From Brevibacillus laterosporus LMG 15441 (lineage in GTDB: Bacteria; Bacillota; Bacilli; Brevibacillales; Brevibacillaceae): a stretch of 64,000 nucleotides of DNA. The translations under genes were made by a program, and so were the position numbers. Location of the stretch: positions 1,646,501 to 1,710,500 of the forward strand of contig NZ_CP007806.1 of the NCBI RefSeq assembly GCF_000219535.2, written 5' to 3'. Numbering within the stretch: the first letter of the stretch is position 1; each line of letters starts with the position of its first letter. Shown in pieces: positions 1-64,000 of the stretch. The notes beneath the pieces were generated by a model that saw nothing but the letters and a program-made list of their open reading frames with translations, was not told the DNA's origin and searched no databases.

Positions 1-55
1 GATCAATGGTGATAGGGAATTCTACAGCTCCCTTTACTACAATCACGTCTGCCAT
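1..55 (-). CDS. Partial gene, N-terminus only (possibly YlaL-like)
   Basis: An ATG on the minus strand at 55-53 is preceded by an AGAGGA ribosome-binding site and opens a frame that runs off the left edge. The 18 visible residues begin MADVIVVKGAVEF. I cannot assign a function from so little sequence. In Bacillus subtilis ylaL lies a few genes from ylaN, so a YlaL-type protein is possible by synteny, but that is a guess. It is divergent from ylaN. Confidence 0.45.
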   Translation of the reverse strand, partial: MADVIVVKGAVEFPITID

Positions 56-147
56 TTTGGTCTTCCTCTCTGTTAGCCTTTTCCTACTTCATTATTGTAT
101 CGCAGGATGTAGAGTGCCGCAATGAATGTGTTGGTTAGAAGAGTTTA

Positions 148-176
148 TTGGCAGCGTTTTCACAGCCGTTTAACAT
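148..176 (+). promoter_or_regulatory. Candidate sigma-A promoter of ylaN
   Basis: TTGGCA (148-153) and TAACAT (171-176) are separated by 17 bases and lie about 100 bases upstream of the ylaN start. Assigned by inspection only; an overlapping TATTAT could serve as an alternative -10. Confidence 0.4.
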
Positions 177-275
177 ATTATGCACTATGAATAAAAGGTT
201 ATCCCCTTTTCAAATGACTCGTTATGACGTACTATGTATGTATGGTAAGGACGTGTCCAAACGGAGGGATAGGTT

Positions 276-563
276 TTGACAGACGTAAAAATTCATAACG
301 ATATGGCCAATAAAGCTTTAGCGTTATTAAGAGCAGATGCGGATAAAATATATAAATTAATTGATGTTCAGATGGAGAACTTGAACATGCCACAGTGTCC
401 TTTATACGAAGAGGTGCTTGATACACAGATGTTCGGTTTGTCGCGTGAAATCGAGTTCGCTGTTCGCCTAGGTGTAGTAGAGGAAGATGAAGGCAGGTCT
501 ATTCTGGAAAATCTTGAACACAAATTAGCCGATTTACACGAGCTCTTTAACGAAAAAAAATAA
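276..563 (+). CDS. ylaN: YlaN family protein (UPF0358), iron/Fur-linked
   Basis: A 95-residue acidic protein with a TTG start at 276, nine bases after a GGAGGG ribosome-binding site. The central stretch [20 protein letters not shown] is the signature of the YlaN family (formerly DUF1507) and the length matches. From knowledge of the family, YlaN is an essential or conditionally essential cytosolic protein in Firmicutes that binds Fe(II) and acts on the iron regulator Fur; this is family knowledge, not visible here. It is a single-gene unit with its own promoter and a terminator shared with the converging cax gene. In B. subtilis ylaN directly precedes ftsW; here ftsW lies 3 kb away on the other strand. 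Confidence 0.93.
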
Positions 564-602
564 AAACTCGCTAGGAAAGCTTTCTTTCCTTAGCGAGTTT
601 TT
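562..602. terminator. Bidirectional terminator between ylaN and cax
   Basis: A long hairpin: AAAACTCGCTAGGAAAG pairs with CTTTCCTTAGCGAGTTTT with one bulged base, flanked by A-run and T-run, so it can end transcripts from both sides. Confidence 0.85.
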
Positions 603-618
603 GTTACGTGTGGACGAT

Positions 619-1665
619 CTAATCGAAGAAGAAGGCTGTACCAAGAATTACATACACAATTAACAGCAATACTCCTTCGAACCAATTGGTTTTACCGTCT
701 CGACAGATCGAAATCGTGATAATGGTTGATACGGCAATTGCTGTGAGCTCTGGTACAGTAAAAACGATGTTCATAGGAGACCCGAATAAGAGACTGATTA
801 AGACCAGTGTAGGAGCTACGAACAAAGCTACTTGTAAACTAGAACCCACAGCAATTTCCACAGCTGCGCCGATACGCCCTTTCAAAGCTAGTAGGACTGC
901 GGCACTGTGCTCCGCGGCATTTCCAATAATAGCAATGACAAAAGCACCCACAAACAGCTCTGACCAGCCAAAGGTATGTGAGACTGCTTCCACACTATGT
1001 ACTAACCACTCGGATACCACAGCGACAAAGAATGTTGATAGTACCAGCATGACGATGGACACTGGCTTTGACCAAATAGCCTCGCTCTCGTATTGTTCCA
1101 CATCAGTGAGAAATGATTTATGTGTGACCATCGAGAAGATCAGCCACAGTACATACGCAATAATTAATAAGATCGCAATCACAATCGACAGAGTGTTAAT
1201 CTTATTAAGGGATAGCTCAGACATAAAGACAGCAGGGATAAATAACGAAACCAAAGCTAACGTCATCATGGAAGCATTGTGCCCGGCTAGTTGGCTATTA
1301 AAGATTTGTTCTTTAAATTTTAAACCACCAAGCAATACGCTTAAGCCTAAAACCAATAAAAGATTTCCGATAACAGAGCCTGTGATAGACGCTTTTACCA
1401 TCTCAAACAAACCTTCTCTAACTAAAAAGAACGCAATAATTAATTCCGCGGCATTGCCAAAGGTTGCGTTTAAGAATCCACCAATGCGATCCCCTGCATA
1501 ATGAGCGACATTCTCCGTAGCTTTTCCTAACCAAGATGCGAGAAAGATAATGGCTAAGGAAGCTGTGATAAACCGTAATACTTCATTTTCTGTGAAATAG
1601 TGAAACCCAGCCGCCAGCGCGAAGCTTCCCCCTACCAGCAAATAAAATAGCCGCATGCTTTTCAT
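619..1665 (-). CDS. cax: Calcium/proton exchanger (CAX family)
   Basis: An integral membrane antiporter of about 348 residues with around ten to eleven hydrophobic segments. The two inverted CAX signature repeats are present, GNAAELI near residue 70 and GNAAEHSAA near residue 248, each carrying the conserved acidic residue used in cation exchange. This fits the CAX/ChaA family (YfkE in B. subtilis), which exports Ca2+ in exchange for protons. I chose the ATG at 1665, which has GAGGGG nine bases upstream, over a GTG 39 bases earlier that lacks a ribosome-binding site. It is a single gene converging on ylaN. Confidence 0.9.
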   Translation of the reverse strand: MKSMRLFYLLVGGSFALAAGFHYFTENEVLRFITASLAIIFLASWLGKATENVAHYAGDRIGGFLNATFGNAAELIIAFFLVREGLFEMVKASITGSVIGNLLLVLGLSVLLGGLKFKEQIFNSQLAGHNASMMTLALVSLFIPAVFMSELSLNKINTLSIVIAILLIIAYVLWLIFSMVTHKSFLTDVEQYESEAIWSKPVSIVMLVLSTFFVAVVSEWLVHSVEAVSHTFGWSELFVGAFVIAIIGNAAEHSAAVLLALKGRIGAAVEIAVGSSLQVALFVAPTLVLISLLFGSPMNIVFTVPELTAIAVSTIITISICRDGKTNWFEGVLLLIVYVILGTAFFFD

Positions 1666-1790
1666 ACCATATAACCCCTCATTTCTTACCGGTTTATTTC
1701 CCACTGTTTGTTGCAGAGATGATCAAGATTCATGAGTGCATATTCCCTTTATGTTAAAGGAAAACTAAGGAAAACGTAAGGAGGTGCTTT

Positions 1791-2045
1791 ATGTCTGCTC
1801 CCTATTGCTGTCCGGTATGCCGCACTAATCGTATGAGATTTACCATCATACGTCAACAACCCCAATATGTTCGCTTACATCCGCAAACCGGTGAGACCGT
1901 AGAAGAATTGACGCAAACGGAATTAGATGCTTTTCATCAGCCGTATAAAGGGGATGACTATCTTGTTCAATGTGGCATCTGTGGTACCATTGAAAGCGAA
2001 GAAAGGTTTGTAAAAATGGCGCAACACTCATTTGGACCAAAATGA
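1791..2045 (+). CDS. Small zinc-ribbon protein, unknown function
   Basis: An 84-residue protein with an AAGGAGGTG ribosome-binding site eight bases before the ATG. Two Cys pairs, CPVC near residues 8-11 and CGIC near residues 62-65, could form a zinc ribbon. The middle is polar and contains no recognisable enzyme motif. I do not recognise the family beyond the metal-binding layout. It stands alone, divergent from cax and converging on sleB, with a hairpin terminator following it. Confidence 0.75.
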   Translation: MSAPYCCPVCRTNRMRFTIIRQQPQYVRLHPQTGETVEELTQTELDAFHQPYKGDDYLVQCGICGTIESEERFVKMAQHSFGPK

Positions 2046-2082
2046 GCAAGCTGAAACATTATTATGTCTATTAAAAAGAGAG

Positions 2083-2110
2083 AAACCTGGTAATGATTTA
2101 TACCAGGTTT
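2083..2110. terminator. Terminator hairpin between zinc-ribbon gene and sleB
   Basis: AAACCTGGTA (2083-2092) pairs perfectly with TACCAGGTTT (2101-2110) across an 8-base loop; placed between converging genes, it can serve both. Confidence 0.7.
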
Positions 2111-2138
2111 TACATCTTTATACGGTTAAATCTCATGA

Positions 2139-2864
2139 TTATCTACAAAAGATGTGTTTACCTATCCTTTTAATTTGCGGGCGACTCCAGATCCAAGCAG
2201 AGGTTGCTGTATCTGGATTAAAATAATAGGTAGCTCCTTCACTAGGGTCCCACCCCTTTAGAGCATCTTGAACTGCCTTTCGCGCTGTTTCATCTGGTGA
2301 TAGATAAATTTGACCGTCAGCTACAGCTGTAAATGCACGTGGTTCAAACACAACAGCAGCCGGTGAATTAGGGAAGGATGGGCTTTTGGTACGATTTAAA
2401 ATAACGGCCGCGACTGCAACCTGTCCGGTATACGGTTCACCGCGTGCTTCTCCATATACAGCTTGGGCCATAATTTGCAGGTCATTAGTCGAAAAGCCAT
2501 TAGAAGCCGTGATTACTTGATTTCCTTTTTCTTTTGGTTTAAAAGTCCCCATCACATAATTTTTTGTTGCATTGTACAGTCGGACTTTTGTTTTATCGTC
2601 TAGCTCCCCGGTAATAGTCATGCCAAATTCATATTGAAAAAGACGCAGAGCATTTCTTGTGCGAGGACCGAAAATAGAATCGATATCTCCTGTGTAAAAA
2701 CCAATATGTTTAAGCCTCTCTTGTAGTTCTCTTACATTGGTACCTGTGCTTCCTTCCTTATAGGTAGGACCCATGGTAAATGCTTGTGTGATACTTGGAA
2801 TACTACTAACCAGAAATGCAGTACACAAGATTACTCCGAAACACCAATACATAACTTTTTGCAC
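2139..2864 (-). CDS. sleB: Spore cortex-lytic enzyme SleB
   Basis: A secreted 241-residue hydrolase. It has a signal peptide (about residues 1-28, ending TQA), a peptidoglycan-binding domain (about 35-95, with VRELQERL and FQYEFG), a short linker, and a C-terminal SleB catalytic domain (about 125-241). The domain contains AVYGEARGE; E139 aligns with the catalytic Glu known from SleB lytic transglycosylases. SleB cleaves muramic-delta-lactam cortex during germination. It is shorter than the roughly 305-residue B. subtilis protein because the linker is reduced. The start is GTG with AAGGGAGG ten bases upstream. The usual partner gene ypeB is not adjacent; the next gene downstream is the converging zinc-ribbon gene. 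Confidence 0.92.
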   Translation of the reverse strand: MQKVMYWCFGVILCTAFLVSSIPSITQAFTMGPTYKEGSTGTNVRELQERLKHIGFYTGDIDSIFGPRTRNALRLFQYEFGMTITGELDDKTKVRLYNATKNYVMGTFKPKEKGNQVITASNGFSTNDLQIMAQAVYGEARGEPYTGQVAVAAVILNRTKSPSFPNSPAAVVFEPRAFTAVADGQIYLSPDETARKAVQDALKGWDPSEGATYYFNPDTATSAWIWSRPQIKRIGKHIFCR

Positions 2865-3115
2865 TGTATGTATGCCTCCCTTTTGTAAAAAAGCTACGTT
2901 AGTAAACGGTAGTTCGTTTTGTAAGGGTAGTTTGTCCGATTTTCTATTGGTTTAAAAGCTGGTAAAATTTTCGAGAATAGTGCTTCAAGCCTTTGCCGAA
3001 ACCCGTTATAATAAAAGAAAAACATTTTTGAAGCAGCACATGATTAGTTGGGTAAACTATGTACAACAGGTAAGTAGCGCTACATAAGGGCGGTTCACAT
3101 AAGGAGGCGGTAGGG

Positions 3116-3457
3116 ATGGATTCCGTGAAAGACCAAATCAGAGTGGCAGATCAAGTAGTTGCAGTTATTGCAGGAGTAGCGGCTCAAGAGATTGAAGAGG
3201 TAGCTGTAGGCGGTTCTATTACATTTTATGATGAATGGACGAAGCGATTAGGTGCGAAGAATAACGCAAAAGGAATCATGGTCGAAATAGGAGACATGGG
3301 TGCTTCTATTACATTATGGGTTTCTGTTCGATACGGAACTATCATTAGCAAGACCTGCCAGCATCTACAAGAGAAAGTAAAAGAAACAGTGGAGTTTTTA
3401 ACAGGATTGACGGTTTATGAAGTAAACGTACGCGTCGAGGGCCTCACGATTGAATAA
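3116..3457 (+). CDS. Asp23/Gls24 family envelope stress protein
   Basis: A 113-residue protein with the Asp23/Gls24 (DUF322) fold pattern: an N-terminal helix, VAVIAGVAAQEIEEV, followed by beta-rich stretches and the terminal YEVNVRVEGL motif. Family members (YqhY, YloU, Asp23) are membrane-associated scaffold or stress proteins linked to envelope and lipid homeostasis. The start follows AAGGAGGCGG. It is a single gene with its own terminator. Which paralogue it is cannot be settled without comparison. Confidence 0.85.
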   Translation: MDSVKDQIRVADQVVAVIAGVAAQEIEEVAVGGSITFYDEWTKRLGAKNNAKGIMVEIGDMGASITLWVSVRYGTIISKTCQHLQEKVKETVEFLTGLTVYEVNVRVEGLTIE

Positions 3458-3490
3458 CGAGAATCAAGCATAGGTATACACAGAAATAGA

Positions 3491-3530
3491 AAAAATCCAA
3501 CGACGAATTTGTTGCTGTCGTTGGATTTTT
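3491..3530. terminator. Bidirectional terminator
   Basis: AAAAATCCAACGAC (3491-3504) pairs perfectly with GTCGTTGGATTTTT (3517-3530); it lies between the converging Asp23-type gene and ftsW. Confidence 0.88.
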
Positions 3531-3552
3531 TATGTTTGTGAAGGGGAAAAAC

Positions 3553-4716
3553 CTATCCTTGCATCGAGGAGCTCTGGGCATTTTTTTGTCTATTAACATC
3601 ACGAGATACACTTAGTAGGATTCCCATGCTCGTCATACAAATCAACAGGGATGATCCACCATAACTGATAAATGGCAAGGGTACACCTGTCAAAGGTATA
3701 GCACCTGTTACACCACCGATATTAATCATTGCCTGAATGCTAATCATGGTAACAATTCCTGTTCCAGCCAGCGTAGCAAAGGTATCAGTTGATCGTAAGC
3801 TGATCTGCAGTCCTCGAATGATTAACAGCAGATATAAGAGCAGGAAGATAGAGGTACCGATTAGCCCCATCTCTTCAGCAATAACGGAAAAGATAAAATC
3901 GGTATATGCCTCAGGTAGATACAGATACTTTTGCAAGCTTTTCCCGAACCCTGTACCGAAGATTCCACCTCGTGCAATAGCATAGAGGGATTGAACCATA
4001 TGAAAACCTTTATCTAATGGATCATTCCAAGGATTAGTAAAAGAGGTTAATCGTGCCCAAGCATGTTGTTTTACCATGATATAAGTAGTAATAAACAGAG
4101 TAGATGGAGGGACCGTAAGCAAAAAGATATGCTTAATATTAGCTCCACCTGCTATTAAGATAACCCCAGCCGTTCCTAAAATAATGGCTGCAGTTCCTAA
4201 ATCCGGCTGGGCCATAATCATCAAAAAGAAAATACCCGTAACTGTCAAAGGTGGTATTAAACCTGTTTTGAAGCTTCGGAAGGCATCTCCCTTTTTGGCG
4301 ATGAGGGCTGACAAATACAGAATTAATCCCAGCTTGGCAACCTCTGAGGTTTGTAAATTCATAAAGCCTAATTTAATCCATGATTGCGCACCGTTAGCTT
4401 TGCTCCCAAATCCAGGAATATAAACAAGTAGAAGTAAAAAAAAGCTACCGACGGCAATCAACAGGAAGTTTTTCTTATAAAAGGAGAAGGGGATGTTCAT
4501 AACAAAGAACATAAGAAACAAACCCAAGATGGCAAAGATGATTTGTCTTTTTGCGAAGTACAAACCGTCACCTAGACATTGATCACAACCTTTGGATGTC
4601 AATATTCCGGTTTGAGCATAGATGTAGCTGGAGCTCATTACCATCGTAATGCCAAAGCCTACAAGTAGCACTGTTAAAAAAAGTAGGAGAAAATCTGGTA
4701 CGCCCCGAGTTTTCAT
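3553..4716 (-). CDS. ftsW: FtsW/SpoVE-type peptidoglycan glycosyltransferase (SEDS family)
   Basis: A polytopic membrane protein of about 387 residues with ten hydrophobic segments and SEDS signatures: AQPDLGTAAI, TDFIFSVIAEEMG and PLPFISYGGSS. SEDS proteins polymerise lipid II glycan strands with a class B PBP; FtsW works at the septum, SpoVE in spore cortex. Identity as FtsW rather than SpoVE rests on similarity of motifs and closeness to ylaN, so it is moderately secure. I prefer the ATG at 4716 with AGGGG 14 bases upstream; the GTG at 4731 has no spacer. Oddly, the first extracellular loop contains CDQC, a CxxC pair I do not expect in this family. Confidence 0.85.
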   Translation of the reverse strand: MKTRGVPDFLLLFLTVLLVGFGITMVMSSSYIYAQTGILTSKGCDQCLGDGLYFAKRQIIFAILGLFLMFFVMNIPFSFYKKNFLLIAVGSFFLLLLVYIPGFGSKANGAQSWIKLGFMNLQTSEVAKLGLILYLSALIAKKGDAFRSFKTGLIPPLTVTGIFFLMIMAQPDLGTAAIILGTAGVILIAGGANIKHIFLLTVPPSTLFITTYIMVKQHAWARLTSFTNPWNDPLDKGFHMVQSLYAIARGGIFGTGFGKSLQKYLYLPEAYTDFIFSVIAEEMGLIGTSIFLLLYLLLIIRGLQISLRSTDTFATLAGTGIVTMISIQAMINIGGVTGAIPLTGVPLPFISYGGSSLLICMTSMGILLSVSRDVNRQKNAQSSSMQG

Positions 4717-4809
4717 TGAAAAAGAAATCACCCCTAGAAATGAAACAGAGAGGTGGGTATGTCCTCTCTGCTTGTGTAAAGTATTTGAACAAACTGAACC
4801 TTCATACTG

Positions 4810-5148
4810 TTATGCTAATTTGTCTTTTAATCCTTGTAAAATCTGTTTTGCATTGTTGAGTACGCCATCTGGCATAGGACAGTCATAATCAATTCCATGT
4901 GGGAACAGATGCTTGCCAATGAATGGCTCGTCCAATTTTAATACAGTGTCTGGATCTTCCATTTTGCCTTCTACACAATGTGCTTGAATGCGAAGATAGT
5001 AGGTGGTGTCTCTATCCTTTAGCTTGTAATCGTAGGTTGCATGGGTATAATCCCAAGCAAAACGCGTGAAACCTAAGCTATCCATAGCAATGTCCAAGTC
5101 GGCTAGAGTTCCTTGTTGGCCGCCGATTCCCGTTTCTTTGAGAAGCAT
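4810..5148 (-). CDS. YugN-like family protein
   Basis: A soluble 112-residue protein. The open frame extends further upstream, but the ATG at 5148 follows a strong AAGGAGGAAGGCAG site, so the real N-terminus is MLLKETGIGG. Sequence around FTRFAWDYTHATYDYKL and HLFPHGIDYDCPMP resembles the YugN-like family (PF08868), whose function is unknown. The gene is divergent from the CBS protein gene, sharing a 154-base promoter region, and is oriented like ftsW. Confidence 0.75.
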   Translation of the reverse strand: MLLKETGIGGQQGTLADLDIAMDSLGFTRFAWDYTHATYDYKLKDRDTTYYLRIQAHCVEGKMEDPDTVLKLDEPFIGKHLFPHGIDYDCPMPDGVLNNAKQILQGLKDKLA

Positions 5149-5302
5149 TCTGCCTTCCTCCTTCGTGATATTCACTCCCTTATGATAGTAGGTTTTTCCT
5201 GATTGTGCAATGATTATGAGACGTAAAAAATAGCTCGATTGCATGAAAGAATACAGGAGGGGGGAAACTAACCTTTGTTTAAGTACGGAAGGAGGAAGAA
5301 AA

Positions 5303-5737
5303 ATGGCAAAAAGAACATTACGTGAAATCATGACCGAGAATCTTGCTACCGTTACATTATTAGATAATGTATATGAAGTAGCGGTGAAAATGAGAGATTG
5401 GAACGTTGGCGTTATCCCAGTTGTGAATGAGCAAAAAGATGTTATCGGAGTAATTACAGACCGTGATATCGTCATTCGTGGTCTTGCTGAAAAGCATCAA
5501 GGCTCTAGTAAGGTCGAAGAGGTTATGAGTAGAGACATCGTGCTTGGTACCCCAGAAATGACCGTGGATGCAGCAGCTAAGCTGATGGCCAAGCATCAAA
5601 TTCGTCGTCTGCCAGTAGTTGATAACGGAAAATTAGTTGGCATTGTGGCGATTGGAGACATGGCAATCCGCAACATTTTACAAGATGAGGCTGGAGAAGC
5701 GTTAGCAGAGATTTCGGAAACAGCTTCACGCCATTAA
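5303..5737 (+). CDS. Paired CBS-domain protein
   Basis: A 144-residue cytosolic protein made almost wholly of two CBS motifs, roughly residues 8-62 and 70-125, with the typical VIPVV and GVITDRDIVIRG, then RRLPVVDNGKLVGIVAIGD. CBS pairs bind adenine nucleotides or related ligands and act as sensors; no effector domain is fused. The ATG follows GGAAGGAGGAAG. B. subtilis has similar stand-alone proteins (YhcV, YlbB). The ligand cannot be deduced. Confidence 0.88.
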   Translation: MAKRTLREIMTENLATVTLLDNVYEVAVKMRDWNVGVIPVVNEQKDVIGVITDRDIVIRGLAEKHQGSSKVEEVMSRDIVLGTPEMTVDAAAKLMAKHQIRRLPVVDNGKLVGIVAIGDMAIRNILQDEAGEALAEISETASRH

Positions 5738-5765
5738 AATTTAAAATGAAGAGAGCATTTGTGGG

Positions 5766-5790
5766 CACTCGAAAAACGAGTGTCTTTTTC
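5766..5790 (+). terminator. Terminator of the CBS gene
   Basis: CACTCG/CGAGTG hairpin with an A5 loop followed by a T-rich run to about 5805. Confidence 0.7.
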
Positions 5791-5894
5791 TATTTTATTT
5801 TTTTGTGTCACTCCATAATATTTGGGCTTGTCTTTTTTGGACCCAATTTATCCCTTTTCGCATAGGCTGTAACGAAGAGGAAAGGAGGGTCCAC

Positions 5895-6005
5895 ATGGGT
5901 TTTTTCGATTTTGACTTCTTAAATGGAGATAACGAGGAACTGATATGGATCATCATAATCGTCGTGGTTTTATTTGTACTACTCGTTGATTGGGACTGGG
6001 AATAA
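5895..6005 (+). CDS. 36-residue hydrophobic membrane peptide
   Basis: ATG at 5895 follows a strong AAAGGAGGGTCCAC site. The peptide starts MGFFDFDFLNGDNEEL, then has a membrane segment rich in Ile and Val (about residues 17-31), and ends DWDWE. The strong ribosome-binding site and regular charge/hydrophobic layout argue it is translated. The tail and head are both acidic, so topology cannot be set by the positive-inside rule. No function is recognised; similar miniproteins in spore formers are often spore- or membrane-associated, which is only an analogy. Confidence 0.6.
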   Translation: MGFFDFDFLNGDNEELIWIIIIVVVLFVLLVDWDWE

Positions 6006-6143
6006 TGACCGGATAAAAAGGCGGCCTACCAAGATGTTGTGGGTCGTTTTTTGCTTTATAAGAATAGAAAAACTGTAGACAAGCACGTATGTTTGGTATG
6101 ATGGGAAAGGTAGAAATAAACAAAAAGCATGGAGGATTTGTAC

Positions 6144-6929
6144 ATGAGAACAATGTTTGCCAAAACGAAGCATTTATTAGCCATTCTTTCCCTTGGTGTT
6201 GCCTTGGCGGTTAGTGGATGCGCCACTGACAAAGACAGCCAAGAAAACAACGAGCCTACTCCCAATGGAAAAATGAAAGTTAAAATAGAGAGAGTGGTCG
6301 ATGGGGATACCTTTAAAACAACAAGAGGCGATAAGGTAAGGCTAATCGGAGTGGATACACCAGAGACGGTAAAGCCCAATACTCCTGTACAGCCATATGG
6401 AAAAGAAGCGAGTAACTATTCGAAAAGTATGTTAGAAGGCAAGGAGGTCACTCTTCAATTCGATGTTCAGCCTTTCGATAAATATCAAAGATTATTAGCT
6501 TATGTTTATTTAGAAGATGGCACATTCTATAATGAGCATCTTGTACATGAAGGATACGCTCGCATCATGACAGTTCCACCTAATGTAGCCCAAGCAGAAG
6601 TGTTCTTAAAGGCAGAACAGGATGCTAGAGAAAATAATCGAGGGCTCTGGGCATTAGATGTTTATCAGAAAGCGGACCAGGATAAGCAAATGAATACATC
6701 CTCGAAGAAGCAAAAGAATCAATCTGATAAAAAGGAAAGTAGTTCACAAAAGGAAAGTAGCTCGCAAAAAGACAACAGCAAGCAACAAATCAAAGGAAAT
6801 ATTAATTCAAAGGGTGAAAAAATTTATCATGTGCCTGGTGGACGTTATTATGAGCAAACAAAACCAGAAGAGTGGTTTGATACCGAAGAAGCTGCAATAA
6901 AAGCAGGATTTAGAAAATCAAAGGAATAA
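6144..6929 (+). CDS. Lipoprotein thermonuclease (SNase-like)
   Basis: About 261 residues. The N-terminus is a lipoprotein signal with the lipobox LAVSGC near residue 27. The staphylococcal-nuclease domain spans about 40-175: [17 protein letters not shown] (catalytic Arg and Glu), [12 protein letters not shown] (second catalytic Arg) and NRGLW. A Ser/Lys/Gln-rich linker follows, then a C-terminal block with [18 protein letters not shown] and [14 protein letters not shown], a small module often appended to secreted nucleases. It should degrade extracellular DNA or RNA with Ca2+ at the cell surface. The ATG at 6144 follows GGAGG. Confidence 0.9.
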
Positions 6930-7008
6930 CATTTAGATGGTTGTTTGAATATTATAATGTTATCTGATACACTACGAGTAGAGAGATCGGAAAATGAGGT
7001 GCTGCGGG

Positions 7009-9423
7009 ATGAGGAAAAATCTGAATCATAAGCATAATGGACAAGAAAAAAACTCCAATTATTCTCACGTAGAACATCAAGATAACGAAATTGTAACGAA
7101 AACTTGCTGTGGTGAACAGGGGCAGCATTCCCATGCAGATCACCATCAGCACGAGCATTGTCAAGATGCAGGTCACTCGCATCAAGAACATCATCACAAA
7201 AATCATAGTCACGATCACGAACATCAGAAACACACTCATCACGGCCATAATCATGCTGAACATTCACACGCTACAGGATGCTGTTCAGCCCAACATGAAA
7301 TGTCGACGAATGAATTAACCAATAAACCCGCTGCACAGGTATATCATATTGAGGGCATGGATTGCGGCTCCTGCGCATTGACGTTACAGAAGCATGTGCA
7401 GAAAAGCCTGAACATGTCTGAAGTAGAAGTAAACTTTAGCACAGCTAAAATGCGCTTAGGTAAAAAAGCTAATGTTAAACAAGTTCTCCAAGCTATTACG
7501 GAAGCGGGTTACAAAGGTACATATCAAGACGGAAATGATCGCTTGGCTAGTGTTGAACCGGAAGCTTGGTGGCGAAATGAGGCGGTTTGGCGTACGGGAA
7601 CAGCAGGTTTTTTTATTCTGGCAGGGCTTATACTGCATGCGTTCCAGTTAGAACTGCTGGGGAATAGTGCTTATGCTATAGCTATGGTGATTGCTGGATT
7701 AAAGCCATTAAAAGCCGCCTGGTATGCTCTAAAAAGCAAATCGGCCGATATGAATCTGCTGATGAGCTTAGCGGCAATAGGTGCAGCTTTTATTGGGGAA
7801 TGGTTAGAAGGGGCAACGGTTGTTTTCTTATTTGGACTTGGGAACGCTTTGCAAACCCTATCTATCAATAAAACGCGTCAATCTATCCGCTCCTTGCTAC
7901 GTTTAGCACCAAAGGAAGCGATTGTTTATAGAGGAGCCGAATGGGTTAGTATCCCAGTAAAAGATGTACTAGTTGGAGAGCGCTTGTTAATCAAAGCAGG
8001 TGAAGGAATTCCTCTTGATGGGTTTATTGTTAAAGGGATTTCAACGTTTAATCAGGCGCCGATCACTGGGGAATCCATGCCAGTTGACAAAGGCGTAGGT
8101 GACACTCTTTTTGCTGGTAGTATAAACGAAACTGATGTAGTTGAGATGGAAGTCACGAAGATCGGCTCCGATTCGACGTTAGCTCGCATCATTCATTTAG
8201 TGGAGGAAGCACAGGAGAAGAAGGCACCGACGGAGCAGTTCGTAGAGAAATTTGCTAGAATTTATACGCCCATTGTCATTGTAGTGGCCCTAGCTGTTAT
8301 TATTTTGCCTCCTTTATTTACAGGAGAGTGGCAACATTGGTTTTACCGTGGCTTGGAGCTATTGGTAATCGCTTGCCCTTGCGCCTTAGTGATTTCGACT
8401 CCAGTTGCAGTAGTGTCAGCTATTGGCAGTGCGGCACGTCATGGTGTGCTTATTAAGGGTGGAGCCGCCTTGGAGATGATTGGTCATTTAAAACAAGTGG
8501 CGTTTGATAAGACGGGTACGATCACAACTGGAAAACTACAGGTTGAAAAAATTCTTACTCTTCAGGAACGTACAGAGACAGAAATTCTTGAAAAGGCAGC
8601 CATGATCGAGCAATCCTCACATCATCCCATTGCTACAGCTATCCTGTTGCAGGCAAGGGAAAATGGGATTCTCCCGCAGAATTCTGATCATCATCAAACC
8701 ATTGTTGGTAAGGGTGCTAGTGCTACCCTGTCAGGAATCACGTATTTGGCTGGGAATGAAAAGCTGTTTATCGAATATAATGTTGAGCTTGGCCTTTTAC
8801 AAGAACAGATTAAAGAAGAGCAACAAGCTGGCAAAACGATTGTATTAGTGGGAACAACAAAAGAAATTTGGGGTGCCCTCATCATATCTGATACCATTCG
8901 CCCAACTAGCCAACAGGTGATGCAGCAATTGCAAGGCATTGGCGTAAAAACCTTGTTGCTGACGGGAGATAATGCCGGAGCGGCACAGCATATGGCTCAA
9001 AAAGTGGGGATCGGACACGTACAAGCAGGATTGTTGCCAGAGGATAAGCTGGAGGCAATAAAGGTAGCGAAAAAGCGAGAAGGTGGCACGATCGCAATGG
9101 TGGGTGACGGTATTAATGATGCCCCAGCTTTAGCTACTGCTGATGTAGGTATTGCGATGGGAGGAGCAGGGACAGATACTGCGATGGAAACAGCAGGAAT
9201 TGTATTGATGGCTGATGACCTAGAAAAATTACCATATGTAATTAGACTTAGCCAACAAGCGTTAGCGATTATCAAGCAAAACATCTATTTCTCTCTGTTG
9301 ATCAAAGCCATTGCACTACTTTTGATCATCCCAAATTGGCTCACACTGTGGATGGCCGTCATTAGCGATACAGGAGCAGCCATGATTGTTATTCTTAATA
9401 GCATGAGGCTATTGAGAAAGTAA
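7009..9423 (+). CDS. cadA: Zn/Cd/Pb-type P1B-ATPase with His-rich N-terminus
   Basis: About 804 residues. The first hundred residues carry 27 His in dense clusters plus three CC pairs, then a heavy-metal-associated domain with GMDCGSC, transmembrane helices, actuator TGES, the CPC metal-binding motif, phosphorylation site DKTGT, SSHHP (nucleotide binding) and GDGINDAPA. The DCxxC motif and CPC place it in the CadA/ZntA group that exports divalent soft metals. ATG at 7009 has GAGGTG seven bases upstream; an in-frame ATG at 6994 adds only MRCCG. The His-rich tail probably buffers or senses metal. No ArsR/CadC regulator gene is adjacent, so control is not evident. Confidence 0.93.
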   Translation: MRKNLNHKHNGQEKNSNYSHVEHQDNEIVTKTCCGEQGQHSHADHHQHEHCQDAGHSHQEHHHKNHSHDHEHQKHTHHGHNHAEHSHATGCCSAQHEMSTNELTNKPAAQVYHIEGMDCGSCALTLQKHVQKSLNMSEVEVNFSTAKMRLGKKANVKQVLQAITEAGYKGTYQDGNDRLASVEPEAWWRNEAVWRTGTAGFFILAGLILHAFQLELLGNSAYAIAMVIAGLKPLKAAWYALKSKSADMNLLMSLAAIGAAFIGEWLEGATVVFLFGLGNALQTLSINKTRQSIRSLLRLAPKEAIVYRGAEWVSIPVKDVLVGERLLIKAGEGIPLDGFIVKGISTFNQAPITGESMPVDKGVGDTLFAGSINETDVVEMEVTKIGSDSTLARIIHLVEEAQEKKAPTEQFVEKFARIYTPIVIVVALAVIILPPLFTGEWQHWFYRGLELLVIACPCALVISTPVAVVSAIGSAARHGVLIKGGAALEMIGHLKQVAFDKTGTITTGKLQVEKILTLQERTETEILEKAAMIEQSSHHPIATAILLQARENGILPQNSDHHQTIVGKGASATLSGITYLAGNEKLFIEYNVELGLLQEQIKEEQQAGKTIVLVGTTKEIWGALIISDTIRPTSQQVMQQLQGIGVKTLLLTGDNAGAAQHMAQKVGIGHVQAGLLPEDKLEAIKVAKKREGGTIAMVGDGINDAPALATADVGIAMGGAGTDTAMETAGIVLMADDLEKLPYVIRLSQQALAIIKQNIYFSLLIKAIALLLIIPNWLTLWMAVISDTGAAMIVILNSMRLLRK

Positions 9424-9542
9424 TTTACAAGAGAATAAAATTCGCTTAACGAACTGATCAATGAAGTAGACGATTGTAGCATAAACAGGGAAAAACAGGG
9501 CACTCTAGGGCTATATTCACCAAAAAGTAAGGAGTGTCCTGT

Positions 9543-9974
9543 ATGATCCAAAAATTGCGTGGACGTCGTTTTTACTTATTTATTTTGTTTGTAGCTATTT
9601 TAGAGCTATCCATGATGGGATTGCATTCATTGGAAGGAAAAAAGGCAACTCACAGCAATCAGACACATGTACTTGCTGAAGAAGTGAAGAAGCCCTCTCT
9701 TGTCGTGGAACACCAAGTAAAAGGCAATGATCTGGAATTAAAAATGATTGTTCAAGATTTCCGGTTCTCATTGGAAAACATGGGAAAAGAAAATAAAGAC
9801 GGTGAAGGCCATGTCCATTTGTATGTAGATGGGAAGAAAATAGCCAAGATTTTTGGCCCGCAATTTACCTTAGCGGATGTGGCTCCCGGAAAGCACAAAA
9901 TAGAAGTGGAATTAGCCCATAACAACCATGAATCCTATGGTGTCAAACAGACCTTTGAAATCGTAGTCAACTAA
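9543..9974 (+). CDS. Secreted or membrane-tethered protein of unknown function
   Basis: A 143-residue protein with an N-terminal hydrophobic segment (about residues 10-30) that may be a signal or anchor. The C-terminal domain contains GEGHVHLYVDGKK, LADVAPGKHKIEVEL and AHNNHE, a beta-sandwich-like pattern also seen in YtkA-like or DUF4399-like extracytoplasmic domains; I cannot name the family firmly. Clustered His residues and its place 119 bases after the metal ATPase make a metal-related role possible. ATG at 9543 is preferred over GTG at 9534, which overlaps the ribosome-binding site. Confidence 0.65.
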   Translation: MIQKLRGRRFYLFILFVAILELSMMGLHSLEGKKATHSNQTHVLAEEVKKPSLVVEHQVKGNDLELKMIVQDFRFSLENMGKENKDGEGHVHLYVDGKKIAKIFGPQFTLADVAPGKHKIEVELAHNNHESYGVKQTFEIVVN

Positions 9975-10016
9975 GCAAATGAAAAAGAGAGTCTTATGAG
10001 GCTTTCACCTACATAG

Positions 10017-10057
10017 GAAAAAGCTGTGGAGTCCATGAAGACATCCACAGCTTTTTC
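10017..10057. terminator. Bidirectional terminator
   Basis: GAAAAAGCTGTGGA (10017-10030) pairs perfectly with TCCACAGCTTTTTC (10044-10057), between two converging genes. Confidence 0.9.
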
Positions 10058-10079
10058 CTTTTCGCTCTGTCGTTCGTTA

Positions 10080-10535
10080 TTATAGGTAGTTTATGGTTAC
10101 GTGTTGTGCATCTTGAGGTAAGGTAATCACCGTAGTTGGGTAGGTAATTACTTGAAGCAGCATTGATTTTTGAGGTCGCTCTTCTACGACATGGATGACA
10201 TAAGTTCCGTCAGTCTCTTGCTGGACCTTGTCAACCTTGATAGAATAGCCACTGGTAGGGCGCTCACCAAGCGCAATGGCTACATAGGTGAGATCATTTT
10301 CATGAATCAGTCGATAGCCACCCTGTTCTTGTATATCGGCAAGCGCCAGATCTACAGAAGTGGGGTAGGAAGTAGGAGCAGTGCTAAAATCATTCATAGA
10401 TACAACTCCTTTTTGGTTAGACTGTTGAATATTGTGAGGCAAAGAGATATCCTGAGCTGTTGCAGTTGGGGTCGTGTTGATGTAGGAGATCAGGATTCCT
10501 CCCATTAGCAATAGGCCTGCTAATACATGTTTCAT
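10080..10535 (-). CDS. Secreted PrcB C-terminal-like domain protein
   Basis: A 151-residue protein with a cleavable signal peptide (cleavage probably after TATAQ, near residue 28). The C-terminal half matches the PrcB_C pattern: TYVAIALGERPTSGYSI, IHVVEERPQ and a closing ITYPTTVITLP. In Treponema PrcB is a subunit of a surface protease complex, and in Firmicutes the isolated domain is secreted with unknown role. It lies alone, divergent from the XPB-like gene, with a good AGGGAG ribosome-binding site. Confidence 0.7.
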   Translation of the reverse strand: MKHVLAGLLLMGGILISYINTTPTATAQDISLPHNIQQSNQKGVVSMNDFSTAPTSYPTSVDLALADIQEQGGYRLIHENDLTYVAIALGERPTSGYSIKVDKVQQETDGTYVIHVVEERPQKSMLLQVITYPTTVITLPQDAQHVTINYL

Positions 10536-10590
10536 TCTCTATCCCTCCTATGATTTCCTCCATCTACCGTTACGAATAGAGGTGAGCTTT

Positions 10591-12546
10591 GTGAATTTAT
10601 ATAAATGTCTGGATATGTTGTCAGAACGTACAATGGAAGAGATTATCCAGGAACAGAACCGGCGATTAAACATCAAATGCGGCAAATCTTTAATGAACCG
10701 ACTACAGGATGCAAGCTTCTGTCAATCATTATGGAAAGCACTCACAGAGCACGAGCGTCAAGCAGTGTCTCTTTTTTATACAAATGCGCAACAGGGATTT
10801 ATACGTAAGCGTGAATTTGAGACAATTACTCAGCAAGATATTCTGTTAACAGCAGGTCTTACAAAGCTACGTCGACTAGGTATTATTTATACGGTTCGAA
10901 AAATGTGGAGCGAGATAGGCTATATGATGCCATTCGAATTACGTAAAAATATATACGCCTTTAGTAGCCTTACACACAAAAAAGGGATAGAACCATCAGT
11001 AAAAGAGGAAGCCATCCCGCATGTATTTTCCTATTCACTTCCAGCAGGGCGCGGTATCCATATGGATATGCTTGCCTTTCTGCTGTTTTTAAGAGAACAA
11101 TCGGTTTCTCTTACACAAAAAAATGGAATACCCCGGCGAATGCTCCTCAAATGGATGGATCGCATTTCTTTGAGAGATGAACATATGCGGGGGTGGTTTT
11201 CTAGTCTTTTGCCGTCTGAAGTAAAGGTAGATGATCAAACGCCCGTTTCTTTTCTCTTTGATCTATCCTTACGAATGCGGCTTGTCTATTTACAAGATAA
11301 AAGAATTTGCCTGCATCCCGCAATATTAAATGATTGGTTACGAAAGAAAAATGTGGAACAGCTTGAGGATATCAAAACAAACTTATTACGATACTATGCG
11401 CCAAAGGAGTCATGGCAAGAAGGATTTCTATTTGAATTGCAATTACTGGATAAAGAATGGTACAGGATAGATGAGATTCTTTCTAAGCTAACGAAGATAG
11501 GTTATAGGCTACCAGAACAGGCCCAGGAGCAATTGAAAAAGACCTGGTTACATCCTTTGCTTGGTTTTGGACTCATTCAATTAGGCGAAGATAATGAACA
11601 AAACCTGTGGATTCGCCATAATCCCTATCATCAGGATCAGGGGGATCATCAGCCTAAATGGTATTTGGATTCGACTGGTGAAGTCATGGTTCCTCCGGGT
11701 ATGATGTTAGCTCAGCTTTGGGAGCTAAGCCGTTTGGGAGAAATGAATGTAGCTGGGGATTTTATTACCTGCAATGTAACCTCCCAACGTGTGCAGACCT
11801 ACTTATCAACAGGAGGAAGTGTTGACCAAATCCTTCAATTTTTCCACGAGCATACAGCCCATCCAGTGCCGGACTCTGTTGCTCAACTCCTCATAAAATG
11901 GTCAGAGGACGCGAAACAGCTCTCCTATGAAAAGGTGATTCGGTTTAAAACAACCAGCCCTGCATTGTTAGCTGAATTACGTGATATAGGAATTCTTGCC
12001 CCGTTTATATCGGAGGTCATTTCGCCTGTAGCTTTTTTACTTCCTGAAAGTAAATTGGAGGAATTTATCTCCTTGCTTAGGGAATGTGGGTATGAGCCGC
12101 AGTCAGGGGAAATCCGTCGTTTCCAGGCTTTAGGCTCCCATTTCGATGAGGCTCACTCGGATAACAATCTCATTCCATCAGAGATAAACCTAGATAGTGA
12201 AGGCTTTTTCCCCTTGGTAACAGCCTTTCTTGATTTCAAGGTTGAAAATGTTTTTCCTGATGTCGGTGAAGCCATCCCGGGTCTATCAGCCTTACCAAAA
12301 ATGTGGACGGAACATTATCAAGGCTATCATCCAAATACGATACGCCTGATGCTAAAACGAGCACAGGAGCTTCGATTAGAGGTACAATGCCAAACCCATC
12401 GACAAGATGAATGGACGGGCAGAGTACAGGAAGTGGAATTGGAACATGGGTACTGGCAAGTACGTATGATGTCAAAAGATAAATTTTGGAAAGAAAAAGT
12501 GGATGAGATATCACGGCTACGTATCCTGATTCCAGCATATTTATAG
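10591..12546 (+). CDS. XPB-helicase-associated domain protein, no ATPase motifs
   Basis: A large soluble protein (about 651 residues) with GTG start at 10591 after GAGGTG; the upstream GTG used by the longest frame is part of that site. The segment around PALLAELRDIGILAPFISE and VAFLLPESKLEEFISLLRECGYEP resembles the helicase-associated domain of XPB/Ssl2-type proteins, and the last 100 residues look like a WYL-like small fold. I see no Walker A, DEAD/DEAH or other helicase motifs, so it is probably a non-catalytic DNA-transaction or regulatory factor. Such proteins are annotated in Brevibacillus and Paenibacillus relatives without known function. It precedes ricF by 102 bases. Confidence 0.65.
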   Translation: MNLYKCLDMLSERTMEEIIQEQNRRLNIKCGKSLMNRLQDASFCQSLWKALTEHERQAVSLFYTNAQQGFIRKREFETITQQDILLTAGLTKLRRLGIIYTVRKMWSEIGYMMPFELRKNIYAFSSLTHKKGIEPSVKEEAIPHVFSYSLPAGRGIHMDMLAFLLFLREQSVSLTQKNGIPRRMLLKWMDRISLRDEHMRGWFSSLLPSEVKVDDQTPVSFLFDLSLRMRLVYLQDKRICLHPAILNDWLRKKNVEQLEDIKTNLLRYYAPKESWQEGFLFELQLLDKEWYRIDEILSKLTKIGYRLPEQAQEQLKKTWLHPLLGFGLIQLGEDNEQNLWIRHNPYHQDQGDHQPKWYLDSTGEVMVPPGMMLAQLWELSRLGEMNVAGDFITCNVTSQRVQTYLSTGGSVDQILQFFHEHTAHPVPDSVAQLLIKWSEDAKQLSYEKVIRFKTTSPALLAELRDIGILAPFISEVISPVAFLLPESKLEEFISLLRECGYEPQSGEIRRFQALGSHFDEAHSDNNLIPSEINLDSEGFFPLVTAFLDFKVENVFPDVGEAIPGLSALPKMWTEHYQGYHPNTIRLMLKRAQELRLEVQCQTHRQDEWTGRVQEVELEHGYWQVRMMSKDKFWKEKVDEISRLRILIPAYL

Positions 12547-12648
12547 GAAAGCCAAGTAAAAAATGTGTGATGTTTAAATCTTTCCTGTGCCTCCATGAGG
12601 GGTTTCGTGCTAAAATAATAGTAGGTTTGCCTGTAAAGGAGGTAAAAC

Positions 12649-13113
12649 ATGATAGATATACCAAGTGAATTAGATATGGCTAGCTTGTTGTATGAGGCTG
12701 ATCATTTAGCCATTATGATAAATGAATCACAAGAAGTGAATGATTATTTACAAACGAAGCAAGCTATGGAAAATGACGAGAAAGTCTTACTATATATCCA
12801 GCGCTTTGAGCGTAAAAAGCTAGACTATGAAGAAGTGCAACGTTTTGGTAAGTACCACCCAGATTTCCACAAGGTAATGGCTGAGATAAGAGAATTAAAG
12901 CAGTCTTATGAAGCGTTGCCAACTGTTCGTGAATTTAAGAAAGCAGAAGCAAGCTTAGATCAGCTATTGTATCAAGTAGGTCGTGTTATAGCTGATTCTG
13001 TATCAGAGAGTGTTAAAGTTCCTAGCAATAACCCCATTATGGAGGCAATGGCCAGCGGTTGCGGTACTGGTGGCAGCTGTGGTTGCGGTAATAAAGAAAA
13101 GAAACACGCTTAA
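12649..13113 (+). CDS. ricF: RicF (YlbF), Y-complex iron-sulfur protein
   Basis: A 154-residue helical protein of the YlbF/YmcA family with YEEVQRFGKYHPDFHKVM, and a Cys-rich tail with C138, C144 and C146 (GCGTGGSCGCG). In B. subtilis RicA, RicF and RicT form a complex that binds [4Fe-4S] clusters through such Cys and stimulates RNase Y cleavage, affecting competence, biofilm and sporulation. The conserved Cys tail distinguishes it from other DUF964 proteins. The start follows AAAGGAGGT. The next gene is ylbG, as in B. subtilis. Confidence 0.9.
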   Translation: MIDIPSELDMASLLYEADHLAIMINESQEVNDYLQTKQAMENDEKVLLYIQRFERKKLDYEEVQRFGKYHPDFHKVMAEIRELKQSYEALPTVREFKKAEASLDQLLYQVGRVIADSVSESVKVPSNNPIMEAMASGCGTGGSCGCGNKEKKHA

Positions 13114-13136
13114 TGAAAAATACGACAGCGCTCATA

Positions 13137-13167
13137 AAACTACGTCTTTTAGCAAAAGACGTAGTTT
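13137..13167. other. Perfect 14-bp hairpin between ricF and ylbG
   Basis: AAACTACGTCTTTT (13137-13150) and AAAAGACGTAGTTT (13154-13167) are exact complements around a 3-base loop. No U-run follows, so classic intrinsic termination is doubtful; it may stabilise the ricF mRNA end or partially attenuate ylbG. Confidence 0.6.
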
Positions 13168-13217
13168 GAGCCTGATTACATAGGATTGTCAGTAGAGGAA
13201 GGAGTTTTCAGGGCACG

Positions 13218-13589
13218 ATGAGACTGAAAAGATTGGGAGTAGCTGTTTGGATTAAAAATCCTCGTGTTGCGAAGAATTTACGAAAATTCGGCACCATTCA
13301 TTACGTATCCAAAAGACTCAATTACGTTGCCATGTATGTGGATGCCGAAGAAATTGAGCAAGTGATATCACAATTAGAACGGCTTCACTTTGTACTAAAG
13401 GTAGAACGTTCACATCGCCATGAAATCCCAACTGAGTATAACAATGCGAAGCCGGATAAAGCGAAGGAATTTGACTATCAATTAGAGAAAAATCAACTGA
13501 TGGCTTTGGCTGAATCATTAATCAGCGATAATACATCTATCGCCAAATCGGAGCATCCGGCAGCAAAGCCTATCCCGGTTCAAAGCTAG
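13218..13589 (+). CDS. ylbG: YlbG family protein (DUF2129)
   Basis: A 123-residue cytosolic protein. The first 90 residues match the YlbG/UPF0298 family, with VAVWIKNPRVAKNLRKFG and YVSKRLNYVAMYVD. Function is unknown; conserved adjacency to ricF suggests a linked role. The start has GAAGGAG at a rather long 13-base spacing. The C-terminal extension (about residues 85-123) is polar and not part of the usual roughly 90-residue family core. Confidence 0.88.
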   Translation: MRLKRLGVAVWIKNPRVAKNLRKFGTIHYVSKRLNYVAMYVDAEEIEQVISQLERLHFVLKVERSHRHEIPTEYNNAKPDKAKEFDYQLEKNQLMALAESLISDNTSIAKSEHPAAKPIPVQS

Positions 13590-13621
13590 CTAGCAGAGCT
13601 TTTGATTGTAAAACATAAAGG

Positions 13622-13668
13622 GGCTTTTCTCATCCAATCAGTTCGTTGTGATGGGAAAAGTCTTTTTT
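13622..13668 (+). terminator. Terminator of ylbG
   Basis: GGCTTTTCTCATC (13622-13634) pairs with GATGGGAAAAGTC (13650-13662) using two G-U pairs, followed by T6. Confidence 0.82.
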
Positions 13669-13854
13669 ATTCTTCTTCATGTTGTCCTGGTGAAGGCGCG
13701 AGTAAATAAATAGTGAACTTTGTTTCACTTTTTTGTAATTGGGCCACGTGGTATGATAAGGAAATAAGGTTTAAGGTAAGGTAAAATATTACAGCTTTGT
13801 TTGAATGCGCTTACAATTATATGGACAAAGAGAGAGCGAGGGGACAAAGACAGG

Positions 13855-14616
13855 ATGAAACTAGATATTAACTGCGATATGGGAGAGATGTTTGGGCGTC
13901 ATCGACTTGATGAAGATATGGGAATTTTACGCTGGATTACATCGGTCAATATTGCTTGTGGCTTTCACTCTGGGGACCCGCATGTGATATGCCGTACGGT
14001 TGAAGCAGCACTGAAGCAGGGTGTAAAAATAGGAGCTCATCCCGGTTACCCTGACGTTCATGGGTTTGGTCGTCGTTCCATGAATTTGTCCATGCGCGAA
14101 GTATATGAGCTGGTGTTATATCAGGTGTCTGCTTTGGAAGGAATTACAAGAGCACTGGGAGGCACATTGCATCATGTGAAGCTGCATGGAGCTCTGTACA
14201 ATGAAGCAGCGGAGCGGCCAGAATTAGCAGAAGCAGTTGTTCGCGCTATTACGGATATTCGAGAGGATTTAATCTTGTACGCATTATCAGGAAGCTCGTT
14301 GGTTCAGGTCGGGCTAGAGCATGGGCTGTATGTAGCGGAAGAAGTATTTGCAGATCGAGCATACCTGCCGAATGGGCGATTAGCCCCCCGAGAATTGGAA
14401 GGAAGCATTTTAATTAGCAAGGAGGAGCAATTGCAGCAGGCAAGTCAGCTCGTAAAAGAACAACGGGTACGAACGGTAGATGGCAGTGTCATTGAATTAG
14501 CCGCAGATACGCTTTGCATTCATAGAGAAAGTCCTGATTGCATACATGTTCTAAAGGAATTGCATCGTTGGGCGCAGCAAAACGAGGTTTGTCTAGAGGC
14601 GGTTGCTGTGTGTTAA
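13855..14616 (+). CDS. pxpA: 5-oxoprolinase subunit PxpA (LamB/YcsF family)
   Basis: A 253-residue protein beginning [16 protein letters not shown], the family hallmark, with [18 protein letters not shown] and VKLHGALYN. PxpA works with PxpB and PxpC to hydrolyse 5-oxo-L-proline to glutamate with ATP. No pxpB or pxpC lies nearby, so partners must be elsewhere if the pathway is complete. The ATG at 13855 is chosen because the conserved family N-terminus starts there; an extended -10 (TGGTATGAT, about 13750) lies upstream. The following hairpin ends the unit. Confidence 0.9.
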
Positions 14617-14626
14617 TTTAGAAAAG

Positions 14627-14647
14627 GGCGACTTAGGTCGCCTTTCT
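14627..14647 (+). terminator. Short terminator after pxpA
   Basis: GGCGAC (14627-14632) and GTCGCC (14637-14642) flank a TTAG loop, followed by TTTCT. Small but GC-rich; its position supports the hydrolase start lying after it. Confidence 0.6.
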
Positions 14648-14656
14648 AGCCACGGG

Positions 14657-16177
14657 GTGATATTTCTGAAAAATAAGTTAATTCATTCTTTACGGCATAC
14701 ACTATTGAAAACGATGGCTCCTTTTATAGGAGGTGGAAGTAGCCCTTCGTCCCTTTTTATTCCAGAAGCGCGCAATGTTACAGTGAAAACCTTTGATGGC
14801 AAAGCAGGGAATTGGCTTACTACTAAAAATCCTGTTCAATACCAAGCAGCTATTGTGCAGGGAAATGATAGCTTGGCTCCCTTAGCGTGGGGGGACCCGA
14901 TGCAGGGGACGGGCTGGTATCACATGTATAAGCCGGGAGAGATTACAGGAAAGCAGATCAATGGCATGCTAGATGATGCCAAATTTCTGATCCGTATCCC
15001 AGATGATTGGAATGGAAAATTAGTGGTGGCTGGAGTACCGGCGACACGTAATGAAACATCAACCGATTTATTATTCAGTGATTATGTTCTAGGACAAGGC
15101 TACGCTTTTGTGGCTATTGATAAAGGAACTCAGGGGAAGTGTGATCCAAATGATCCGTTAGCAAAAGTGAAGAATGCACTGATAGCAAAGGACGACAGCA
15201 TAGCGAAATGGCATAGGTGCTTTCGACAGGTAACAAAAGTAGCTCAGGATTACTTAACCACTCATCATCAAGAGCAGTTGATTTCCAGCAAGGACGACCG
15301 CAATCCGGCTCATGGTTTACTGACTAAACATTATCGGGTTCCTACCTATGCTATGGGGATTTCTAACGGTGGCTATGTAGTGAGGTATGCACTGGAACAT
15401 GATGATCCCCAATTAACGGGAGAGCCAGCTCTATTTGATGGAGGACTAGAGCTGGAAGGAGTGATGTGGCAAGCAGAGGCTCCGAATTTGATTAGCTCGC
15501 TCACCACCGTTGTACAACATGCCTATGCTGCCATATATGGCACAGGGGACGGACAAAAGCAGGCACGCACATGTATCTATGAGGCTGGAATGCCAGTAGG
15601 CTCTGAAAAATTATGGGCATATTATGATCAGCTCTATTGGTTTGTTAGCCTAAATATTTATCGAGATAAGTTCGATCCCACCGCTCCTAATCGCTTGGCT
15701 TGGCAGGATTATCTCTGCTTTGATCAAACCGGCCTGCGTGACCGAAGCTATGACCATATTTTTGCTTCTTATGATTATAAAAAAAGACCTACATCGGTCA
15801 AACAAGCAGTTCAGCCAATTGCAAATACCGGACGGATACACGCGCCGCTTATTTCAGTTGCTGGAACGTGGGACGCTTTGATTTTTCCCGATCTGCATGC
15901 AAAGGCTTATGCAAAATTAATCCAGCAGGCAGGGCAAGCGAGTAAGCATCGGTTGTACATGATTGAACAAGCGAATCATGTGGACGGTCTGGTTTGGAGT
16001 AAGGTTGATCCTGAGCATGAATTACAGCCAATGCTACCTTATGCACACCAATGTTTTGATTTATTGGTCGAATGGGTGGAAAAAGGAATAAGTCCTCCTG
16101 CTAGTAAAAGCATATCGACACCACTTCATCCAGCGCATGTAATTGATGTAGTGACTGGAGAAGAAAGGGAACCATAG
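14657..16177 (+). CDS. Alpha/beta hydrolase, tannase / hydroxybutyrate-oligomer-hydrolase-like
   Basis: About 506 residues. [13 protein letters not shown] near the N-terminus is typical of this large esterase group, and a plausible triad is visible: S236 in GISNGG, D406 in GTWDALIF and H441 in ANHVDGL. The GxSNGG elbow resembles 3-hydroxybutyrate oligomer hydrolases and tannase-like enzymes, so an ester substrate is likely; which one is open. I see no signal peptide. The start is uncertain: GTG at 14657 lacks a site, CTG at 14666 has GGGGTGA five bases before it, and the frame extends into pxpA. Confidence 0.68.
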
Positions 16178-16203
16178 GGGTGAGATGAAAAATATCAGTA
16201 ACA

Positions 16204-16256
16204 AAGAAACGCAGCGTATTTCCTGTCCGTATGCAGGTTTATTCTGCGTTTCTTCT
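16204..16256 (+). terminator. Terminator of the hydrolase gene
   Basis: AAGAAACGCAG (16204-16214) pairs with CTGCGTTTCTT (16244-16254), enclosing a CCTG/CAGG inner stem and followed by a T-rich stretch. Confidence 0.75.
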
Positions 16257-16393
16257 TATTTTTTAGAAATGATGCCACACAGTAGAAATCGACTATGTTA
16301 CAATCTGTAAAGAAGTTTCTTGCATTAGCCGATTGTACCAGTAGAGGAATTATTATTCAGCTTTGGCTTGGGAAGTAGTGGGGAGAGTTCTAC

Positions 16394-18235
16394 ATGAAAG
16401 CAATACATAAGAAAAGTTTAGCAGTATGTGTAGGTTTATTGGTGTGCTTTGCAACGATGGGAGCCTACATGAAATTACCTGAGATTAAGGAGTTTTTATC
16501 TTCTTTACAATCTGATTCTTTATTTTATAATAGTACAACCTCAGTAGATCCGTTTCGTAAAGAAGAGTTGTTGCCGCCAGTAGTCAAAGAACTTAATCCT
16601 TCTTATACAATTAAGGCATCTTTATTGCCTGATCAAGCAACAATAGCAGGAACGGTTACTATGACTTTTGATAATCCACAGACGGAGAAGCTCTATCTGT
16701 ATTATTACGGTTATAAATGGAACAACAACAAAATTTCCGCCATTCGCTGGAAAGGAAAAAGTATGCCCTATAACCGGCGCGATCCTGTCCTTGTGTTGGA
16801 TAACCCAGCTAAAAATGAAACTCGAACACAGCTAGAAGTGGTTTTTGAAACAAAGGTTCCACGTGGGCCAACTCGCTTTGGTGTTCATCAAGGAATTTGG
16901 ACCTTAACACATTGGTACCCGATGCTTGGAGCTATGGATCAGCAGAAGCGCTGGTATGAGCCTCCACAGGTCATCGGATATGGTGACCCTTACATTTATC
17001 ATTATGCCGATTATGAAGTCGATATGGTCGCTCCCTCTTCATTTAATTGGGTAACTTCATGGGGAAGAGGAAAGAAATCCAGTAATGAAGGTGGCCGATC
17101 CACTTTTCATTTTACAGGGAAAAAGCTACTTAATTTTACAATGGTAGGCAGTCCATTATACAAAGTTGAAACGGTCAAAATCTCCCCAAATCTAACAGTG
17201 GATATTGGATCGACAGATGTAACTCGTTTGGCAAAATTAAAGGAGATTGCTACTCAGGTTCTGCCGATTTACAGCAAATTAATGGGCGAGCTTCCTTATC
17301 CTCGAATTGGTATAGCAGAGACAGGAGATCAAACAGTCTACGCTATGGAATACGCGAATATGGCTATTATCGCCAAGCATATGTTTAACGGCAATCAGGT
17401 AGAGCATTGGTTACCGCATGAGTTAGCTCATTTGTGGTGGTACAATTCTGTTGAAAATATTGAGCCATATACAGGATGGATGGACGAAGGATTAGTGGAG
17501 GCGAGTGTTACCTTTTATTATCGGGAACGCTTTGGAGAAAATGCCGCGGCCAAAATATTAGCGGAGTATCAGGCGGAGGCGAATAGGCTGGCAAAAGCTT
17601 ATCCATATGGGAAACTTTCGAATCACCTGACACAGTTTAAGGATTACTATGAATTTGATTGGACTTGGTATTCCAATGCGGCCTTACTGTTCGATAATTT
17701 ACGAAAACAACTGGGGGACCAATTATTCTTTGACTTTTTAAAACGGGTGCAAAGCAATTACCAGCATAAAGTCATTGGTCCAGAGCATTTGGATCAGGCG
17801 TTAGGTCAAATCTTAGGAGCTGAGGCCCAGTATTTTGTGCCAAATGTCCATAAACAAAATCAAAAGAGCTTTATCCCAATTGCTGCGGAGTATTATGTGA
17901 ATATCATTATAGGTCAAACTCATTTTTATCCAGCTACAAGGGGACGCATCCGTAATCAAGTAGTTTATTTGCCCCTACGCGAAACCTTGGAGCAGTTAGG
18001 TTTTAAGGTAACATCGGATCAAGCCAACCGTACAATACGAGCAGAGTCAAAGCGTAACGTCATTGTTTTTCATGAAAAATCAGATCGTTATGTTTTAAAT
18101 GGAATTGAACAGAAAATGCCGGTTCCTTTGTTAGAGTGGCACGCACGCAGCTTATTCCCACTTGCTTTGCTAAACGAGGGCTTAGGGTACCGAGTAACTT
18201 ATCAGAAGGAAAAACGGACAGTCACCATTCAATAA
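16394..18235 (+). CDS. Membrane-anchored M1-family metallopeptidase with stalk domain
   Basis: A 613-residue protein with one N-terminal hydrophobic segment (about residues 8-27, signal anchor or signal). The peptidase part has H342-E-L-A-H346 and E365, the HExxH-x18-E zinc signature of M1 aminopeptidases; the exopeptidase GAMEN motif appears as YAMEY near residue 318. The last 110 residues form a copper-amine-oxidase-N-type stalk domain (PLRETLEQLGFKV, RTIRAESKRNVIVF). This layout suggests a surface-exposed peptidase. GGGGAG precedes the ATG. aroK follows after 22 bases, so read-through is likely. Confidence 0.85.
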   Translation: MKAIHKKSLAVCVGLLVCFATMGAYMKLPEIKEFLSSLQSDSLFYNSTTSVDPFRKEELLPPVVKELNPSYTIKASLLPDQATIAGTVTMTFDNPQTEKLYLYYYGYKWNNNKISAIRWKGKSMPYNRRDPVLVLDNPAKNETRTQLEVVFETKVPRGPTRFGVHQGIWTLTHWYPMLGAMDQQKRWYEPPQVIGYGDPYIYHYADYEVDMVAPSSFNWVTSWGRGKKSSNEGGRSTFHFTGKKLLNFTMVGSPLYKVETVKISPNLTVDIGSTDVTRLAKLKEIATQVLPIYSKLMGELPYPRIGIAETGDQTVYAMEYANMAIIAKHMFNGNQVEHWLPHELAHLWWYNSVENIEPYTGWMDEGLVEASVTFYYRERFGENAAAKILAEYQAEANRLAKAYPYGKLSNHLTQFKDYYEFDWTWYSNAALLFDNLRKQLGDQLFFDFLKRVQSNYQHKVIGPEHLDQALGQILGAEAQYFVPNVHKQNQKSFIPIAAEYYVNIIIGQTHFYPATRGRIRNQVVYLPLRETLEQLGFKVTSDQANRTIRAESKRNVIVFHEKSDRYVLNGIEQKMPVPLLEWHARSLFPLALLNEGLGYRVTYQKEKRTVTIQ

Positions 18236-18257
18236 TAGTGACGAGGGGAAAAATACC

Positions 18258-18755
18258 ATGCAATCAACTAATATTATTCTCATTGGATTTATGGGAACAG
18301 GTAAATCAACAGTAGGTGAACAGCTCGCACAGCGGCTACATTATGAGCGATGTGATCTAGATGAAGAAATCGTCAAAGCAACGGGGAAAACAATCCCCCA
18401 AATTTTTGCCGAGGATGGCGAAGAGATCTTTAGACAGCTTGAGACGAATGTGTTACGTCAATTGGTTGACGGAAATCGTCGCGTGATAATCACGGGTGGC
18501 GGAGCGGTGTTGCGACCTGAGAACGTTCAGATAATGCTTCGGCATGGACGAGTAGTAGCCCTTACTGCTTGCGAGCAGGAGATTATTCGCCGTGTTGAAC
18601 GAGATCAGAATCGGCCGCTTCTTCAAGGAAATGTGAAGGAAAAAGTACGAGAACTGCTACAAGCACGCGCAGGGGCATACGATTTTGCTCCGGTTCAAAT
18701 CGATACAACTGGGAAAACGATAGAAGAAATTGTCGATGAAATAACCACCGCATAA
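18258..18755 (+). CDS. aroK: Shikimate kinase
   Basis: A 165-residue cytosolic kinase with Walker A GFMGTGKST (residues 9-17), the shikimate-binding DLDEEI and GGGAV motifs, and lid RPLL. It phosphorylates shikimate with ATP in aromatic amino acid synthesis. Length is normal. GAGGGG lies ten bases before the ATG. It is followed by yqzE, as in B. subtilis where aroK(aroI) and yqzE lie near the comG locus. Confidence 0.95.
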   Translation: MQSTNIILIGFMGTGKSTVGEQLAQRLHYERCDLDEEIVKATGKTIPQIFAEDGEEIFRQLETNVLRQLVDGNRRVIITGGGAVLRPENVQIMLRHGRVVALTACEQEIIRRVERDQNRPLLQGNVKEKVRELLQARAGAYDFAPVQIDTTGKTIEEIVDEITTA

Positions 18756-18807
18756 CGATTTAAATTGCTCTTCTTCGGCAACACTAATGCCAAGGGAGGG
18801 ATGCGCG

Positions 18808-18972
18808 ATGTCATCGCAAGAATACGTAAAGTATATGACCAAGCGCTTTGTGCAATATTTGGAGACTCCTAAGGAAGAGCGTCGGCGACAACGTGAAGTG
18901 CCGCGCGAACCCTGGTCCTCTAAATGGTTTGGCGCAATCCCGATGTCCATCAAGCTATTATTCAAAAAATAA
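18808..18972 (+). CDS. yqzE: YqzE-like small protein
   Basis: A 54-residue basic protein. ATG at 18808 follows GGGAGGGATGCGCG; an earlier ATG at 18787 has no site. The sequence pattern YVKYMTKRFVQYLETPKEER and WSSKWFGAIP with a hydrophobic C-terminus matches YqzE, an uncharacterised protein conserved in Bacillales beside the comG operon. No comG genes are present here. Confidence 0.8.
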   Translation: MSSQEYVKYMTKRFVQYLETPKEERRRQREVPREPWSSKWFGAIPMSIKLLFKK

Positions 18973-18987
18973 CATCTGGGGGTTCTT

Positions 18988-19248
18988 ATGCCAAAAGTAG
19001 CCGTAGAAAAAACATTATCCCATGTAAGCTCGATGCTACGCAGTAATGGTTTTGATGTGGTTGAATTGGGGAATTGGCAACAGATGGTAGATGCTGTAGT
19101 CATTACAGGTATGGATGAAAACTTGATTGGGGATCAGTCCAAGAGTATTGCAGGAGCGCCTGTTATCAATGCAGAGGGCATGACACTGGATGAAATTTTC
19201 CATCAGGTAAATGAGCGCTGTTCTCCTGTTGATGATGGTTTTCGCTGA
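18988..19248 (+). CDS. YkuS-like protein (UPF0180)
   Basis: An 86-residue protein with the UPF0180 pattern: KVAVEKTLSHVSSMLRSNGF, VVITGMDENLIGDQ and a TLDEIFHQVNER ending. It has a Rossmann-like alternation but no catalytic residues that I can identify. Function unknown. It is 15 bases downstream of yqzE and probably the last gene of the aroK unit. Confidence 0.8.
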   Translation: MPKVAVEKTLSHVSSMLRSNGFDVVELGNWQQMVDAVVITGMDENLIGDQSKSIAGAPVINAEGMTLDEIFHQVNERCSPVDDGFR

Positions 19249-19256
19249 ATAAAGGT

Positions 19257-19304
19257 CAAAACGGTGGTATTCTCTCACATGAAAGGAGAGAAACCACCGT
19301 TTTG
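19257..19304. terminator. Bidirectional terminator
   Basis: CAAAACGGTGGT pairs with ACCACCGTTTTG, with an inner TTCTCTC/GGAGAGAA stem; it separates the aroK unit from the converging secreted-protein gene. Confidence 0.9.
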
Positions 19305-20174
19305 CTATTTTACATGGTTTGACGAAGTGTGTACGATACTTCCCACTTGTTCAATATAAGAGTAAGGTAAGAAACGCAACCCCGAGTCCCAGACACCTAT
19401 GTACGGTTCGTTATCCCAGAGGTGAACGGTTCCGATAGTAAAAGGAGCCATCACTTCTTTTTCGAACAAATCGGCAGTAATAACAATCGGTTCATTTGGT
19501 TTTTGAGTGAGCAAGTAGGTTAGCTCTTGTTTTGGCGTAGTAGGACGATTCACTCTTGCGGTTAACCAGTCGATACGGGAAAAAGGGTCCGTTTCCGTAG
19601 ATAGCAACGTCCGGCTCAAAGTTAGTTGAGCCTCTTTATCTACTAATTTTTGACGAGCGATACGATGCATAACGGATGGATCAGGCTTGAGTCGAGACGG
19701 AAACTTTTCGCCGGATTTCGCATCGATATATTCATGTGTATCTGCTGTCGGTATGCGCCAATACGATGTGAAGCCATCATAATATAATTCTGCTTTCGCA
19801 TCTTTTGGTGCTAGCTTTTGATCAAACAATGTATATTCACCCAGTCCGTATTCCATCAAAACAAATTCAGGAGTTACTTGGTTTGCTGTCTCCTGTGACT
19901 CGGTGACAATCATATAGCCAAGGGGTTTGTCTTTTTCCTTTATCGTGACCAGCCATTCATGCGAACCAGGACCTAAAGCTTGGATTTCAATGCTAGCTTG
20001 TTTCCAGGCTTTGAACTGACTATCCTTTTCTTCTAATTTTTTCATCCAAGTCTGAATGTGTTGGGTAAAAGCTACGGTCCATGGACCTTCTTGTGCAGCA
20101 TGCGCTTGAGAAGAGGGAAGCGAGAATAAGAGGAGTAGCAACAAGAATCGGCTCGCTAGTGAACGTAGTTTCAT
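19305..20174 (-). CDS. Secreted protein of unknown function
   Basis: About 289 residues from the ATG at 20174, which gives a textbook signal peptide (MKLRSLASRF, then a Leu-rich core, then QAHA). The frame extends 16 codons upstream, but those residues do not fit. The mature part has an N-terminal alpha/beta region with WLVTIKEKDKPLGYMIV, similar in feel to PepSY- or streptopain-propeptide-like extracytoplasmic domains, and ends with TIGTVHLWDNEPYIGVWDSG. No family is recognised. Confidence 0.65.
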   Translation of the reverse strand: MKLRSLASRFLLLLLLFSLPSSQAHAAQEGPWTVAFTQHIQTWMKKLEEKDSQFKAWKQASIEIQALGPGSHEWLVTIKEKDKPLGYMIVTESQETANQVTPEFVLMEYGLGEYTLFDQKLAPKDAKAELYYDGFTSYWRIPTADTHEYIDAKSGEKFPSRLKPDPSVMHRIARQKLVDKEAQLTLSRTLLSTETDPFSRIDWLTARVNRPTTPKQELTYLLTQKPNEPIVITADLFEKEVMAPFTIGTVHLWDNEPYIGVWDSGLRFLPYSYIEQVGSIVHTSSNHVK

Positions 20175-20333
20175 ACACTGAGACACCATCCCTTCGTAGG
20201 TTACGTTACCTATTGTAACCAAATGCCATCAAAAGATTTGTTGGTTGCTGTCAGCTCTCCTCTATATTTCTTCGCTGTTGTTTTACAAATTTCTGGGCTA
20301 TGTAGAATCAGGTCTAACTAAGCAACGCACCGA

Positions 20334-21539
20334 TTAGATTGGTGGCAAATTAAATAAATAAAACAAGCCACCATTAATAAGCTTTACGTCGACACGCGGT
20401 TCATATTGCCAGCGTAATTCGCTCATACGTCGCTCCTTTTCCTCCTCGATACTACTTGCTTTCCATTCCCCTTGTTCGATTTGCTCCTTTGGTGTTTCTT
20501 GTATGCCATTTATTCGTAGAAAATCAAGAATACGTCCACCCTTTTGTAAATGATCCTGCATCGTTGCAGGGGATTGCGAGAGTGTGACAGGGATCGATTC
20601 GTCAGCGATAGGTGTCGGACGCTTCACCGAGAGCAAATGCCCCAATGGAGAAGGGGAATCCGTGTGAAGAACCGGAGTTTCGCTTGTTTCACCTTGTATA
20701 TTCTTATCGATTTGACTCTTTGCCTGTGGAGTAAGGGTTATAACGGAAGCATTTGAGGCCTCTTCTAAATCGGCTTCTCCATTAGCTTCTCCTTTAGAAG
20801 TTGTTTTTGAAGCCTTAGCCTCCTCCCGCTCTTGTTCTAGTGCCGCATGCTTGTAATATTCCTCTAAGATATCTAACTCTTCCTGAAGACGAAGGCGAGC
20901 TTGGTCAGCCCAGGAATGATCTTGATTATCTAAAAAATGGTACACCTCACTTTTAGCCATCTCAATAGCTTGGGGAATGTCCAGACGACGATCCAATGTA
21001 TAAAAATAATCAGGTATAGCAGGAGTAAGCTGTAATCGCTTGAGAAACGGGTAAAAATCCTGAACCACTCGCGCTTGATGTAGATTTATCCCGAGAGAAA
21101 GAAGGAAATCGCGTTTTTTGTCACAGATAAAAGAAACTTTTATATTTAAATGGAGCCAAGGAGTTAACGCTGTCGATCTTCGTGTCGACATACTTGCTTT
21201 TTGCAAGATACCCTTTGGAGTTTCGTACATACAAACAAAACGTCCGTGCTTGTAAGTAGATTCAAAAATTTGCTGAAGCCGTTTTGAACCAAAATGAATA
21301 TGTTCAGCCCGCAGCTCCTTTGGAATCTCCGTCTGAGGAAAATAAAGGGTAAGGTGGAGTGGCTGAGGAGCGATATTCATTTTCTTCACCCAAGACCAGT
21401 AAAATGGGCGATTCCCGATATCCTTATCTACATCCTCTGGTAATTTTACAGTGACATAGTCTGGATGGTTCTCAACTACGTGTGACTGAAAGGCTGCAAA
21501 ATACTTTTCTACAAATTCCCGTACTTCCGTCTGTTGCAT
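20334..21539 (-). CDS. yqhG: YqhG family protein
   Basis: A 401-residue protein beginning MQQTEVREFVEKYFAAF with VTVKLPEDVDKDIGNRPFYW, typical of YqhG, which in B. subtilis is paired with the SNF2 helicase YqhH upstream of the gcvT operon, as here. Residues about 230-350 are a low-complexity Glu/Ala/Ser-rich insert, and the end carries YEPRVDVKLINGGLFYLF. Function unknown. It lies 71 bases downstream of yqhH and is probably co-transcribed. GGAAG precedes the ATG. Confidence 0.85.
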   Translation of the reverse strand: MQQTEVREFVEKYFAAFQSHVVENHPDYVTVKLPEDVDKDIGNRPFYWSWVKKMNIAPQPLHLTLYFPQTEIPKELRAEHIHFGSKRLQQIFESTYKHGRFVCMYETPKGILQKASMSTRRSTALTPWLHLNIKVSFICDKKRDFLLSLGINLHQARVVQDFYPFLKRLQLTPAIPDYFYTLDRRLDIPQAIEMAKSEVYHFLDNQDHSWADQARLRLQEELDILEEYYKHAALEQEREEAKASKTTSKGEANGEADLEEASNASVITLTPQAKSQIDKNIQGETSETPVLHTDSPSPLGHLLSVKRPTPIADESIPVTLSQSPATMQDHLQKGGRILDFLRINGIQETPKEQIEQGEWKASSIEEEKERRMSELRWQYEPRVDVKLINGGLFYLFNLPPI

Positions 21540-21610
21540 GAGGGGGAACTTCCTTTCTCGATAAGTGATGAAGGTGTGAGAATTTCCTGAACCACCGGTT
21601 GCAAAGGTGC

Positions 21611-23314
21611 TTATGATTGCGGAAGGGATTGTGGGTGCTTATGCAGCTCTTTATTTTGGCGTAGAGAGCGAAGCACACTGCCCATATTATCCATTTTTAA
21701 CGCCATTTCTTTATTGGAGCGGGAATCCATAATGATTTCTACAAGACTTTGCTCCAAGGATTTTGTTAAAGCAAGACGTTCTACTATATCATCTAGCTCG
21801 CCAATAACCATTTCAAATAGATCAATTTTTTCATATAGCAGGCGAAGAATATGTTCTTCGATCGTATCGGTGGTGGATAAGTTATAGATAAACACATCCT
21901 TTTTTTGACCGAGTCGATGAACACGTCCGATTCTTTGTTCGATGCGCATTGGATTCCAGGGCATGTCATAATTGATAACGTGATTGCAAAATTGCAGGTT
22001 AATTCCTTCCCCGCCAGCTTCAGTAGCAATGAGTACCTGTGCCCGGTTTTGAAACAAGTCCGTCATCCAATCCTTTTTACTACGCTTAAAGCCTCCCCTG
22101 AAAGGCACCGATGTAATACCGTTTTCGCTTAAATATTTTTGTAAATAGTTTTGCGTAGCACGATATTCGGTAAAGATGATCACTTTGTCATTGATTTGTT
22201 TTAATAGCTCTACGGTTTTTGTCGCTTTGGAATGCGTCTTAATTTGCTTGATCATATCGACTAAACGCATGATTTCCGCCCGTTTCAAAGAGTCCTCCGG
22301 AGCTTTTTGATGCATATGATATAACGTCATGAAGGCAGCTTCACGACTTGAGCATACCTCTCGTTGCAAGGTTAATAAAGCTAGAGCATTGACTTTTCCC
22401 GTCTCCTGCTGATATCTTTCCTTGACGAATTGAGTAACGCCATCATAAAGCGCACGCTCCTCAACAGATAACTCAATCGGGATAGATTGAACACGGCGCG
22501 GAGTAAAATGAACTCCTCCGTCACTGCGGCGATTGCGGATCATGATTTTTTTGATTTCCGTTTGCAATTTACCACTGTTCTTAGCTTGGCGTTTGCCATC
22601 TACATAGGTGGATGAGAAGGACTGCGTATGCCCTAAATGCCCAGGACGAAGTAAATTGATTAGATTATAGAGTTCATCCATCTCGTTTTGAATAGGGGTG
22701 GCAGTCAGCAGCAGACAATATTTTTTCTTAATTTCTTTCACGAACTGATAATTCTTCGTCCGTTTATTTTTTAGCTTGTGTGCCTCATCAATGATTAACA
22801 TATCATAATCAATATCAAGCACATGCCGACGGTGAGGGTCCCGTTTAGCAGTATCAATGGAGGCCACAACCACATCATATTGGCGCCACATGTACTCCTT
22901 CTTTTGTGGCATGGCTGGGATGCTGAATTTTTGATTAAGCTCCTTGGTCCATTGTATGACAAGGGAAGCGGGTACAAGGATCAGAATTTTTTTGGCTAAT
23001 CCGCGTACCATATACTCTTTCATTATGAGCCCTGCTTCAATCGTTTTACCTAGCCCTACTTCATCGGCCAAAATAGCCCGGCCCCTCATCTGATTCAGAA
23101 CGCGATTAGCCGTTTCAATTTGATGAGGGAAGGGTTCTACATAAGGGAGGTATTTTAAACATTGAAGCTGATCAAAATCAGTTACTGCCAATGCCTCCTC
23201 TGCCTGTAATGCGAGCTGAAACAACTCCCATTTATTCCAAGGCCCATCCTGCTGAATTAATTCTTCTAAAGGGGCAACCCAGCTCGTATCGAAAGAAAGT
23301 GAGAAATTCGTCAT
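21611..23314 (-). CDS. yqhH: SNF2-family helicase-like ATPase YqhH
   Basis: A 567-residue SWI2/SNF2 ATPase. Motif I is ADEVGLGKTIEAG (about residues 97-109), motif II DEAH, motif III LTATPIQN, and the C-terminal RecA lobe has IFTEYRATQNYL and EQRIGRVHRLGQ. SNF2 enzymes translocate on duplex DNA to remodel protein-DNA complexes. It is divergent from gcvT with the glycine riboswitch between them, the same arrangement as in B. subtilis. GGGAG lies upstream of the ATG. Confidence 0.92.
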   Translation of the reverse strand: MTNFSLSFDTSWVAPLEELIQQDGPWNKWELFQLALQAEEALAVTDFDQLQCLKYLPYVEPFPHQIETANRVLNQMRGRAILADEVGLGKTIEAGLIMKEYMVRGLAKKILILVPASLVIQWTKELNQKFSIPAMPQKKEYMWRQYDVVVASIDTAKRDPHRRHVLDIDYDMLIIDEAHKLKNKRTKNYQFVKEIKKKYCLLLTATPIQNEMDELYNLINLLRPGHLGHTQSFSSTYVDGKRQAKNSGKLQTEIKKIMIRNRRSDGGVHFTPRRVQSIPIELSVEERALYDGVTQFVKERYQQETGKVNALALLTLQREVCSSREAAFMTLYHMHQKAPEDSLKRAEIMRLVDMIKQIKTHSKATKTVELLKQINDKVIIFTEYRATQNYLQKYLSENGITSVPFRGGFKRSKKDWMTDLFQNRAQVLIATEAGGEGINLQFCNHVINYDMPWNPMRIEQRIGRVHRLGQKKDVFIYNLSTTDTIEEHILRLLYEKIDLFEMVIGELDDIVERLALTKSLEQSLVEIIMDSRSNKEMALKMDNMGSVLRSLRQNKELHKHPQSLPQS

Positions 23315-23544
23315 ACATGGTATCTCCCTTCTTACTATCTTGAAATCACAAGATAAATCTATTTAAAAACGAACATTTTTATAATGTAAGCGTTTTAACG
23401 TTAATGAATAATTGCTGTTTTGCAAATTTCTGTTTTCTTCTTTCCAAAGTCATGTTAGGATAAAGGAGACAGACAGGAAGACACGTTATAGTATGCGTTT
23501 CTTTCATAGATTTTATGTACAATAACCCTTCTTTTGCGAATGAA

Positions 23545-23728
23545 GGTAGTAGGGAGAGACTGCGAGTAATATCTGTGCAGCGCCGAAGGAGCAAACCAGG
23601 AATGGTGAATCTCTCAGGCAAAAGAACCTCTACTGGACGCACCTCTGGAGAGAGCTTTTTTCATAGAAGCCACCAAAGGGGAAACCTACTTACCAGTAGG
23701 GTAACTCTCAGGTACCGGGACAGAGAGC
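23545..23728 (+). promoter_or_regulatory. Tandem glycine riboswitch (gcvT element)
   Basis: Two aptamers in series. The first (about 23549-23655) contains GGGAGAG, GCCGAAGGAGCAA, ATCTCTCAGGCAAAAG and CCTCTGGAGAGAGC. The second (about 23656-23728) contains GCCACCAAAGGGGAAAC, AACTCTCAGGTACCGG and GACAGAGAGC. This is the classic two-aptamer glycine sensor. The segment from 23729 to a T7 run at 23776-23782 is the likely expression platform. In known cases glycine binding switches on the downstream gcv genes. Confidence 0.95.
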
Positions 23729-23896
23729 TTGGAGAGCGGGCGCTTATTTGCGTTGGCTGTTACAGGTTCGCTGTCTTTTTTTGTGCTATCAAAAATGATC
23801 ATGATGCAAAAAAGATAGGAAAAGAGCAACAAGACTCTGCCGGCGCCAAGTTTCGTTTAGGTGAAAAACAAAGAGATGAAGAAAGCGAGTGGTTAC

Positions 23897-25000
23897 ATGT
23901 CAAAGCTGAAGCAAACGCCATTGTATCCGATCTATGCTACACACGGGGCCAAAACCATTGATTTTGGCGGTTGGGACCTTCCTGTTCAATTTAGTAGCAT
24001 CACGCAAGAACACGAAGCGGTTCGTACAAAAGCAGGCCTATTTGATGTATCCCACATGGGTGAAGTGGAAGTAAAAGGGGAAGGTGCCCTGTATTATTTA
24101 CAACGCTTGACTACGAACGATGTATCTAAACTAGAGGACGGTCAGGCTCAATATGCAGCGATGTGTTATCCAGATGGTGGTACTGTTGATGACTTAATCA
24201 TTTATAAAAAACGAGATCATGATTACTTGCTAGTAATTAACGCTGGCAATATTGATAAGGATTTTGCTTGGATGCAGGAAAATCTAACAGAAAATGTCAC
24301 TGTTACAAATATCTCATCCCAAATAGCACAGCTTGCGATTCAAGGTCCGCTTGCTGAAACGATTCTACAGAAAATGACGGATATGAACCTCAAGGAGATC
24401 GGGTTCTTCCAATTTAAAGAAAACGTTTCCATTGATGGGATTACTGCGTTAGTATCGCGTAGTGGTTATACGGGAGAGGATGGCTTTGAACTGTACGTGG
24501 ATCAAGCTGATGCCATTGAGCTATGGGGAAAATTATTGGTAAATGGCAAAGAGGATGGCTTGGTTCCATGCGGATTAGGTGCACGTGATACCTTACGCTT
24601 TGAAGCTAAGCTACCATTATACGGTCAAGAGCTATCCCAGAACATTACGCCAATCGAAGCGGGTATTGGTTTTGCAGTTAAAGTAGATAAAGATGTGCCA
24701 AGCATTGGACATGACGTGTTGTTGGAGCAAAAAACGAACGGGGCTTTACGCAAGCTAGTTGGATTAGAAATGATTGATCGTGGTATTCCTCGCACACATT
24801 ATCCAGTATTTGTTGGCGATGAACAGATTGGAGAGGTTACTACTGGGACACAATCGCCTACTTTGAAAAAGAATGTAGGTCTGGCGTTGATTCAAACTGC
24901 TCATGCTACTATCGACAATGAGGTAGAAGTAGAGATACGTGGAAAACGCCTGCGTGCTAAAATTATCGCCACTCCATTTTATAAACGACCTAAAAAGTAA
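23897..25000 (+). CDS. gcvT: Glycine cleavage system T protein (aminomethyltransferase)
   Basis: A 367-residue protein with [25 protein letters not shown], the folate-site [12 protein letters not shown] and [14 protein letters not shown]. It transfers the methylene group from the lipoyl arm of GcvH to tetrahydrofolate, releasing ammonia. I place the start at 23897, matching the family N-terminus [13 protein letters not shown]; the ribosome-binding site is weak, and in-frame ATGs at 23861 and 23876 are possible. First gene of the riboswitch-controlled operon. gcvH and lpd are elsewhere. Confidence 0.95.
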
Positions 25001-25036
25001 GGAACTCGAGAAGTTAAATCAGAGGGGGAACCATCC

Positions 25037-26392
25037 GTGACATATCGTTATCTACCAACTACGGAGCAAGATAAGAAAGAGATGCTGGAATTTCTGGGTG
25101 TTTCCAGCGTGGATGAATTGTTTTCCGATATACCTGAAGAAGTACGTTTTCCAAGAGAATTAGCAATAGACGAAGCGCTATCTGAGCCAGATCTAGTAAA
25201 ATTCATGGGCGGATTAGCTTCGAAAAATGCTAACTTTACCACTCATGTAAACTTTTTAGGAGCTGGGGTGTACCAGCATTATACGCCAAGCACCGTTAAC
25301 CATATGTTATTGCGTGGTGAGTTTTTTACTGCTTATACTCCGTACCAACCCGAAATCAGCCAAGGGGAGCTACAGGCAATCTTTGAGTTTCAAACAATGG
25401 TTTGTGAACTCACAGGCATGGAGGTAGCCAATTCCTCAATGTATGACGGGTATACCTCGATGGCGGAAGCAGCAATGATGGCGGCTGGTCATAAAGGGAA
25501 GCCACGTGTTATTGTCTCCAAGACAGTTCATCCAGAGACACGCGCGGTCCTTGCAACGTATGCATATGGTCAACAAGTAGAGGTAGTTGAAGTAGATTTC
25601 ACCGAGGAGGGTGTCACTCATTTATCGCAGCTACAGGCTGCTTTAGAGGTGGAAACAGCCGCTGTATTGGTTCAATACCCTAACTTTTTTGGTAGCGTAG
25701 AGGATTTACGGGCAATTGAACAGCTTACTCATGAAAAAGGGGCTCTTCTTATTGTCTCCTCCAATCCAGTTGCACTTGGCTTATTAGAAGCACCAGGAAA
25801 ATTAGGAGCAGACATCGTGGTCGGCGATATGCAACCGTTCGGAATTCCAGTGTCCTTTGGAGGTCCGCACTGCGGATATTTTGCTACAACTTCCAAATTA
25901 ATGCGGAAAATGCCAGGCCGTATTGTGGGTCAGACCAAGGATGAGGATGGCAAACGTGGTTTTGTACTCACCCTTCAAGCACGTGAGCAGCATATTCGTC
26001 GCGAAAAAGCGACTTCTAATATTTGTTCCAATCAAGCCTTGCTAGCGCTGGCTTCTTCGATCGCGTTAACTGCACTTGGTAAACAGGGAGTGCAGGAAAT
26101 GTCACAAATGAACCTGCATAAAGCCCATTATGCGAAACAGGTGCTGGACCAGCTAGACGGTGTAGAAAATGTATTTACAGCTCCATTTTTTAATGAATTT
26201 GTTATCAAGTTGCCAATAGCTGTAGCTGATGTGAATCGTAGCTTGCTACAAAAAGGCATCATTGGCGGTTATGATCTGGGTCTCGCTTATCCGGAGCTTG
26301 CCAACCATATGCTGATCGCCGTGACAGAGCTAAGAACCAAAGCAGAAATTGATCAGTTGGCAAAAGAATTGGAGGCGATCCTACATGCGTAA
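25037..26392 (+). CDS. gcvPA: Glycine dehydrogenase (decarboxylating) subunit 1
   Basis: A 451-residue alpha subunit of the two-part P protein, starting with GTG ten bases after [39 protein letters not shown] and [17 protein letters not shown] are characteristic. With GcvPB it decarboxylates glycine and passes the aminomethyl group to lipoylated GcvH. It overlaps gcvPB by 8 bases, implying translational coupling. Confidence 0.96.
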
Positions 26393-27851
26393 CGATAAAC
26401 AAAAAGAGATCATTTTTGAAATGAGCAAGCCAGGACGTGTAGCTTATAGCTTACCAAAAAATGATGTTCCTGAAGCTGAGATCTCCTCTTATTTCCCAGA
26501 GCATTTGATCAGAAAAACGCCAGCAGAATTGCCAGAAGTCTCCGAGTTGCAATTAGTGCGCCATTATACCGAACTATCGCGTCGGAATCATGGTATTGAC
26601 AATGGATTCTATCCGTTAGGCTCTTGCACGATGAAGTACAATCCAAAAATTAATGAAGATATTGCTCGTTTTGCAGGATTTGCTCAGGTACATCCTTATC
26701 AACCGGAGGAATCGGTGCAAGGTTCACTAGAATTATTATATAATCTACAAAATGAGCTGGCTGAAATCACAGGCATGGACGCTGTGACCTTACAACCTGC
26801 GGCAGGTGCAGCAGGAGAATGGACAGGGTTGCTATTGATTCGGGCTTATCATGAAAGTCGGGGAGAAAAGCGTACGAAGGTCATCGTGCCAAACTCTGCC
26901 CATGGTACAAATCCCGCCTCTGCAACGATCGCGGGATTGGAAACAATCACAATTCCATCCGATGAACGTGGACTTGTTGATATTGAAGCTTTGCGTCAGG
27001 TAGTAGGGCCAGATACGGCAGCCTTGATGCTCACGAATCCAAATACATTAGGTCTATTCGAAGAAAATATTGTGGAAATGGCTCAGATCGTACATGAAGC
27101 GGGTGGAAAACTGTACTATGACGGAGCGAATGCAAACGCCATTTTAGGAATTGCTCGCCCGGGCGATATGGGCTTTGATGTTGTGCATTTGAATTTGCAT
27201 AAAACCTTCACAGGTCCTCACGGTGGCGGTGGTCCAGGAGCAGGTCCGGTTGGCGTAAAAGAAGATTTGCTTCCATTCCTGCCAAAACCAATGGTGAAGA
27301 AGACAGATGAAGGCACTTTTACACTCGATTACAATATCCCAGCTTCCATTGGCCGAGTAAAAGGTTTTTATGGCAACTTTGGCATATTGGTTCGCGCTTA
27401 CAGCTATATACGCACGATGGGACCAGATGGCTTGCTACAGGTGTCTCAAAACGCTGTGTTAAACGCTAACTATATGATGCGTAAGTTAGCTCCTGCATTT
27501 GAGTTACCTTTTGATCGAGTGTGTAAGCATGAATTTGTTCTCTCTGGCGTTCGTCAGAAGAAATTAGGAGTACGTACGCTTGATATGGCTAAGCGTTTAC
27601 TAGATTTCGGCTATCATCCACCTACAATCTACTTCCCATTGATTGTGGATGAATGCTTGATGATTGAACCAACTGAGACAGAAAGCAAGGAAACTCTTGA
27701 TGAATTCATCGAGGTGCTCCTGCAGATTGCCAAAGAATGCGAAGAAAATCCAGAATTGGTTCAAGAAGCACCTCATACAACGGTAGTAAAACGACTTGAC
27801 GAAGCAACAGCAGCAAGAAAACCAATCTTGCGCTACCAGCCTGAAGCTTAA
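26385..27851 (+). CDS. gcvPB: Glycine dehydrogenase (decarboxylating) subunit 2
   Basis: A 488-residue beta subunit carrying the pyridoxal-phosphate lysine K273 in [17 protein letters not shown], with [13 protein letters not shown] near the N-terminus. ATG at 26385 follows GGAGGCGATCCTAC inside the end of gcvPA. It completes the P protein of glycine cleavage. Two terminators follow. Confidence 0.96.
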
Positions 27852-27869
27852 AAATTTATATGTTGGATC

Positions 27870-27944
27870 AAACATCCCGTGTCCTCTACAGGTTACACGG
27901 GATGTTTTTGTATAAGCTCCTCATTAACGAGTAGGAGCTTTTTT
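27870..27944 (+). terminator. Double terminator of the gcv operon
   Basis: The first hairpin pairs AAACATCCCGTGT with ACACGGGATGTTT (27870-27907), followed by T's. The second pairs AAGCTCCT with AGGAGCTT (27914-27940), followed by T6. Confidence 0.88.
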
Positions 27945-28110
27945 GTTGTTTCCAAGAAGGGTACGGGTAAAGAAAAGCGATATTTTTAAAAGCAATATGT
28001 TTGATACTAAAGTGCGGATTCTCCCCCATTTGCTGTGGGAAAATCGGTTGTTTTTGGTGTCGAGATATCCGGTGTTCAATAATAGTTCTCAAATTTGTAA
28101 CATATTTATC

Positions 28111-28137
28111 ATTTATTTTAATACTTTCGTCCGATAT
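28111..28137 (+). promoter_or_regulatory. Possible sigma-D (motility) promoter of the chemoreceptor gene
   Basis: TCCGATAT at 28130-28137 is close to the sigma-D -10 consensus GCCGATAA and lies 38 bases before the chemoreceptor start, as expected for motility genes. The -35 region at the correct spacing reads ATTT rather than TAAA, so the call is tentative. The rest of 27945-28174 shows nothing else. Confidence 0.4.
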
Positions 28138-28174
28138 AAAAGTGTAAAGGAATGACTGGAGGGAATCATACCGA

Positions 28175-29884
28175 ATGAAAGTATTTAATATTTGTAAGAA
28201 AATTAGCCTAGTGACCAATATTCGTATCCTTGTTGCGATTGGTTTACTGTTCAGCTTGATTATGAGTGGGCTAGGAATGTATTTTATGAAAGATATTAAT
28301 GATTCATCTACGCTAATTAATCGAAATGTCGTAGATCCATTAGTGAAAGCCAATAATTTACGCTCAGACTTTTATAAGCTAAGATTTGCTGTTCTGCAAA
28401 CCATAAGTGAGTATGATGCAAAAAATTATGACGAGATTGATAAGCTGTACAATACTGTTTTAGCTTCGGAAGCTGATTACTTTACGAATCGGGAAGAAAA
28501 TGAGTTTGACCGAGAAAAGAAGATGCAGATTGATCAATTATTACGTAGCTATTTTGAAAATTGGGTGACGATTCGCGATACGTATTTAAAGGCAAACAAC
28601 CCAGTCCTGCAAGATGTTAAGCAGACCTTTGCCGAGTATGCGATTAAGTTGGATAATAATATAAATGATCTCATTCTTTACTTAACAACAAATGGAGACA
28701 AGCTAGACTCAGATGCAACAGAAAAATATGAGAACGCATGGAGCTACTATGCTATTTTAATGGGATCTGTTATTTTTATCGTCGTTTTGGTATCATATAT
28801 ACTTTCTACTTCTATTAATAATTCAGCTAAAGAAATGATTCAGTACTGTGAAGAATTTGGAAAAGGGAATCTTACCATTAAGATTGAGGAAGCTGACAAT
28901 ACGGAGTTTGGTAGAATGAGAGGGGCATTGGCGAATGCCGTTGTAAATACCTCAGCAATGATTGATACTGTACAACGAAAATCAGATGACTTAACAAAGG
29001 CTTCACATAATTTAAGTGCTATATCGGAGCAGCTAAGTGCGGCGTTTGAAATCGTCTCACAATCTGTCCATGAAACCTCTACTGGGGTGGGAGAACAAAC
29101 CAGAGACCTAGTAGCGATCGCTGAGACTATGGCTGAATTTGGCGAACAGCTAACGGAAATTGTCCAATCTATTCAAGTAGTCGATGAATTAACTCGCGAT
29201 ATTCAAGACGTAGCACGCGAAAGCGACATACATATGAATAAAGCTGCTCAATCTGTGGAGCATACCAACGAAGTCTTCTTAGGACTAATTAGAAATATCA
29301 CGAAAGTAAATGAGAATGTAAACAAGATTGATGAATTTACAGGTTTAATTAATACAATAGCGGATCAGACTAATTTATTAGCCTTAAATGCAGCAATTGA
29401 ATCGGCGCGTGCTGGTGAACATGGAAAGGGCTTTGCTGTAGTAGCAAATGAGGTGAGAAAGCTAGCAGAACAATCCCGCATTTTCTCCCAACGCATTAGT
29501 GACCAGATTGGAACGATTTCTAAGGATTCCGAGCATATGCTACAAACAGCAGATGAGATGCAGATGGAAATGTATACGCAGAAGAACGATATTGCTAATG
29601 CATTGCATTCCTTTGCCAACATTACAAAAGCTGTAGAAGATATCGGACCGAAAATTCATCATCTAAGTCAAAGTGCCGGCCATATCCTTCAGGAAAAAGA
29701 AACTATTTCTGCAAGAGTAGAAAATAGTACGGCCGTTGCGGAAGAAATATTTGCGAAAACAGAAGAGATTGCCAGCACTTCTGAACAAACAACAGCTTCC
29801 TCACAGGAAGTGGCTACGACAGCAGAGGTTATGTCAGAAATGACCAATGATATGCAGACGGTAATGAACAATTTTAAAGTATAA
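28175..29884 (+). CDS. Methyl-accepting chemotaxis protein
   Basis: A 569-residue receptor. Transmembrane segment 1 (about residues 17-37), an extracellular four-helix-bundle sensor of about 150 residues, and transmembrane segment 2 (about 189-209) precede a HAMP-like stretch and a long coiled coil. The kinase-control hairpin tip reads [20 protein letters not shown], the universal MCP signature near residue 400. It signals to CheA/CheW. The ligand cannot be read from sequence. It stands alone with its own promoter and terminator. Confidence 0.93.
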
Positions 29885-29905
29885 ATGTAATCAGGAAATA
29901 TAGAT

Positions 29906-29939
29906 AGAGACAGGCGCTCGACAGTTGGCGCTTGTCTCT
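29906..29939 (+). terminator. Terminator of the chemoreceptor gene
   Basis: AGAGACAGGCGC pairs with GCGCTTGTCTCT with one G-U pair; the T-run is short. Confidence 0.65.
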
Positions 29940-30080
29940 TACTCTATAGAAGCCTTACAATGAGGAGTGTACTATGTCTAAGCAGCGTTGTTTGCGACAG
30001 ATATAGAGTGCGAGCAGTCCTCATTAACAAGATTGCTCCCAGCCGCTTGATTGGACGTAGATATATGGGAGGTATTTAGC

Positions 30081-30917
30081 ATGGAAATGGAAAAATGGCG
30101 TTATGTGGTGACTCCGCCTATGTCACCAGAAATGAATATGGCAATTGACGAAGCCATTTTAACTTTGCACAGCCAAGGAAAAGTACCGCCTACCGTTCGT
30201 TTTTATACATGGAACCCGGCGACTCTCTCTATCGGTTATTTTCAAAAAATGGAAAAAGAGATCAATATTGATGAAGTGAAGCGCCTTGGACTTGGATTGG
30301 TTCGACGCCCGACAGGAGGGCGAGCAGTCCTTCATGATGCTGAGCTTACCTATAGTGTGATAGTATCCGAAGACCATCCGCAGATGCCAAAAAGCGTCAC
30401 AGAAGCTTATAAGGTAATTTCCATGGGCTTATTACATGGATTTCAGAAGCTAGGGTTAAAAGCGGAGATGGTGTCGCTTGCTACAGAAGAGGAGAAGGCA
30501 AAATATAATTCTCCAGGCTCGTCAGCGTGCTTTGATTCCCCTTCCTGGTATGAATTAGTGGTAGAAGGAAAAAAAGTAGCAGGCAGCGCACAAACACGTC
30601 AGAAGGGTGTTATCCTACAGCATGGCTCCATCTTGTTGGATATGGATGTTGATTTGCTATTTTCTCTGTTAACCTTCCCGAGTGAACGTGTCAAGGAACG
30701 GATGATGAATAGCTTTAAACAAAAAGCCGTTACGATAAACGAAGTAAGCTCAAAACCTATTTCTTTAGAAGAAGCGATTGAAGCCTTTTATCAAGGGTTT
30801 GCCGAGGGTCTGGGCATTGAGCTTATCCCGATGGATTTGACAGCTGAAGAGCAGCAATTGGCGAAAGAATTAGCGGAAAATCGTTATCGTACGGATGAAT
30901 GGAATTTCCGCCGATAG
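30081..30917 (+). CDS. lipM: Octanoyltransferase LipM
   Basis: A 278-residue protein, exactly the length of B. subtilis LipM. It has [18 protein letters not shown] of the biotin/lipoyl ligase fold and the catalytic C150 in [12 protein letters not shown], plus GKKVAGSAQ. LipM moves octanoate from acyl carrier protein to GcvH, the first step of lipoate assembly in Bacillales. Its location just past the gcv operon fits that role. GGGAGG lies ten bases before the ATG at 30081. Confidence 0.92.
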
Positions 30918-31016
30918 AAGCACCTGAAGCCACTTTTCTTGATCTATAATCAAACACAATGAAGCTTTTGGAGAAAATAAACATAAGCGGAAGCAAAAAA
31001 ATACTGTAGGCGTAAG

Positions 31017-31060
31017 AAAAAGCCGTTCCCTCAAACATCAAAGAGGAGAACGGCTTTTTT
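31017..31060. terminator. Bidirectional terminator between lipM and dat
   Basis: AAAAAGCCGTTC (31017-31028) pairs perfectly with GAACGGCTTTTT (31048-31059). Confidence 0.88.
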
Positions 31061-31124
31061 ACTAGAAAAATACCTTCGCATATAAAAGAGGGCTCTTTTT
31101 ATAAAAGTTGTACACCCTGTCTTT

Positions 31125-31982
31125 TTACTTGGTGATGCTATTACGGTCAATAGCGATGTGCTGTTCAAAGGCTTCTTGTAAACGTCGAACGATAGTACCC
31201 ACTTTACCATCTCCTACAGGCGTACCTTGAAGCTCAATGATGGGAGTTATTTCGCTTGTAGTACCAGTAATGAATAATTCATCAGCCATTTGAGCAAAAT
31301 TCACAGAAAATACTTCTTCTACTACCGGGATGCCCAGAGTTTTGGCTAATTGAATAACAGTACGCCGCGTAATCCCGTGCAAAATTAGGTTAGTAGCTGG
31401 ATGGGTATGTATTTTGCCATCTTTCACAGCAAATAGATTAGCTGAAGTAGCTTCCGTAATGGTTCCATTTCGGTGAAGAATTGCTTCGTCTACTCCTTGC
31501 TCTGTCGCTTGCTGTTTAGCCCAAGTGGCACCGAGCAGATTAAGACTTTTAATATCACAGCGCAACCAACGAATGTCATCGACAAGTCCAGCCCTTAAAC
31601 CATTTTGCATCTGTTGAATCGGGCGTAATTTAGGTACAGCATACATCGTTAAAATAGGGCGGGTATTTGACGGGAATGTAAATTGCCGCTCTGACACGCC
31701 ACGAGTAATTTGCATGTAAAGGATTGCATCTTCAGAAAATTGCAAGGAATACTGTCTAAGGACTTTATGAGCAATTTCGGTTAATTCTGTGCGAGTGGGG
31801 ATCGTTAGAGAAAGCTCCTTTGCACTGCGTTCCAAGCGAACCATGTGCTCGTCCCATTGATAGAAGCGACCATTATAGATACGCACAACCTCATAAATTC
31901 CGTCCCCAAACTGATAGCCTCGATCCTCTGGAAAAATAGCAGGCTCATCGGGTTTATACCAAACTCCATCTACATAATACAT
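31125..31982 (-). CDS. dat: D-amino-acid transaminase
   Basis: A 285-residue class IV aminotransferase. RGYQFGDGIYEVVR, the PLP lysine K145 in CDIKSLNLLG and TEATSANLFAV are all at positions typical of bacterial D-alanine aminotransferase. It interconverts D-alanine and D-glutamate using 2-oxo acids, feeding peptidoglycan precursors. ATG at 31982 has GGGAGGAAC upstream; longer upstream frames lack support. Single gene. Confidence 0.93.
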   Translation of the reverse strand: MYYVDGVWYKPDEPAIFPEDRGYQFGDGIYEVVRIYNGRFYQWDEHMVRLERSAKELSLTIPTRTELTEIAHKVLRQYSLQFSEDAILYMQITRGVSERQFTFPSNTRPILTMYAVPKLRPIQQMQNGLRAGLVDDIRWLRCDIKSLNLLGATWAKQQATEQGVDEAILHRNGTITEATSANLFAVKDGKIHTHPATNLILHGITRRTVIQLAKTLGIPVVEEVFSVNFAQMADELFITGTTSEITPIIELQGTPVGDGKVGTIVRRLQEAFEQHIAIDRNSITK

Positions 31983-32171
31983 GAAAGTTCCTCCCAAGGG
32001 AATAGGATGATAGTAACACAACATCTAGTGATAAATGTCGAAAAAAATTCTTATATATTCAATATATTGATTTGCAGGCAGGCGTATGGTATCGTTAAAA
32101 CCGTCTTACATAAAGATAACAAAATGATCTGAGAGGGTCAATTTGAAATATATTTTGGAGGGGAAAAGACC

Positions 32172-34766
32172 GTGGGTTTAGTAGAACATAAGCCATTAGA
32201 AGGGTTAAGTGAAAAGATCTTTTTGGACCGTTATGCAATGAAAGATCTGGATTACATAAATACAAAGGTTGGAGATACCGTTCTCGTATTAACCAAGGAT
32301 GACCCGAAATTTCCGCAAAAAGAAGTGGGTGAAATTGTTGCCCTGGAGAAAAATCAAGTATCCATTCTACTAAGAAACGGAGAAACCATTACCACAACGG
32401 TAGAAAAAACGACCCGTCCAATTGAAGTAACACCGGAAGCAATGTGGGATCGCTTGGCTCGCGCAATTGCTTCTGTAGAGAAGACAGAAGAAAAACAAGC
32501 AGAATGGACAAGCAAATTTCGTGAATTGCTAGATGATTGGAAACTAGTACCAGGCGGCCGCATTGCAGCAGGTGCAGGAGCAAGCGAAGAATTAACCCTC
32601 TTTAACTGCTATGTAATTCCGTCACCGCATGATTCACGAGGTGGCATTATGGATACGCTGACTCAAATGACAGAGATAATGTCACGTGGAGGCGGTGTTG
32701 GTATTAACTTATCCAGCCTCCGTCCTCGGCGTGCGTTGGTACGCGGAGTCAATGGTTCCTCAAGTGGCTCAGTATCCTGGGGCGGCTTGTTCAGCTATAC
32801 CACAGGTCTAATTGAGCAGGGGGGCTCACGCCGCGGTGCTCTGATGCTAATGATGAATGATTGGCATCCAGACCTTATGGAATTCATTACGGTAAAACAA
32901 ACGATGGGGCTTGTTACAAATGCCAATCTGTCGGTTTGTGTCTCCAATAGCTTCATGAAAGCTGTAAAAGAGGACTTGGACTGGGAGCTCGTGTTTCCAG
33001 ATGTAAATGATCCGGATTATGATGCATTGTGGGACGGAAACATGAAAAAATGGCGCGAGGAGCTAGGTAAACCCGTCAAATTGGTTAAGACCGTTCGTGC
33101 CCGGGAGATTTGGCATACCATCATTGAATCTGCATGGAAATCGGCTGAGCCTGGTGTTGTATTTACAGAGTATTATAATGACATGTCTAATAGCTGGTAT
33201 TTTAACCCAATCATTTGCACGAATCCGTGCGGGGAACAAGGACTTCCAGCTTGGGGCGTATGTAATTTATCTTCGTTAAATCTATCTAAATTTGTTCTGG
33301 ATAACGAGGTAGACTGGACAAGCCTAGGTGAAGCTGTTCGTTATTCGATCCGTTTCTTGGATAACGTAATTGATGCGACTCCTTATCATTTTGAAGAGAA
33401 CAGAGAAAATCAGCAGTCAGAGCGTCGTGTAGGATTAGGAACCATGGGTCTTGCCGAAATGATGATTAAATTAGGGATTCGTTATGGCAGTCCTACGTCT
33501 TTAGATTTTTTGGACAAGCTTTATAACTTTATCGCCCGCGAAGCATACTTGGCATCTGCTGATATTGCAAAGGAAAAAGGTAGCTTTCCTAAATTTGATG
33601 CAGAAAAATATCTCATGAGCGGTTTTATGAAACAGTTTGATGAAGAAGTACGAGAAGCGATACGTGAAAAAGGAATTCGCAACGTAACCTTATTAACACA
33701 GGCACCAACGGGGTCTACTGGAACGATGGTAGGTACATCTACAGGGATTGAGCCGTATTATGCATTCGAATACTACCGTCAAAGTCGCCTTGGCTTTGAT
33801 AAACAGTACGTGCCGATCGCTCAGGAATGGATGGATGCCCATCCGGGTCAAGACCTGCCAGAGTATTTTATTTGTGCGATGGACTTAGCCGCTGAAGATC
33901 ATGTACGTGTTCAAGCTGCAATTCAAAAATGGGTAGACTCTTCCATTTCGAAAACAGCTAACGCTCCACACGATTTCACAGTAGAAGAGACAAAGAATCT
34001 GTATGAACTGGCGTTTGACTTAGGTTGCAAAGGGGTAACAATCTATCGAGATGGCAGCCGTGATGTACAGGTATTGTCTACGGAGAAAAAGGAAGAGAAG
34101 GTAGGAGCAAGTAACGATCAAGCATCAGCGAAGGAACTGGAGAACTCAGAGCCCAAAACAAGCCAGGAAGCTGCGTCTGCTGGTCAGGCTCAGGGTGTGA
34201 AGAGCGGGAGGGATGGAGCTACAGAACGTGCTTATAATAAACGTCCGAAACGTTTAAGTGGTGCTACCTATAAAATGAACACACCTCTTGGAAAAGCGTA
34301 TATTACAATCAACGATGTAGATCATGCTCCGTTTGAAGTGATTGTGAATGTAGGAAAAGCTGGAAGCGATGTGTTTGCAATGTCAGAGGCTTTAGGGCGC
34401 GTATCCACCTTATTCCTACGTTTTGGAGAGTTACCAGATGGCAACAAGGCCCGGTTGTTAATTAAACATTTAAAAGGGATTGGTGGCTCAGGAGCAGTTG
34501 GTTTTGGAGCAAACCGTGTGGAATCCATCCCAGATGCTGTAGCAAAAGCGTTAGAAATGCATCTTGACGGGGAAGACGAGCATCAGGCAGTAGCAGCTAC
34601 TAGCAGCTATTCAATCACCTCAGCTCCAGATAAAGAAGAGGTGCATCACGACGTATACGGCGATGCTGATCACAAAGACTTCTGCCCATCATGCGGCTCT
34701 GCGACATTATTGCATGCAGAAGGATGTAAGACATGTACAACTTGCGGATTTTCCAAATGCTCGTAA
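32172..34766 (+). CDS. nrdJ: Adenosylcobalamin-dependent (class II) ribonucleotide reductase
   Basis: An 864-residue enzyme starting with GTG after TTGGAGGGG. Motifs include LFNCYVIPSP, SRGGGVGINLSSLRP, NPCGEQGLPAWGVCNLSSLN (radical-site Cys region) and APTGSTGTMVGTSTGIEP. The C-terminus holds CPSCG and CKTCTTCGFSKC, a zinc ribbon typical of this group, preceded by a Glu/Ser-rich linker about residues 635-685. It reduces ribonucleotides using B12 and works with or without oxygen. I see no obvious cobalamin riboswitch in the 190-base upstream region. Confidence 0.94.
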   Translation: MGLVEHKPLEGLSEKIFLDRYAMKDLDYINTKVGDTVLVLTKDDPKFPQKEVGEIVALEKNQVSILLRNGETITTTVEKTTRPIEVTPEAMWDRLARAIASVEKTEEKQAEWTSKFRELLDDWKLVPGGRIAAGAGASEELTLFNCYVIPSPHDSRGGIMDTLTQMTEIMSRGGGVGINLSSLRPRRALVRGVNGSSSGSVSWGGLFSYTTGLIEQGGSRRGALMLMMNDWHPDLMEFITVKQTMGLVTNANLSVCVSNSFMKAVKEDLDWELVFPDVNDPDYDALWDGNMKKWREELGKPVKLVKTVRAREIWHTIIESAWKSAEPGVVFTEYYNDMSNSWYFNPIICTNPCGEQGLPAWGVCNLSSLNLSKFVLDNEVDWTSLGEAVRYSIRFLDNVIDATPYHFEENRENQQSERRVGLGTMGLAEMMIKLGIRYGSPTSLDFLDKLYNFIAREAYLASADIAKEKGSFPKFDAEKYLMSGFMKQFDEEVREAIREKGIRNVTLLTQAPTGSTGTMVGTSTGIEPYYAFEYYRQSRLGFDKQYVPIAQEWMDAHPGQDLPEYFICAMDLAAEDHVRVQAAIQKWVDSSISKTANAPHDFTVEETKNLYELAFDLGCKGVTIYRDGSRDVQVLSTEKKEEKVGASNDQASAKELENSEPKTSQEAASAGQAQGVKSGRDGATERAYNKRPKRLSGATYKMNTPLGKAYITINDVDHAPFEVIVNVGKAGSDVFAMSEALGRVSTLFLRFGELPDGNKARLLIKHLKGIGGSGAVGFGANRVESIPDAVAKALEMHLDGEDEHQAVAATSSYSITSAPDKEEVHHDVYGDADHKDFCPSCGSATLLHAEGCKTCTTCGFSKCS

Positions 34767-34824
34767 TGTTATAGACCGCAGTGCAGTGATCACGATCCCT
34801 CAAGCATAAGATTTGGTTTCGATC

Positions 34825-34866
34825 AAACGGCTCTATTCGTAGCTTTTGCGGTAGAGCTGTTTTTTC
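34825..34866 (+). terminator. Terminator of nrdJ
   Basis: AAACGGCTCTA pairs with TAGAGCTGTTT (one G-U pair) and is followed by T5. Confidence 0.82.
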
Positions 34867-34875
34867 ATTTCTAAT

Positions 34876-35001
34876 TGGTAGCAGACCTTTGCAAAATGCC
34901 GCTGAAATGGGACACTAATTGCGAAATATTTATTGAAGCATGGTGCTTATCCTACGATTAAGGATCAATATGGGGAACGACCGTACACAGAAGCGGTCTA
35001 G
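34876..35001 (+). pseudogene. Ankyrin-repeat gene relic
   Basis: The frame 34921-35001 translates to AKYLLKHGAYPTIKDQYGER followed by PYTEAV and a stop. This is the canonical end of an ankyrin repeat plus the start of the next. Upstream, in another frame, CKMPLKW resembles the TPL start of the same repeat, and a TGA interrupts the reading frame between them. So this looks like a frameshifted tail of a lost ankyrin-repeat gene. It is too short for any function to be argued and lies between two terminators. Confidence 0.55.
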
Positions 35002-35043
35002 AGAAGGTATTCACCAATTGAAAAAATTAATATTTCAGCGAGT

Positions 35044-35070
35044 AAAGACCCCCTAATCAGGGTCTTTTTT
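35044..35070. terminator. Terminator between ankyrin relic and sortase gene
   Basis: AAAGACCC (35044-35051) pairs with GGGTCTTT (35060-35067), followed by further T's. Confidence 0.75.
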
Positions 35071-35096
35071 ATGTTTACCTATCATGAATACAGGAA

Positions 35097-35729
35097 TTAT
35101 TGACTTAATTCTGTAAATACGACTAATCTCTTAGCATGTTCTTGGGTTTTCTTATTAAATTTGCCAGAGCAAGTGACCAGATTCAGATTAGAGGTATTTG
35201 ACTCGCCGAAAATTCTCTCTAAGGGAGCTTCTTTCGTTTTAAAAGTGGTTACTTCTTTGACTGCATAGATAAGCCGATGGTCGTTTGAATCTGAGACGAT
35301 CACATGATCGCCATGCTTTAATTTTTTTAAATGATAAAAGATCGCTGGACCCGTGTAATGATCAAAGTGACCAGCAATAACAGCATTTCCCTTTTCACCT
35401 GGTTTTGTCCACGGAGATAAAATGCCTACTTTATCAAATGCCTTCGGAACATCCATATTTCCTTCCACTGTTATTCCTACTGTTTCTATTGTTGTATCCA
35501 ATCCAATAGAGGGAATTTGTAGGCGATTTGGTATGAAGGATGCTGTTACCGGTTTTCTCTGTGAAGTTGAAGAGGAACCAGTTGTTGTATTTGATTGCTT
35601 TTCTTCAACATGAGGAAAGGCTTGATCTCTAGATAGAGAATGGGGGATGGCAGGCTTTTTTTCCGGATTAGCGGAGCCTGAACACCCTGAAAGGATACAT
35701 ATCAGTAAAGCAAGGAAAAATATTCTCAT
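35097..35729 (-). CDS. Lipoprotein sortase, class F type
   Basis: A 210-residue protein. The N-terminus is a lipoprotein signal with lipobox ILSGC16, so it should be lipid-anchored on the outer membrane face. After a Ser/Thr-rich linker (about 40-62) comes the sortase domain with RLQIPSIGLDTTIE, H121 in AGHFDH, C187 in LVTCSG and R201 in AKRLVVF, the complete His-Cys-Arg catalytic set. Short class F sortases of this kind attach or process surface proteins at LPxTG-like motifs. A small secreted protein with an MPKTG motif is encoded next to it on the same strand. Confidence 0.88.
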   Translation of the reverse strand: MRIFFLALLICILSGCSGSANPEKKPAIPHSLSRDQAFPHVEEKQSNTTTGSSSTSQRKPVTASFIPNRLQIPSIGLDTTIETVGITVEGNMDVPKAFDKVGILSPWTKPGEKGNAVIAGHFDHYTGPAIFYHLKKLKHGDHVIVSDSNDHRLIYAVKEVTTFKTKEAPLERIFGESNTSNLNLVTCSGKFNKKTQEHAKRLVVFTELSQ

Positions 35730-35781
35730 CTTACATACCTCTTATTCATAACAGCATTACTTATTTAATTGATTGAAAATA

Positions 35782-35825
35782 TTCCATCAGGGATTCGTTT
35801 TTACATAAAACATTCCCTGATGGAA
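35782..35825 (-). terminator. Hairpin between the repeat-protein gene and the sortase gene
   Basis: TTCCATCAGGGA (35782-35793) pairs perfectly with TCCCTGATGGAA (35814-35825). On the minus strand it follows the small protein gene; only a weak T-rich tail follows, so it may be an attenuator rather than a full stop. Confidence 0.6.
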
Positions 35826-35848
35826 AAGACTGAAAGAGTTTTTACTGT

Positions 35849-36094
35849 TTAGTTACTTGCTCCACCCATACCTGTTTTAGGCATTCCTTTAATATGGAAT
35901 TTGTGATGCTTTTTATGAGACATTGTTTTTGCCTTGTGGTGTTTCTTGTGAGACATTGTTTTTGCCTTGTGATGTTTCTTGTGAGACACTGTTTTTACCT
36001 TTTGGTGTTTATGATGTCCTTCTTCCATAGCGAATACGGAAGCATTAGAGAACACAAAACAAATAGCAAGTGTTGCAGCTGCTAATTTTTTCAT
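35849..36094 (-). CDS. Small secreted Lys/His-repeat protein with MPKTG motif
   Basis: An 81-residue protein with a clear signal peptide (MKKLAAATLAICFVF, cleavage near residue 22). The mature part has three copies of an 11-residue unit (SHKKHHKAKTM), giving 16 His and many Lys, and ends GMPKTGMGGASN. MPKTG (71-75) resembles an LPxTG sorting motif but there is no hydrophobic segment or positive tail behind it. Neighbouring a class F sortase, it is a natural candidate substrate. GAAAGGA precedes the ATG at 36094. No known family is recognised. Confidence 0.75.
   Translation of the reverse strand: MKKLAAATLAICFVFSNASVFAMEEGHHKHQKVKTVSHKKHHKAKTMSHKKHHKAKTMSHKKHHKFHIKGMPKTGMGGASN
35905..36003. 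repeat. Three 33-bp tandem repeats in coding sequence
   Basis: Units 35905-35937, 35938-35970 and 35971-36003 are near-identical (GAGACATTGTTTTTGCCTTG core) and encode the 11-residue Lys/His unit. In-frame repeats like this change copy number easily. Confidence 0.88.
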
Positions 36095-36254
36095 TTTATT
36101 CGTCCTTTCAAGGTTTAATGGTGTACTACATTTCATATAGTCTCCACTTGGCAAAGGGATATGACAGTAAAAAATTCCTACAAACGTGTCCATTTTGGTA
36201 TCCTTTATAGAAGAAAAAGTTATCAAGGCGAAGCATCTGTGGTTGGACTAATCT

Positions 36255-36399
36255 CTACATTTCGTATTGTAACTGGTAAATGAATCCTAAATACTCCTGA
36301 GAATCAATGGATATCCTATAAAATGAATTATTTTTATGGCCCACAGGGGAAATAGAACAAGTTATACCAGTAAAAGATCGGATAAAATACGAAATGTAG
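36255..36399. repeat. Inverted repeat flanking the amidase promoter region
   Basis: CTACATTTCGTATT (36255-36268) and AATACGAAATGTAG (36386-36399) are exact inverted copies. A second nested pair, ACTGGTA (36272-36278) and TACCAGT (36365-36371), lies just inside. The right copy abuts the ribosome-binding site of the amidase-6 gene. The 36095-36409 gap between divergent genes shows no other feature. Confidence 0.6.
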
Positions 36400-36409
36400 G
36401 GGACTCAAA

Positions 36410-37504
36410 ATGAAAAAGGTATTTTGGATTCTTGTAGCTTTGACCATTATGTTTATAAATAATACAGAAGAGGTTAAAGCGGAGCATGCAGAAATTGAAA
36501 GCTTGTTACATAGTATGTATAACGAACGTTCCAAAGCAATGATCACGAAGGAGCATGAGGTAATCAAGCATCATTATCTTACTACTTATAAAAGCAGTCG
36601 ATCTGCACTAGAACATGAAAGAAATCGAAGTACGTATATTCATACATGGGGATCAAAAAGAAACCTATCATTTATAGATGCTGAAAGTAAAATTCAAATT
36701 GTAAATATTAAGCGTATAGGAGCGAAAGCAAAGGTTTTTTTAAAACAATCACAACTAATCACGTACCAACATAATGGTGTCCCCTTTCAACCACAAAAAT
36801 TTGGAATTGGAACGCGACATCTCCTAACTTTAGAGCAAAAAGATAGCAAATGGTACATTGTGAAAGAATGGTATCTGGACCCTTTAGAGGAAAATCCGAA
36901 TTTAATTCCTGTATCAAAAAAATTCGTTACCAAAGAAGAGTTAGCCGCATATAAGCAAAGAAAGAAAAAAATAAGATATAACCGTGAGAAAGCGGTTGCT
37001 TACGCCGAAAAGTATGCTGGTGCGGCCCCTATGGCAGGGAACAACCACCGATACAACCGGAAATACGCAGATTATACATATGAAGGAGGGGACTGTACCA
37101 ATTTCACTTCTCAAGTGCTGGGGGACCCGCTAGAGGGTGGAGGACTCCCTATGAATGGAGGGTGGTTTTATAGAAAAGGTGGGAGCGTTGCTTGGATCAG
37201 AACCGATGCCTTGTACCAATTTCTTATTCATAGTGGGTACGGTAAATTAATTGCACGAGGGACATATAAAGAGGTAGCGAAACCGAACAAAAAATTTCCT
37301 CAAGGTGCCCTTTCCCATCTTGAACCAGGCGATTTGATTGCTTATGAACTTGAAGGGAATATTGATCATTTCTCCATCGTAACCGCTAGGGATGATCAGG
37401 GCTATGTATTAGTAAACTCTCATTCCGCTGATCGTTATCATGTACCGTGGGATTTGGGATGGGATAAGAAAACCAAATTTTATCTGATCCATATCAGAGA
37501 TTAA
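36410..37504 (+). CDS. Secreted amidase-6 (putative cysteine amidase) protein
   Basis: A 364-residue protein with a signal peptide (about residues 1-24, ending VKA). The N-terminal 150 residues form an extracytoplasmic helper domain. The C-terminal domain (about 195-364) matches the Amidase_6 family: C229 in GGDCTNFTSQ, H320 in DHFSIV and N334 region VNSHSADRYHVPW, a likely Cys-His-Asn set of a papain-like/CHAP-like fold. Probable role is cleavage of amide bonds in the cell wall. AGGGG lies before the ATG. Divergent from the sortase unit. Confidence 0.82.
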   Translation: MKKVFWILVALTIMFINNTEEVKAEHAEIESLLHSMYNERSKAMITKEHEVIKHHYLTTYKSSRSALEHERNRSTYIHTWGSKRNLSFIDAESKIQIVNIKRIGAKAKVFLKQSQLITYQHNGVPFQPQKFGIGTRHLLTLEQKDSKWYIVKEWYLDPLEENPNLIPVSKKFVTKEELAAYKQRKKKIRYNREKAVAYAEKYAGAAPMAGNNHRYNRKYADYTYEGGDCTNFTSQVLGDPLEGGGLPMNGGWFYRKGGSVAWIRTDALYQFLIHSGYGKLIARGTYKEVAKPNKKFPQGALSHLEPGDLIAYELEGNIDHFSIVTARDDQGYVLVNSHSADRYHVPWDLGWDKKTKFYLIHIRD

Positions 37505-37583
37505 CAGAAAGAATTTATGGAATAACATGGGACAGCCCCACATACACATCTCTTAATGAAAACTCTTCATAAGGAGTAGACCT

Positions 37584-39044
37584 ATGGGGCTGCCACTTAT
37601 TATACGTCAATTTCTTTTACGCAGTGGTCTTCTATTTCTCGTCAAAATAATTGGTGCAATCGGACGTATTTTCTTATTTCGGATTTTTGGCGCAGAAGGT
37701 ATGGGATTGTATCAAATGGTGTATGCCTTTTATGGATTTGTTTTAACCTTAGTAACAGCAGGGCTACCTACCTCTTTGTCCTTAGCAACAGCCAAGGATG
37801 TTCATAAGGGCATGTATTTTCTAAAGGTCTCCCTAATTCTTACGTGCATTTTAGGTGGAAGTGCAACGATATTATCATACAGTTACGCTGAGATCATTGC
37901 TGATTGGTACGGAGATTCAAAACTAACTGTCGCTATTCAACTCCTGTCACCTGTTTTTTTGTTTGTACCTCAGCTCCATTTATTCCGCGGCTTTTTTCAA
38001 GGAGTTGAAATATACGGTTCTATTTCCTTTTCTGAACTGCTAGAGCAATCAATGCGAGTTATTACGATGCTTGTTTTAGCAAATATTTGGATTTCGTATG
38101 GAGTATCAGTTGCGGTTGGAGGAGCGGTGCTTGGAGCTGTAGTGGGAGGATTGTCAGCTCTTCTTTTTTTTATCGGGATCTATCTTCTACAGCGCAAGAA
38201 GCTGCGTTACTTGAGTCTACCTTCACGTTTTCATCATAGCACTGAAACCTCGATTTTTTTAAAAATGTCTGTAAGTGTGCTGGCAACTAGGCTGTTACTT
38301 CCATTAACGGATTTTATAGACTCGATATTAATTCCCAACCGTCTCATGCATTCAGGTTTAACTGCTCATCAATCTACCAGCATTTATGGGGAAATAACAG
38401 GTATGGCATTAACCATTGTTTATTTACCTTCGATGGTTACATCTGCATTTCTGCATGTGATTATTCCTAAAATTGCGGGGAATTGGGAAAAGAATAATGT
38501 GGGGCAATTTAGAAGCCGTGTCAACAAATCTATGAAGGTTGGCTGGTTATGGGGAATTAGTGCATCCTTGTATTTCTTTTTGTATGGTCAAAACATTTCA
38601 CAAGCGATTACGGGAGATGCTTCCCTTGCTTATTCTTTGATTAGTCTATCTTTGATTCCTTTTTTATCAGGGATTCGAGACATTTCCACTAACATACTAT
38701 GGGTGAAAGGTCGAAAAAAAGGACCGTTAGTAGGTGTAATAGTAGGCTCTATTATTTCAATCATTATCAACTATTGGCTGGTTGGAATTCCCTCCTTTCA
38801 ATACAGTGGGATTGTCATTGGAATTGTATCTTTTGAACTAGCTTCTCTACTTTGGAATTTGCATTACATGCGACGTTTTTTATCATGGAAAATAGTAATC
38901 GAGTCCGGTGTATTTATTGTTTTTTGCTATACAATTGGACGAATGCTAGAAGGTTTTCCTTTATTCATTCATGTTGTACTTTACTTTAGTTGTGTGTCTC
39001 TTTACTTTTTTCTGCGTTTTTCCCGGCGAATAATCTATATGTAG
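37584..39044 (+). CDS. SpoVB/MurJ-like polysaccharide transporter (MOP superfamily)
   Basis: A 486-residue membrane protein with about 12 to 14 hydrophobic segments. The N-terminus FLLRSGLLFLVKIIGAIGRI and RIFGAEGMGLYQM is typical of the SpoVB/YkvU branch of MOP flippases, which move lipid-linked wall intermediates, SpoVB being needed for spore cortex. Slightly shorter than B. subtilis SpoVB, so it could be the YkvU-like paralogue. It lies 79 bases after the amidase gene with AAGGAG upstream and may share its transcript. Confidence 0.85.
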   Translation: MGLPLIIRQFLLRSGLLFLVKIIGAIGRIFLFRIFGAEGMGLYQMVYAFYGFVLTLVTAGLPTSLSLATAKDVHKGMYFLKVSLILTCILGGSATILSYSYAEIIADWYGDSKLTVAIQLLSPVFLFVPQLHLFRGFFQGVEIYGSISFSELLEQSMRVITMLVLANIWISYGVSVAVGGAVLGAVVGGLSALLFFIGIYLLQRKKLRYLSLPSRFHHSTETSIFLKMSVSVLATRLLLPLTDFIDSILIPNRLMHSGLTAHQSTSIYGEITGMALTIVYLPSMVTSAFLHVIIPKIAGNWEKNNVGQFRSRVNKSMKVGWLWGISASLYFFLYGQNISQAITGDASLAYSLISLSLIPFLSGIRDISTNILWVKGRKKGPLVGVIVGSIISIIINYWLVGIPSFQYSGIVIGIVSFELASLLWNLHYMRRFLSWKIVIESGVFIVFCYTIGRMLEGFPLFIHVVLYFSCVSLYFFLRFSRRIIYM

Positions 39045-39158
39045 TACATTTCAGCTTGTTGTGTTCTGAAGATAGTGATTTGGTTGGAAAGCTTTTACTA
39101 GTGGAAAGTATCGATTACTTTGGTAGGATTGTGTGAGGAAAGAAGGGAGGATATAGGT

Positions 39159-39755
39159 ATGGTTTCAAGTGTAAAACTCAGCTCAATCCTAACAAAGTCC
39201 GTGCTTATTTGTTCCATTGGTCTTTCTTTTACCTGTGGTACTGCTTATGCAACTGGAATAAATAAAGAAAAGCAAAACGGGACAACCAATCATAGCTCTA
39301 CAATAACTGTATCAAAACCGAAATGGGAAGATACGGCTGATCATATTATTTCTCTAGGGAAAACCTATATGGGAACCCCTTATGTTTATGGTGCAGAACG
39401 TTTTCAAGATAAAACCTTTGATTGCTCTTCTTATGTACAATACCTGTATGGGAAATTTGGCATCTCACTCGGCTGGCACGCTAGAGAGCAAGCGAAGCAA
39501 GGGACATGGATTCCATTTGATCAAATCCAAAAGGGAGATCTTTTGTTTTTTGCAGATGAAAAATTTCCTAATGAAACGGGTCTAAATAAGGTTAGACATG
39601 TTGGGATCTACTTGGGAGATGGGAAAATCCTCCACACCTATGAAGAAGGAATAGGTGTAATTATTAGTGATTTCCAAAATGATAAACTAGAGGACGACTA
39701 TTGGTATAACTACTTTCTTTTTGCAAAGAGAGTTATTCCTGAAGCAACTAAATAA
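39159..39755 (+). CDS. Secreted NlpC/P60 peptidase
   Basis: A 198-residue protein with signal peptide (about 1-33, ending AYA). The NlpC/P60 domain spans about 60-185: YMGTPYVYGAERF, catalytic C89 in FDCSSYVQYLYG, and His in VRHVGIYLGDG. Such enzymes cut gamma-D-Glu-meso-DAP bonds in peptidoglycan. There are no SH3 or LysM wall-binding modules. ATG at 39159 follows GGGAGGATATAG. Confidence 0.9.
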   Translation: MVSSVKLSSILTKSVLICSIGLSFTCGTAYATGINKEKQNGTTNHSSTITVSKPKWEDTADHIISLGKTYMGTPYVYGAERFQDKTFDCSSYVQYLYGKFGISLGWHAREQAKQGTWIPFDQIQKGDLLFFADEKFPNETGLNKVRHVGIYLGDGKILHTYEEGIGVIISDFQNDKLEDDYWYNYFLFAKRVIPEATK

Positions 39756-39778
39756 ATCAGAACTGAAATTTGATGTAT

Positions 39779-39838
39779 ACCTCATGAGACCAAGTAGCTC
39801 CATGTATTGATTGGAGATTGGTTGAATGAGGTTTTTTT
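39779..39838 (+). terminator. Terminator of the NlpC/P60 gene
   Basis: Nested stems ACCTCAT/ATGAGGT, ACCAA/TTGGT and CTCC/GGAG, followed by T7. Confidence 0.75.
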
Positions 39839-39985
39839 ATGAGCAAAAGGAGGTATCAAGGGGAGAAGAGCGTTAAAGGATGACGATAACGTAACATAGC
39901 AATTCTCATGCAAAAGACTTGCTACTTACTGATCGGGTATATGTATTTATTCTCTTGGTCAAAACTGTACGTGAGGTGAGCAATC

Positions 39986-40696
39986 ATGCATGAATATATG
40001 GACACGATAGGGAGAACAATCCTTTCATTTGGTCTGCTTTTACTGGTAGCCAGAGTTCTAGGAAAGCAGACCTTATCTAACATGACGTTTCACGATTTTG
40101 TGACAGGGATTACACTGGGGGCGATTGCAGCCAATTTAGCTTTTAATGAAAAAATTAAAATGATGGAATTGATTTTGTCTTTAGCGGTATTTTCAGGAAC
40201 TTCTTATCTTATGTCAAATATAGCTATTAAAATACAAAAATCAAGAAAATGGATATCGGGAGCGCCCACCGTACTTATTGAAAATGGGAAAATTTTAGAG
40301 GAGAATATGAGGAAAAATAAATATACGATGGATTCCCTTAACCAATCTCTTCGGCAAAAAGATATTTTTAATCTCCAAGAGGTTGAGAATGCTGTTGTAG
40401 AGACTAATGGAAAATTATCTGTACAAAAGAAAACAGAATTTCAGAGTGTAACTAAGAAGGATTTGCAAATTTTCACAGGAGGGAAAGAAAAATTTCCGAT
40501 AGAGCTAGTTATGGAAGGGCAAATATTAGAAGACAATTTACGCCAAAATAAATTATCAAAGGACTGGTTGCATAAAGAAATCAAACGGATTGGAAAGGAT
40601 CTAGATGAGATTTTCTATGCTGTAAAAACCTCAAACGGGACAATTGTTTTTGATTTTTACGCAGATTACATAAAATCTCCGATTGATAAAGAATAG
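39986..40696 (+). CDS. YetF-type membrane protein (DUF421)
   Basis: A 236-residue protein. Three N-terminal hydrophobic helices (about 8-80) are followed by two similar soluble units, ENGKILEENMRKNKYTMDSLN and MEGQILEDNLRQNKLSKDWL, the repeated alpha/beta domain of the DUF421/YetF family. Related proteins in Bacillus are spore inner-membrane proteins that affect membrane permeability and spore resistance; whether this one is spore-specific is inferred only. GAGGTGAG precedes the ATG. Confidence 0.88.
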   Translation: MHEYMDTIGRTILSFGLLLLVARVLGKQTLSNMTFHDFVTGITLGAIAANLAFNEKIKMMELILSLAVFSGTSYLMSNIAIKIQKSRKWISGAPTVLIENGKILEENMRKNKYTMDSLNQSLRQKDIFNLQEVENAVVETNGKLSVQKKTEFQSVTKKDLQIFTGGKEKFPIELVMEGQILEDNLRQNKLSKDWLHKEIKRIGKDLDEIFYAVKTSNGTIVFDFYADYIKSPIDKE

Positions 40697-40720
40697 TAGT
40701 TAAAAAAATTCTTTTACAGT

Positions 40721-40758
40721 AAAAAGACAACGGGATTCCTTCGTTGTCTTTTTTTTCT
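40721..40758 (+). terminator. Terminator of the yetF-like gene
   Basis: AAAAGACAACG pairs with CGTTGTCTTTT followed by a further T-run. Confidence 0.88.
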
Positions 40759-40850
40759 ATGTGTTATTTCCTCTATGAAATTAATGATTTACATCGTTTA
40801 CTAGTTCATCAAATTGCACCTATTGATAAAAATAATCCAAATTATTTTTA

Positions 40851-40879
40851 TTGTAAAATATTGTAAAAATTAATAATAT
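40851..40879 (+). promoter_or_regulatory. Candidate promoter of the lipase gene
   Basis: TTGTAA (40851-40856) and TAATAT (40874-40879) with a 17-base spacer, in a very AT-rich block. About 160 bases of leader follow; nothing else is evident in 40759-41037. Confidence 0.45.
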
Positions 40880-41037
40880 AATATATGTTAGTAATAGATG
40901 GTATTTTGTAGAAAAAAGTTTGCAGATGAAAGGAGGTTCTAGGTGGTAGCTGTCTTGTTCTAGGTGTGTTGTTTACCCATTATGTTTTGCCCGGGTATAT
41001 CATCATTCAAATCCAAATTGATAGGAGGAGAAGGAAT

Positions 41038-42303
41038 ATGAAAAAAGCGATGTTGCTCTTGGTTATTTCATTGATGACGTATGCCTGTTTCGGATTTTTA
41101 CCTGCTGTTGGGGCGGAAGAATATTCGGAAAATAACAACAAAGAACCGATCATCCTAGTAAATGGATTTCTAGGCTGGGGAAGAGAAGAGGTACTTGGTT
41201 TTAAGTATTGGGGTGGATTTCATGATATACAGGAAAAACTAAAAACAGATGGCTACCAAGTATTTACCTCGGCTGTAGGGCCTGTTTCAAGTAACTGGGA
41301 TCGTGCTTGTGAGTTGTATGCTCAAATAAATGGGGGAACAGTGGATTATGGAGCGGCTCATGCCGAGGAACATGGACATGCCCGTTTTGGACGTACGTAT
41401 GAAGGATTTAATGTGAATTGGGATGAGAACAATAAAGTGCATCTAGTCGGTCACAGTATGGGCGGACAGACAAGCCGTACTCTTGTCCAATTATTAAACG
41501 AAGGTAGTCGTGAGGAGCAGGAATATAAAAATCAACATCCTGAAGTAGAATTGTCTCCTTTGTTTGAAGGTGGCAAATCATTTGTTCGGAGTGTTACAAC
41601 ACTTGCTAGTCCTCACAATGGGACAACCCTTGCTGATGGTGTAGGGACGTTTATTCCATTTGCTAAGGATCTTCTTGTTGCTACTGCTTTTTTTCTACAT
41701 AGTGCAGACTACACGGTGTATGACTTTAAACTGGATCAATGGGGGATTAAGAAAAAGAAGGACGAATCGTTTGTTAGCTATTCAAAGCGTGTATGGAATA
41801 GCCCCATTTGGAGTGATACCAAAGATACCTGCCAATGGGACCTTAGTACAGATGGGGCCCGGGAATTGAATAGCTGGGTAAAAACGCAACCAGATGTCTA
41901 TTATTTTTCTTATAGCGCCAGCGCAACAAAGCCAGGAATATTGACAGGAGTGCATATCCCCATCCTATCAATGAATAAAGCATTATTGGGAAATGCGCTA
42001 TTTATGGGATCATATTTGCGAAACGATCAAAATCGTCCGATTATTGATGAATCGTGGTGGGAAAATGATGGGGTTATTAATACAAATTCAATGATCGGTC
42101 CAGAAACAGATGAAATTGTTCCATACAGACAGAAAGCACAAATCGGTAAATGGAACTATTTGGGTAAAAAAGCAGGCTGGGATCATCTCGATCTAATTGG
42201 ATTAAGTATATCTGATTCACTTGGCTTCTCGGATATTACGATGTTTTATAGGGACATTGCTAAGCTGGTAACAAAATTACCGCATAATGAGGTCGATTAT
42301 TGA
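41038..42303 (+). CDS. Secreted triacylglycerol lipase
   Basis: A 421-residue lipase with signal peptide (about 1-27, ending GAE). EPIILVNGFLGW forms the oxyanion strand. S140 in GHSMGG, D344 in ENDGVINTNS and H383 in GWDHLDLIG make the triad. The architecture, including the lid-region insertion and the Asp/His-rich HAEEHGHARFGRTY segment where zinc binds in thermoalkalophilic relatives, fits families I.5/I.6 (Geobacillus and Staphylococcus lipases). The GHSMG pentapeptide is nearer the staphylococcal type than the AHSQG of Geobacillus. ATG follows AGGAGGAGAAGG. Confidence 0.92.
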   Translation: MKKAMLLLVISLMTYACFGFLPAVGAEEYSENNNKEPIILVNGFLGWGREEVLGFKYWGGFHDIQEKLKTDGYQVFTSAVGPVSSNWDRACELYAQINGGTVDYGAAHAEEHGHARFGRTYEGFNVNWDENNKVHLVGHSMGGQTSRTLVQLLNEGSREEQEYKNQHPEVELSPLFEGGKSFVRSVTTLASPHNGTTLADGVGTFIPFAKDLLVATAFFLHSADYTVYDFKLDQWGIKKKKDESFVSYSKRVWNSPIWSDTKDTCQWDLSTDGARELNSWVKTQPDVYYFSYSASATKPGILTGVHIPILSMNKALLGNALFMGSYLRNDQNRPIIDESWWENDGVINTNSMIGPETDEIVPYRQKAQIGKWNYLGKKAGWDHLDLIGLSISDSLGFSDITMFYRDIAKLVTKLPHNEVDY

Positions 42304-42353
42304 AGGCGTTTTCATTTTGGGTAAGTCAAATGGAATAGATCATTTGCTTTTCA

Positions 42354-42392
42354 AGAGGATTGTTTTTTAAACATTCCTCTCTTTCTATTTTC
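42354..42392 (+). terminator. Probable terminator of the lipase gene
   Basis: AGAGGA (42354-42359) pairs with TCCTCT (42375-42380), followed by a T-rich run. Moderate stem. Confidence 0.5.
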
Positions 42393-42497
42393 TCAGTGAT
42401 TCTATGAACAATCATCAATCTAGATCAGAGGTACAATCATTTGTATAGCTTCTCATGACTAAATCTCAATTGATAGATTTATTAACAATAAACACAC

Positions 42498-42525
42498 TTG
42501 ACATATAGGTTATATTTGCTAAAAT
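42498..42525 (+). promoter_or_regulatory. Sigma-A promoter of the siderophore permease operon
   Basis: TTGACA (42498-42503), 16-base spacer, TAAAAT (42520-42525). A perfect -35 and good -10, immediately upstream of the Fur box. Confidence 0.75.
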
Positions 42526-42543
42526 AAGTACTGGCCAAAAGAT

Positions 42544-42562
42544 GATAATGATTATCAATATC
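42544..42562. promoter_or_regulatory. Fur box
   Basis: GATAATGATTATCAATATC matches 17 of 19 positions of the classical consensus GATAATGATAATCATTATC. It lies about 20 bases after the -10, so bound Fur would block transcription when iron is plentiful. Confidence 0.85.
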
Positions 42563-42615
42563 GTGTTTTTGATGCTTTTTGCAATTTTTTATTGTACATA
42601 AAGGTGGTTATACTG

Positions 42616-43662
42616 ATGTCAGAAGAAGGAGCGGCTCATTCTTTATCCAGAGCAGTAGATAAAGCACCGCGTTATATGGTTGCAGGCATGATGCTCACGA
42701 TTGGTGTTTTCCTGCTAGTGCTCGGATTTTTACTGTCTATTTCATATGGTGCCGCAGACGTCGGGTTCCGAGAAGTATGGGATATGATCTTTTTTTTCAA
42801 CTCTGATTCACCTGCACATCTACTCATCTACGAATTGCGAATGCCAAGAGCATTAAGTGGAATTTTTGTCGGTGCTTGCCTTGCGGTATCTGGATCAATT
42901 ATGCAGGGAATCACTCGTAATCCATTAGCAACTCCTTCCATTATGGGCCTGTCACAAGGATCAGGTCTGGCGATTGCGATCGCTATGATTCTCTTCCCAG
43001 CAATTAATTATTTTGAAATGGTTATTTTTTCTTTTAGTGGAGCTGCGGTTGGGGTCATGGTTGTTTACGCAATCAGTGCGCTGTCACCAGGAGGGATGTC
43101 ACCAGTTAAGCTTGTTTTGGCTGGTACAGCGGTAAGCACTCTATTTGGTGCTTTATCAACTGGGCTAGCCATTTATTTTAAAATCGCTCAGGATATGAGC
43201 TTTTTTGCAGCGGGCGGCTTAACAATGGTGCGATGGGATGCGATTGGCATGATTTTGCCAGTTAGTGTCGTTTGCCTTCTATTGTCGATTATGCTGTCAC
43301 GCTATGTAACGGTTCTTAGTTTTGGTGAAGACGTAGCTATTGGACTTGGGCAACGAACCATGTTGATTAAGACATGCTGCACGATAATCGTATTGTTCAT
43401 GACAGGGGCAGCAGTATCTGTTGCAGGGGGAGTTGGGTTTGTAGGATTGATTATTCCCCATATCATGCGTTCGATTGTTGGTGTTGATTATCGGTTGATC
43501 ATACCTTGTTCGGCAGTATTTGGTGGTGTACTTGTTACCTTTGCAGATATTGCAGCAAGATGGTTCAACTCGCCATATGAAACACCAATTGGTACTGTTA
43601 CAGCTGTTATTGGTGTACCGTTCTTCCTGTATATGGCTCGTAGGGAAGGAAGGAGTTTATGA
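42616..43662 (+). CDS. Iron-siderophore ABC permease (FecCD family)
   Basis: A 348-residue protein with about ten membrane helices and FecCD signatures: ELRMPRALSGIFVGACLAVSG, MQGITRNPLATPSIMG, and VGFVGLIIPHIMR, the ATPase-coupling loop. With the next gene it forms a heterodimeric permease like YfiZ-YfhA or FhuB-FhuG. ATG at 42616 follows AAAGGTGG by eight bases. Under Fur control by the upstream box. There is no ATPase gene in the operon, so a shared one (YusV/FhuC type) is implied. Confidence 0.92.
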   Translation: MSEEGAAHSLSRAVDKAPRYMVAGMMLTIGVFLLVLGFLLSISYGAADVGFREVWDMIFFFNSDSPAHLLIYELRMPRALSGIFVGACLAVSGSIMQGITRNPLATPSIMGLSQGSGLAIAIAMILFPAINYFEMVIFSFSGAAVGVMVVYAISALSPGGMSPVKLVLAGTAVSTLFGALSTGLAIYFKIAQDMSFFAAGGLTMVRWDAIGMILPVSVVCLLLSIMLSRYVTVLSFGEDVAIGLGQRTMLIKTCCTIIVLFMTGAAVSVAGGVGFVGLIIPHIMRSIVGVDYRLIIPCSAVFGGVLVTFADIAARWFNSPYETPIGTVTAVIGVPFFLYMARREGRSL

Positions 43663-44678
43663 TGCAATCAATTTTATACAAACGCGCGCCTCTCATCATG
43701 GGATTGCTTGTTGCGATGATTGTTACAGTAATCTTAATTAGCTTGAATTCAGGTTCAATTCCTATTTCCCCATTGGAAGTATGGGAGACGTTTTTAAATG
43801 GTGGAACGCGTCAGCAAGAAACGGTACTCTTTCAGTTTCGCATGCCACGTTTGGTCATTGCTTTGCTCATTGGCAGTGGACTCGCGGTTTCTGGTGTAAT
43901 TTTACAGGGCTTATCTCGAAATGCATTGGCAGACCCGGGTATTTTGGGGATTAACGCAGGAGCTGGATTGGCTGTAGTGCTGTTCATGTATTTTGCATTT
44001 GAAACAAAGGATATTAAGAATGTTCTGCCTGTTATGATGATTCCGTTAGTTGCCTTAATAGGAGCCGGTGTTACCTCATTGCTTATCTTTATGCTTGCGT
44101 GGAAGCGAGGGATTACTCCAATTCGCTTAATTCTTGTAGGGATAGCAGTGTCGGCTGGAATCGGTGCGATAAATACTGTTGTGTCATTAAAGCTTGCTTT
44201 TGCAAATTTCATGTATGCTACAGTCTGGCTTGCAGGTAGCCTGTGGGGAACCAGTTGGACCTTTGTTATTGCCATACTTCCATGGATTCTCATTCTTGTT
44301 CCGTATGCGATATGGAAAGCTCGATATCTGAATGTACTTAATCTAGGCGATGAATTAGCAACTGGTGTTGGAATGAGAGTAGAACGAGAGCGTGGAAAAT
44401 TAATTTTTGTGAGTGCCGGACTTGCTGGAGCTTGCGTTGCGACTGGTGGAGGTATTGGGTTTATCGGACTGGTTGCACCACATATCGCCCGCAAACTGGT
44501 TGGACCGAAGCATCAATTTCTCATCCCTACTGCTACGCTTGTGGGGGCATTACTGCTATTGTTGGCCGATTTAGTAGCACGTAATATACTAACGCGTACA
44601 GAAGTTCCAGTTGGTATCGTAATCTCTGTTCTTGGGGCGCCCTATTTCATCTATCTTTTAATGAAAACGAAAACCTAA
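43659..44678 (+). CDS. Iron-siderophore ABC permease, second subunit
   Basis: A 339-residue FecCD protein overlapping the previous gene by four bases (ATGA). It has FRMPRLVIALLIGSGLAVSG, LQGLSRNALADPGILGINAG and GIGFIGLVAPHIARKLVG. The two permeases have diverged enough to form a heterodimer. AAGGAAGGAG lies within the end of the upstream gene, implying coupled translation. The start could be either of the two consecutive ATGs. Confidence 0.92.
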   Translation: MMQSILYKRAPLIMGLLVAMIVTVILISLNSGSIPISPLEVWETFLNGGTRQQETVLFQFRMPRLVIALLIGSGLAVSGVILQGLSRNALADPGILGINAGAGLAVVLFMYFAFETKDIKNVLPVMMIPLVALIGAGVTSLLIFMLAWKRGITPIRLILVGIAVSAGIGAINTVVSLKLAFANFMYATVWLAGSLWGTSWTFVIAILPWILILVPYAIWKARYLNVLNLGDELATGVGMRVERERGKLIFVSAGLAGACVATGGGIGFIGLVAPHIARKLVGPKHQFLIPTATLVGALLLLLADLVARNILTRTEVPVGIVISVLGAPYFIYLLMKTKT

Positions 44679-44766
44679 CAAGCTACTAATATAATATTCT
44701 TTGGGGTTTTTTGTAGTAACTCGTAGGGCACATCTTGTGCTTATAGATAAAAAAGGAGATCAATCT

Positions 44767-45726
44767 ATGAAACGTTTCATGAATGTAATGATTATTTTTG
44801 TACTATTGTTTGTTTTTGCAGGTTGCAGCCAGAAGGAATCGGCTTCAGTAGCAAGTAAGCAGGAAGGAGCATCCCAACAAGCAGGGGACACTGAGTTTAA
44901 AACGGTAAAAACCTCCCGCGGAGAAGTGAAAATTCCTGTACATCCAAAACGTGTTGTTGACCTTGCTTATGCAACCGAAGAATTATTAATTATGGGGATC
45001 AAGCCTGTGATGTCTACTTCAGGCCCTGATTTGCCGGATTATTTAAAAGGAAAGCTTGACGGAGTAGCGTTAGTTGAAACTAGTTCAGTTAAAGTAGAAG
45101 ACGTAATGGCCTTACAACCAGATTTGATTCTTACAAGCAATCGCACTGAAAAGCTTTACGATCAGCTTACGCAAATTGCACCAACCGTTCAACTGGAAGG
45201 AGACTTTTACACTTGGCGTGAAAGATTCCCGGAAATGGCAAGTATTTTAGGCAAAGAAAAAGAAATGAACGAATGGCTTGCTCAATATGATGCAAAAGCG
45301 AAACAAATTGGGGATGAAATTAAAAAGCAATCGAAGGATGCAACCTTTGCTCTATATGTAACAAACGCTTCCCAATATCGTATCTATGGTAAGGCGCTTT
45401 TAGGAGATGTTTTATTTACTGATCTAGGCTTGCCTATGGCAGAAGGAGCTCCGAAAGAAAAGCTTGTAGAAATCGTATCGCTTGAAAATCTGTATAAGTT
45501 TGATCCAGACTATATTTTCTTAGGATTATACGGTAGCAATCTCGCTGTGGCACAGAAAAAGCTGGATGATATGCAGAAATCGGAGCTTTGGGGTAAGCTA
45601 AAAGCGGTTAAAAATGGACATGTTTATATGCTAGACAACCCTACATGGTCTCTTGGAACCTTCCCGCTTGGAAAAGAGAAAGCGATTGAAATGGTTCGTG
45701 ATCTTGTTTTAAAAAAAAAGAACTAA
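44767..45726 (+). CDS. Iron-siderophore substrate-binding lipoprotein
   Basis: A 319-residue lipoprotein with lipobox VFAGC near residue 20. The mature protein has TSRGEVKIPVHPKRVVDL, VMALQPDLILTSN and the C-terminal AVKNGHVYMLDNPTW of the class III periplasmic-binding fold (PF01497). It captures a ferric siderophore and delivers it to the permease pair. ATG at 44767 follows AAAAAGGAGATC. Third gene of the Fur-regulated operon; ligand unknown. Confidence 0.92.
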   Translation: MKRFMNVMIIFVLLFVFAGCSQKESASVASKQEGASQQAGDTEFKTVKTSRGEVKIPVHPKRVVDLAYATEELLIMGIKPVMSTSGPDLPDYLKGKLDGVALVETSSVKVEDVMALQPDLILTSNRTEKLYDQLTQIAPTVQLEGDFYTWRERFPEMASILGKEKEMNEWLAQYDAKAKQIGDEIKKQSKDATFALYVTNASQYRIYGKALLGDVLFTDLGLPMAEGAPKEKLVEIVSLENLYKFDPDYIFLGLYGSNLAVAQKKLDDMQKSELWGKLKAVKNGHVYMLDNPTWSLGTFPLGKEKAIEMVRDLVLKKKN

Positions 45727-45771
45727 AGAGTTTATTTCATTCAATGAAGCACGATAAAAATATGTGCTAGA

Positions 45772-45813
45772 ACGTAAAGCTACCTTTTCTTTATGGAAGG
45801 TAGCTTTTTACGT
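45772..45813 (+). terminator. Terminator of the siderophore uptake operon
   Basis: ACGTAAAGCTACCTT pairs with AAGGTAGCTTTTTACGT with a two-base bulge in the T-run. Confidence 0.82.
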
Positions 45814-45865
45814 TTCACCATGAAAGAACTGTTGTGAGAACAACAAGAATGAAGGAAGATAGATA

Positions 45866-45931
45866 GTGAATCAAAAGATGATAGGTCTTATTCGTTTTGT
45901 TTCGGCGAAGATACATAAACGCTTAGATTGA
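45866..45931 (+). CDS. Possible 21-residue cationic peptide
   Basis: GTG at 45866 follows AAGGAAG by seven bases and encodes MNQKMIGLIRFVSAKIHKRL followed by D and a stop. It is positively charged, and the spacing of Ile, Leu, Phe and Val would make an amphipathic helix. It lies between two terminators in a 280-base gap with no other gene. Could be a chance frame; no promoter is certain. Confidence 0.25.
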   Translation: MNQKMIGLIRFVSAKIHKRLD

Positions 45932-45960
45932 TAGCTAAAATGATAAAATTGACCAATAGA

Positions 45961-45992
45961 AAAAGCAGTAGGTTATACCTACCGCTTTTTTC
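45961..45992. terminator. Bidirectional terminator downstream of metT
   Basis: AAAAGCAGTAGGT and ACCTACCGCTTTT pair with a two-base mismatch and have T-runs on both strands. Read on the minus strand it lies 100 bases after the metT stop. Confidence 0.78.
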
Positions 45993-46090
45993 ATTCTACG
46001 TATTTCGTTTTCCTGACATTTATTATAACGATATTTTGAAATAAGTAGCATAACTCGTGTGAGTTGCTAGTGATGCAAGGTGAATCACCA

Positions 46091-47440
46091 CTAGGATGTC
46101 TTGAATATAGCTTCTTCTTTCTCATTCAATGGTTTTATGATGCTAGCTTTTTTGGCATTCGATGAAAAACGTGGAAAGTTAATCACGATTGACACGATAC
46201 CGCAAACAGCAACTAGCAATGGATAAAAAGCAAATGGCAATAGTTCGATTGGTGAGAGTGCAGCAAATCCTGCTGCCGTTAACATTTGAGCCCCGTAAGG
46301 AATGATTCCTTGTACGCTGCACGAAAATAAATCTAGTAAGCTTGCAGATTTTCTTGGATCGATTTCATATTGATCTGAAATATTTTTAGCAAGTGGACCT
46401 GCAAAAATAATAGCGATTGTATTGTTAGCTGTACACATATTTGTCAGGCTCACAAGACCAGCAATACCAAATTCTGCGCCTTTTTTTGAGCGAATATTAC
46501 GCGTCAATACATGTAATAGATATTGAATCCCGCCATTATGTTGAATAATCTCAATCATTCCACCAATGAGCATGGTTAGCAATACAAGCTCCATCATTCC
46601 ACTAATCCCTAGTGTCACATTTTTGAAGAATGTGGCAAGTGTGTAGCTTCCATCTATCATTCCGATGACACCTGATAAAACAGTTCCTCCCATTAGAACC
46701 ACAAGTACATTCCAGCCAAGCAAGGCCGCAAGCAGCACTCCTGCATAAGGTAACACTTTGACCCAGTTGAAGGTTCCAACTGTAATATTTGTATGACTTC
46801 CTAATGTAAGCACGATTAATAGGATGCAAGTTAAAATGGCCGCTGGTAATACAATTAAAAAGTTGGTTTTGAATTTATCTTTCATTTCTGTTCCTTGCGT
46901 GCGTACCGCGGCAATTGTCGTATCCGAAATAAATGATAAATTATCTCCGAACATAGCTCCTCCGACAACAGTAGCCATTGTGAATGCAACAGAGATATCA
47001 GTCTGTTGGCTGATTCCTACGGCAATTGGAGCTAATGCAGCAATAGTTCCCATGGATGTCCCCATTGCTAGTGAAATAAATGATCCGATTACAAATAAAC
47101 CAACAACTAGAAGACCCTGAGGCAACACGGAAAGGGCTAGGTTTACGGTAGCTTCAACACTACCCATACCTTTAGCTGTTTGAGAAAACGCACCAGCTAA
47201 TACAAAGATTAATAACATAATAACGATATTTGGATTGCCTGCTCCTTTAGCAAATCGTTCTACCTTTGTGGTAAAACTGTCTTTTCGGTTCATGACTAAT
47301 GCCACCGTACTCGCGATCAAAATAGCAACAATGATAGGTAGCTGATAAAAATCTCCAGTAATAATTCCAGAGCCAATAAACAGTGCTAAAAATATACCAA
47401 GAGGCAATAAAGCCAACGCACTTCCTTTTGTCTGATTCAT
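46091..47440 (-). CDS. metT: NhaC-family transporter, probable methionine transporter MetT
   Basis: A polytopic membrane protein of about 449 residues with about 11 helices of the NhaC/ArsB-type ion transporter superfamily; GTSMGTIAALAPIAVGIS, GGAMFGDNLSFISDTTIAA and TNMCTANNTIAIIFAGPLA are recognisable. On sequence alone it would be called a Na+/H+ antiporter. A SAM-I riboswitch directly upstream points instead to methionine import, as proposed for the S-box-regulated NhaC-type MetT group in comparative genomics. ATG at 47440 follows AGAGAGG by nine bases; three upstream codons open the longer frame. Confidence 0.85.
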   Translation of the reverse strand: MNQTKGSALALLPLGIFLALFIGSGIITGDFYQLPIIVAILIASTVALVMNRKDSFTTKVERFAKGAGNPNIVIMLLIFVLAGAFSQTAKGMGSVEATVNLALSVLPQGLLVVGLFVIGSFISLAMGTSMGTIAALAPIAVGISQQTDISVAFTMATVVGGAMFGDNLSFISDTTIAAVRTQGTEMKDKFKTNFLIVLPAAILTCILLIVLTLGSHTNITVGTFNWVKVLPYAGVLLAALLGWNVLVVLMGGTVLSGVIGMIDGSYTLATFFKNVTLGISGMMELVLLTMLIGGMIEIIQHNGGIQYLLHVLTRNIRSKKGAEFGIAGLVSLTNMCTANNTIAIIFAGPLAKNISDQYEIDPRKSASLLDLFSCSVQGIIPYGAQMLTAAGFAALSPIELLPFAFYPLLVAVCGIVSIVINFPRFSSNAKKASIIKPLNEKEEAIFKTS

Positions 47441-47486
47441 CAATAACACCCTCTCTATTTCTACCTTTTTCTGAGAAAAAATGAAG

Positions 47487-47638
47487 AAGACCTCTTCTCG
47501 TGAGAAGAGGTCTTATATGGGATAAGAATCACTCTTCTCATCTTTCAAGCACATGCTTGCTGGATTTGGCACAGCACTCTAAATACGAGTCCGCTGCCGA
47601 GGCATCAAAGGGCCAGTCCCTCCGCCTCTCTTGATAAG
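47487..47638 (-). promoter_or_regulatory. SAM-I riboswitch (S-box) with terminator
   Basis: Read on the minus strand from 47638: CTTATCAAGAGAGGCGGAGG, GACTGGCCC, TTTGATGCCTCGGCAGC, a variable stem, GTGCCAAATCCAGCA, and GATGAGAAG closing P1 near 47533. This is the S-box order exactly. A strong hairpin follows (47487-47514, AAGACCTCTTCTC with its complement), then a T-rich run: the intrinsic terminator used when SAM is bound. It controls metT, so expression should rise when SAM is low. Confidence 0.95.
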
Positions 47639-47678
47639 AAGGTTTCATATTTTATTCTCGGATGCTTAAGCTTTTTCT

Positions 47679-47707
47679 ACTTTACTCTTTTCTGAGAAAA
47701 ATGTCAA
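47679..47707 (-). promoter_or_regulatory. Sigma-A promoter of the SAM-riboswitch/metT transcript
   Basis: On the minus strand TTGACA (47707-47702), a 17-base spacer and TAAAGT (47684-47679), about 40 bases before the aptamer. Confidence 0.75.
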
Positions 47708-47940
47708 ATATTTTTTAGTGAAACTTAAATTATGCCGAGGATACTACAGCCTAGCTCCATTTTTTATCATCAATAGATTCTTAAGAAAGACTACTCCGCA
47801 TATAGGAATGCTTGTACTTGTAGGTAAGCCGGTAATCCCCGATTCTAGTTGATAGGTTAGCAATAGGAGTAGCAAATGGAAATATCGCCCATCAAACGGT
47901 ATAATAAAAAAAGATGTAATGAAAAAGGGAGTGAATTTGA

Positions 47941-49173
47941 GTGAAGCAGGATATCGTAGAGCGTTTTACAAGATATGTACAGATTGATACACAATCCAAT
48001 GCCCAGAGTCAGACAGTTCCGTCTACACCAGGTCAGCTAGAGCTGGGTAAATTGCTAGTTGAAGAACTAAAGGCGATGGGACTTGCAGAGGTTACGATGG
48101 ATGCAAATGGATATGTCATGGCGACACTCCCTGCAAATACGGATAAGCAGGTTCCCGTGATCGGCTTTTTATCCCATCTAGATACTGCCACGGATTTTAC
48201 AGGCAAAAATGTTAATCCGCAGGTTCACGAAAATTTTGACGGTAAAGCCATTACGCTAAATAAGGAACGGGGCGTTGTTTTATCACCGGAATTATTTCCA
48301 GAGCTACCGTCCTACAAGGGTCACACATTGATTACGACCGATGGGACAACCTTGCTTGGAGCAGATGATAAAGCGGGTATCACTGAAATTATGACCGCCA
48401 TGGATTATTTGCTAAAGCATCCGGAAATTAAACATGGGAAAATTAGGGTGGCGTTCACTCCTGACGAAGAAATCAGTAGAGGGCCGGCTCATTTTGATGT
48501 GGCAGCTTTTGGTGCGAAATTTGCGTACACAATGGATGGAGGGCCACTAGGTGGTTTGGAGTATGAAAGCTTTAACGCCGCAGAACTCAAGCTTACTTTT
48601 AGGGGAGTTAGCACGCATCCTGGAACAGCCAAAAATAAAATGCTAAACGCTAGTAAGCTAGCAATGGAATTCCATGCACAACTTCCTGAAGAAGAGGCGC
48701 CAGAGTACACAGAGGGCTATGAGGGCTTTTACCATCTTAGCTCAATAAACGGTGATGTCGAACAAAGTAAATCTCAATACATTATTAGAGATTTTGATAA
48801 AGATCATTTTCATGCCAAAAAAGAGAAAGTAACAAGCATCGTGAAAAAGATGCAAGAGAAATACGGCGAAGAAAATATCAGCTTTGAACTCAATGATCAA
48901 TACTACAACATGCGCGATAAAATTGAACCGGTTAAGGAAGTTGTTGACATTGCCTATGAAGCGATGAAAAACCTCAATATCGAGCCGGTAATCAGCCCGA
49001 TCCGAGGTGGTACGGATGGCTCTCAATTATCATATATGGGTCTGCCAACGCCAAATATTTTTACTGGTGGGGAAAATTATCACGGTAAATTCGAATATGT
49101 TTCTGTAGATAATATGGAAAAAGCTGTTCAGGTTATTATCGAGATAGCTCGGTTGTTTGAAGAAAAAGCATGA
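47941..49173 (+). CDS. pepT: Peptidase T (tripeptidase)
   Basis: A 410-residue M20 metallopeptidase starting with GTG nine bases after AAGGGAG. Zinc-site motifs are [16 protein letters not shown] and the catalytic TPDEEI, then [11 protein letters not shown] and [15 protein letters not shown]. PepT removes the N-terminal residue of tripeptides in the cytosol. Length is normal. A TATAAT at 47900-47905 with a poor -35 lies upstream. Confidence 0.95.
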
Positions 49174-49195
49174 TGAAAGCAAGCTAAAAAGAAAT

Positions 49196-49270
49196 CAAAT
49201 CCCCTTGGAGTCAACAATTATGAAGTTCATGCACGCATGGATTCGTTGTTGTTGAGCAAAGGGGATTTTG
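49196..49270. terminator. Large hairpin between pepT and azlD
   Basis: CAAATCCCCTT (49196-49206) pairs with AAGGGGATTTTG (near 49259-49270), with inner TCAACAA/TTGTTGA complementarity. Bidirectional terminator for converging genes. Confidence 0.7.
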
Positions 49271-49271
49271 T

Positions 49272-49604
49272 TTATAAATATGTACTACATAATCTTAGTA
49301 ATCCCATCAAAATAACGCCGAAAATGACAGTAATGGCAAGGCTTTTCGTCCGCAAAGCTAATAATAGAGTAGGAACTATCGCAATGAGTGTTAGCCAATT
49401 CACTCCGATTGAATCACTGCTTTTATCAATGACACTCTCCACAACGAGGGCTGTGAGAATACAAATAGGTATAAAAGAAAGCCATTTAAGTACAGGGGCA
49501 GGTAATTGTAAGTTACGGACCACTAAAAATGGCAGAATACGCGGAATTACTGTTACAAATGTACAACCGAGTATGAGAAGAAGAATGGATAGATTAAGGC
49601 TCAT
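49272..49604 (-). CDS. azlD: AzlD, branched-chain amino acid transport small subunit
   Basis: A 110-residue membrane protein with four helices, TFVTVIPRILPFLVV and WLSFIPICILTALVVESV being typical of AzlD. With AzlC it forms an exporter or importer of branched-chain amino acids. Its start overlaps the azlC stop by four bases. Confidence 0.9.
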   Translation of the reverse strand: MSLNLSILLLILGCTFVTVIPRILPFLVVRNLQLPAPVLKWLSFIPICILTALVVESVIDKSSDSIGVNWLTLIAIVPTLLLALRTKSLAITVIFGVILMGLLRLCSTYL

Positions 49605-50302
49605 TTATCAGTCACCACCCCAATAGTAGCTACAATAACCGTCGCTAAAATGACTGCAACGTGTGAAGGGACCAGAAAGGATAAAACCAGCATAGCTATG
49701 ATCATATATACAACAAGACTGAGAGAATGCTTGAGCTTTGAAGGCTCCATAGATTGCAATTGCAGGACAAGTAAGGCTACAAACATTGCTGTTAAAGCAA
49801 AATCCAACCCAAATACCATCGGATTCGTAATCCATTTCCCAAGAATAGCTCCTAGCATGCACGATAAGATCCAAATGATATAAGCGGTAAGATTTAGACC
49901 ATTCATCCAGCGATCGTTTATCTGCTCTCCCTTTGTAATCTTATTGATAGCAACACCGAAGGACTCATCTGTAACCAGTGCGCCGATTCCGATGTTTTTT
50001 AATAAAGAATATTTGGTGAAGGAGGGAGCTAGAGTTGCGCTTAATAAAAAGTTGCGTAGGTTTACAATAAAAGTAGTTACAATAATGGCTGAGTAGGGAC
50101 TATTCGCTGCTAATAGGGCACAAATGATAAATTGAGCTGACCCGGCATATACCAAAGCCGATAATAAAGTAATTTCTAAAATGCTCAAGTGAGAAGAGAC
50201 ACCAATTACTCCAGCTGCTAGTCCAATACTAATGTAGCCCAACAAGGTAGGGATACAATCCTTAACGCCTTGGCCGAATGAAGGGGCATTAGCTTCCTTC
50301 AT
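49601..50302 (-). CDS. azlC: AzlC, branched-chain amino acid transport large subunit
   Basis: About 233 residues with around seven helices; AGVIGVSSHLSILEITLLSA, LVYAGSAQF, NLRNFLLSATLAPSF and TDESFGVAINK are AzlC signatures. I prefer the ATG at 50302, with GGAAGAG eight bases upstream, to upstream GTG/ATG candidates. No T-box or other leader is recognised in the 270-base divergent region toward the CPBP gene. Confidence 0.9.
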   Translation of the reverse strand: MKEANAPSFGQGVKDCIPTLLGYISIGLAAGVIGVSSHLSILEITLLSALVYAGSAQFIICALLAANSPYSAIIVTTFIVNLRNFLLSATLAPSFTKYSLLKNIGIGALVTDESFGVAINKITKGEQINDRWMNGLNLTAYIIWILSCMLGAILGKWITNPMVFGLDFALTAMFVALLVLQLQSMEPSKLKHSLSLVVYMIIAMLVLSFLVPSHVAVILATVIVATIGVVTDK

Positions 50303-50574
50303 CCTGGTTTCTCTTCCTATATTCATCTCCAGTGTAACCACTCCTTTGCAGTATTTTTCCCCTTATCTATGGAAGGGAGGTTGTGACTTTAAAAAATATT
50401 AAAACAACATTGTGGTTTTGTTAAAAATTACATTTTATCAAGTATATTAAAAATTAGCAACAATTATATAAAAGATTAGTAAAGCTATGAACGTTTTGTT
50501 CTTCCTTTATAAATTCTTGAGAATTTCTATTTATGATGAATCGTGTTCGTAGAGCTGGAAAGGAAGGATTCATC

Positions 50575-51405
50575 ATGAAAATAAAAGGAATAAAAGCCGC
50601 GATTGTTTATAGTACTCTGGTTCTTGGATTGACCTTGCTTGCTAATGTTACAAAGATTTATTTGCTGATCGGGCTCGTTCAATTATCGCCTATGCTGGTA
50701 TTAGGGCTAATGCTTCTATTTTTTTCAGAACGTAAAACTACAATTCGATCCACTGGAATCGGAAAGCTTGGGAATTGGAAGTGGTACATTCTAGCGGGGG
50801 TCTCAGGTTTACCAATTCTTATCAGCTTTTTAGTGGCTTGGGGAATCGGTTATATTGCGCTCCCAACGGCCGCTTTTTTAAACACCGGAGCTGCTCATTT
50901 TACAGTATTTGAGTATGTTGGTTACATGACAAAAGCATTTTGGAGCCCAGCCATGCTGATCTTAATGGGGATTTTTGCATTCGGTGAAGAAATTGGATGG
51001 AGAGGATACCTACAACCCAAGCTAACGGAAACGTATGGAAGTAAGAGAGCAATTTTGGGAACCTCTATAGTATGGGCATTATTTCATTATCCGTTCTACT
51101 TAAATGGCTATAATGAAGATGGCAATTTTATTGTCACAATACTGCTGTTTACGATTATGATCTTTCCGCTTTCTGTTTTTATAGGGTGGATTCGTTTTGC
51201 AAGCGGTAGTATTTGGCCTGCGGTGCTTAGTCATACCATGATAAATCTTACCAGAAGCTGGTTGGAGCAGTTGTTTACAACAAAAGCAGAGGGATGGACT
51301 TACATAGCTGGAGAATCAGGTATGGTAACGATCATATTGTGGGGGGGTGTGGCCTGGTTCATTTGGCGCAGTTTGTCGCGAACAACAACCTGCACTCCCA
51401 TGTAA
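50575..51405 (+). CDS. CPBP-family intramembrane metalloprotease
   Basis: A 276-residue protein with about eight hydrophobic segments. The CPBP/Rce1-type motifs are present in order: motif 1 FGEEIGWRGYL (E-E-x3-R), motif 2 ALFHYPFYLNG and motif 3 VLSHTMIN. These enzymes cleave within the membrane, and in Gram-positives some confer bacteriocin immunity or process peptides. No bacteriocin gene is visible nearby. ATG at 50575 follows GGAAGGA. Confidence 0.85.
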   Translation: MKIKGIKAAIVYSTLVLGLTLLANVTKIYLLIGLVQLSPMLVLGLMLLFFSERKTTIRSTGIGKLGNWKWYILAGVSGLPILISFLVAWGIGYIALPTAAFLNTGAAHFTVFEYVGYMTKAFWSPAMLILMGIFAFGEEIGWRGYLQPKLTETYGSKRAILGTSIVWALFHYPFYLNGYNEDGNFIVTILLFTIMIFPLSVFIGWIRFASGSIWPAVLSHTMINLTRSWLEQLFTTKAEGWTYIAGESGMVTIILWGGVAWFIWRSLSRTTTCTPM

Positions 51406-51520
51406 CCCATGCTAGCTGGTGCGGTATATAGTATTTTCACCAATTCTATGGTATAAAAAGTGATGTTAAATCCGATAGATAACGTATATACCATTGTTAG
51501 CAGATAAGCAGGTGAATCAA

Positions 51521-53479
51521 ATGAATGCGAGACAAATAGAGATCTTGCGTATTCTATTAACACAATCCGACCAGCATGTATTAGTACAAGAGATAGCAGA
51601 AAAGGTAGGCTGCTCGGAAAAGACGATTCGCAATGATTGTAAAAGAATACAGGACTACCTTAGAGAGCATTCAAATGCCACCTTAATCCGAAAACCGGGA
51701 TTAGGGGTTTTCCTAGAGATAGAAGAGCATGAAAAAGCAAGCTTATTTCACAAATTACACATAGTGAATCATCCAATCAAATATGAATCTGATGAAAAAA
51801 TGATTCTTGAAATAGCATATCAGTTAGTTATGAATGTAAAGCCCATAACTATTCAGGAGCTTGCTTCCAAATACTTTGTCAACAAAGCGGTTATCAAAAA
51901 AAGTTTGGACAAAATTGAAAAGTGGCTAAACGTTTGGGGACTTACGTTGGTCTCTAAGCAAAAAGTAGGTCTAATGATTGAAGGGAACGAAAAAGCCAAA
52001 AGAACTGCATTAGCCCGATTATCACAATTGACCAATAATTCTCAGCTTAGTGACTCATTTATTAAGGAGCAATTTTCATCCCATGAGGTTGAGATTGTCA
52101 AAAATGAATTAAAACAGCTCCAAAAGCGACATTCCTTCTTTTTTACGGATGAAACGCTGGAAGGGTTGATCGTACATGTCCTGCTGATGATTAGGCGAAC
52201 GAAGCTTAAACAGCCTATTACTCTCTCGGAGAAAGAAAGAACCCTTCTACAAGATAAAAAAGAATATGAATGGACTGCTGAATTTCTTACATCACTGGAA
52301 GCTATTTTTGCAGTAAGGTTTCCAGAGGTTGAAATCACTTATCTGGCCTTACACATTTTGGGCGGTAAAATTCGTTACCAGCAAAAGAATGAACCATTGA
52401 AAATAGATGATTTTACTGAAAATAATCCAGTTCTTTCACAGCTTTTGTCACTATTGATTACGCGTATGTCTGAGTTTAATATGATTGAATTTATGAATGA
52501 CCAAGCTTTACTGGACGGCTTGAAGGTTCATTTATATACAACTTTAAATCGCCTTACTTACGATCTCCCTGTATCGAATCCGATGCTAAGTGATATAAAG
52601 AGAATGTATCCGTATATGTTTGATATGGTGCTTTGTGTATTAGAAGAGGTCTATCAATCGCTCTCTCTTTCAATACCTGAGGAGGAAGCAGCTTATCTTG
52701 TGTTACACTTTCAAGCTTCCATTGAGCGCTTTCATAGCAATCGGGAAAAAACAAAGAATGTTGTCATTGTTTGTCATATGGGGATTGGAATGTCTCAACT
52801 GTTACGAACAAAGCTCGAACGGAAATTTATTTCTATTCATATTGTAGCGTGTCTAGCTAAGGCAGATGTAAAAGAGTATCTTGCTAATCATGACGTAGAC
52901 TTTGTTATATCTACTGTTTCGCTGCCTGAAATAAATATCCCTTATATTGTTATTTCTCCGTTATTAGAGGCTACGGAAGAAAAAAGACTAGAGAATTTTA
53001 TTACACAACTGAATGAACCTGTACAGCAGGCACCGAAAGAATCTGTGCTTTTGAAGTTTACCACTCCTTTTTTAGTTTTTTTACATCAGGATGCCAAACA
53101 TCGCTATGAGTTGATTGAAATGCTTGCAACTGTTTTACATGAAAAAGGATTTGTGGAGAAGGAATATACGCATCATGCTATTACCCGGGAAAGAATGTCA
53201 TCGACTAATATTGGTTCAGGTGTCGCTATCCCACATGGTAATCCCAAATTGATTAGACATTCAGCTATTGCGATTGCTACGTTGAAGGAACCAATTGAGT
53301 GGGGATCGGAAAAGGTATCACTCGTCTTCATGCTGGCAGTAAAGAATGACGATCAAGAGGATACGCGACAACTATTCCGGGAATTATCGTTTATCAGTGA
53401 ACAGCCAGCTTTTATTCAAATGCTTATAAAGGAAACAGATAACATGCAATTTCTATCTCATTTTCACCACAGCAAATAA
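51521..53479 (+). CDS. manR: PRD-type transcriptional activator with EIIB/EIIA domains (ManR-like)
   Basis: A 652-residue regulator. Domains in order: winged helix with ILRILLTQSDQHVLVQEIAE and EKTIRNDCKRIQDYL (1-60), second HTH (about 85-150), PRD1 (about 190-285, His in EGLIVHVLL and LALHILG), PRD2 (about 300-400, His in GLKVHLYTT and YLVLHFQAS), an EIIB-like domain with Cys in VVIVCHMGIGMSQ, and an EIIA-like domain with H in GVAIPHGNP. Phosphorylation of these by PTS proteins sets activity. It lies immediately upstream of the PTS permease gene, as manR does with manP in Bacillus. AGGTGA precedes the ATG. Confidence 0.9.
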   Translation: MNARQIEILRILLTQSDQHVLVQEIAEKVGCSEKTIRNDCKRIQDYLREHSNATLIRKPGLGVFLEIEEHEKASLFHKLHIVNHPIKYESDEKMILEIAYQLVMNVKPITIQELASKYFVNKAVIKKSLDKIEKWLNVWGLTLVSKQKVGLMIEGNEKAKRTALARLSQLTNNSQLSDSFIKEQFSSHEVEIVKNELKQLQKRHSFFFTDETLEGLIVHVLLMIRRTKLKQPITLSEKERTLLQDKKEYEWTAEFLTSLEAIFAVRFPEVEITYLALHILGGKIRYQQKNEPLKIDDFTENNPVLSQLLSLLITRMSEFNMIEFMNDQALLDGLKVHLYTTLNRLTYDLPVSNPMLSDIKRMYPYMFDMVLCVLEEVYQSLSLSIPEEEAAYLVLHFQASIERFHSNREKTKNVVIVCHMGIGMSQLLRTKLERKFISIHIVACLAKADVKEYLANHDVDFVISTVSLPEINIPYIVISPLLEATEEKRLENFITQLNEPVQQAPKESVLLKFTTPFLVFLHQDAKHRYELIEMLATVLHEKGFVEKEYTHHAITRERMSSTNIGSGVAIPHGNPKLIRHSAIAIATLKEPIEWGSEKVSLVFMLAVKNDDQEDTRQLFRELSFISEQPAFIQMLIKETDNMQFLSHFHHSK

Positions 53480-53523
53480 AATCTTACATTTTGCTTTGCC
53501 TACTCCAAGGGAAATAAAATCCG

Positions 53524-53546
53524 TTTTTCCGGAAACTACGGAAAAA
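53524..53546. promoter_or_regulatory. Candidate ManR operator
   Basis: TTTTTCCG (53524-53531) and CGGAAAAA (53539-53546) form a perfect 8-bp inverted repeat with a 7-base spacer, directly upstream of the manP promoter, where an activator of this family would bind. Inferred from position and symmetry. Confidence 0.5.
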
Positions 53547-53555
53547 AACTAAACT

Positions 53556-53584
53556 TTTGTCCGATCGATTTCGCAGTATAGTAT
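53556..53584 (+). promoter_or_regulatory. Candidate promoter of the PTS gene
   Basis: TTTGTC (53556-53561), 17-base spacer, TAGTAT (53579-53584). The weak -35 fits an activator-dependent promoter. Confidence 0.45.
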
Positions 53585-53622
53585 ATGTAAGCGATTTCGA
53601 AATAGATAAAGGGGGATTAGTG

Positions 53623-55563
53623 ATGAAACTCTTGGCGATTACTTCATGTCCTAATGGAATTGCCCATACGTATATGGCGGCAGAAAATCTCCAAAAAGCT
53701 GCTGATAAAATAGGTGTTCAGATGAAAGTGGAAACACAGGGCTCGATTGGAGTAGAAAATAAATTTACAGAACAGGAAATACGTGAAGCGGATGGTATCA
53801 TTATTGCTGCTGATAAAACAGTCGACAAAGATCGCTTCATTGGGAAAAAGGTATTACTTGTTGGGGTTCAGGATGGTATACGCAAGCCTGAAGAGCTAAT
53901 CAATTTAGTATCAAGTGGAGAAGTACCTGTCTATCAGGGGCAAGCCAATGCGGTAGAGAACACGACTACTGAGAAAGCTGATAAGCAAAACTCATTTTAT
54001 CGTCATTTGATGAGTGGTGTATCCTACATGGTCCCATTCATCGTTATCGGCGGGCTATTAATCGCCATTGCCTTAACACTTGGAGGAGAAAAAACACCTG
54101 GTGGTTTGGTTATTCCAGATGCTTCATTCTGGAAGACCATTGAGAAGCTTGGCGCAGCCTCCTTCACCTTCATGGTTCCTATTCTTGCTGGTTTTATTGC
54201 CTTTAGTATTGCGGATCGACCAGGTCTTGCTCCTGGTATGATTGGTGGATTAATTGCTGCGAATGGGAGCTTCTATGGAAGTGAAGCAGGAGCTGGCTTT
54301 ATCGGTGGTATTATTGCAGGTTTCTTAGCAGGTTATGTAGCATTAGGAATTAAAAGTATGAAAGTTCCAAAAGCCATCCAGCCTATTATGCCAATCATTA
54401 TCATTCCGGTATTTGCTTCCCTTATTGTAGGTCTGGTGTTTGTCTATGTTATTGGATCGCCTATTGCACAGGTATTTGAGGCTTTAACAGCGTGGTTATC
54501 AAGTATGCAAGGTACAAGCTCCATTCTCTTAGCTATTATCCTAGGTGCTATGATTTCCTTTGATATGGGTGGGCCTGTTAATAAAGTTGCCTTCTTGTTC
54601 GGTTCTGCCATGATTGCAGAGGGAAACTATGATATCATGGGAGCCATTGCGGTTGCGATCTGTATCCCTCCAATTGGTATGGGTCTAGCTACTTTTATCA
54701 ATAAGAAAAAATATCAGGATACTGAACGAGAAGCAGGGAAAGCGACATTTACAATGGGGTTATTTGGGATTACAGAAGGAGCTATTCCGTTCGCAGCTCA
54801 GGACCCATTCCGCGTTATTCCAAGTATCATGATTGGTTCCATCGTAGGTTCGGTTATCGCTATGGTGGGACATGTTGGAGATAAAGTAGCACATGGAGGC
54901 CCAATCGTTGCTGTACTTGGTGCTGTTGATAATGTTTTGATGTTCTTCCTCGCAGTTATTGTAGGTGCGATTGTAACAGCAGTATTGGTCAATATCTTAA
55001 AAAAAGATATACAAAATGGAAATGCTCCAGCTACAAAAGCAGTAGCAGATTCAACAACCAAGCAAAGCCTTCCTAAGGAAGAAAGAAAAGTAAAGCCTGT
55101 GGAAATTAAAAAGCTAACTGATATTACCAGCTTAGAATTAATAGATGTAGATGTAGCAGGTGCAACACGCGATGAGGTCATTGATGAAATGATCCATAAG
55201 TTGAAGCGTGCAGGAGCAATTGATTCTACTTCCGAGTTCAAGCAGGCGATACTAAGCCGCGAACAAGAAAGCTCCACAGGAATTGGCATGAACATTGCTA
55301 TTCCTCATGGAAAATCGGAGACCGTCCAAAAAACAAGCGTGGTGTTTGGGCTTAAACGTGACGGAGTAAATTGGAACAGTCTTGACGGGTCCGATGCAAA
55401 GTTAATTTTTATGATCGCTGTTCCAAAACAGAGTGAAGGAAATGAACACTTAAAAATTCTTCAAATGCTATCTCGCAAGCTTATGGACGAAGGCTTTAGA
55501 GAACAGCTATTATCAATTAAAACAAAGGAAGAGGCCTATCAGCTATTGGGGTCTATTGAATAA
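53623..55563 (+). CDS. manP: PTS fructose/mannose-type EIIBCA permease (ManP-like)
   Basis: A 646-residue fusion. EIIB with phospho-Cys C9 in ITSCPNGIAHTY (1-100); EIIC membrane domain (about 125-460) with FSIADRPGLAPGMIGG, GGPVNKVAF and FGITEGAIPFAAQDP; and EIIA (about 505-646) with phospho-His H562 in IAIPHGKS. It imports and phosphorylates a hexose, fructose family; the pairing with a ManR-like activator favours mannose. AAAGGGGG precedes the ATG at 53623. No manA isomerase gene follows, unlike the Bacillus manPA operon. Confidence 0.92.
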   Translation: MKLLAITSCPNGIAHTYMAAENLQKAADKIGVQMKVETQGSIGVENKFTEQEIREADGIIIAADKTVDKDRFIGKKVLLVGVQDGIRKPEELINLVSSGEVPVYQGQANAVENTTTEKADKQNSFYRHLMSGVSYMVPFIVIGGLLIAIALTLGGEKTPGGLVIPDASFWKTIEKLGAASFTFMVPILAGFIAFSIADRPGLAPGMIGGLIAANGSFYGSEAGAGFIGGIIAGFLAGYVALGIKSMKVPKAIQPIMPIIIIPVFASLIVGLVFVYVIGSPIAQVFEALTAWLSSMQGTSSILLAIILGAMISFDMGGPVNKVAFLFGSAMIAEGNYDIMGAIAVAICIPPIGMGLATFINKKKYQDTEREAGKATFTMGLFGITEGAIPFAAQDPFRVIPSIMIGSIVGSVIAMVGHVGDKVAHGGPIVAVLGAVDNVLMFFLAVIVGAIVTAVLVNILKKDIQNGNAPATKAVADSTTKQSLPKEERKVKPVEIKKLTDITSLELIDVDVAGATRDEVIDEMIHKLKRAGAIDSTSEFKQAILSREQESSTGIGMNIAIPHGKSETVQKTSVVFGLKRDGVNWNSLDGSDAKLIFMIAVPKQSEGNEHLKILQMLSRKLMDEGFREQLLSIKTKEEAYQLLGSIE

Positions 55564-55615
55564 AAAAGTTATTCCAGCATTTTGGGAATGACTTGTATAA
55601 ATACTGGGATCAATA

Positions 55616-55655
55616 AAGGCCCTCTCTCCTTTTCTAAGGGGAGAGGGCCTTGTCT
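55616..55655 (+). terminator. Terminator of the PTS gene
   Basis: AAGGCCCTCTCTCC pairs with GGGGAGAGGGCCTT (55616-55651), then a modest T-run. Confidence 0.85.
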
Positions 55656-55766
55656 TTTCATCGTAAACCTAGAAAAGAAGGGAAATTGAGTAGTTCTACT
55701 CCTTTTCTCTATGAATGTGAATGAGAGCCATGCAAATTAGATATGTACTAGACCGGAGGAGACATG

Positions 55767-56459
55767 ATGAAACAGACGATTTTGCTTGTAGATGATGAAG
55801 TAGATATGATAACGTTCATGCGCGATGCGTTAGAAGATGAAGGCTATGAGGTCATGACAGCATTACATGCTGAACAGGCGTTTCTGATGATCAGTGAGAA
55901 GCTGCCCGATCTAATTGTGCTTGATGTGATGATGCCTGGAACAGACGGATTTTCGTTTTGTAAACAAATGAGAGATAGGGTAGATGGACCGATCCTTTTT
56001 GTGAGCGCTAAACAAAGTGAGGCGGATCGCATTTATGGATTAGCAGTAGGGGGAGATGATTATTTAGTAAAACCGTTTAGCTTGCAGGAGCTTAAGGCAC
56101 GGATTGCCGCTCATTTACGCCGTGAGCAGCGCTTGTTTAATCGGAAAAACCTCGGAATCATACGATTTGGACCGTTTACTCTGGATATACAAGGACATGA
56201 ACTACGTTGTAACGAGATACTGATTCCACTTACGCTCAGGGAATTTTCTATCGTGGAACTGTTAGCACTTCACCCCGGGCAGGTGTTTGCACGAGAGCAT
56301 ATTTATCAAAAAGTCTGGGGGATTGATGCTACAGGTGACGACTCAACTGTAACGGAGCACATCAAAAATATACGTGCTAAGATGTTTACGGCTGATCCAG
56401 CCTATCGCTTTATCGAAACCATATGGGGAGTAGGATATAAATGGGGCACGGGCAGATGA
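55767..56459 (+). CDS. OmpR/PhoB-family response regulator
   Basis: About 230 residues. Receiver domain with VDDE, phospho-Asp D53 in VLDVMMPG, Ser in FVSAK and the KPFS lysine; C-terminal winged helix with LTLREFSIVELLALHPGQVF and IETIWGVGYKW. GGAGGAGAC precedes two consecutive ATGs; the second gives the better spacing. It overlaps the sensor kinase gene by four bases (ATGA). Target genes cannot be deduced. Confidence 0.92.
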   Translation: MKQTILLVDDEVDMITFMRDALEDEGYEVMTALHAEQAFLMISEKLPDLIVLDVMMPGTDGFSFCKQMRDRVDGPILFVSAKQSEADRIYGLAVGGDDYLVKPFSLQELKARIAAHLRREQRLFNRKNLGIIRFGPFTLDIQGHELRCNEILIPLTLREFSIVELLALHPGQVFAREHIYQKVWGIDATGDDSTVTEHIKNIRAKMFTADPAYRFIETIWGVGYKWGTGR

Positions 56460-57910
56460 AAAGTAAACGGACAGTAAAACGTCAATTTTTGATGTATTTT
56501 ACTCTTACGCTTGGACTTAGCTTTATTATGACGATTGTGGTATGGAGTTTCATTTTCTGGGCCTTCTTCCAAGCAGGATCGTCATTTATAAGACCTGCCA
56601 ACTATTATGAAAAACAGATGACAGCTATCCGATCATACATTAATGAGCAGGGAAGTCGTTTGTTACAGCAGGAAAAGAGGAAGGAGCTTGAGAACGTCAT
56701 TCCTCTAGAAGGAATGGATTATGCGATTTATCTGTTAAATGGTAAGCAGTTGTACGGAACGATACAGCATTCGCCGATTTCAAACCAAAAGCAGCTGCTT
56801 ACGATGCTAAATACCATCGAAAATGTCAAGGCAAATAAAATAAGGCATGTTCATCCGCTGGTAGATGAAACAGACTCGCTTCAAGGTGCAATTGTTCTCG
56901 AATATGAGCTGGCTATATCCGGGGCAACTCCGGAGTTAACTCCTGTTGTAAAAATATTTAGACTCATGACAGTTTTATTGCCCTTTATTCTAGTGTGTGT
57001 ATTTGCATGGATTTTTGGTCATCGATTTAACAAACAGCTAAATGAACCCATACAACAATTAATAGAAGGAACGAAGCGAGTACAGTCACGAGATTTGAAT
57101 TTCACATTTTCGTATGAAGGCACGCAGGAATTGACTCAGCTTACACAGGCATTTGAAGATATGCGCAAGGCCTTATCTGATTCCCTACAAAGGGAAATGC
57201 ATTTGGTGCAGGAACGGCGGGATATGGTAGCGGCGCTTGCTCATGATTTAAGAACCCCTTTAGCCATCATTCAAGGACATGTAGAGGGACTGATGAATGG
57301 TGGACCAAAACGTCAGGAACGGCTGGATAGCTATTTATTGACTATACAGAAAAACACGCAAAGGGCAGCGAGAATGATTGGAGAAATCAATGAGGTATCT
57401 GAAATGGAAAAGCCTGAGTTTCGATTGCAATGGCAGGATGTAGATTTGCAACAATTCGTTCGAGACAAGGTATCTGACTATGAACAGCTCTGTCATCAAC
57501 AAAGGTTACATTTTCTTTGCAGCTATGAAGATCTGCGACAGAAACGAACCACTATTAAAATGGACCCTGACCGGATTGCACAAATAGTAGATAATGTAGT
57601 TTCCAACAGTAGCCGATTTACCGCTGAAAATGGGGAAATTCATTGGGAGCTGTGCATGACAGACCTTCAATGGACGATGAAGGTTAGTGATACCGGTTCG
57701 GGCTTTTCGAAGAGTAGTACTCCTTTTTTATTCGATAAATTTTATCAGGAGGATCGATTGCAACCACAGCGTAAGGGACATGCTGGACTTGGCTTGTACA
57801 TTGTTAAATTGCTGACGATGAAACATGGTGGGACAGTTGAAGCTTCCAATACACCGGAGGGTGGTGCTTACGTGTTGTTCCATTTTCCAATCAGATCGGG
57901 AAAAGAATGA
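56456..57910 (+). CDS. Sensor histidine kinase
   Basis: A 484-residue membrane kinase. Two transmembrane segments (about residues 14-36 and 168-190) frame an extracytoplasmic sensor of about 130 residues. Then come HAMP, a DHp domain with phospho-H263 in ALAHDLRTPLAII, and a catalytic domain with N-box IVDNVVSNSSRFT, DTGSGFS and GHAGLGLYIVKLL. Partner of the preceding regulator. It contains no hint of ligand. Confidence 0.92.
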   Translation: MKSKRTVKRQFLMYFTLTLGLSFIMTIVVWSFIFWAFFQAGSSFIRPANYYEKQMTAIRSYINEQGSRLLQQEKRKELENVIPLEGMDYAIYLLNGKQLYGTIQHSPISNQKQLLTMLNTIENVKANKIRHVHPLVDETDSLQGAIVLEYELAISGATPELTPVVKIFRLMTVLLPFILVCVFAWIFGHRFNKQLNEPIQQLIEGTKRVQSRDLNFTFSYEGTQELTQLTQAFEDMRKALSDSLQREMHLVQERRDMVAALAHDLRTPLAIIQGHVEGLMNGGPKRQERLDSYLLTIQKNTQRAARMIGEINEVSEMEKPEFRLQWQDVDLQQFVRDKVSDYEQLCHQQRLHFLCSYEDLRQKRTTIKMDPDRIAQIVDNVVSNSSRFTAENGEIHWELCMTDLQWTMKVSDTGSGFSKSSTPFLFDKFYQEDRLQPQRKGHAGLGLYIVKLLTMKHGGTVEASNTPEGGAYVLFHFPIRSGKE

Positions 57911-58066
57911 AGGATGTGTAAAAATGAATAAGGTTTTAGGACATCGTTCTTCCACATGGAAAATCGGGGATACATAAAGAAATCCATTTGTTATTAATTT
58001 ACAAGTATGCTTCTGCCAAAAGAGCAGTTCAAATGGTAAGAAATGTACATTAGGAGAAAATGAAGA

Positions 58067-58107
58067 AAAAGAGGCTATTCCTGATTGCGATCGGATAGCC
58101 TCTTTTC
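58067..58107. terminator. Bidirectional terminator
   Basis: AAAAGAGGCTAT (58067-58078) pairs perfectly with ATAGCCTCTTTT (58095-58106), between the kinase and rodA. Confidence 0.88.
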
Positions 58108-58132
58108 TGTTGGAAAGTAATTTATATTTACT

Positions 58133-59290
58133 CTATCTCCTATACTGCTTGCGCATAGATAACACAATTCCAATCAATATCATGTTAGAAAGGAGCGAAC
58201 TGCCACCATAAGATAAGAATGGCAAGGCTATTCCCTTTACTGGCATTAATCCAATGGTCATTCCAATGTTTTGAAAGGTTTGAAAGGTGAGGACAGCTAC
58301 AATTCCAGAGCATACGCAGGCACAAAATATATCATTTGATTCATTCCCAATTTTTATCACACGATACATAAGAATAAAGAAGAGTGAAACAATCAGTACC
58401 GCAATGATATATCCACCTTCTTCTCCAATCGTTGCAAAAATAAAATCAGAATGCTTTTCAGGAATATAAACGTTTCCTTGTCCGATTCCTTTTCCTTCCA
58501 GTCCTCCAGAACCAATTGCTAACAGGCTCTGCATGGATTGATAGCCTTCATCTTTAAAGGTAGAGGGATCAAGCCATCCTAAAATCCTCTGTTGTCTGTG
58601 GCCACTAAAGAGCGAAAGGACATAGGTTCTGAATACATCAGGGAGTTCAAAGTATAAATACAGCAAAAAGGATACCAGAAAGGCGGGAATTAATGAGAGT
58701 GTTAAGATTAATTTGGTTTGTAGCTGGGAAAGGAACATAATTGCTATTATGGAAATCAAATAGAGAATAACCATCCCAGTATCTGGCTGGGTATACACTA
58801 AAATAGACGGAAGCAGGGTTATACCTAGTAATTTGGCAATTAATAATAGATCGCTTCCAATGGTTTTCAAAATATGCTTTTTTTGATGCTCCATTACCAG
58901 ATAACTAGCTAAAAGGATAATGGCAACCTTTAAGAACTCTGATGGTTGAATGGAGCCTATTCCTGGCAAGGAAAACCATCGCTTTGCCCCATTAAGTATA
59001 GGGGCAATTTTTTCTGGTGAAAATTTAAGAACGATAATACAAAGCAGACAAAAAACATAAAAAACCCAAGATAATTTCTTAATCTGTTCCATATCTAAAA
59101 TAGAAATATAGAGCATCAGAGCAAATCCAATTACATAGTATATGGTTTGTTTTCCGACGAAGTTTGTCTGTCCGTATTGACCCGTTTGCTGACTACTATA
59201 AATAAAGAGAAGGCTAGTAGTGAGAAAAATAACAAGGATTAGCATGATGAGCCAGTCTAGTTTTTTCAGATGTTTGTAAATTATGTTCAT
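58133..59290 (-). CDS. rodA: RodA-type SEDS peptidoglycan polymerase
   Basis: A 385-residue membrane protein with ten helices. SEDS motifs: GAKRWFSLPGIGSIQPSEF, YTQPDTGMVI, GQGNVYIPEKHSDFIFATIG and LPFLSYGGSSLLSNM. The pattern fits RodA/MrdB, which polymerises glycan for side-wall growth with a class B PBP. It is clearly distinct from the ftsW-type gene at 3.6-4.7 kb. ATG at 59290 follows AGAGGA by seven bases. Single gene. Confidence 0.85.
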   Translation of the reverse strand: MNIIYKHLKKLDWLIMLILVIFLTTSLLFIYSSQQTGQYGQTNFVGKQTIYYVIGFALMLYISILDMEQIKKLSWVFYVFCLLCIIVLKFSPEKIAPILNGAKRWFSLPGIGSIQPSEFLKVAIILLASYLVMEHQKKHILKTIGSDLLLIAKLLGITLLPSILVYTQPDTGMVILYLISIIAIMFLSQLQTKLILTLSLIPAFLVSFLLYLYFELPDVFRTYVLSLFSGHRQQRILGWLDPSTFKDEGYQSMQSLLAIGSGGLEGKGIGQGNVYIPEKHSDFIFATIGEEGGYIIAVLIVSLFFILMYRVIKIGNESNDIFCACVCSGIVAVLTFQTFQNIGMTIGLMPVKGIALPFLSYGGSSLLSNMILIGIVLSMRKQYRR

Positions 59291-59480
59291 GTAAAAGTCC
59301 TCTGGTTTCAAATAAGTATGAGCCTTGAAAAAATCAACAACGATCATTTAGGCTCATATTATATTACGAATGATGTAGGCGTGAGGTAACAAGCTTCTAA
59401 AAAACAATTCTTGTATCAACGCCTTGTCATCCCACGAGGATAAAGGCATACCACAGGTACCACTATGAATTTTATCAAAA

Positions 59481-59516
59481 AAGGCACTTGCAAAGGGGAG
59501 CTTCGCAAGTGCCTTA
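59481..59516 (-). terminator. Terminator of the stalk-domain protein gene
   Basis: AAGGCACTTGC pairs perfectly with GCAAGTGCCTT; on the minus strand a T-run follows. Confidence 0.87.
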
Positions 59517-59519
59517 TTC

Positions 59520-61595
59520 TTATTTAAAAATAACTACGCTAGAGGATGCTTCATCCCAAGACATGTTAAAACGTAAATTGTCTGTAATCGTACGTATTGG
59601 CAGCATTGGGATATTATTTTTCAATTGAACAGCATCTGTCATGTTGTAATTCTTGCCATTAATAGAAACGACCTTTGATCCAACTTTAAATACCATGGTT
59701 GTGTTGCCACTTTTAACAGTAGCGCCTGTTTTTGTGTAGGATGTGCTTACTTTTAGTCCATCACGAATAAAAGTAGCCGGTACCATTGTGTTACCATTCA
59801 CAGTTTGTGGTGCTGCAGCTAATGGGAAGGTTTTCCCTTGGGATTTATAGGAAGCTGTACCAACTTTGAAGCTAATCCCGTTTTGGGCACCTACCATTAC
59901 TTGACGAGTGAACAGTGGGTTTCTTTCCTCAGATGTATAAACCCCAATATTATAAACATTGGATGCTGCCGGTGTTTGAAGTTTAGCATTTTCATTGATG
60001 GTTACACTTACTGCTTGACCTGCAGGAATAGCAAGTGATGGATAGATAACCAGATTCTGACCACGAGTGCCTACATAGCTAGGATACGCACCATTTACTG
60101 TCACAGCATTGGTTGCGATCGTAGTAGGGACACGGAAAGAAGTTGGCATCGCTACTTCAATGAAATCATTCGTATTCAGCCCAACTCCTAGCGCTTTAAT
60201 CCCAACTGTCATACCTGAAATTGCATTTGGATTCGGCTTACTCAATTTTACCGTAGCAGTGCTGTTATTCACTGGCACGGGGGTTGGAGTAGGATTCGTT
60301 GGATTAGTAGGGTTAGTTGGGTTAGTTGGATATGTCGGATTCGTAGGTGTTACGGAAGTACCTGAAACAGTAAAAGATTTTGAACGGTAGGTAACATCAT
60401 TATGCTTTACAGCCAAATCATAGCTACCTGACGTTGATGGGTTCTTAATAAAGGCTTCCATTTTAAAGTCGATACGAATTTTATCAGTGCTAGAGAAATT
60501 ACTCGGTGTTCTCAGAGAAATCGTGCGTCCAGATATATTTGCCGAGCTAACCTGTGCACCATTAATTGTTGCTGATGTAGCAGACATGTAACCAGGTAGC
60601 ATATCTTGGGACGGGAATTCGATATAAATATCGTTGCCGTATCGTAGGTCTTCTTTTAATCTTACTTCCATGGATACAGTTGTACGTGCACCCACCGAGC
60701 TATCTGATAGGGAAACACTATAGTCGCTGTTAACAGAAGAAGAGCCCTTCTTCACATCAAATTCTTTTGATGTATAAGTCGTGTTTTTATACTCAACTTC
60801 AATTTTATAGGAAGAGCTGGAGGATGGAGTTTTAAAGCCAGCCCCTTTTTTGAATGAAATCTCAAGTTTTTTCTCATCATTATCCTTGGAGCTCGGTTTA
60901 ATTTTTACCGTTCTACCAGAGACGCTGACATCTTTTGGAGTGTGACCGTTAATTTCTACATCGTCTGTGCTGAGTCTGCTTGGAACCATGCTAGATTCAG
61001 GGAAAGTAACCTCAATATATTTTGAATCGTCCAATTTGTCTTCTAACGTAAATTTAGATAGCTCAATAGAGGTTTTTTCATCTGAGTAGCTACTGCCTAA
61101 AGACACAGAGAAAGCATTTTTTTCACTGCCGCTTTTACTAGAAGAGCCTTTTGATTTTGTGATCTCGATTTTTTCATCATCATCACTATCGCCATCATCG
61201 ACGGAGATTTTGTAATCGTCGGCTTTATCAGGGTTGATAACATCTTCAATGACGATTTTGACATCATCGCCTTTACCGATATTTTTGCTTAGTTCAATCG
61301 TAATTTTACCCTTTTTAACAGTAACATCCTTTGGTTCCTTACCATTTACTTCCACAGAGCTAGTTTTAACTTTGTCCAGGTCAAAATCAGAATCAAAATC
61401 TACCTCAATCTCGTTTGTTTTCTTGTTTGCTTCAAACTTTATCGTATAGGTAGTTTTCTCACCTGCTTTGGTGCTCTTGGCGTTGATACTTAAATCAGAT
61501 ACAGCATAAGCACCTTGTGGCACAGAGAGTAGGGGTGTGATTGCCAGAGTTGTGGCTAGCAGTAAGAATGCGCTTTTTTTCATTTGTTTCCTCAT
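59520..61595 (-). CDS. Large secreted repetitive protein with C-terminal stalk domain
   Basis: A 691-residue protein with signal peptide (about 1-32, ending AYA). About four related beta-rich modules of around 110 residues follow, each with FP-x-MxP and VxINGxxP-type strands (for example EVTFPESSMVPSR and EINGHTPKDV; YIEFPSQDMLPGY and TINGAQV; EVAMPTSFRVPTT and TVNGAYPSYV). A Pro/Asn/Thr linker built of NPT units (about 430-455) separates modules three and four. The last 110 residues are a copper-amine-oxidase-N-type stalk domain (MVPATFIRDGL, MLPIRTITDNL, WDEASSSVVIF). Likely a surface or matrix protein. AGGAGG precedes the ATG. Confidence 0.8.
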   Translation of the reverse strand: MRKQMKKSAFLLLATTLAITPLLSVPQGAYAVSDLSINAKSTKAGEKTTYTIKFEANKKTNEIEVDFDSDFDLDKVKTSSVEVNGKEPKDVTVKKGKITIELSKNIGKGDDVKIVIEDVINPDKADDYKISVDDGDSDDDEKIEITKSKGSSSKSGSEKNAFSVSLGSSYSDEKTSIELSKFTLEDKLDDSKYIEVTFPESSMVPSRLSTDDVEINGHTPKDVSVSGRTVKIKPSSKDNDEKKLEISFKKGAGFKTPSSSSSYKIEVEYKNTTYTSKEFDVKKGSSSVNSDYSVSLSDSSVGARTTVSMEVRLKEDLRYGNDIYIEFPSQDMLPGYMSATSATINGAQVSSANISGRTISLRTPSNFSSTDKIRIDFKMEAFIKNPSTSGSYDLAVKHNDVTYRSKSFTVSGTSVTPTNPTYPTNPTNPTNPTNPTPTPVPVNNSTATVKLSKPNPNAISGMTVGIKALGVGLNTNDFIEVAMPTSFRVPTTIATNAVTVNGAYPSYVGTRGQNLVIYPSLAIPAGQAVSVTINENAKLQTPAASNVYNIGVYTSEERNPLFTRQVMVGAQNGISFKVGTASYKSQGKTFPLAAAPQTVNGNTMVPATFIRDGLKVSTSYTKTGATVKSGNTTMVFKVGSKVVSINGKNYNMTDAVQLKNNIPMLPIRTITDNLRFNMSWDEASSSVVIFK

Positions 61596-61852
61596 TGTTT
61601 TCCTCCTGAATATCCATAAAATTTTGCCTGTAGACAGCAACCTACTCCCTCTTTAAGCCATAAAGCAGGGCAAAACAAAGGGAAGTCGTTGATAACCCCA
61701 AAGCATATTTTTGGTAATCGTAAATAGAGACGTTGGGGAAGGGAATAAGTTACACAGAAAATGAGAAAAATTCGCCATTTTTTTGCTCAAATGTGTTCTC
61801 TCATTAAAAAGGAGCTGGGTTCCCGATTTCTACCATATGGCAAAATTTAATA

Positions 61853-61881
61853 TAGACTTCTTTTTGATAGAAAGTTAAAAT
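61853..61881 (+). promoter_or_regulatory. Promoter of the siderophore-binding protein gene
   Basis: TAGACT (61853-61858), a 17-base spacer and TAAAAT (61876-61881), just upstream of a Fur site. Confidence 0.55.
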
Positions 61882-61898
61882 GTGGACTGAAGAAATGG

Positions 61899-61915
61899 TT
61901 GATAATCGTTATCAA
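61899..61915. promoter_or_regulatory. Fur box
   Basis: TTGATAATCGTTATCAA is a perfect 7-3-7 palindrome containing the Fur-type TGATAAT-N-ATTATCA core with minor deviation, located about 18 bases after the -10. Confidence 0.8.
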
Positions 61916-61964
61916 AATCATGAGTTTCTGTGTAACGATCTGACTTACATATTGGAGGATGAAC

Positions 61965-62951
61965 ATGCTACATTTCAAACAACGAGGCTTCATGCCGATT
62001 ATGCTGCTGCTGCTTCTAGCTTTGATGGTTAGTGCTTGCAATACGACACCAAACACAGTGTCGCAGCCAAATAACGCGGGTAATTCTTCTGCTGAAAAAA
62101 AGACAAAGGTCTTTAAAGATGCCACGGGAGAAATTGAAATTCCTACTCATCCAGAGCGTATTGTCAGCATTACTTTTTTAGGTGATTTGGCAGCGCTGGG
62201 TGTAAAACCGGTAGGAGCTGGATCAATTGCCCTAGAGAATTCAGTATTGCTGTCTAAAGAGCTGGAGGGCGTGGAAAATGTAGGGGATGTTTCCATTGAG
62301 AAAGTGATGCAGCTAAAGCCAGATTTAATCATTGTACCAACCTATTTGCCTTCAGAAATGACGGAGCAGTTGAAAAAAATTGCCCCGACGGTTTCTTTAC
62401 CTTCGGGAACACTTGAAGGTACTGACCCAATTGAGGAGGTTCGGACATTTGGAAGGCTGTTAGGAAAAGAAGCGGAAGCGGAAGCATTTATTACTCGTTA
62501 TAATGAAAAAGCTAAAGCGGCTAAAGAAAAAGTAAAAGCTATGATTGGATCAAATGAAACAGTAGGTAGCTACTCAATCTGGGCCAAAAATTTCTGGGTG
62601 TGGCCAAAAACACGTGATGCTGGCTACAATCTGATGGAAATGTTTGAGTTAAAGCCGATAGAGAAAGTGAAACAAGAGATTTTCCCAACTCGTCAAGGGA
62701 AGGATATTTCCTTAGAGCTTTTGCCTGATTATGCTGCTGATCACATGTTTATCAGCGTATATGAACCAGACGGTGGAGCAGAGCGTGCAAAGGAAATCAT
62801 GAACAGACCGATCTGGAAAAATCTAGAGGCAGTAAAGCATAATCATGTATACATGCTTGATTCCAAGAAGTTTTGGATGACAGATGGATTGAATTTGGAG
62901 AAGCAGTTGGATATCATTGTTGATCTAATTGAAAGTAAGAATAAGCAATAA
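61965..62951 (+). CDS. Iron-siderophore substrate-binding lipoprotein
   Basis: About 328 residues with lipobox MVSAC near residue 25. DATGEIEIPTHPERIVSI, VMQLKPDLIIVPTYLP and LEAVKHNHVYMLDSKKFW place it in the PF01497 family. It binds a ferric siderophore at the membrane surface. No permease or ATPase is adjacent, so it must share a transporter, perhaps the permease pair at 42.6-44.7 kb. ATG at 61965 follows GGAGG by six bases. Fur-regulated. Confidence 0.9.
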   Translation: MLHFKQRGFMPIMLLLLLALMVSACNTTPNTVSQPNNAGNSSAEKKTKVFKDATGEIEIPTHPERIVSITFLGDLAALGVKPVGAGSIALENSVLLSKELEGVENVGDVSIEKVMQLKPDLIIVPTYLPSEMTEQLKKIAPTVSLPSGTLEGTDPIEEVRTFGRLLGKEAEAEAFITRYNEKAKAAKEKVKAMIGSNETVGSYSIWAKNFWVWPKTRDAGYNLMEMFELKPIEKVKQEIFPTRQGKDISLELLPDYAADHMFISVYEPDGGAERAKEIMNRPIWKNLEAVKHNHVYMLDSKKFWMTDGLNLEKQLDIIVDLIESKNKQ

Positions 62952-62981
62952 GCTAAAGAAAAAGGCACCAGGAACGCCTGA

Positions 62982-63238
62982 CCTGATAAATGGGGTGGAA
63001 AGGTTACGAATGTAGAAGGCTTATTTAAGATGAAGCCAGATCATATTATTGGTTAGCTGATAATGATAAAAATGTGTTAGAAGAAAGCAGTCTCTGGAAA
63101 GGGCTACAGGCAGTGAAAAATGGAAGAGTATATCGAATGACCAGTAGGAAAAATTACAATGAGGAATTTTTCGCTCTTGGCAAACAAGCTCTGATGGAAC
63201 AGGTAAGTAAGGGAATTTTGCAGAAGGAAAAGGAATAA
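62982..63238 (+). pseudogene. Decayed siderophore-binding protein gene (C-terminal part)
   Basis: Frame one, from 62982, reads GGKVTNVEGLFKMKPDHIIG and then a TAG stop at 63054. From about 63056 a shifted frame continues ADNDKNVLEESSLWKGLQAV and KNGRVYRM, ending GILQKEKE at 63238. These are the characteristic last 85 residues of a PF01497 binding protein, split by one frameshift, with the first 200 codons missing. It lies right behind an intact gene of the same family. Confidence 0.75.
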
Positions 63239-63261
63239 ATTAAGTCATAACGCTTATTTCT

Positions 63262-63302
63262 CCGAATAATAGACAGTAATCTGTCCGTTATTCGGTTTTT
63301 TT
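63262..63302 (+). terminator. Terminator after the binding-protein relic
   Basis: CCGAATAATAGACAG pairs with CTGTCCGTTATTCGG with a small internal mismatch and is followed by T7. Confidence 0.85.
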
Positions 63303-63319
63303 CATTTATAATGAGGGAA

Positions 63320-63481
63320 GACATAGAGAGAAGGGGATAGCTACAAAAGTAATCAAGCTGATACGAACTTAGAGAAGTTGTTGAGCTGTACATGCAACCA
63401 TTGGTTTCAGCATGGAAAATGTTTGCTACTAGTGTCCATAACATCATTGAGGAGGATGAGGAGTGAATAACGTTACTAGAT
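63320..63481 (+). pseudogene. Possible remnant of one or two small genes
   Basis: The frame 63362-63466 encodes 34 protein-like residues (YELREVVELYMQPLVSAWKM then a tail ending IIEEDEE) with no start codon at its head, while the frame just upstream reads GDSYKSNQADTNLEKLL in another phase. A GTG at 63463, preceded by GAGGAGGATGAG and overlapping the stop, starts a six-codon frame. This looks like a decayed regulator plus a truncated second gene ahead of the DUF4097 gene. Confidence 0.35.
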
Positions 63482-63567
63482 AGTACGATTGTAAGTTCAA
63501 AACATGTAGCTTCTTAACGACATCTGGCTAATGTAGTTGTCTAGAAGGTAAATAGGAGAGGGTTCAG

Positions 63568-64000
63568 GTGAGAAAATCAGCTATCGTAGGCGTACTGTTT
63601 ATTATAATAGGTGTCATGGGATGTGTAGGCTGGGTTTTACAAGGGGGAATTTATGGACAAAAAGCAGCAAGTATCATTAACGAAAAGGCGATCGAGCATA
63701 CACAATTCAAACAACTTATAGTGGATAGTGCTAGTAAGGATATTCATATTGTTCCAAGTAATGATGATTACATAAAGATTCGGTTGAACGAGAAATCTGG
63801 ATGGGTTGGTACCAGAAATACAGAGCTACAAGTAACAGAGGAGAATGATAAGCTTCTGATTGTAACAACACGCCCTCCGACTTGGTTTAGCCTTGATTTT
63901 AGCATGGATGACGAAGGTTTAACTATCTCGCTTCCCCAAAAAACGTGGGAAAAAATGAAGCTTAGCAGCACTTCAGGTAATATCACGGCGGGCGATGTGT
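63568..64000 (+). CDS. DUF4097 family protein, partial at right edge
   Basis: GTG at 63568 follows TAGGAGAGG. One N-terminal hydrophobic segment (about residues 5-25) is followed by beta-rich sequence: FKQLIVDSASKDIHIVPSND, then LTISLPQKTWEKM and LSSTSGNITAGDV, typical of the DUF4097/LiaG-YvlB putative adhesin repeat. The gene continues beyond the window. Related genes often belong to envelope-stress operons with PadR or DUF1700 genes; only remnants lie upstream here. Confidence 0.75.
   Translation, partial: MRKSAIVGVLFIIIGVMGCVGWVLQGGIYGQKAASIINEKAIEHTQFKQLIVDSASKDIHIVPSNDDYIKIRLNEKSGWVGTRNTELQVTEENDKLLIVTTRPPTWFSLDFSMDDEGLTISLPQKTWEKMKLSSTSGNITAGDV

Follow-up and report, generated by a model that had tools for sequence, protein, structure and literature searches.

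The sortase locus of Brevibacillus laterosporus

The window, a stretch of 64,000 nucleotides from the genome of Brevibacillus laterosporus LMG 15441, carries on its minus strand a gene for a short secreted protein, followed after 119 bases by a sortase gene. The features of the region are given below in the coordinates of the window.

35097..35729, minus strand: class F-like sortase, predicted lipoprotein, 210 aa (Pfam Sortase, 85 bits)
35127..35129, minus strand: codon of the catalytic Arg201, invariant
35169..35171, minus strand: codon of the catalytic Cys187, invariant
35367..35369, minus strand: codon of the catalytic His121, invariant, in the motif GHFDHYTG
35682..35693, minus strand: lipobox LSGC, residues 13-16 with Cys16 last (from sequence and alignment)
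35782..35825, minus strand: perfect inverted repeat of 12 bp (arms 35782-35793 and 35814-35825) between the two genes, fold z -4.5
35849..36094, minus strand: candidate sortase substrate without transmembrane helix (TM-less), 81 aa, secreted, Lys/His-rich, with orthologues at 37 distinct loci
35852..35884, minus strand: tag MPKTGMGGASN at the C terminus (residues 71-81), with cleavage predicted between T74 and G75
35888..35986, minus strand: three 11-residue Lys/His repeats, residues 37-69 (from sequence)
36029..36094, minus strand: signal peptide MKKLAAATLAICFVFSNASVFA, residues 1-22, with a V/A-x-A site and Cys12 in the hydrophobic core
36059-36061, minus strand: codon of Cys12 of the short protein
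36136..36164, minus strand: sigma-F-like promoter TCATA-N14-GGAGACTATA, with the 14-nt spacing of the sigG promoters of the family
36410..37504, plus strand: secreted Amidase_6 (PF12671) protein, divergent, a homologue of which follows the sortase in Paenibacillus
37584..39044, plus strand: SpoVB-like flippase (TIGR02900, 221 bits, below the cut-off of 372)

The first-pass annotation had described the enzyme as a complete His-Cys-Arg sortase with a lipobox, and this description proved exact, coordinates included. The protein belongs to PF04203 (85.4 bits; cut-off 26.6), and H121, C187 and R201 are invariant in 13 homologues from the same family and in 100% of the 37 sequences of the TM-less clade described below. 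Among all class models, the one for class F (NF033748) gave the best score (124.9 bits), which is under the curated cut-off of 166, so that the enzyme is named class F-like here; none of the 399 Bacilli genomes searched passed this cut-off. The AF2 model of the sortase has a pLDDT of 84, with most of the catalytic core above 90, and is predicted to adopt the sortase barrel fold (Z 17 against SrtA 7f87, with an rmsd of 1.9 over 126 residues); compared with solved class A, C and E sortases, Z values of 14-17 were obtained. The enzyme is a member of the sortase superfamily and probably works like a class F-type system.

The earlier description of the neighbouring gene product as an anchorless, secreted Lys/His-repeat protein of 81 residues likewise agrees with the sequence. 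An MKK start, a hydrophobic core and a conserved V/A-x-A site form a signal peptide, read from the sequence, with predicted cleavage between SVFA and M. The repeat SHKKHHKAKTM is present twice and is followed by a third copy, SHKKHHKFHIK. The protein terminates in GMPKTGMGGASN, six residues past PKTG, and a second hydrophobic segment is absent from it. A match of the short protein to the NCBIfam model EF0750_LPXTG (17.7 bits, cut-off 47) was rejected as mere similarity of signal peptide and motif.

The genome of the window encodes one sortase only. Other substrates were searched for in this genome with the PF00746 profile and with the pattern PxTGxGG, a search that PxTG ends without GG would escape. 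The whole-genome profile search gave no PF00746 anchor match. At the DNA level, the pattern was found at three sites, namely the tag, a frame of 24 residues and a position early in an ORF of 201 residues, and the 81-residue protein is the only secreted ORF ending in it. As far as profile and pattern can see, this genome has one sortase and one candidate substrate.

Conservation of the pair and its relatives in Bacilli

The sortase is present in 18 of the 39 genomes of the window's family, and in all 18 an adjacent short protein is encoded directly upstream of it on the same strand. The pattern PKTGMGGA is encoded in 16 family genomes, every one of them sortase-bearing, and the short proteins of the remaining two end in MPSTGLGGTSN and MPKTGMGGTSND. 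The pattern is absent from all 21 family genomes without the sortase, and a reversed control pattern gave 0 matches in the 39 genomes. Co-occurrence in 18/18 genomes with the sortase versus 0/21 without corresponds to a Fisher P of approximately 1.6e-11, uncorrected for kinship. The residues PKTGMGG(A) are fixed in the sixteen genomes, with synonymous changes at most of the motif codons. In B. daliensis, the last 15 residues of the short protein are identical to those in the window, although the repeats differ and the sortases are only 59% identical. The flanking genes vary among Brevibacillus (in B. daliensis they are GAPDH-like and phenylalanine-hydroxylase-like, named from sequence), and these differences between species indicate that the pair travels as a unit. 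Judged from this conservation, the pairing of short protein and sortase is no chance event.

The class Bacilli was searched for the same kind of sortase and the neighbourhoods were read, which gave 113 distinct loci. At 37 of these, in Brevibacillus, Aneurinibacillus, Paenibacillus, Cohnella and Fontibacillus and in differing flanking contexts, the partner is short and stops 6-9 residues past the motif (TM-less pairs). A larger secreted partner was found at 71 loci, ending in MPxTGxGG or a near variant with a hydrophobic helix and a basic tail behind it (TM type); where complete, these proteins have about 270-530 residues, and some contain DUF4397. No partner was recognised at the other 5 loci, among them a Paenibacillus contig that is fragmentary. 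The partners at all 37 TM-less loci lack the helix and basic tail with which a canonical sorting signal continues after its motif; counted from the motif Gly, their tail comprises 7-10 residues. The LPxTG-like C-terminal motif, [M/L]P-x-[T/S]-G-x-GG, is conserved, with MPKSGxGG or LPKSGxGG in five Paenibacillaceae members. Partners of both kinds are alike through GxGG[AT][SA], as exemplified by MPKTGMGGTSES followed by a helix (L044, Bacilli) and MPKTGMGGTSND followed by a stop (L023, in the window's family). Since the same motif with helix and basic tail is found beside sister sortases, the tag can be regarded as a genuine class F-type sorting motif; by the sequence comparison, it shares ancestry with the ordinary class F-type sorting signal, and the TM-less branch has it without helix and basic tail. 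The first-pass annotation had made its reading depend on conservation of the motif and of the gene pair in related genomes, and both are conserved in the family and across the 37 loci. The substrate relation, at that time merely inferred, is now strongly supported by the conserved pair and by the same motif in the membrane-anchored partners of sister sortases.

In a maximum-likelihood tree of 94 sortases, a single branch (SH-aLRT 99) sets apart those with a TM-less partner, which come from Brevibacillaceae, Aneurinibacillus and Paenibacillaceae, Cohnella and Fontibacillus included. With loci without a called partner left out, the partner state changes once on this tree. The tree was obtained by a quick search and has some long branches elsewhere, so that the position of the TM-less branch within the TM type is uncertain. 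The genera of the TM-less branch are spore formers. Exiguobacterium does not form spores, and its partner is of the TM type.

A lipobox is found in the sortase of the window, in 30 of the 37 TM-less-clade sortases and in 33 of the 71 TM-type ones. Some sortases of the TM-less clade are without it, and as both groups carry it, the idea that a lipobox goes together with a TM-less partner was given up after a test. Of the earlier proposal that a soluble substrate is offered to a lipid-tethered sortase, the soluble-substrate route is retained as the best reading, but the lipid tether does not distinguish this branch.

In an alignment of 27 short proteins, the MKK start, Cys12 and the P-K, G, GG and S of the tag are invariant or nearly so, and Ala precedes the predicted signal-peptide cut in all rows. 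Cys12 is kept in 26 of the 27 amid variable neighbours in the signal-peptide core, in a context that does not fit a lipobox. The repeated part varies; the short protein of genome G003, for example, contains the 11-residue repeat in two copies. Most bodies contain 18-29% Lys, up to 26% His and few acidic residues. The Lys/His-rich character noted earlier thus holds for the window and most members, but two Aneurinibacillus partners (L085, 2418-2723; L088, 3684-3968) have charge-poor bodies with Gln/Gly-rich repeats and keep tag and signal peptide, which leaves only the latter two as invariant parts. With such variation, neither metal binding nor charge is likely to be what the bodies have in common functionally; a role as flexible spacer or coat element would fit better.

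Promoter, hairpin and linked genes

Upstream of 27 non-redundant short genes, a motif found de novo (GG-A/G-N-A-Y-N-Y-T-A) lies 45-58 bases before the start, with 322 bits compared to 241-262 in shuffled sets. The pattern GGNNANNNTA was found upstream of 22 of the 27 short genes (shuffle mean 4.6, maximum 10), counted on the same set from which it was discovered, and upstream of none of 27 TM-type genes. Together with a TA 13-15 nt upstream, it is present at 17 of the 27 short genes (shuffle maximum 4). The published sigma-F consensus is GTATA/GGNAANAMTR (PMC3416734), and the csfB promoter reads GTATA...GGGGAGGCTA (PMC4383634). The gene sigG, a known sigma-F target (PMC4383634), is preceded in 30 of 30 family genomes by GCATA-N14-GG[AG]GATACTG, with which the -10 region and the spacing in the window agree. 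Scored against shuffles, the regions upstream of the short genes reach only z 2.1 with the published sigma-F consensus and z 2.6 with a sigG matrix, and the -35 region of the short-gene promoter is only partly like GYWTA. Of two other genes tried as references, gpr was uninformative, and spoIIR has a different -10 region in the same genomes, which speaks against the sigma-F assignment. The upstream element resembles a sigma-F -10 region, though imperfectly; its assignment to sigma-F is moderate, and forespore expression of the short genes is regarded as likely. Nothing at or near the gathering score of an Rfam family was found around the pair in the window or upstream of the short genes of ten relatives, so that the element is not a described RNA. 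At L132, L016 and other loci, a CC-containing box (approximately TTnCCA) is located about 22-26 bases upstream of the GG, possibly the site of a co-regulator; the sigG promoters of the family also have TTTTCCCA, but between -35 and -10.

The inverted repeat between the two genes of the window is a putative attenuator or processing hairpin. Terminator-like intergenic hairpins were found at a minimum of 18 of 37 TM-less and 25 of 70 TM-type loci; their presence in the latter points to a common practice and not to a mark of the TM-less branch. The position of the hairpin between the genes suggests that substrate may be made in excess of enzyme.

An Amidase_6 gene lies 3' of the sortase at seven TM-less loci of Paenibacillaceae (L082, L129-L132, L134 and L141), where a SpoVB-like flippase gene is often next, and likewise at L152, a locus without recognised partner. 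The Amidase_6 and SpoVB-like proteins of the window show 48% and 38% identity, respectively, to the copies in Paenibacillus sp. HW567. Neither gene was found at any TM-type locus examined, a contrast that is partly a sampling effect, since the flanks of many of these loci (L032-L061) are short.

Proposed mechanism and alternatives

What the sequences show is a conserved pair whose sortases form a single clade, a motif identical with that of canonical signals, a promoter element and a linkage to Amidase_6 and SpoVB-like genes; from this we infer cleavage, acceptor, timing, compartment and biological role as follows. On balance, we favour a dedicated minimal sortase system of endospore formers, with one enzyme and one substrate in a forespore-type setting. 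That the short protein and the sortase form a true enzyme-substrate pair is highly probable. Covalent attachment is also probable, if less so, and is preferred to simple proteolysis, whereas for the forespore/intermembrane setting the balance tips only slightly in its favour. A cleavable signal peptide would direct export of the short protein, which would be a soluble and probably disordered chain, polycationic in most cases. The sortase would recognise the C-terminal [M/L]P-K-[T/S]-G-x-G-G-x-S tag, and form a thioacyl bond to Thr74 with release of the heptapeptide GMGGASN. The chain would then be transferred to an amine, for which the side chain of meso-DAP in a peptidoglycan precursor is the most likely candidate. 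Forespore-type (sigma-F-like) transcription would put both proteins between the forespore membranes, a space that is closed when engulfment has finished, so that a soluble substrate could not escape and a membrane anchor would be unnecessary. A tie to wall synthesis around the forespore would fit the SpoVB-like and amidase neighbours. The most specific version, in which a forespore-specific sortase attaches a soluble, polycationic protein without anchor covalently to the germ-cell wall or cortex as it forms, and the closed intermembrane space takes the place of the helix, is put forward tentatively, as a possibility that we would not yet back. The pair is absent from 21 of the 39 Brevibacillaceae genomes, many of which have sporulation genes, and is thus not essential for sporulation.

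In work on protein A of S. aureus, a canonical signal deprived of helix and basic tail reportedly led to secretion without anchoring in vegetative cells. As truncated signals behave in this way there, a missing helix would be fatal if the short protein were free to diffuse. On growing cells, the same pair could nevertheless operate if the polycation were bound electrostatically to anionic lipids or teichoic acids until its linkage to the wall, for which the Lys- and His-rich, acid-poor composition of most bodies and the predicted lipid tether of most of the sortases speak. The charge-poor Aneurinibacillus partners still keep the tag, however, the promoter is forespore-like and the genera bearing the pair are spore formers; this vegetative setting is considered unlikely. 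Even less probable is a polymerising enzyme that links short proteins to one another, Thr to Lys side chain, giving a Lys/His-rich polymer or branched coat in the manner of pilus sortases. Each chain offers many Lys residues and the intergenic hairpin hints at an excess of substrate, but a conserved pilin-type Lys motif is lacking, repeat number and composition vary freely, and no adhesin or tip subunit was seen nearby.

Slightly behind this stands the proposal of a sortase that serves as processing protease, the released GMGGASN or GFGGASEQTE being a signal and the body a disposable carrier. The released peptide (7-10 residues) is indeed the best conserved part and the body is poorly conserved; GxGG is, however, common to TM-type substrates, where it precedes the helix, so that its conservation is explained by recognition by the enzyme, and a receptor gene is not consistently nearby. 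We give about as little credence, or marginally less, to a short protein held in the membrane by lipidation of Cys12 or by an uncleaved signal peptide, whose transfer would staple membrane to wall as does the Braun lipoprotein. The near invariance of Cys12 is in favour of it, but a V/A-x-A type I site follows this residue in nearly all members. Lipidation of Cys12 itself was rejected: in the window the residue before it is Ile, and about half of the proteins have Ile, Val, Leu or Thr there, which is incompatible with a lipobox. A decaying short gene, or one unrelated to the sortase, might account for the low-complexity body, but it is hardly credible given the conservation of the tag with synonymous change and the perfect co-occurrence.

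The dedicated sortase system preferred here shares features with several known ones. Class F sortases (NF033748; Exiguobacterium, Fictibacillus, Halobacillus and relatives) have the same [M/L]PxTGxGG motif, the same order of substrate and sortase and the same His, Cys and Arg; their partners, in contrast to the short TM-less ones, have 270-530 aa with a TM helix and a basic tail. Secreted proteins with the canonical LPXTG signal (PF00746) likewise have a C-terminal Pro-x-Thr-Gly cleavage site, but it is followed by the helix and basic tail that the protein of the window lacks. A likeness to SrtC of B. anthracis, a sporulation sortase, holds if the promoter is read correctly. Unlike the enzyme of the window, SrtC is of class D, and its known substrates carry ordinary sorting signals and are not short repetitive basic chains. 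The Braun lipoprotein (Lpp) is likewise secreted, short and Lys-containing, and its C terminus is linked to peptidoglycan, as is proposed here; the link is made by L,D-transpeptidases and Lpp has a lipobox, neither of which applies to the short protein. Soluble SpoIIR and SpoIVB are made in the forespore, secreted into the intermembrane space and act there (PMC4383634), as proposed for the short protein, but they are signals for protease activation and not sortase substrates. In the open-access literature, no description was found of TM-less sortase substrates, of such a lipoprotein sortase or of the MPKTGMGG tag.

The helix and the basic tail are held to be defining for sortase substrates, and annotation pipelines look for both. 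A sortase clade whose only visible partner lacks them means that some substrates are being missed. The TM-less branch also amounts to a natural experiment on how much of the signal is required by the enzyme (P-x-T-G-x-G-G), and the pair is a minimal model in which the attachment of proteins, perhaps in sporulating cells, can be studied. Protein ligation could also benefit from a sortase whose natural substrates are soluble and have a short GxGGxS tail.

Further observations concern other Bacilli. The commonest TM-type partner belongs to a secreted family of about 450 aa (L062, L063, L135, L138 and others); of two members compared with Pfam, L138 gave no match and L135 a single one, below threshold. 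At L079, L080 and L097, a class F-like sortase gene adjoins genes for an ECF-type sigma factor and an anti-sigma-like protein (read from sequence), which suggests stress-controlled wall anchoring there. An expansion is seen in the Bacilli genome G341, which has tandem substrate-sortase pairs at L066 (2750-6560) and eight matches to the class F model.
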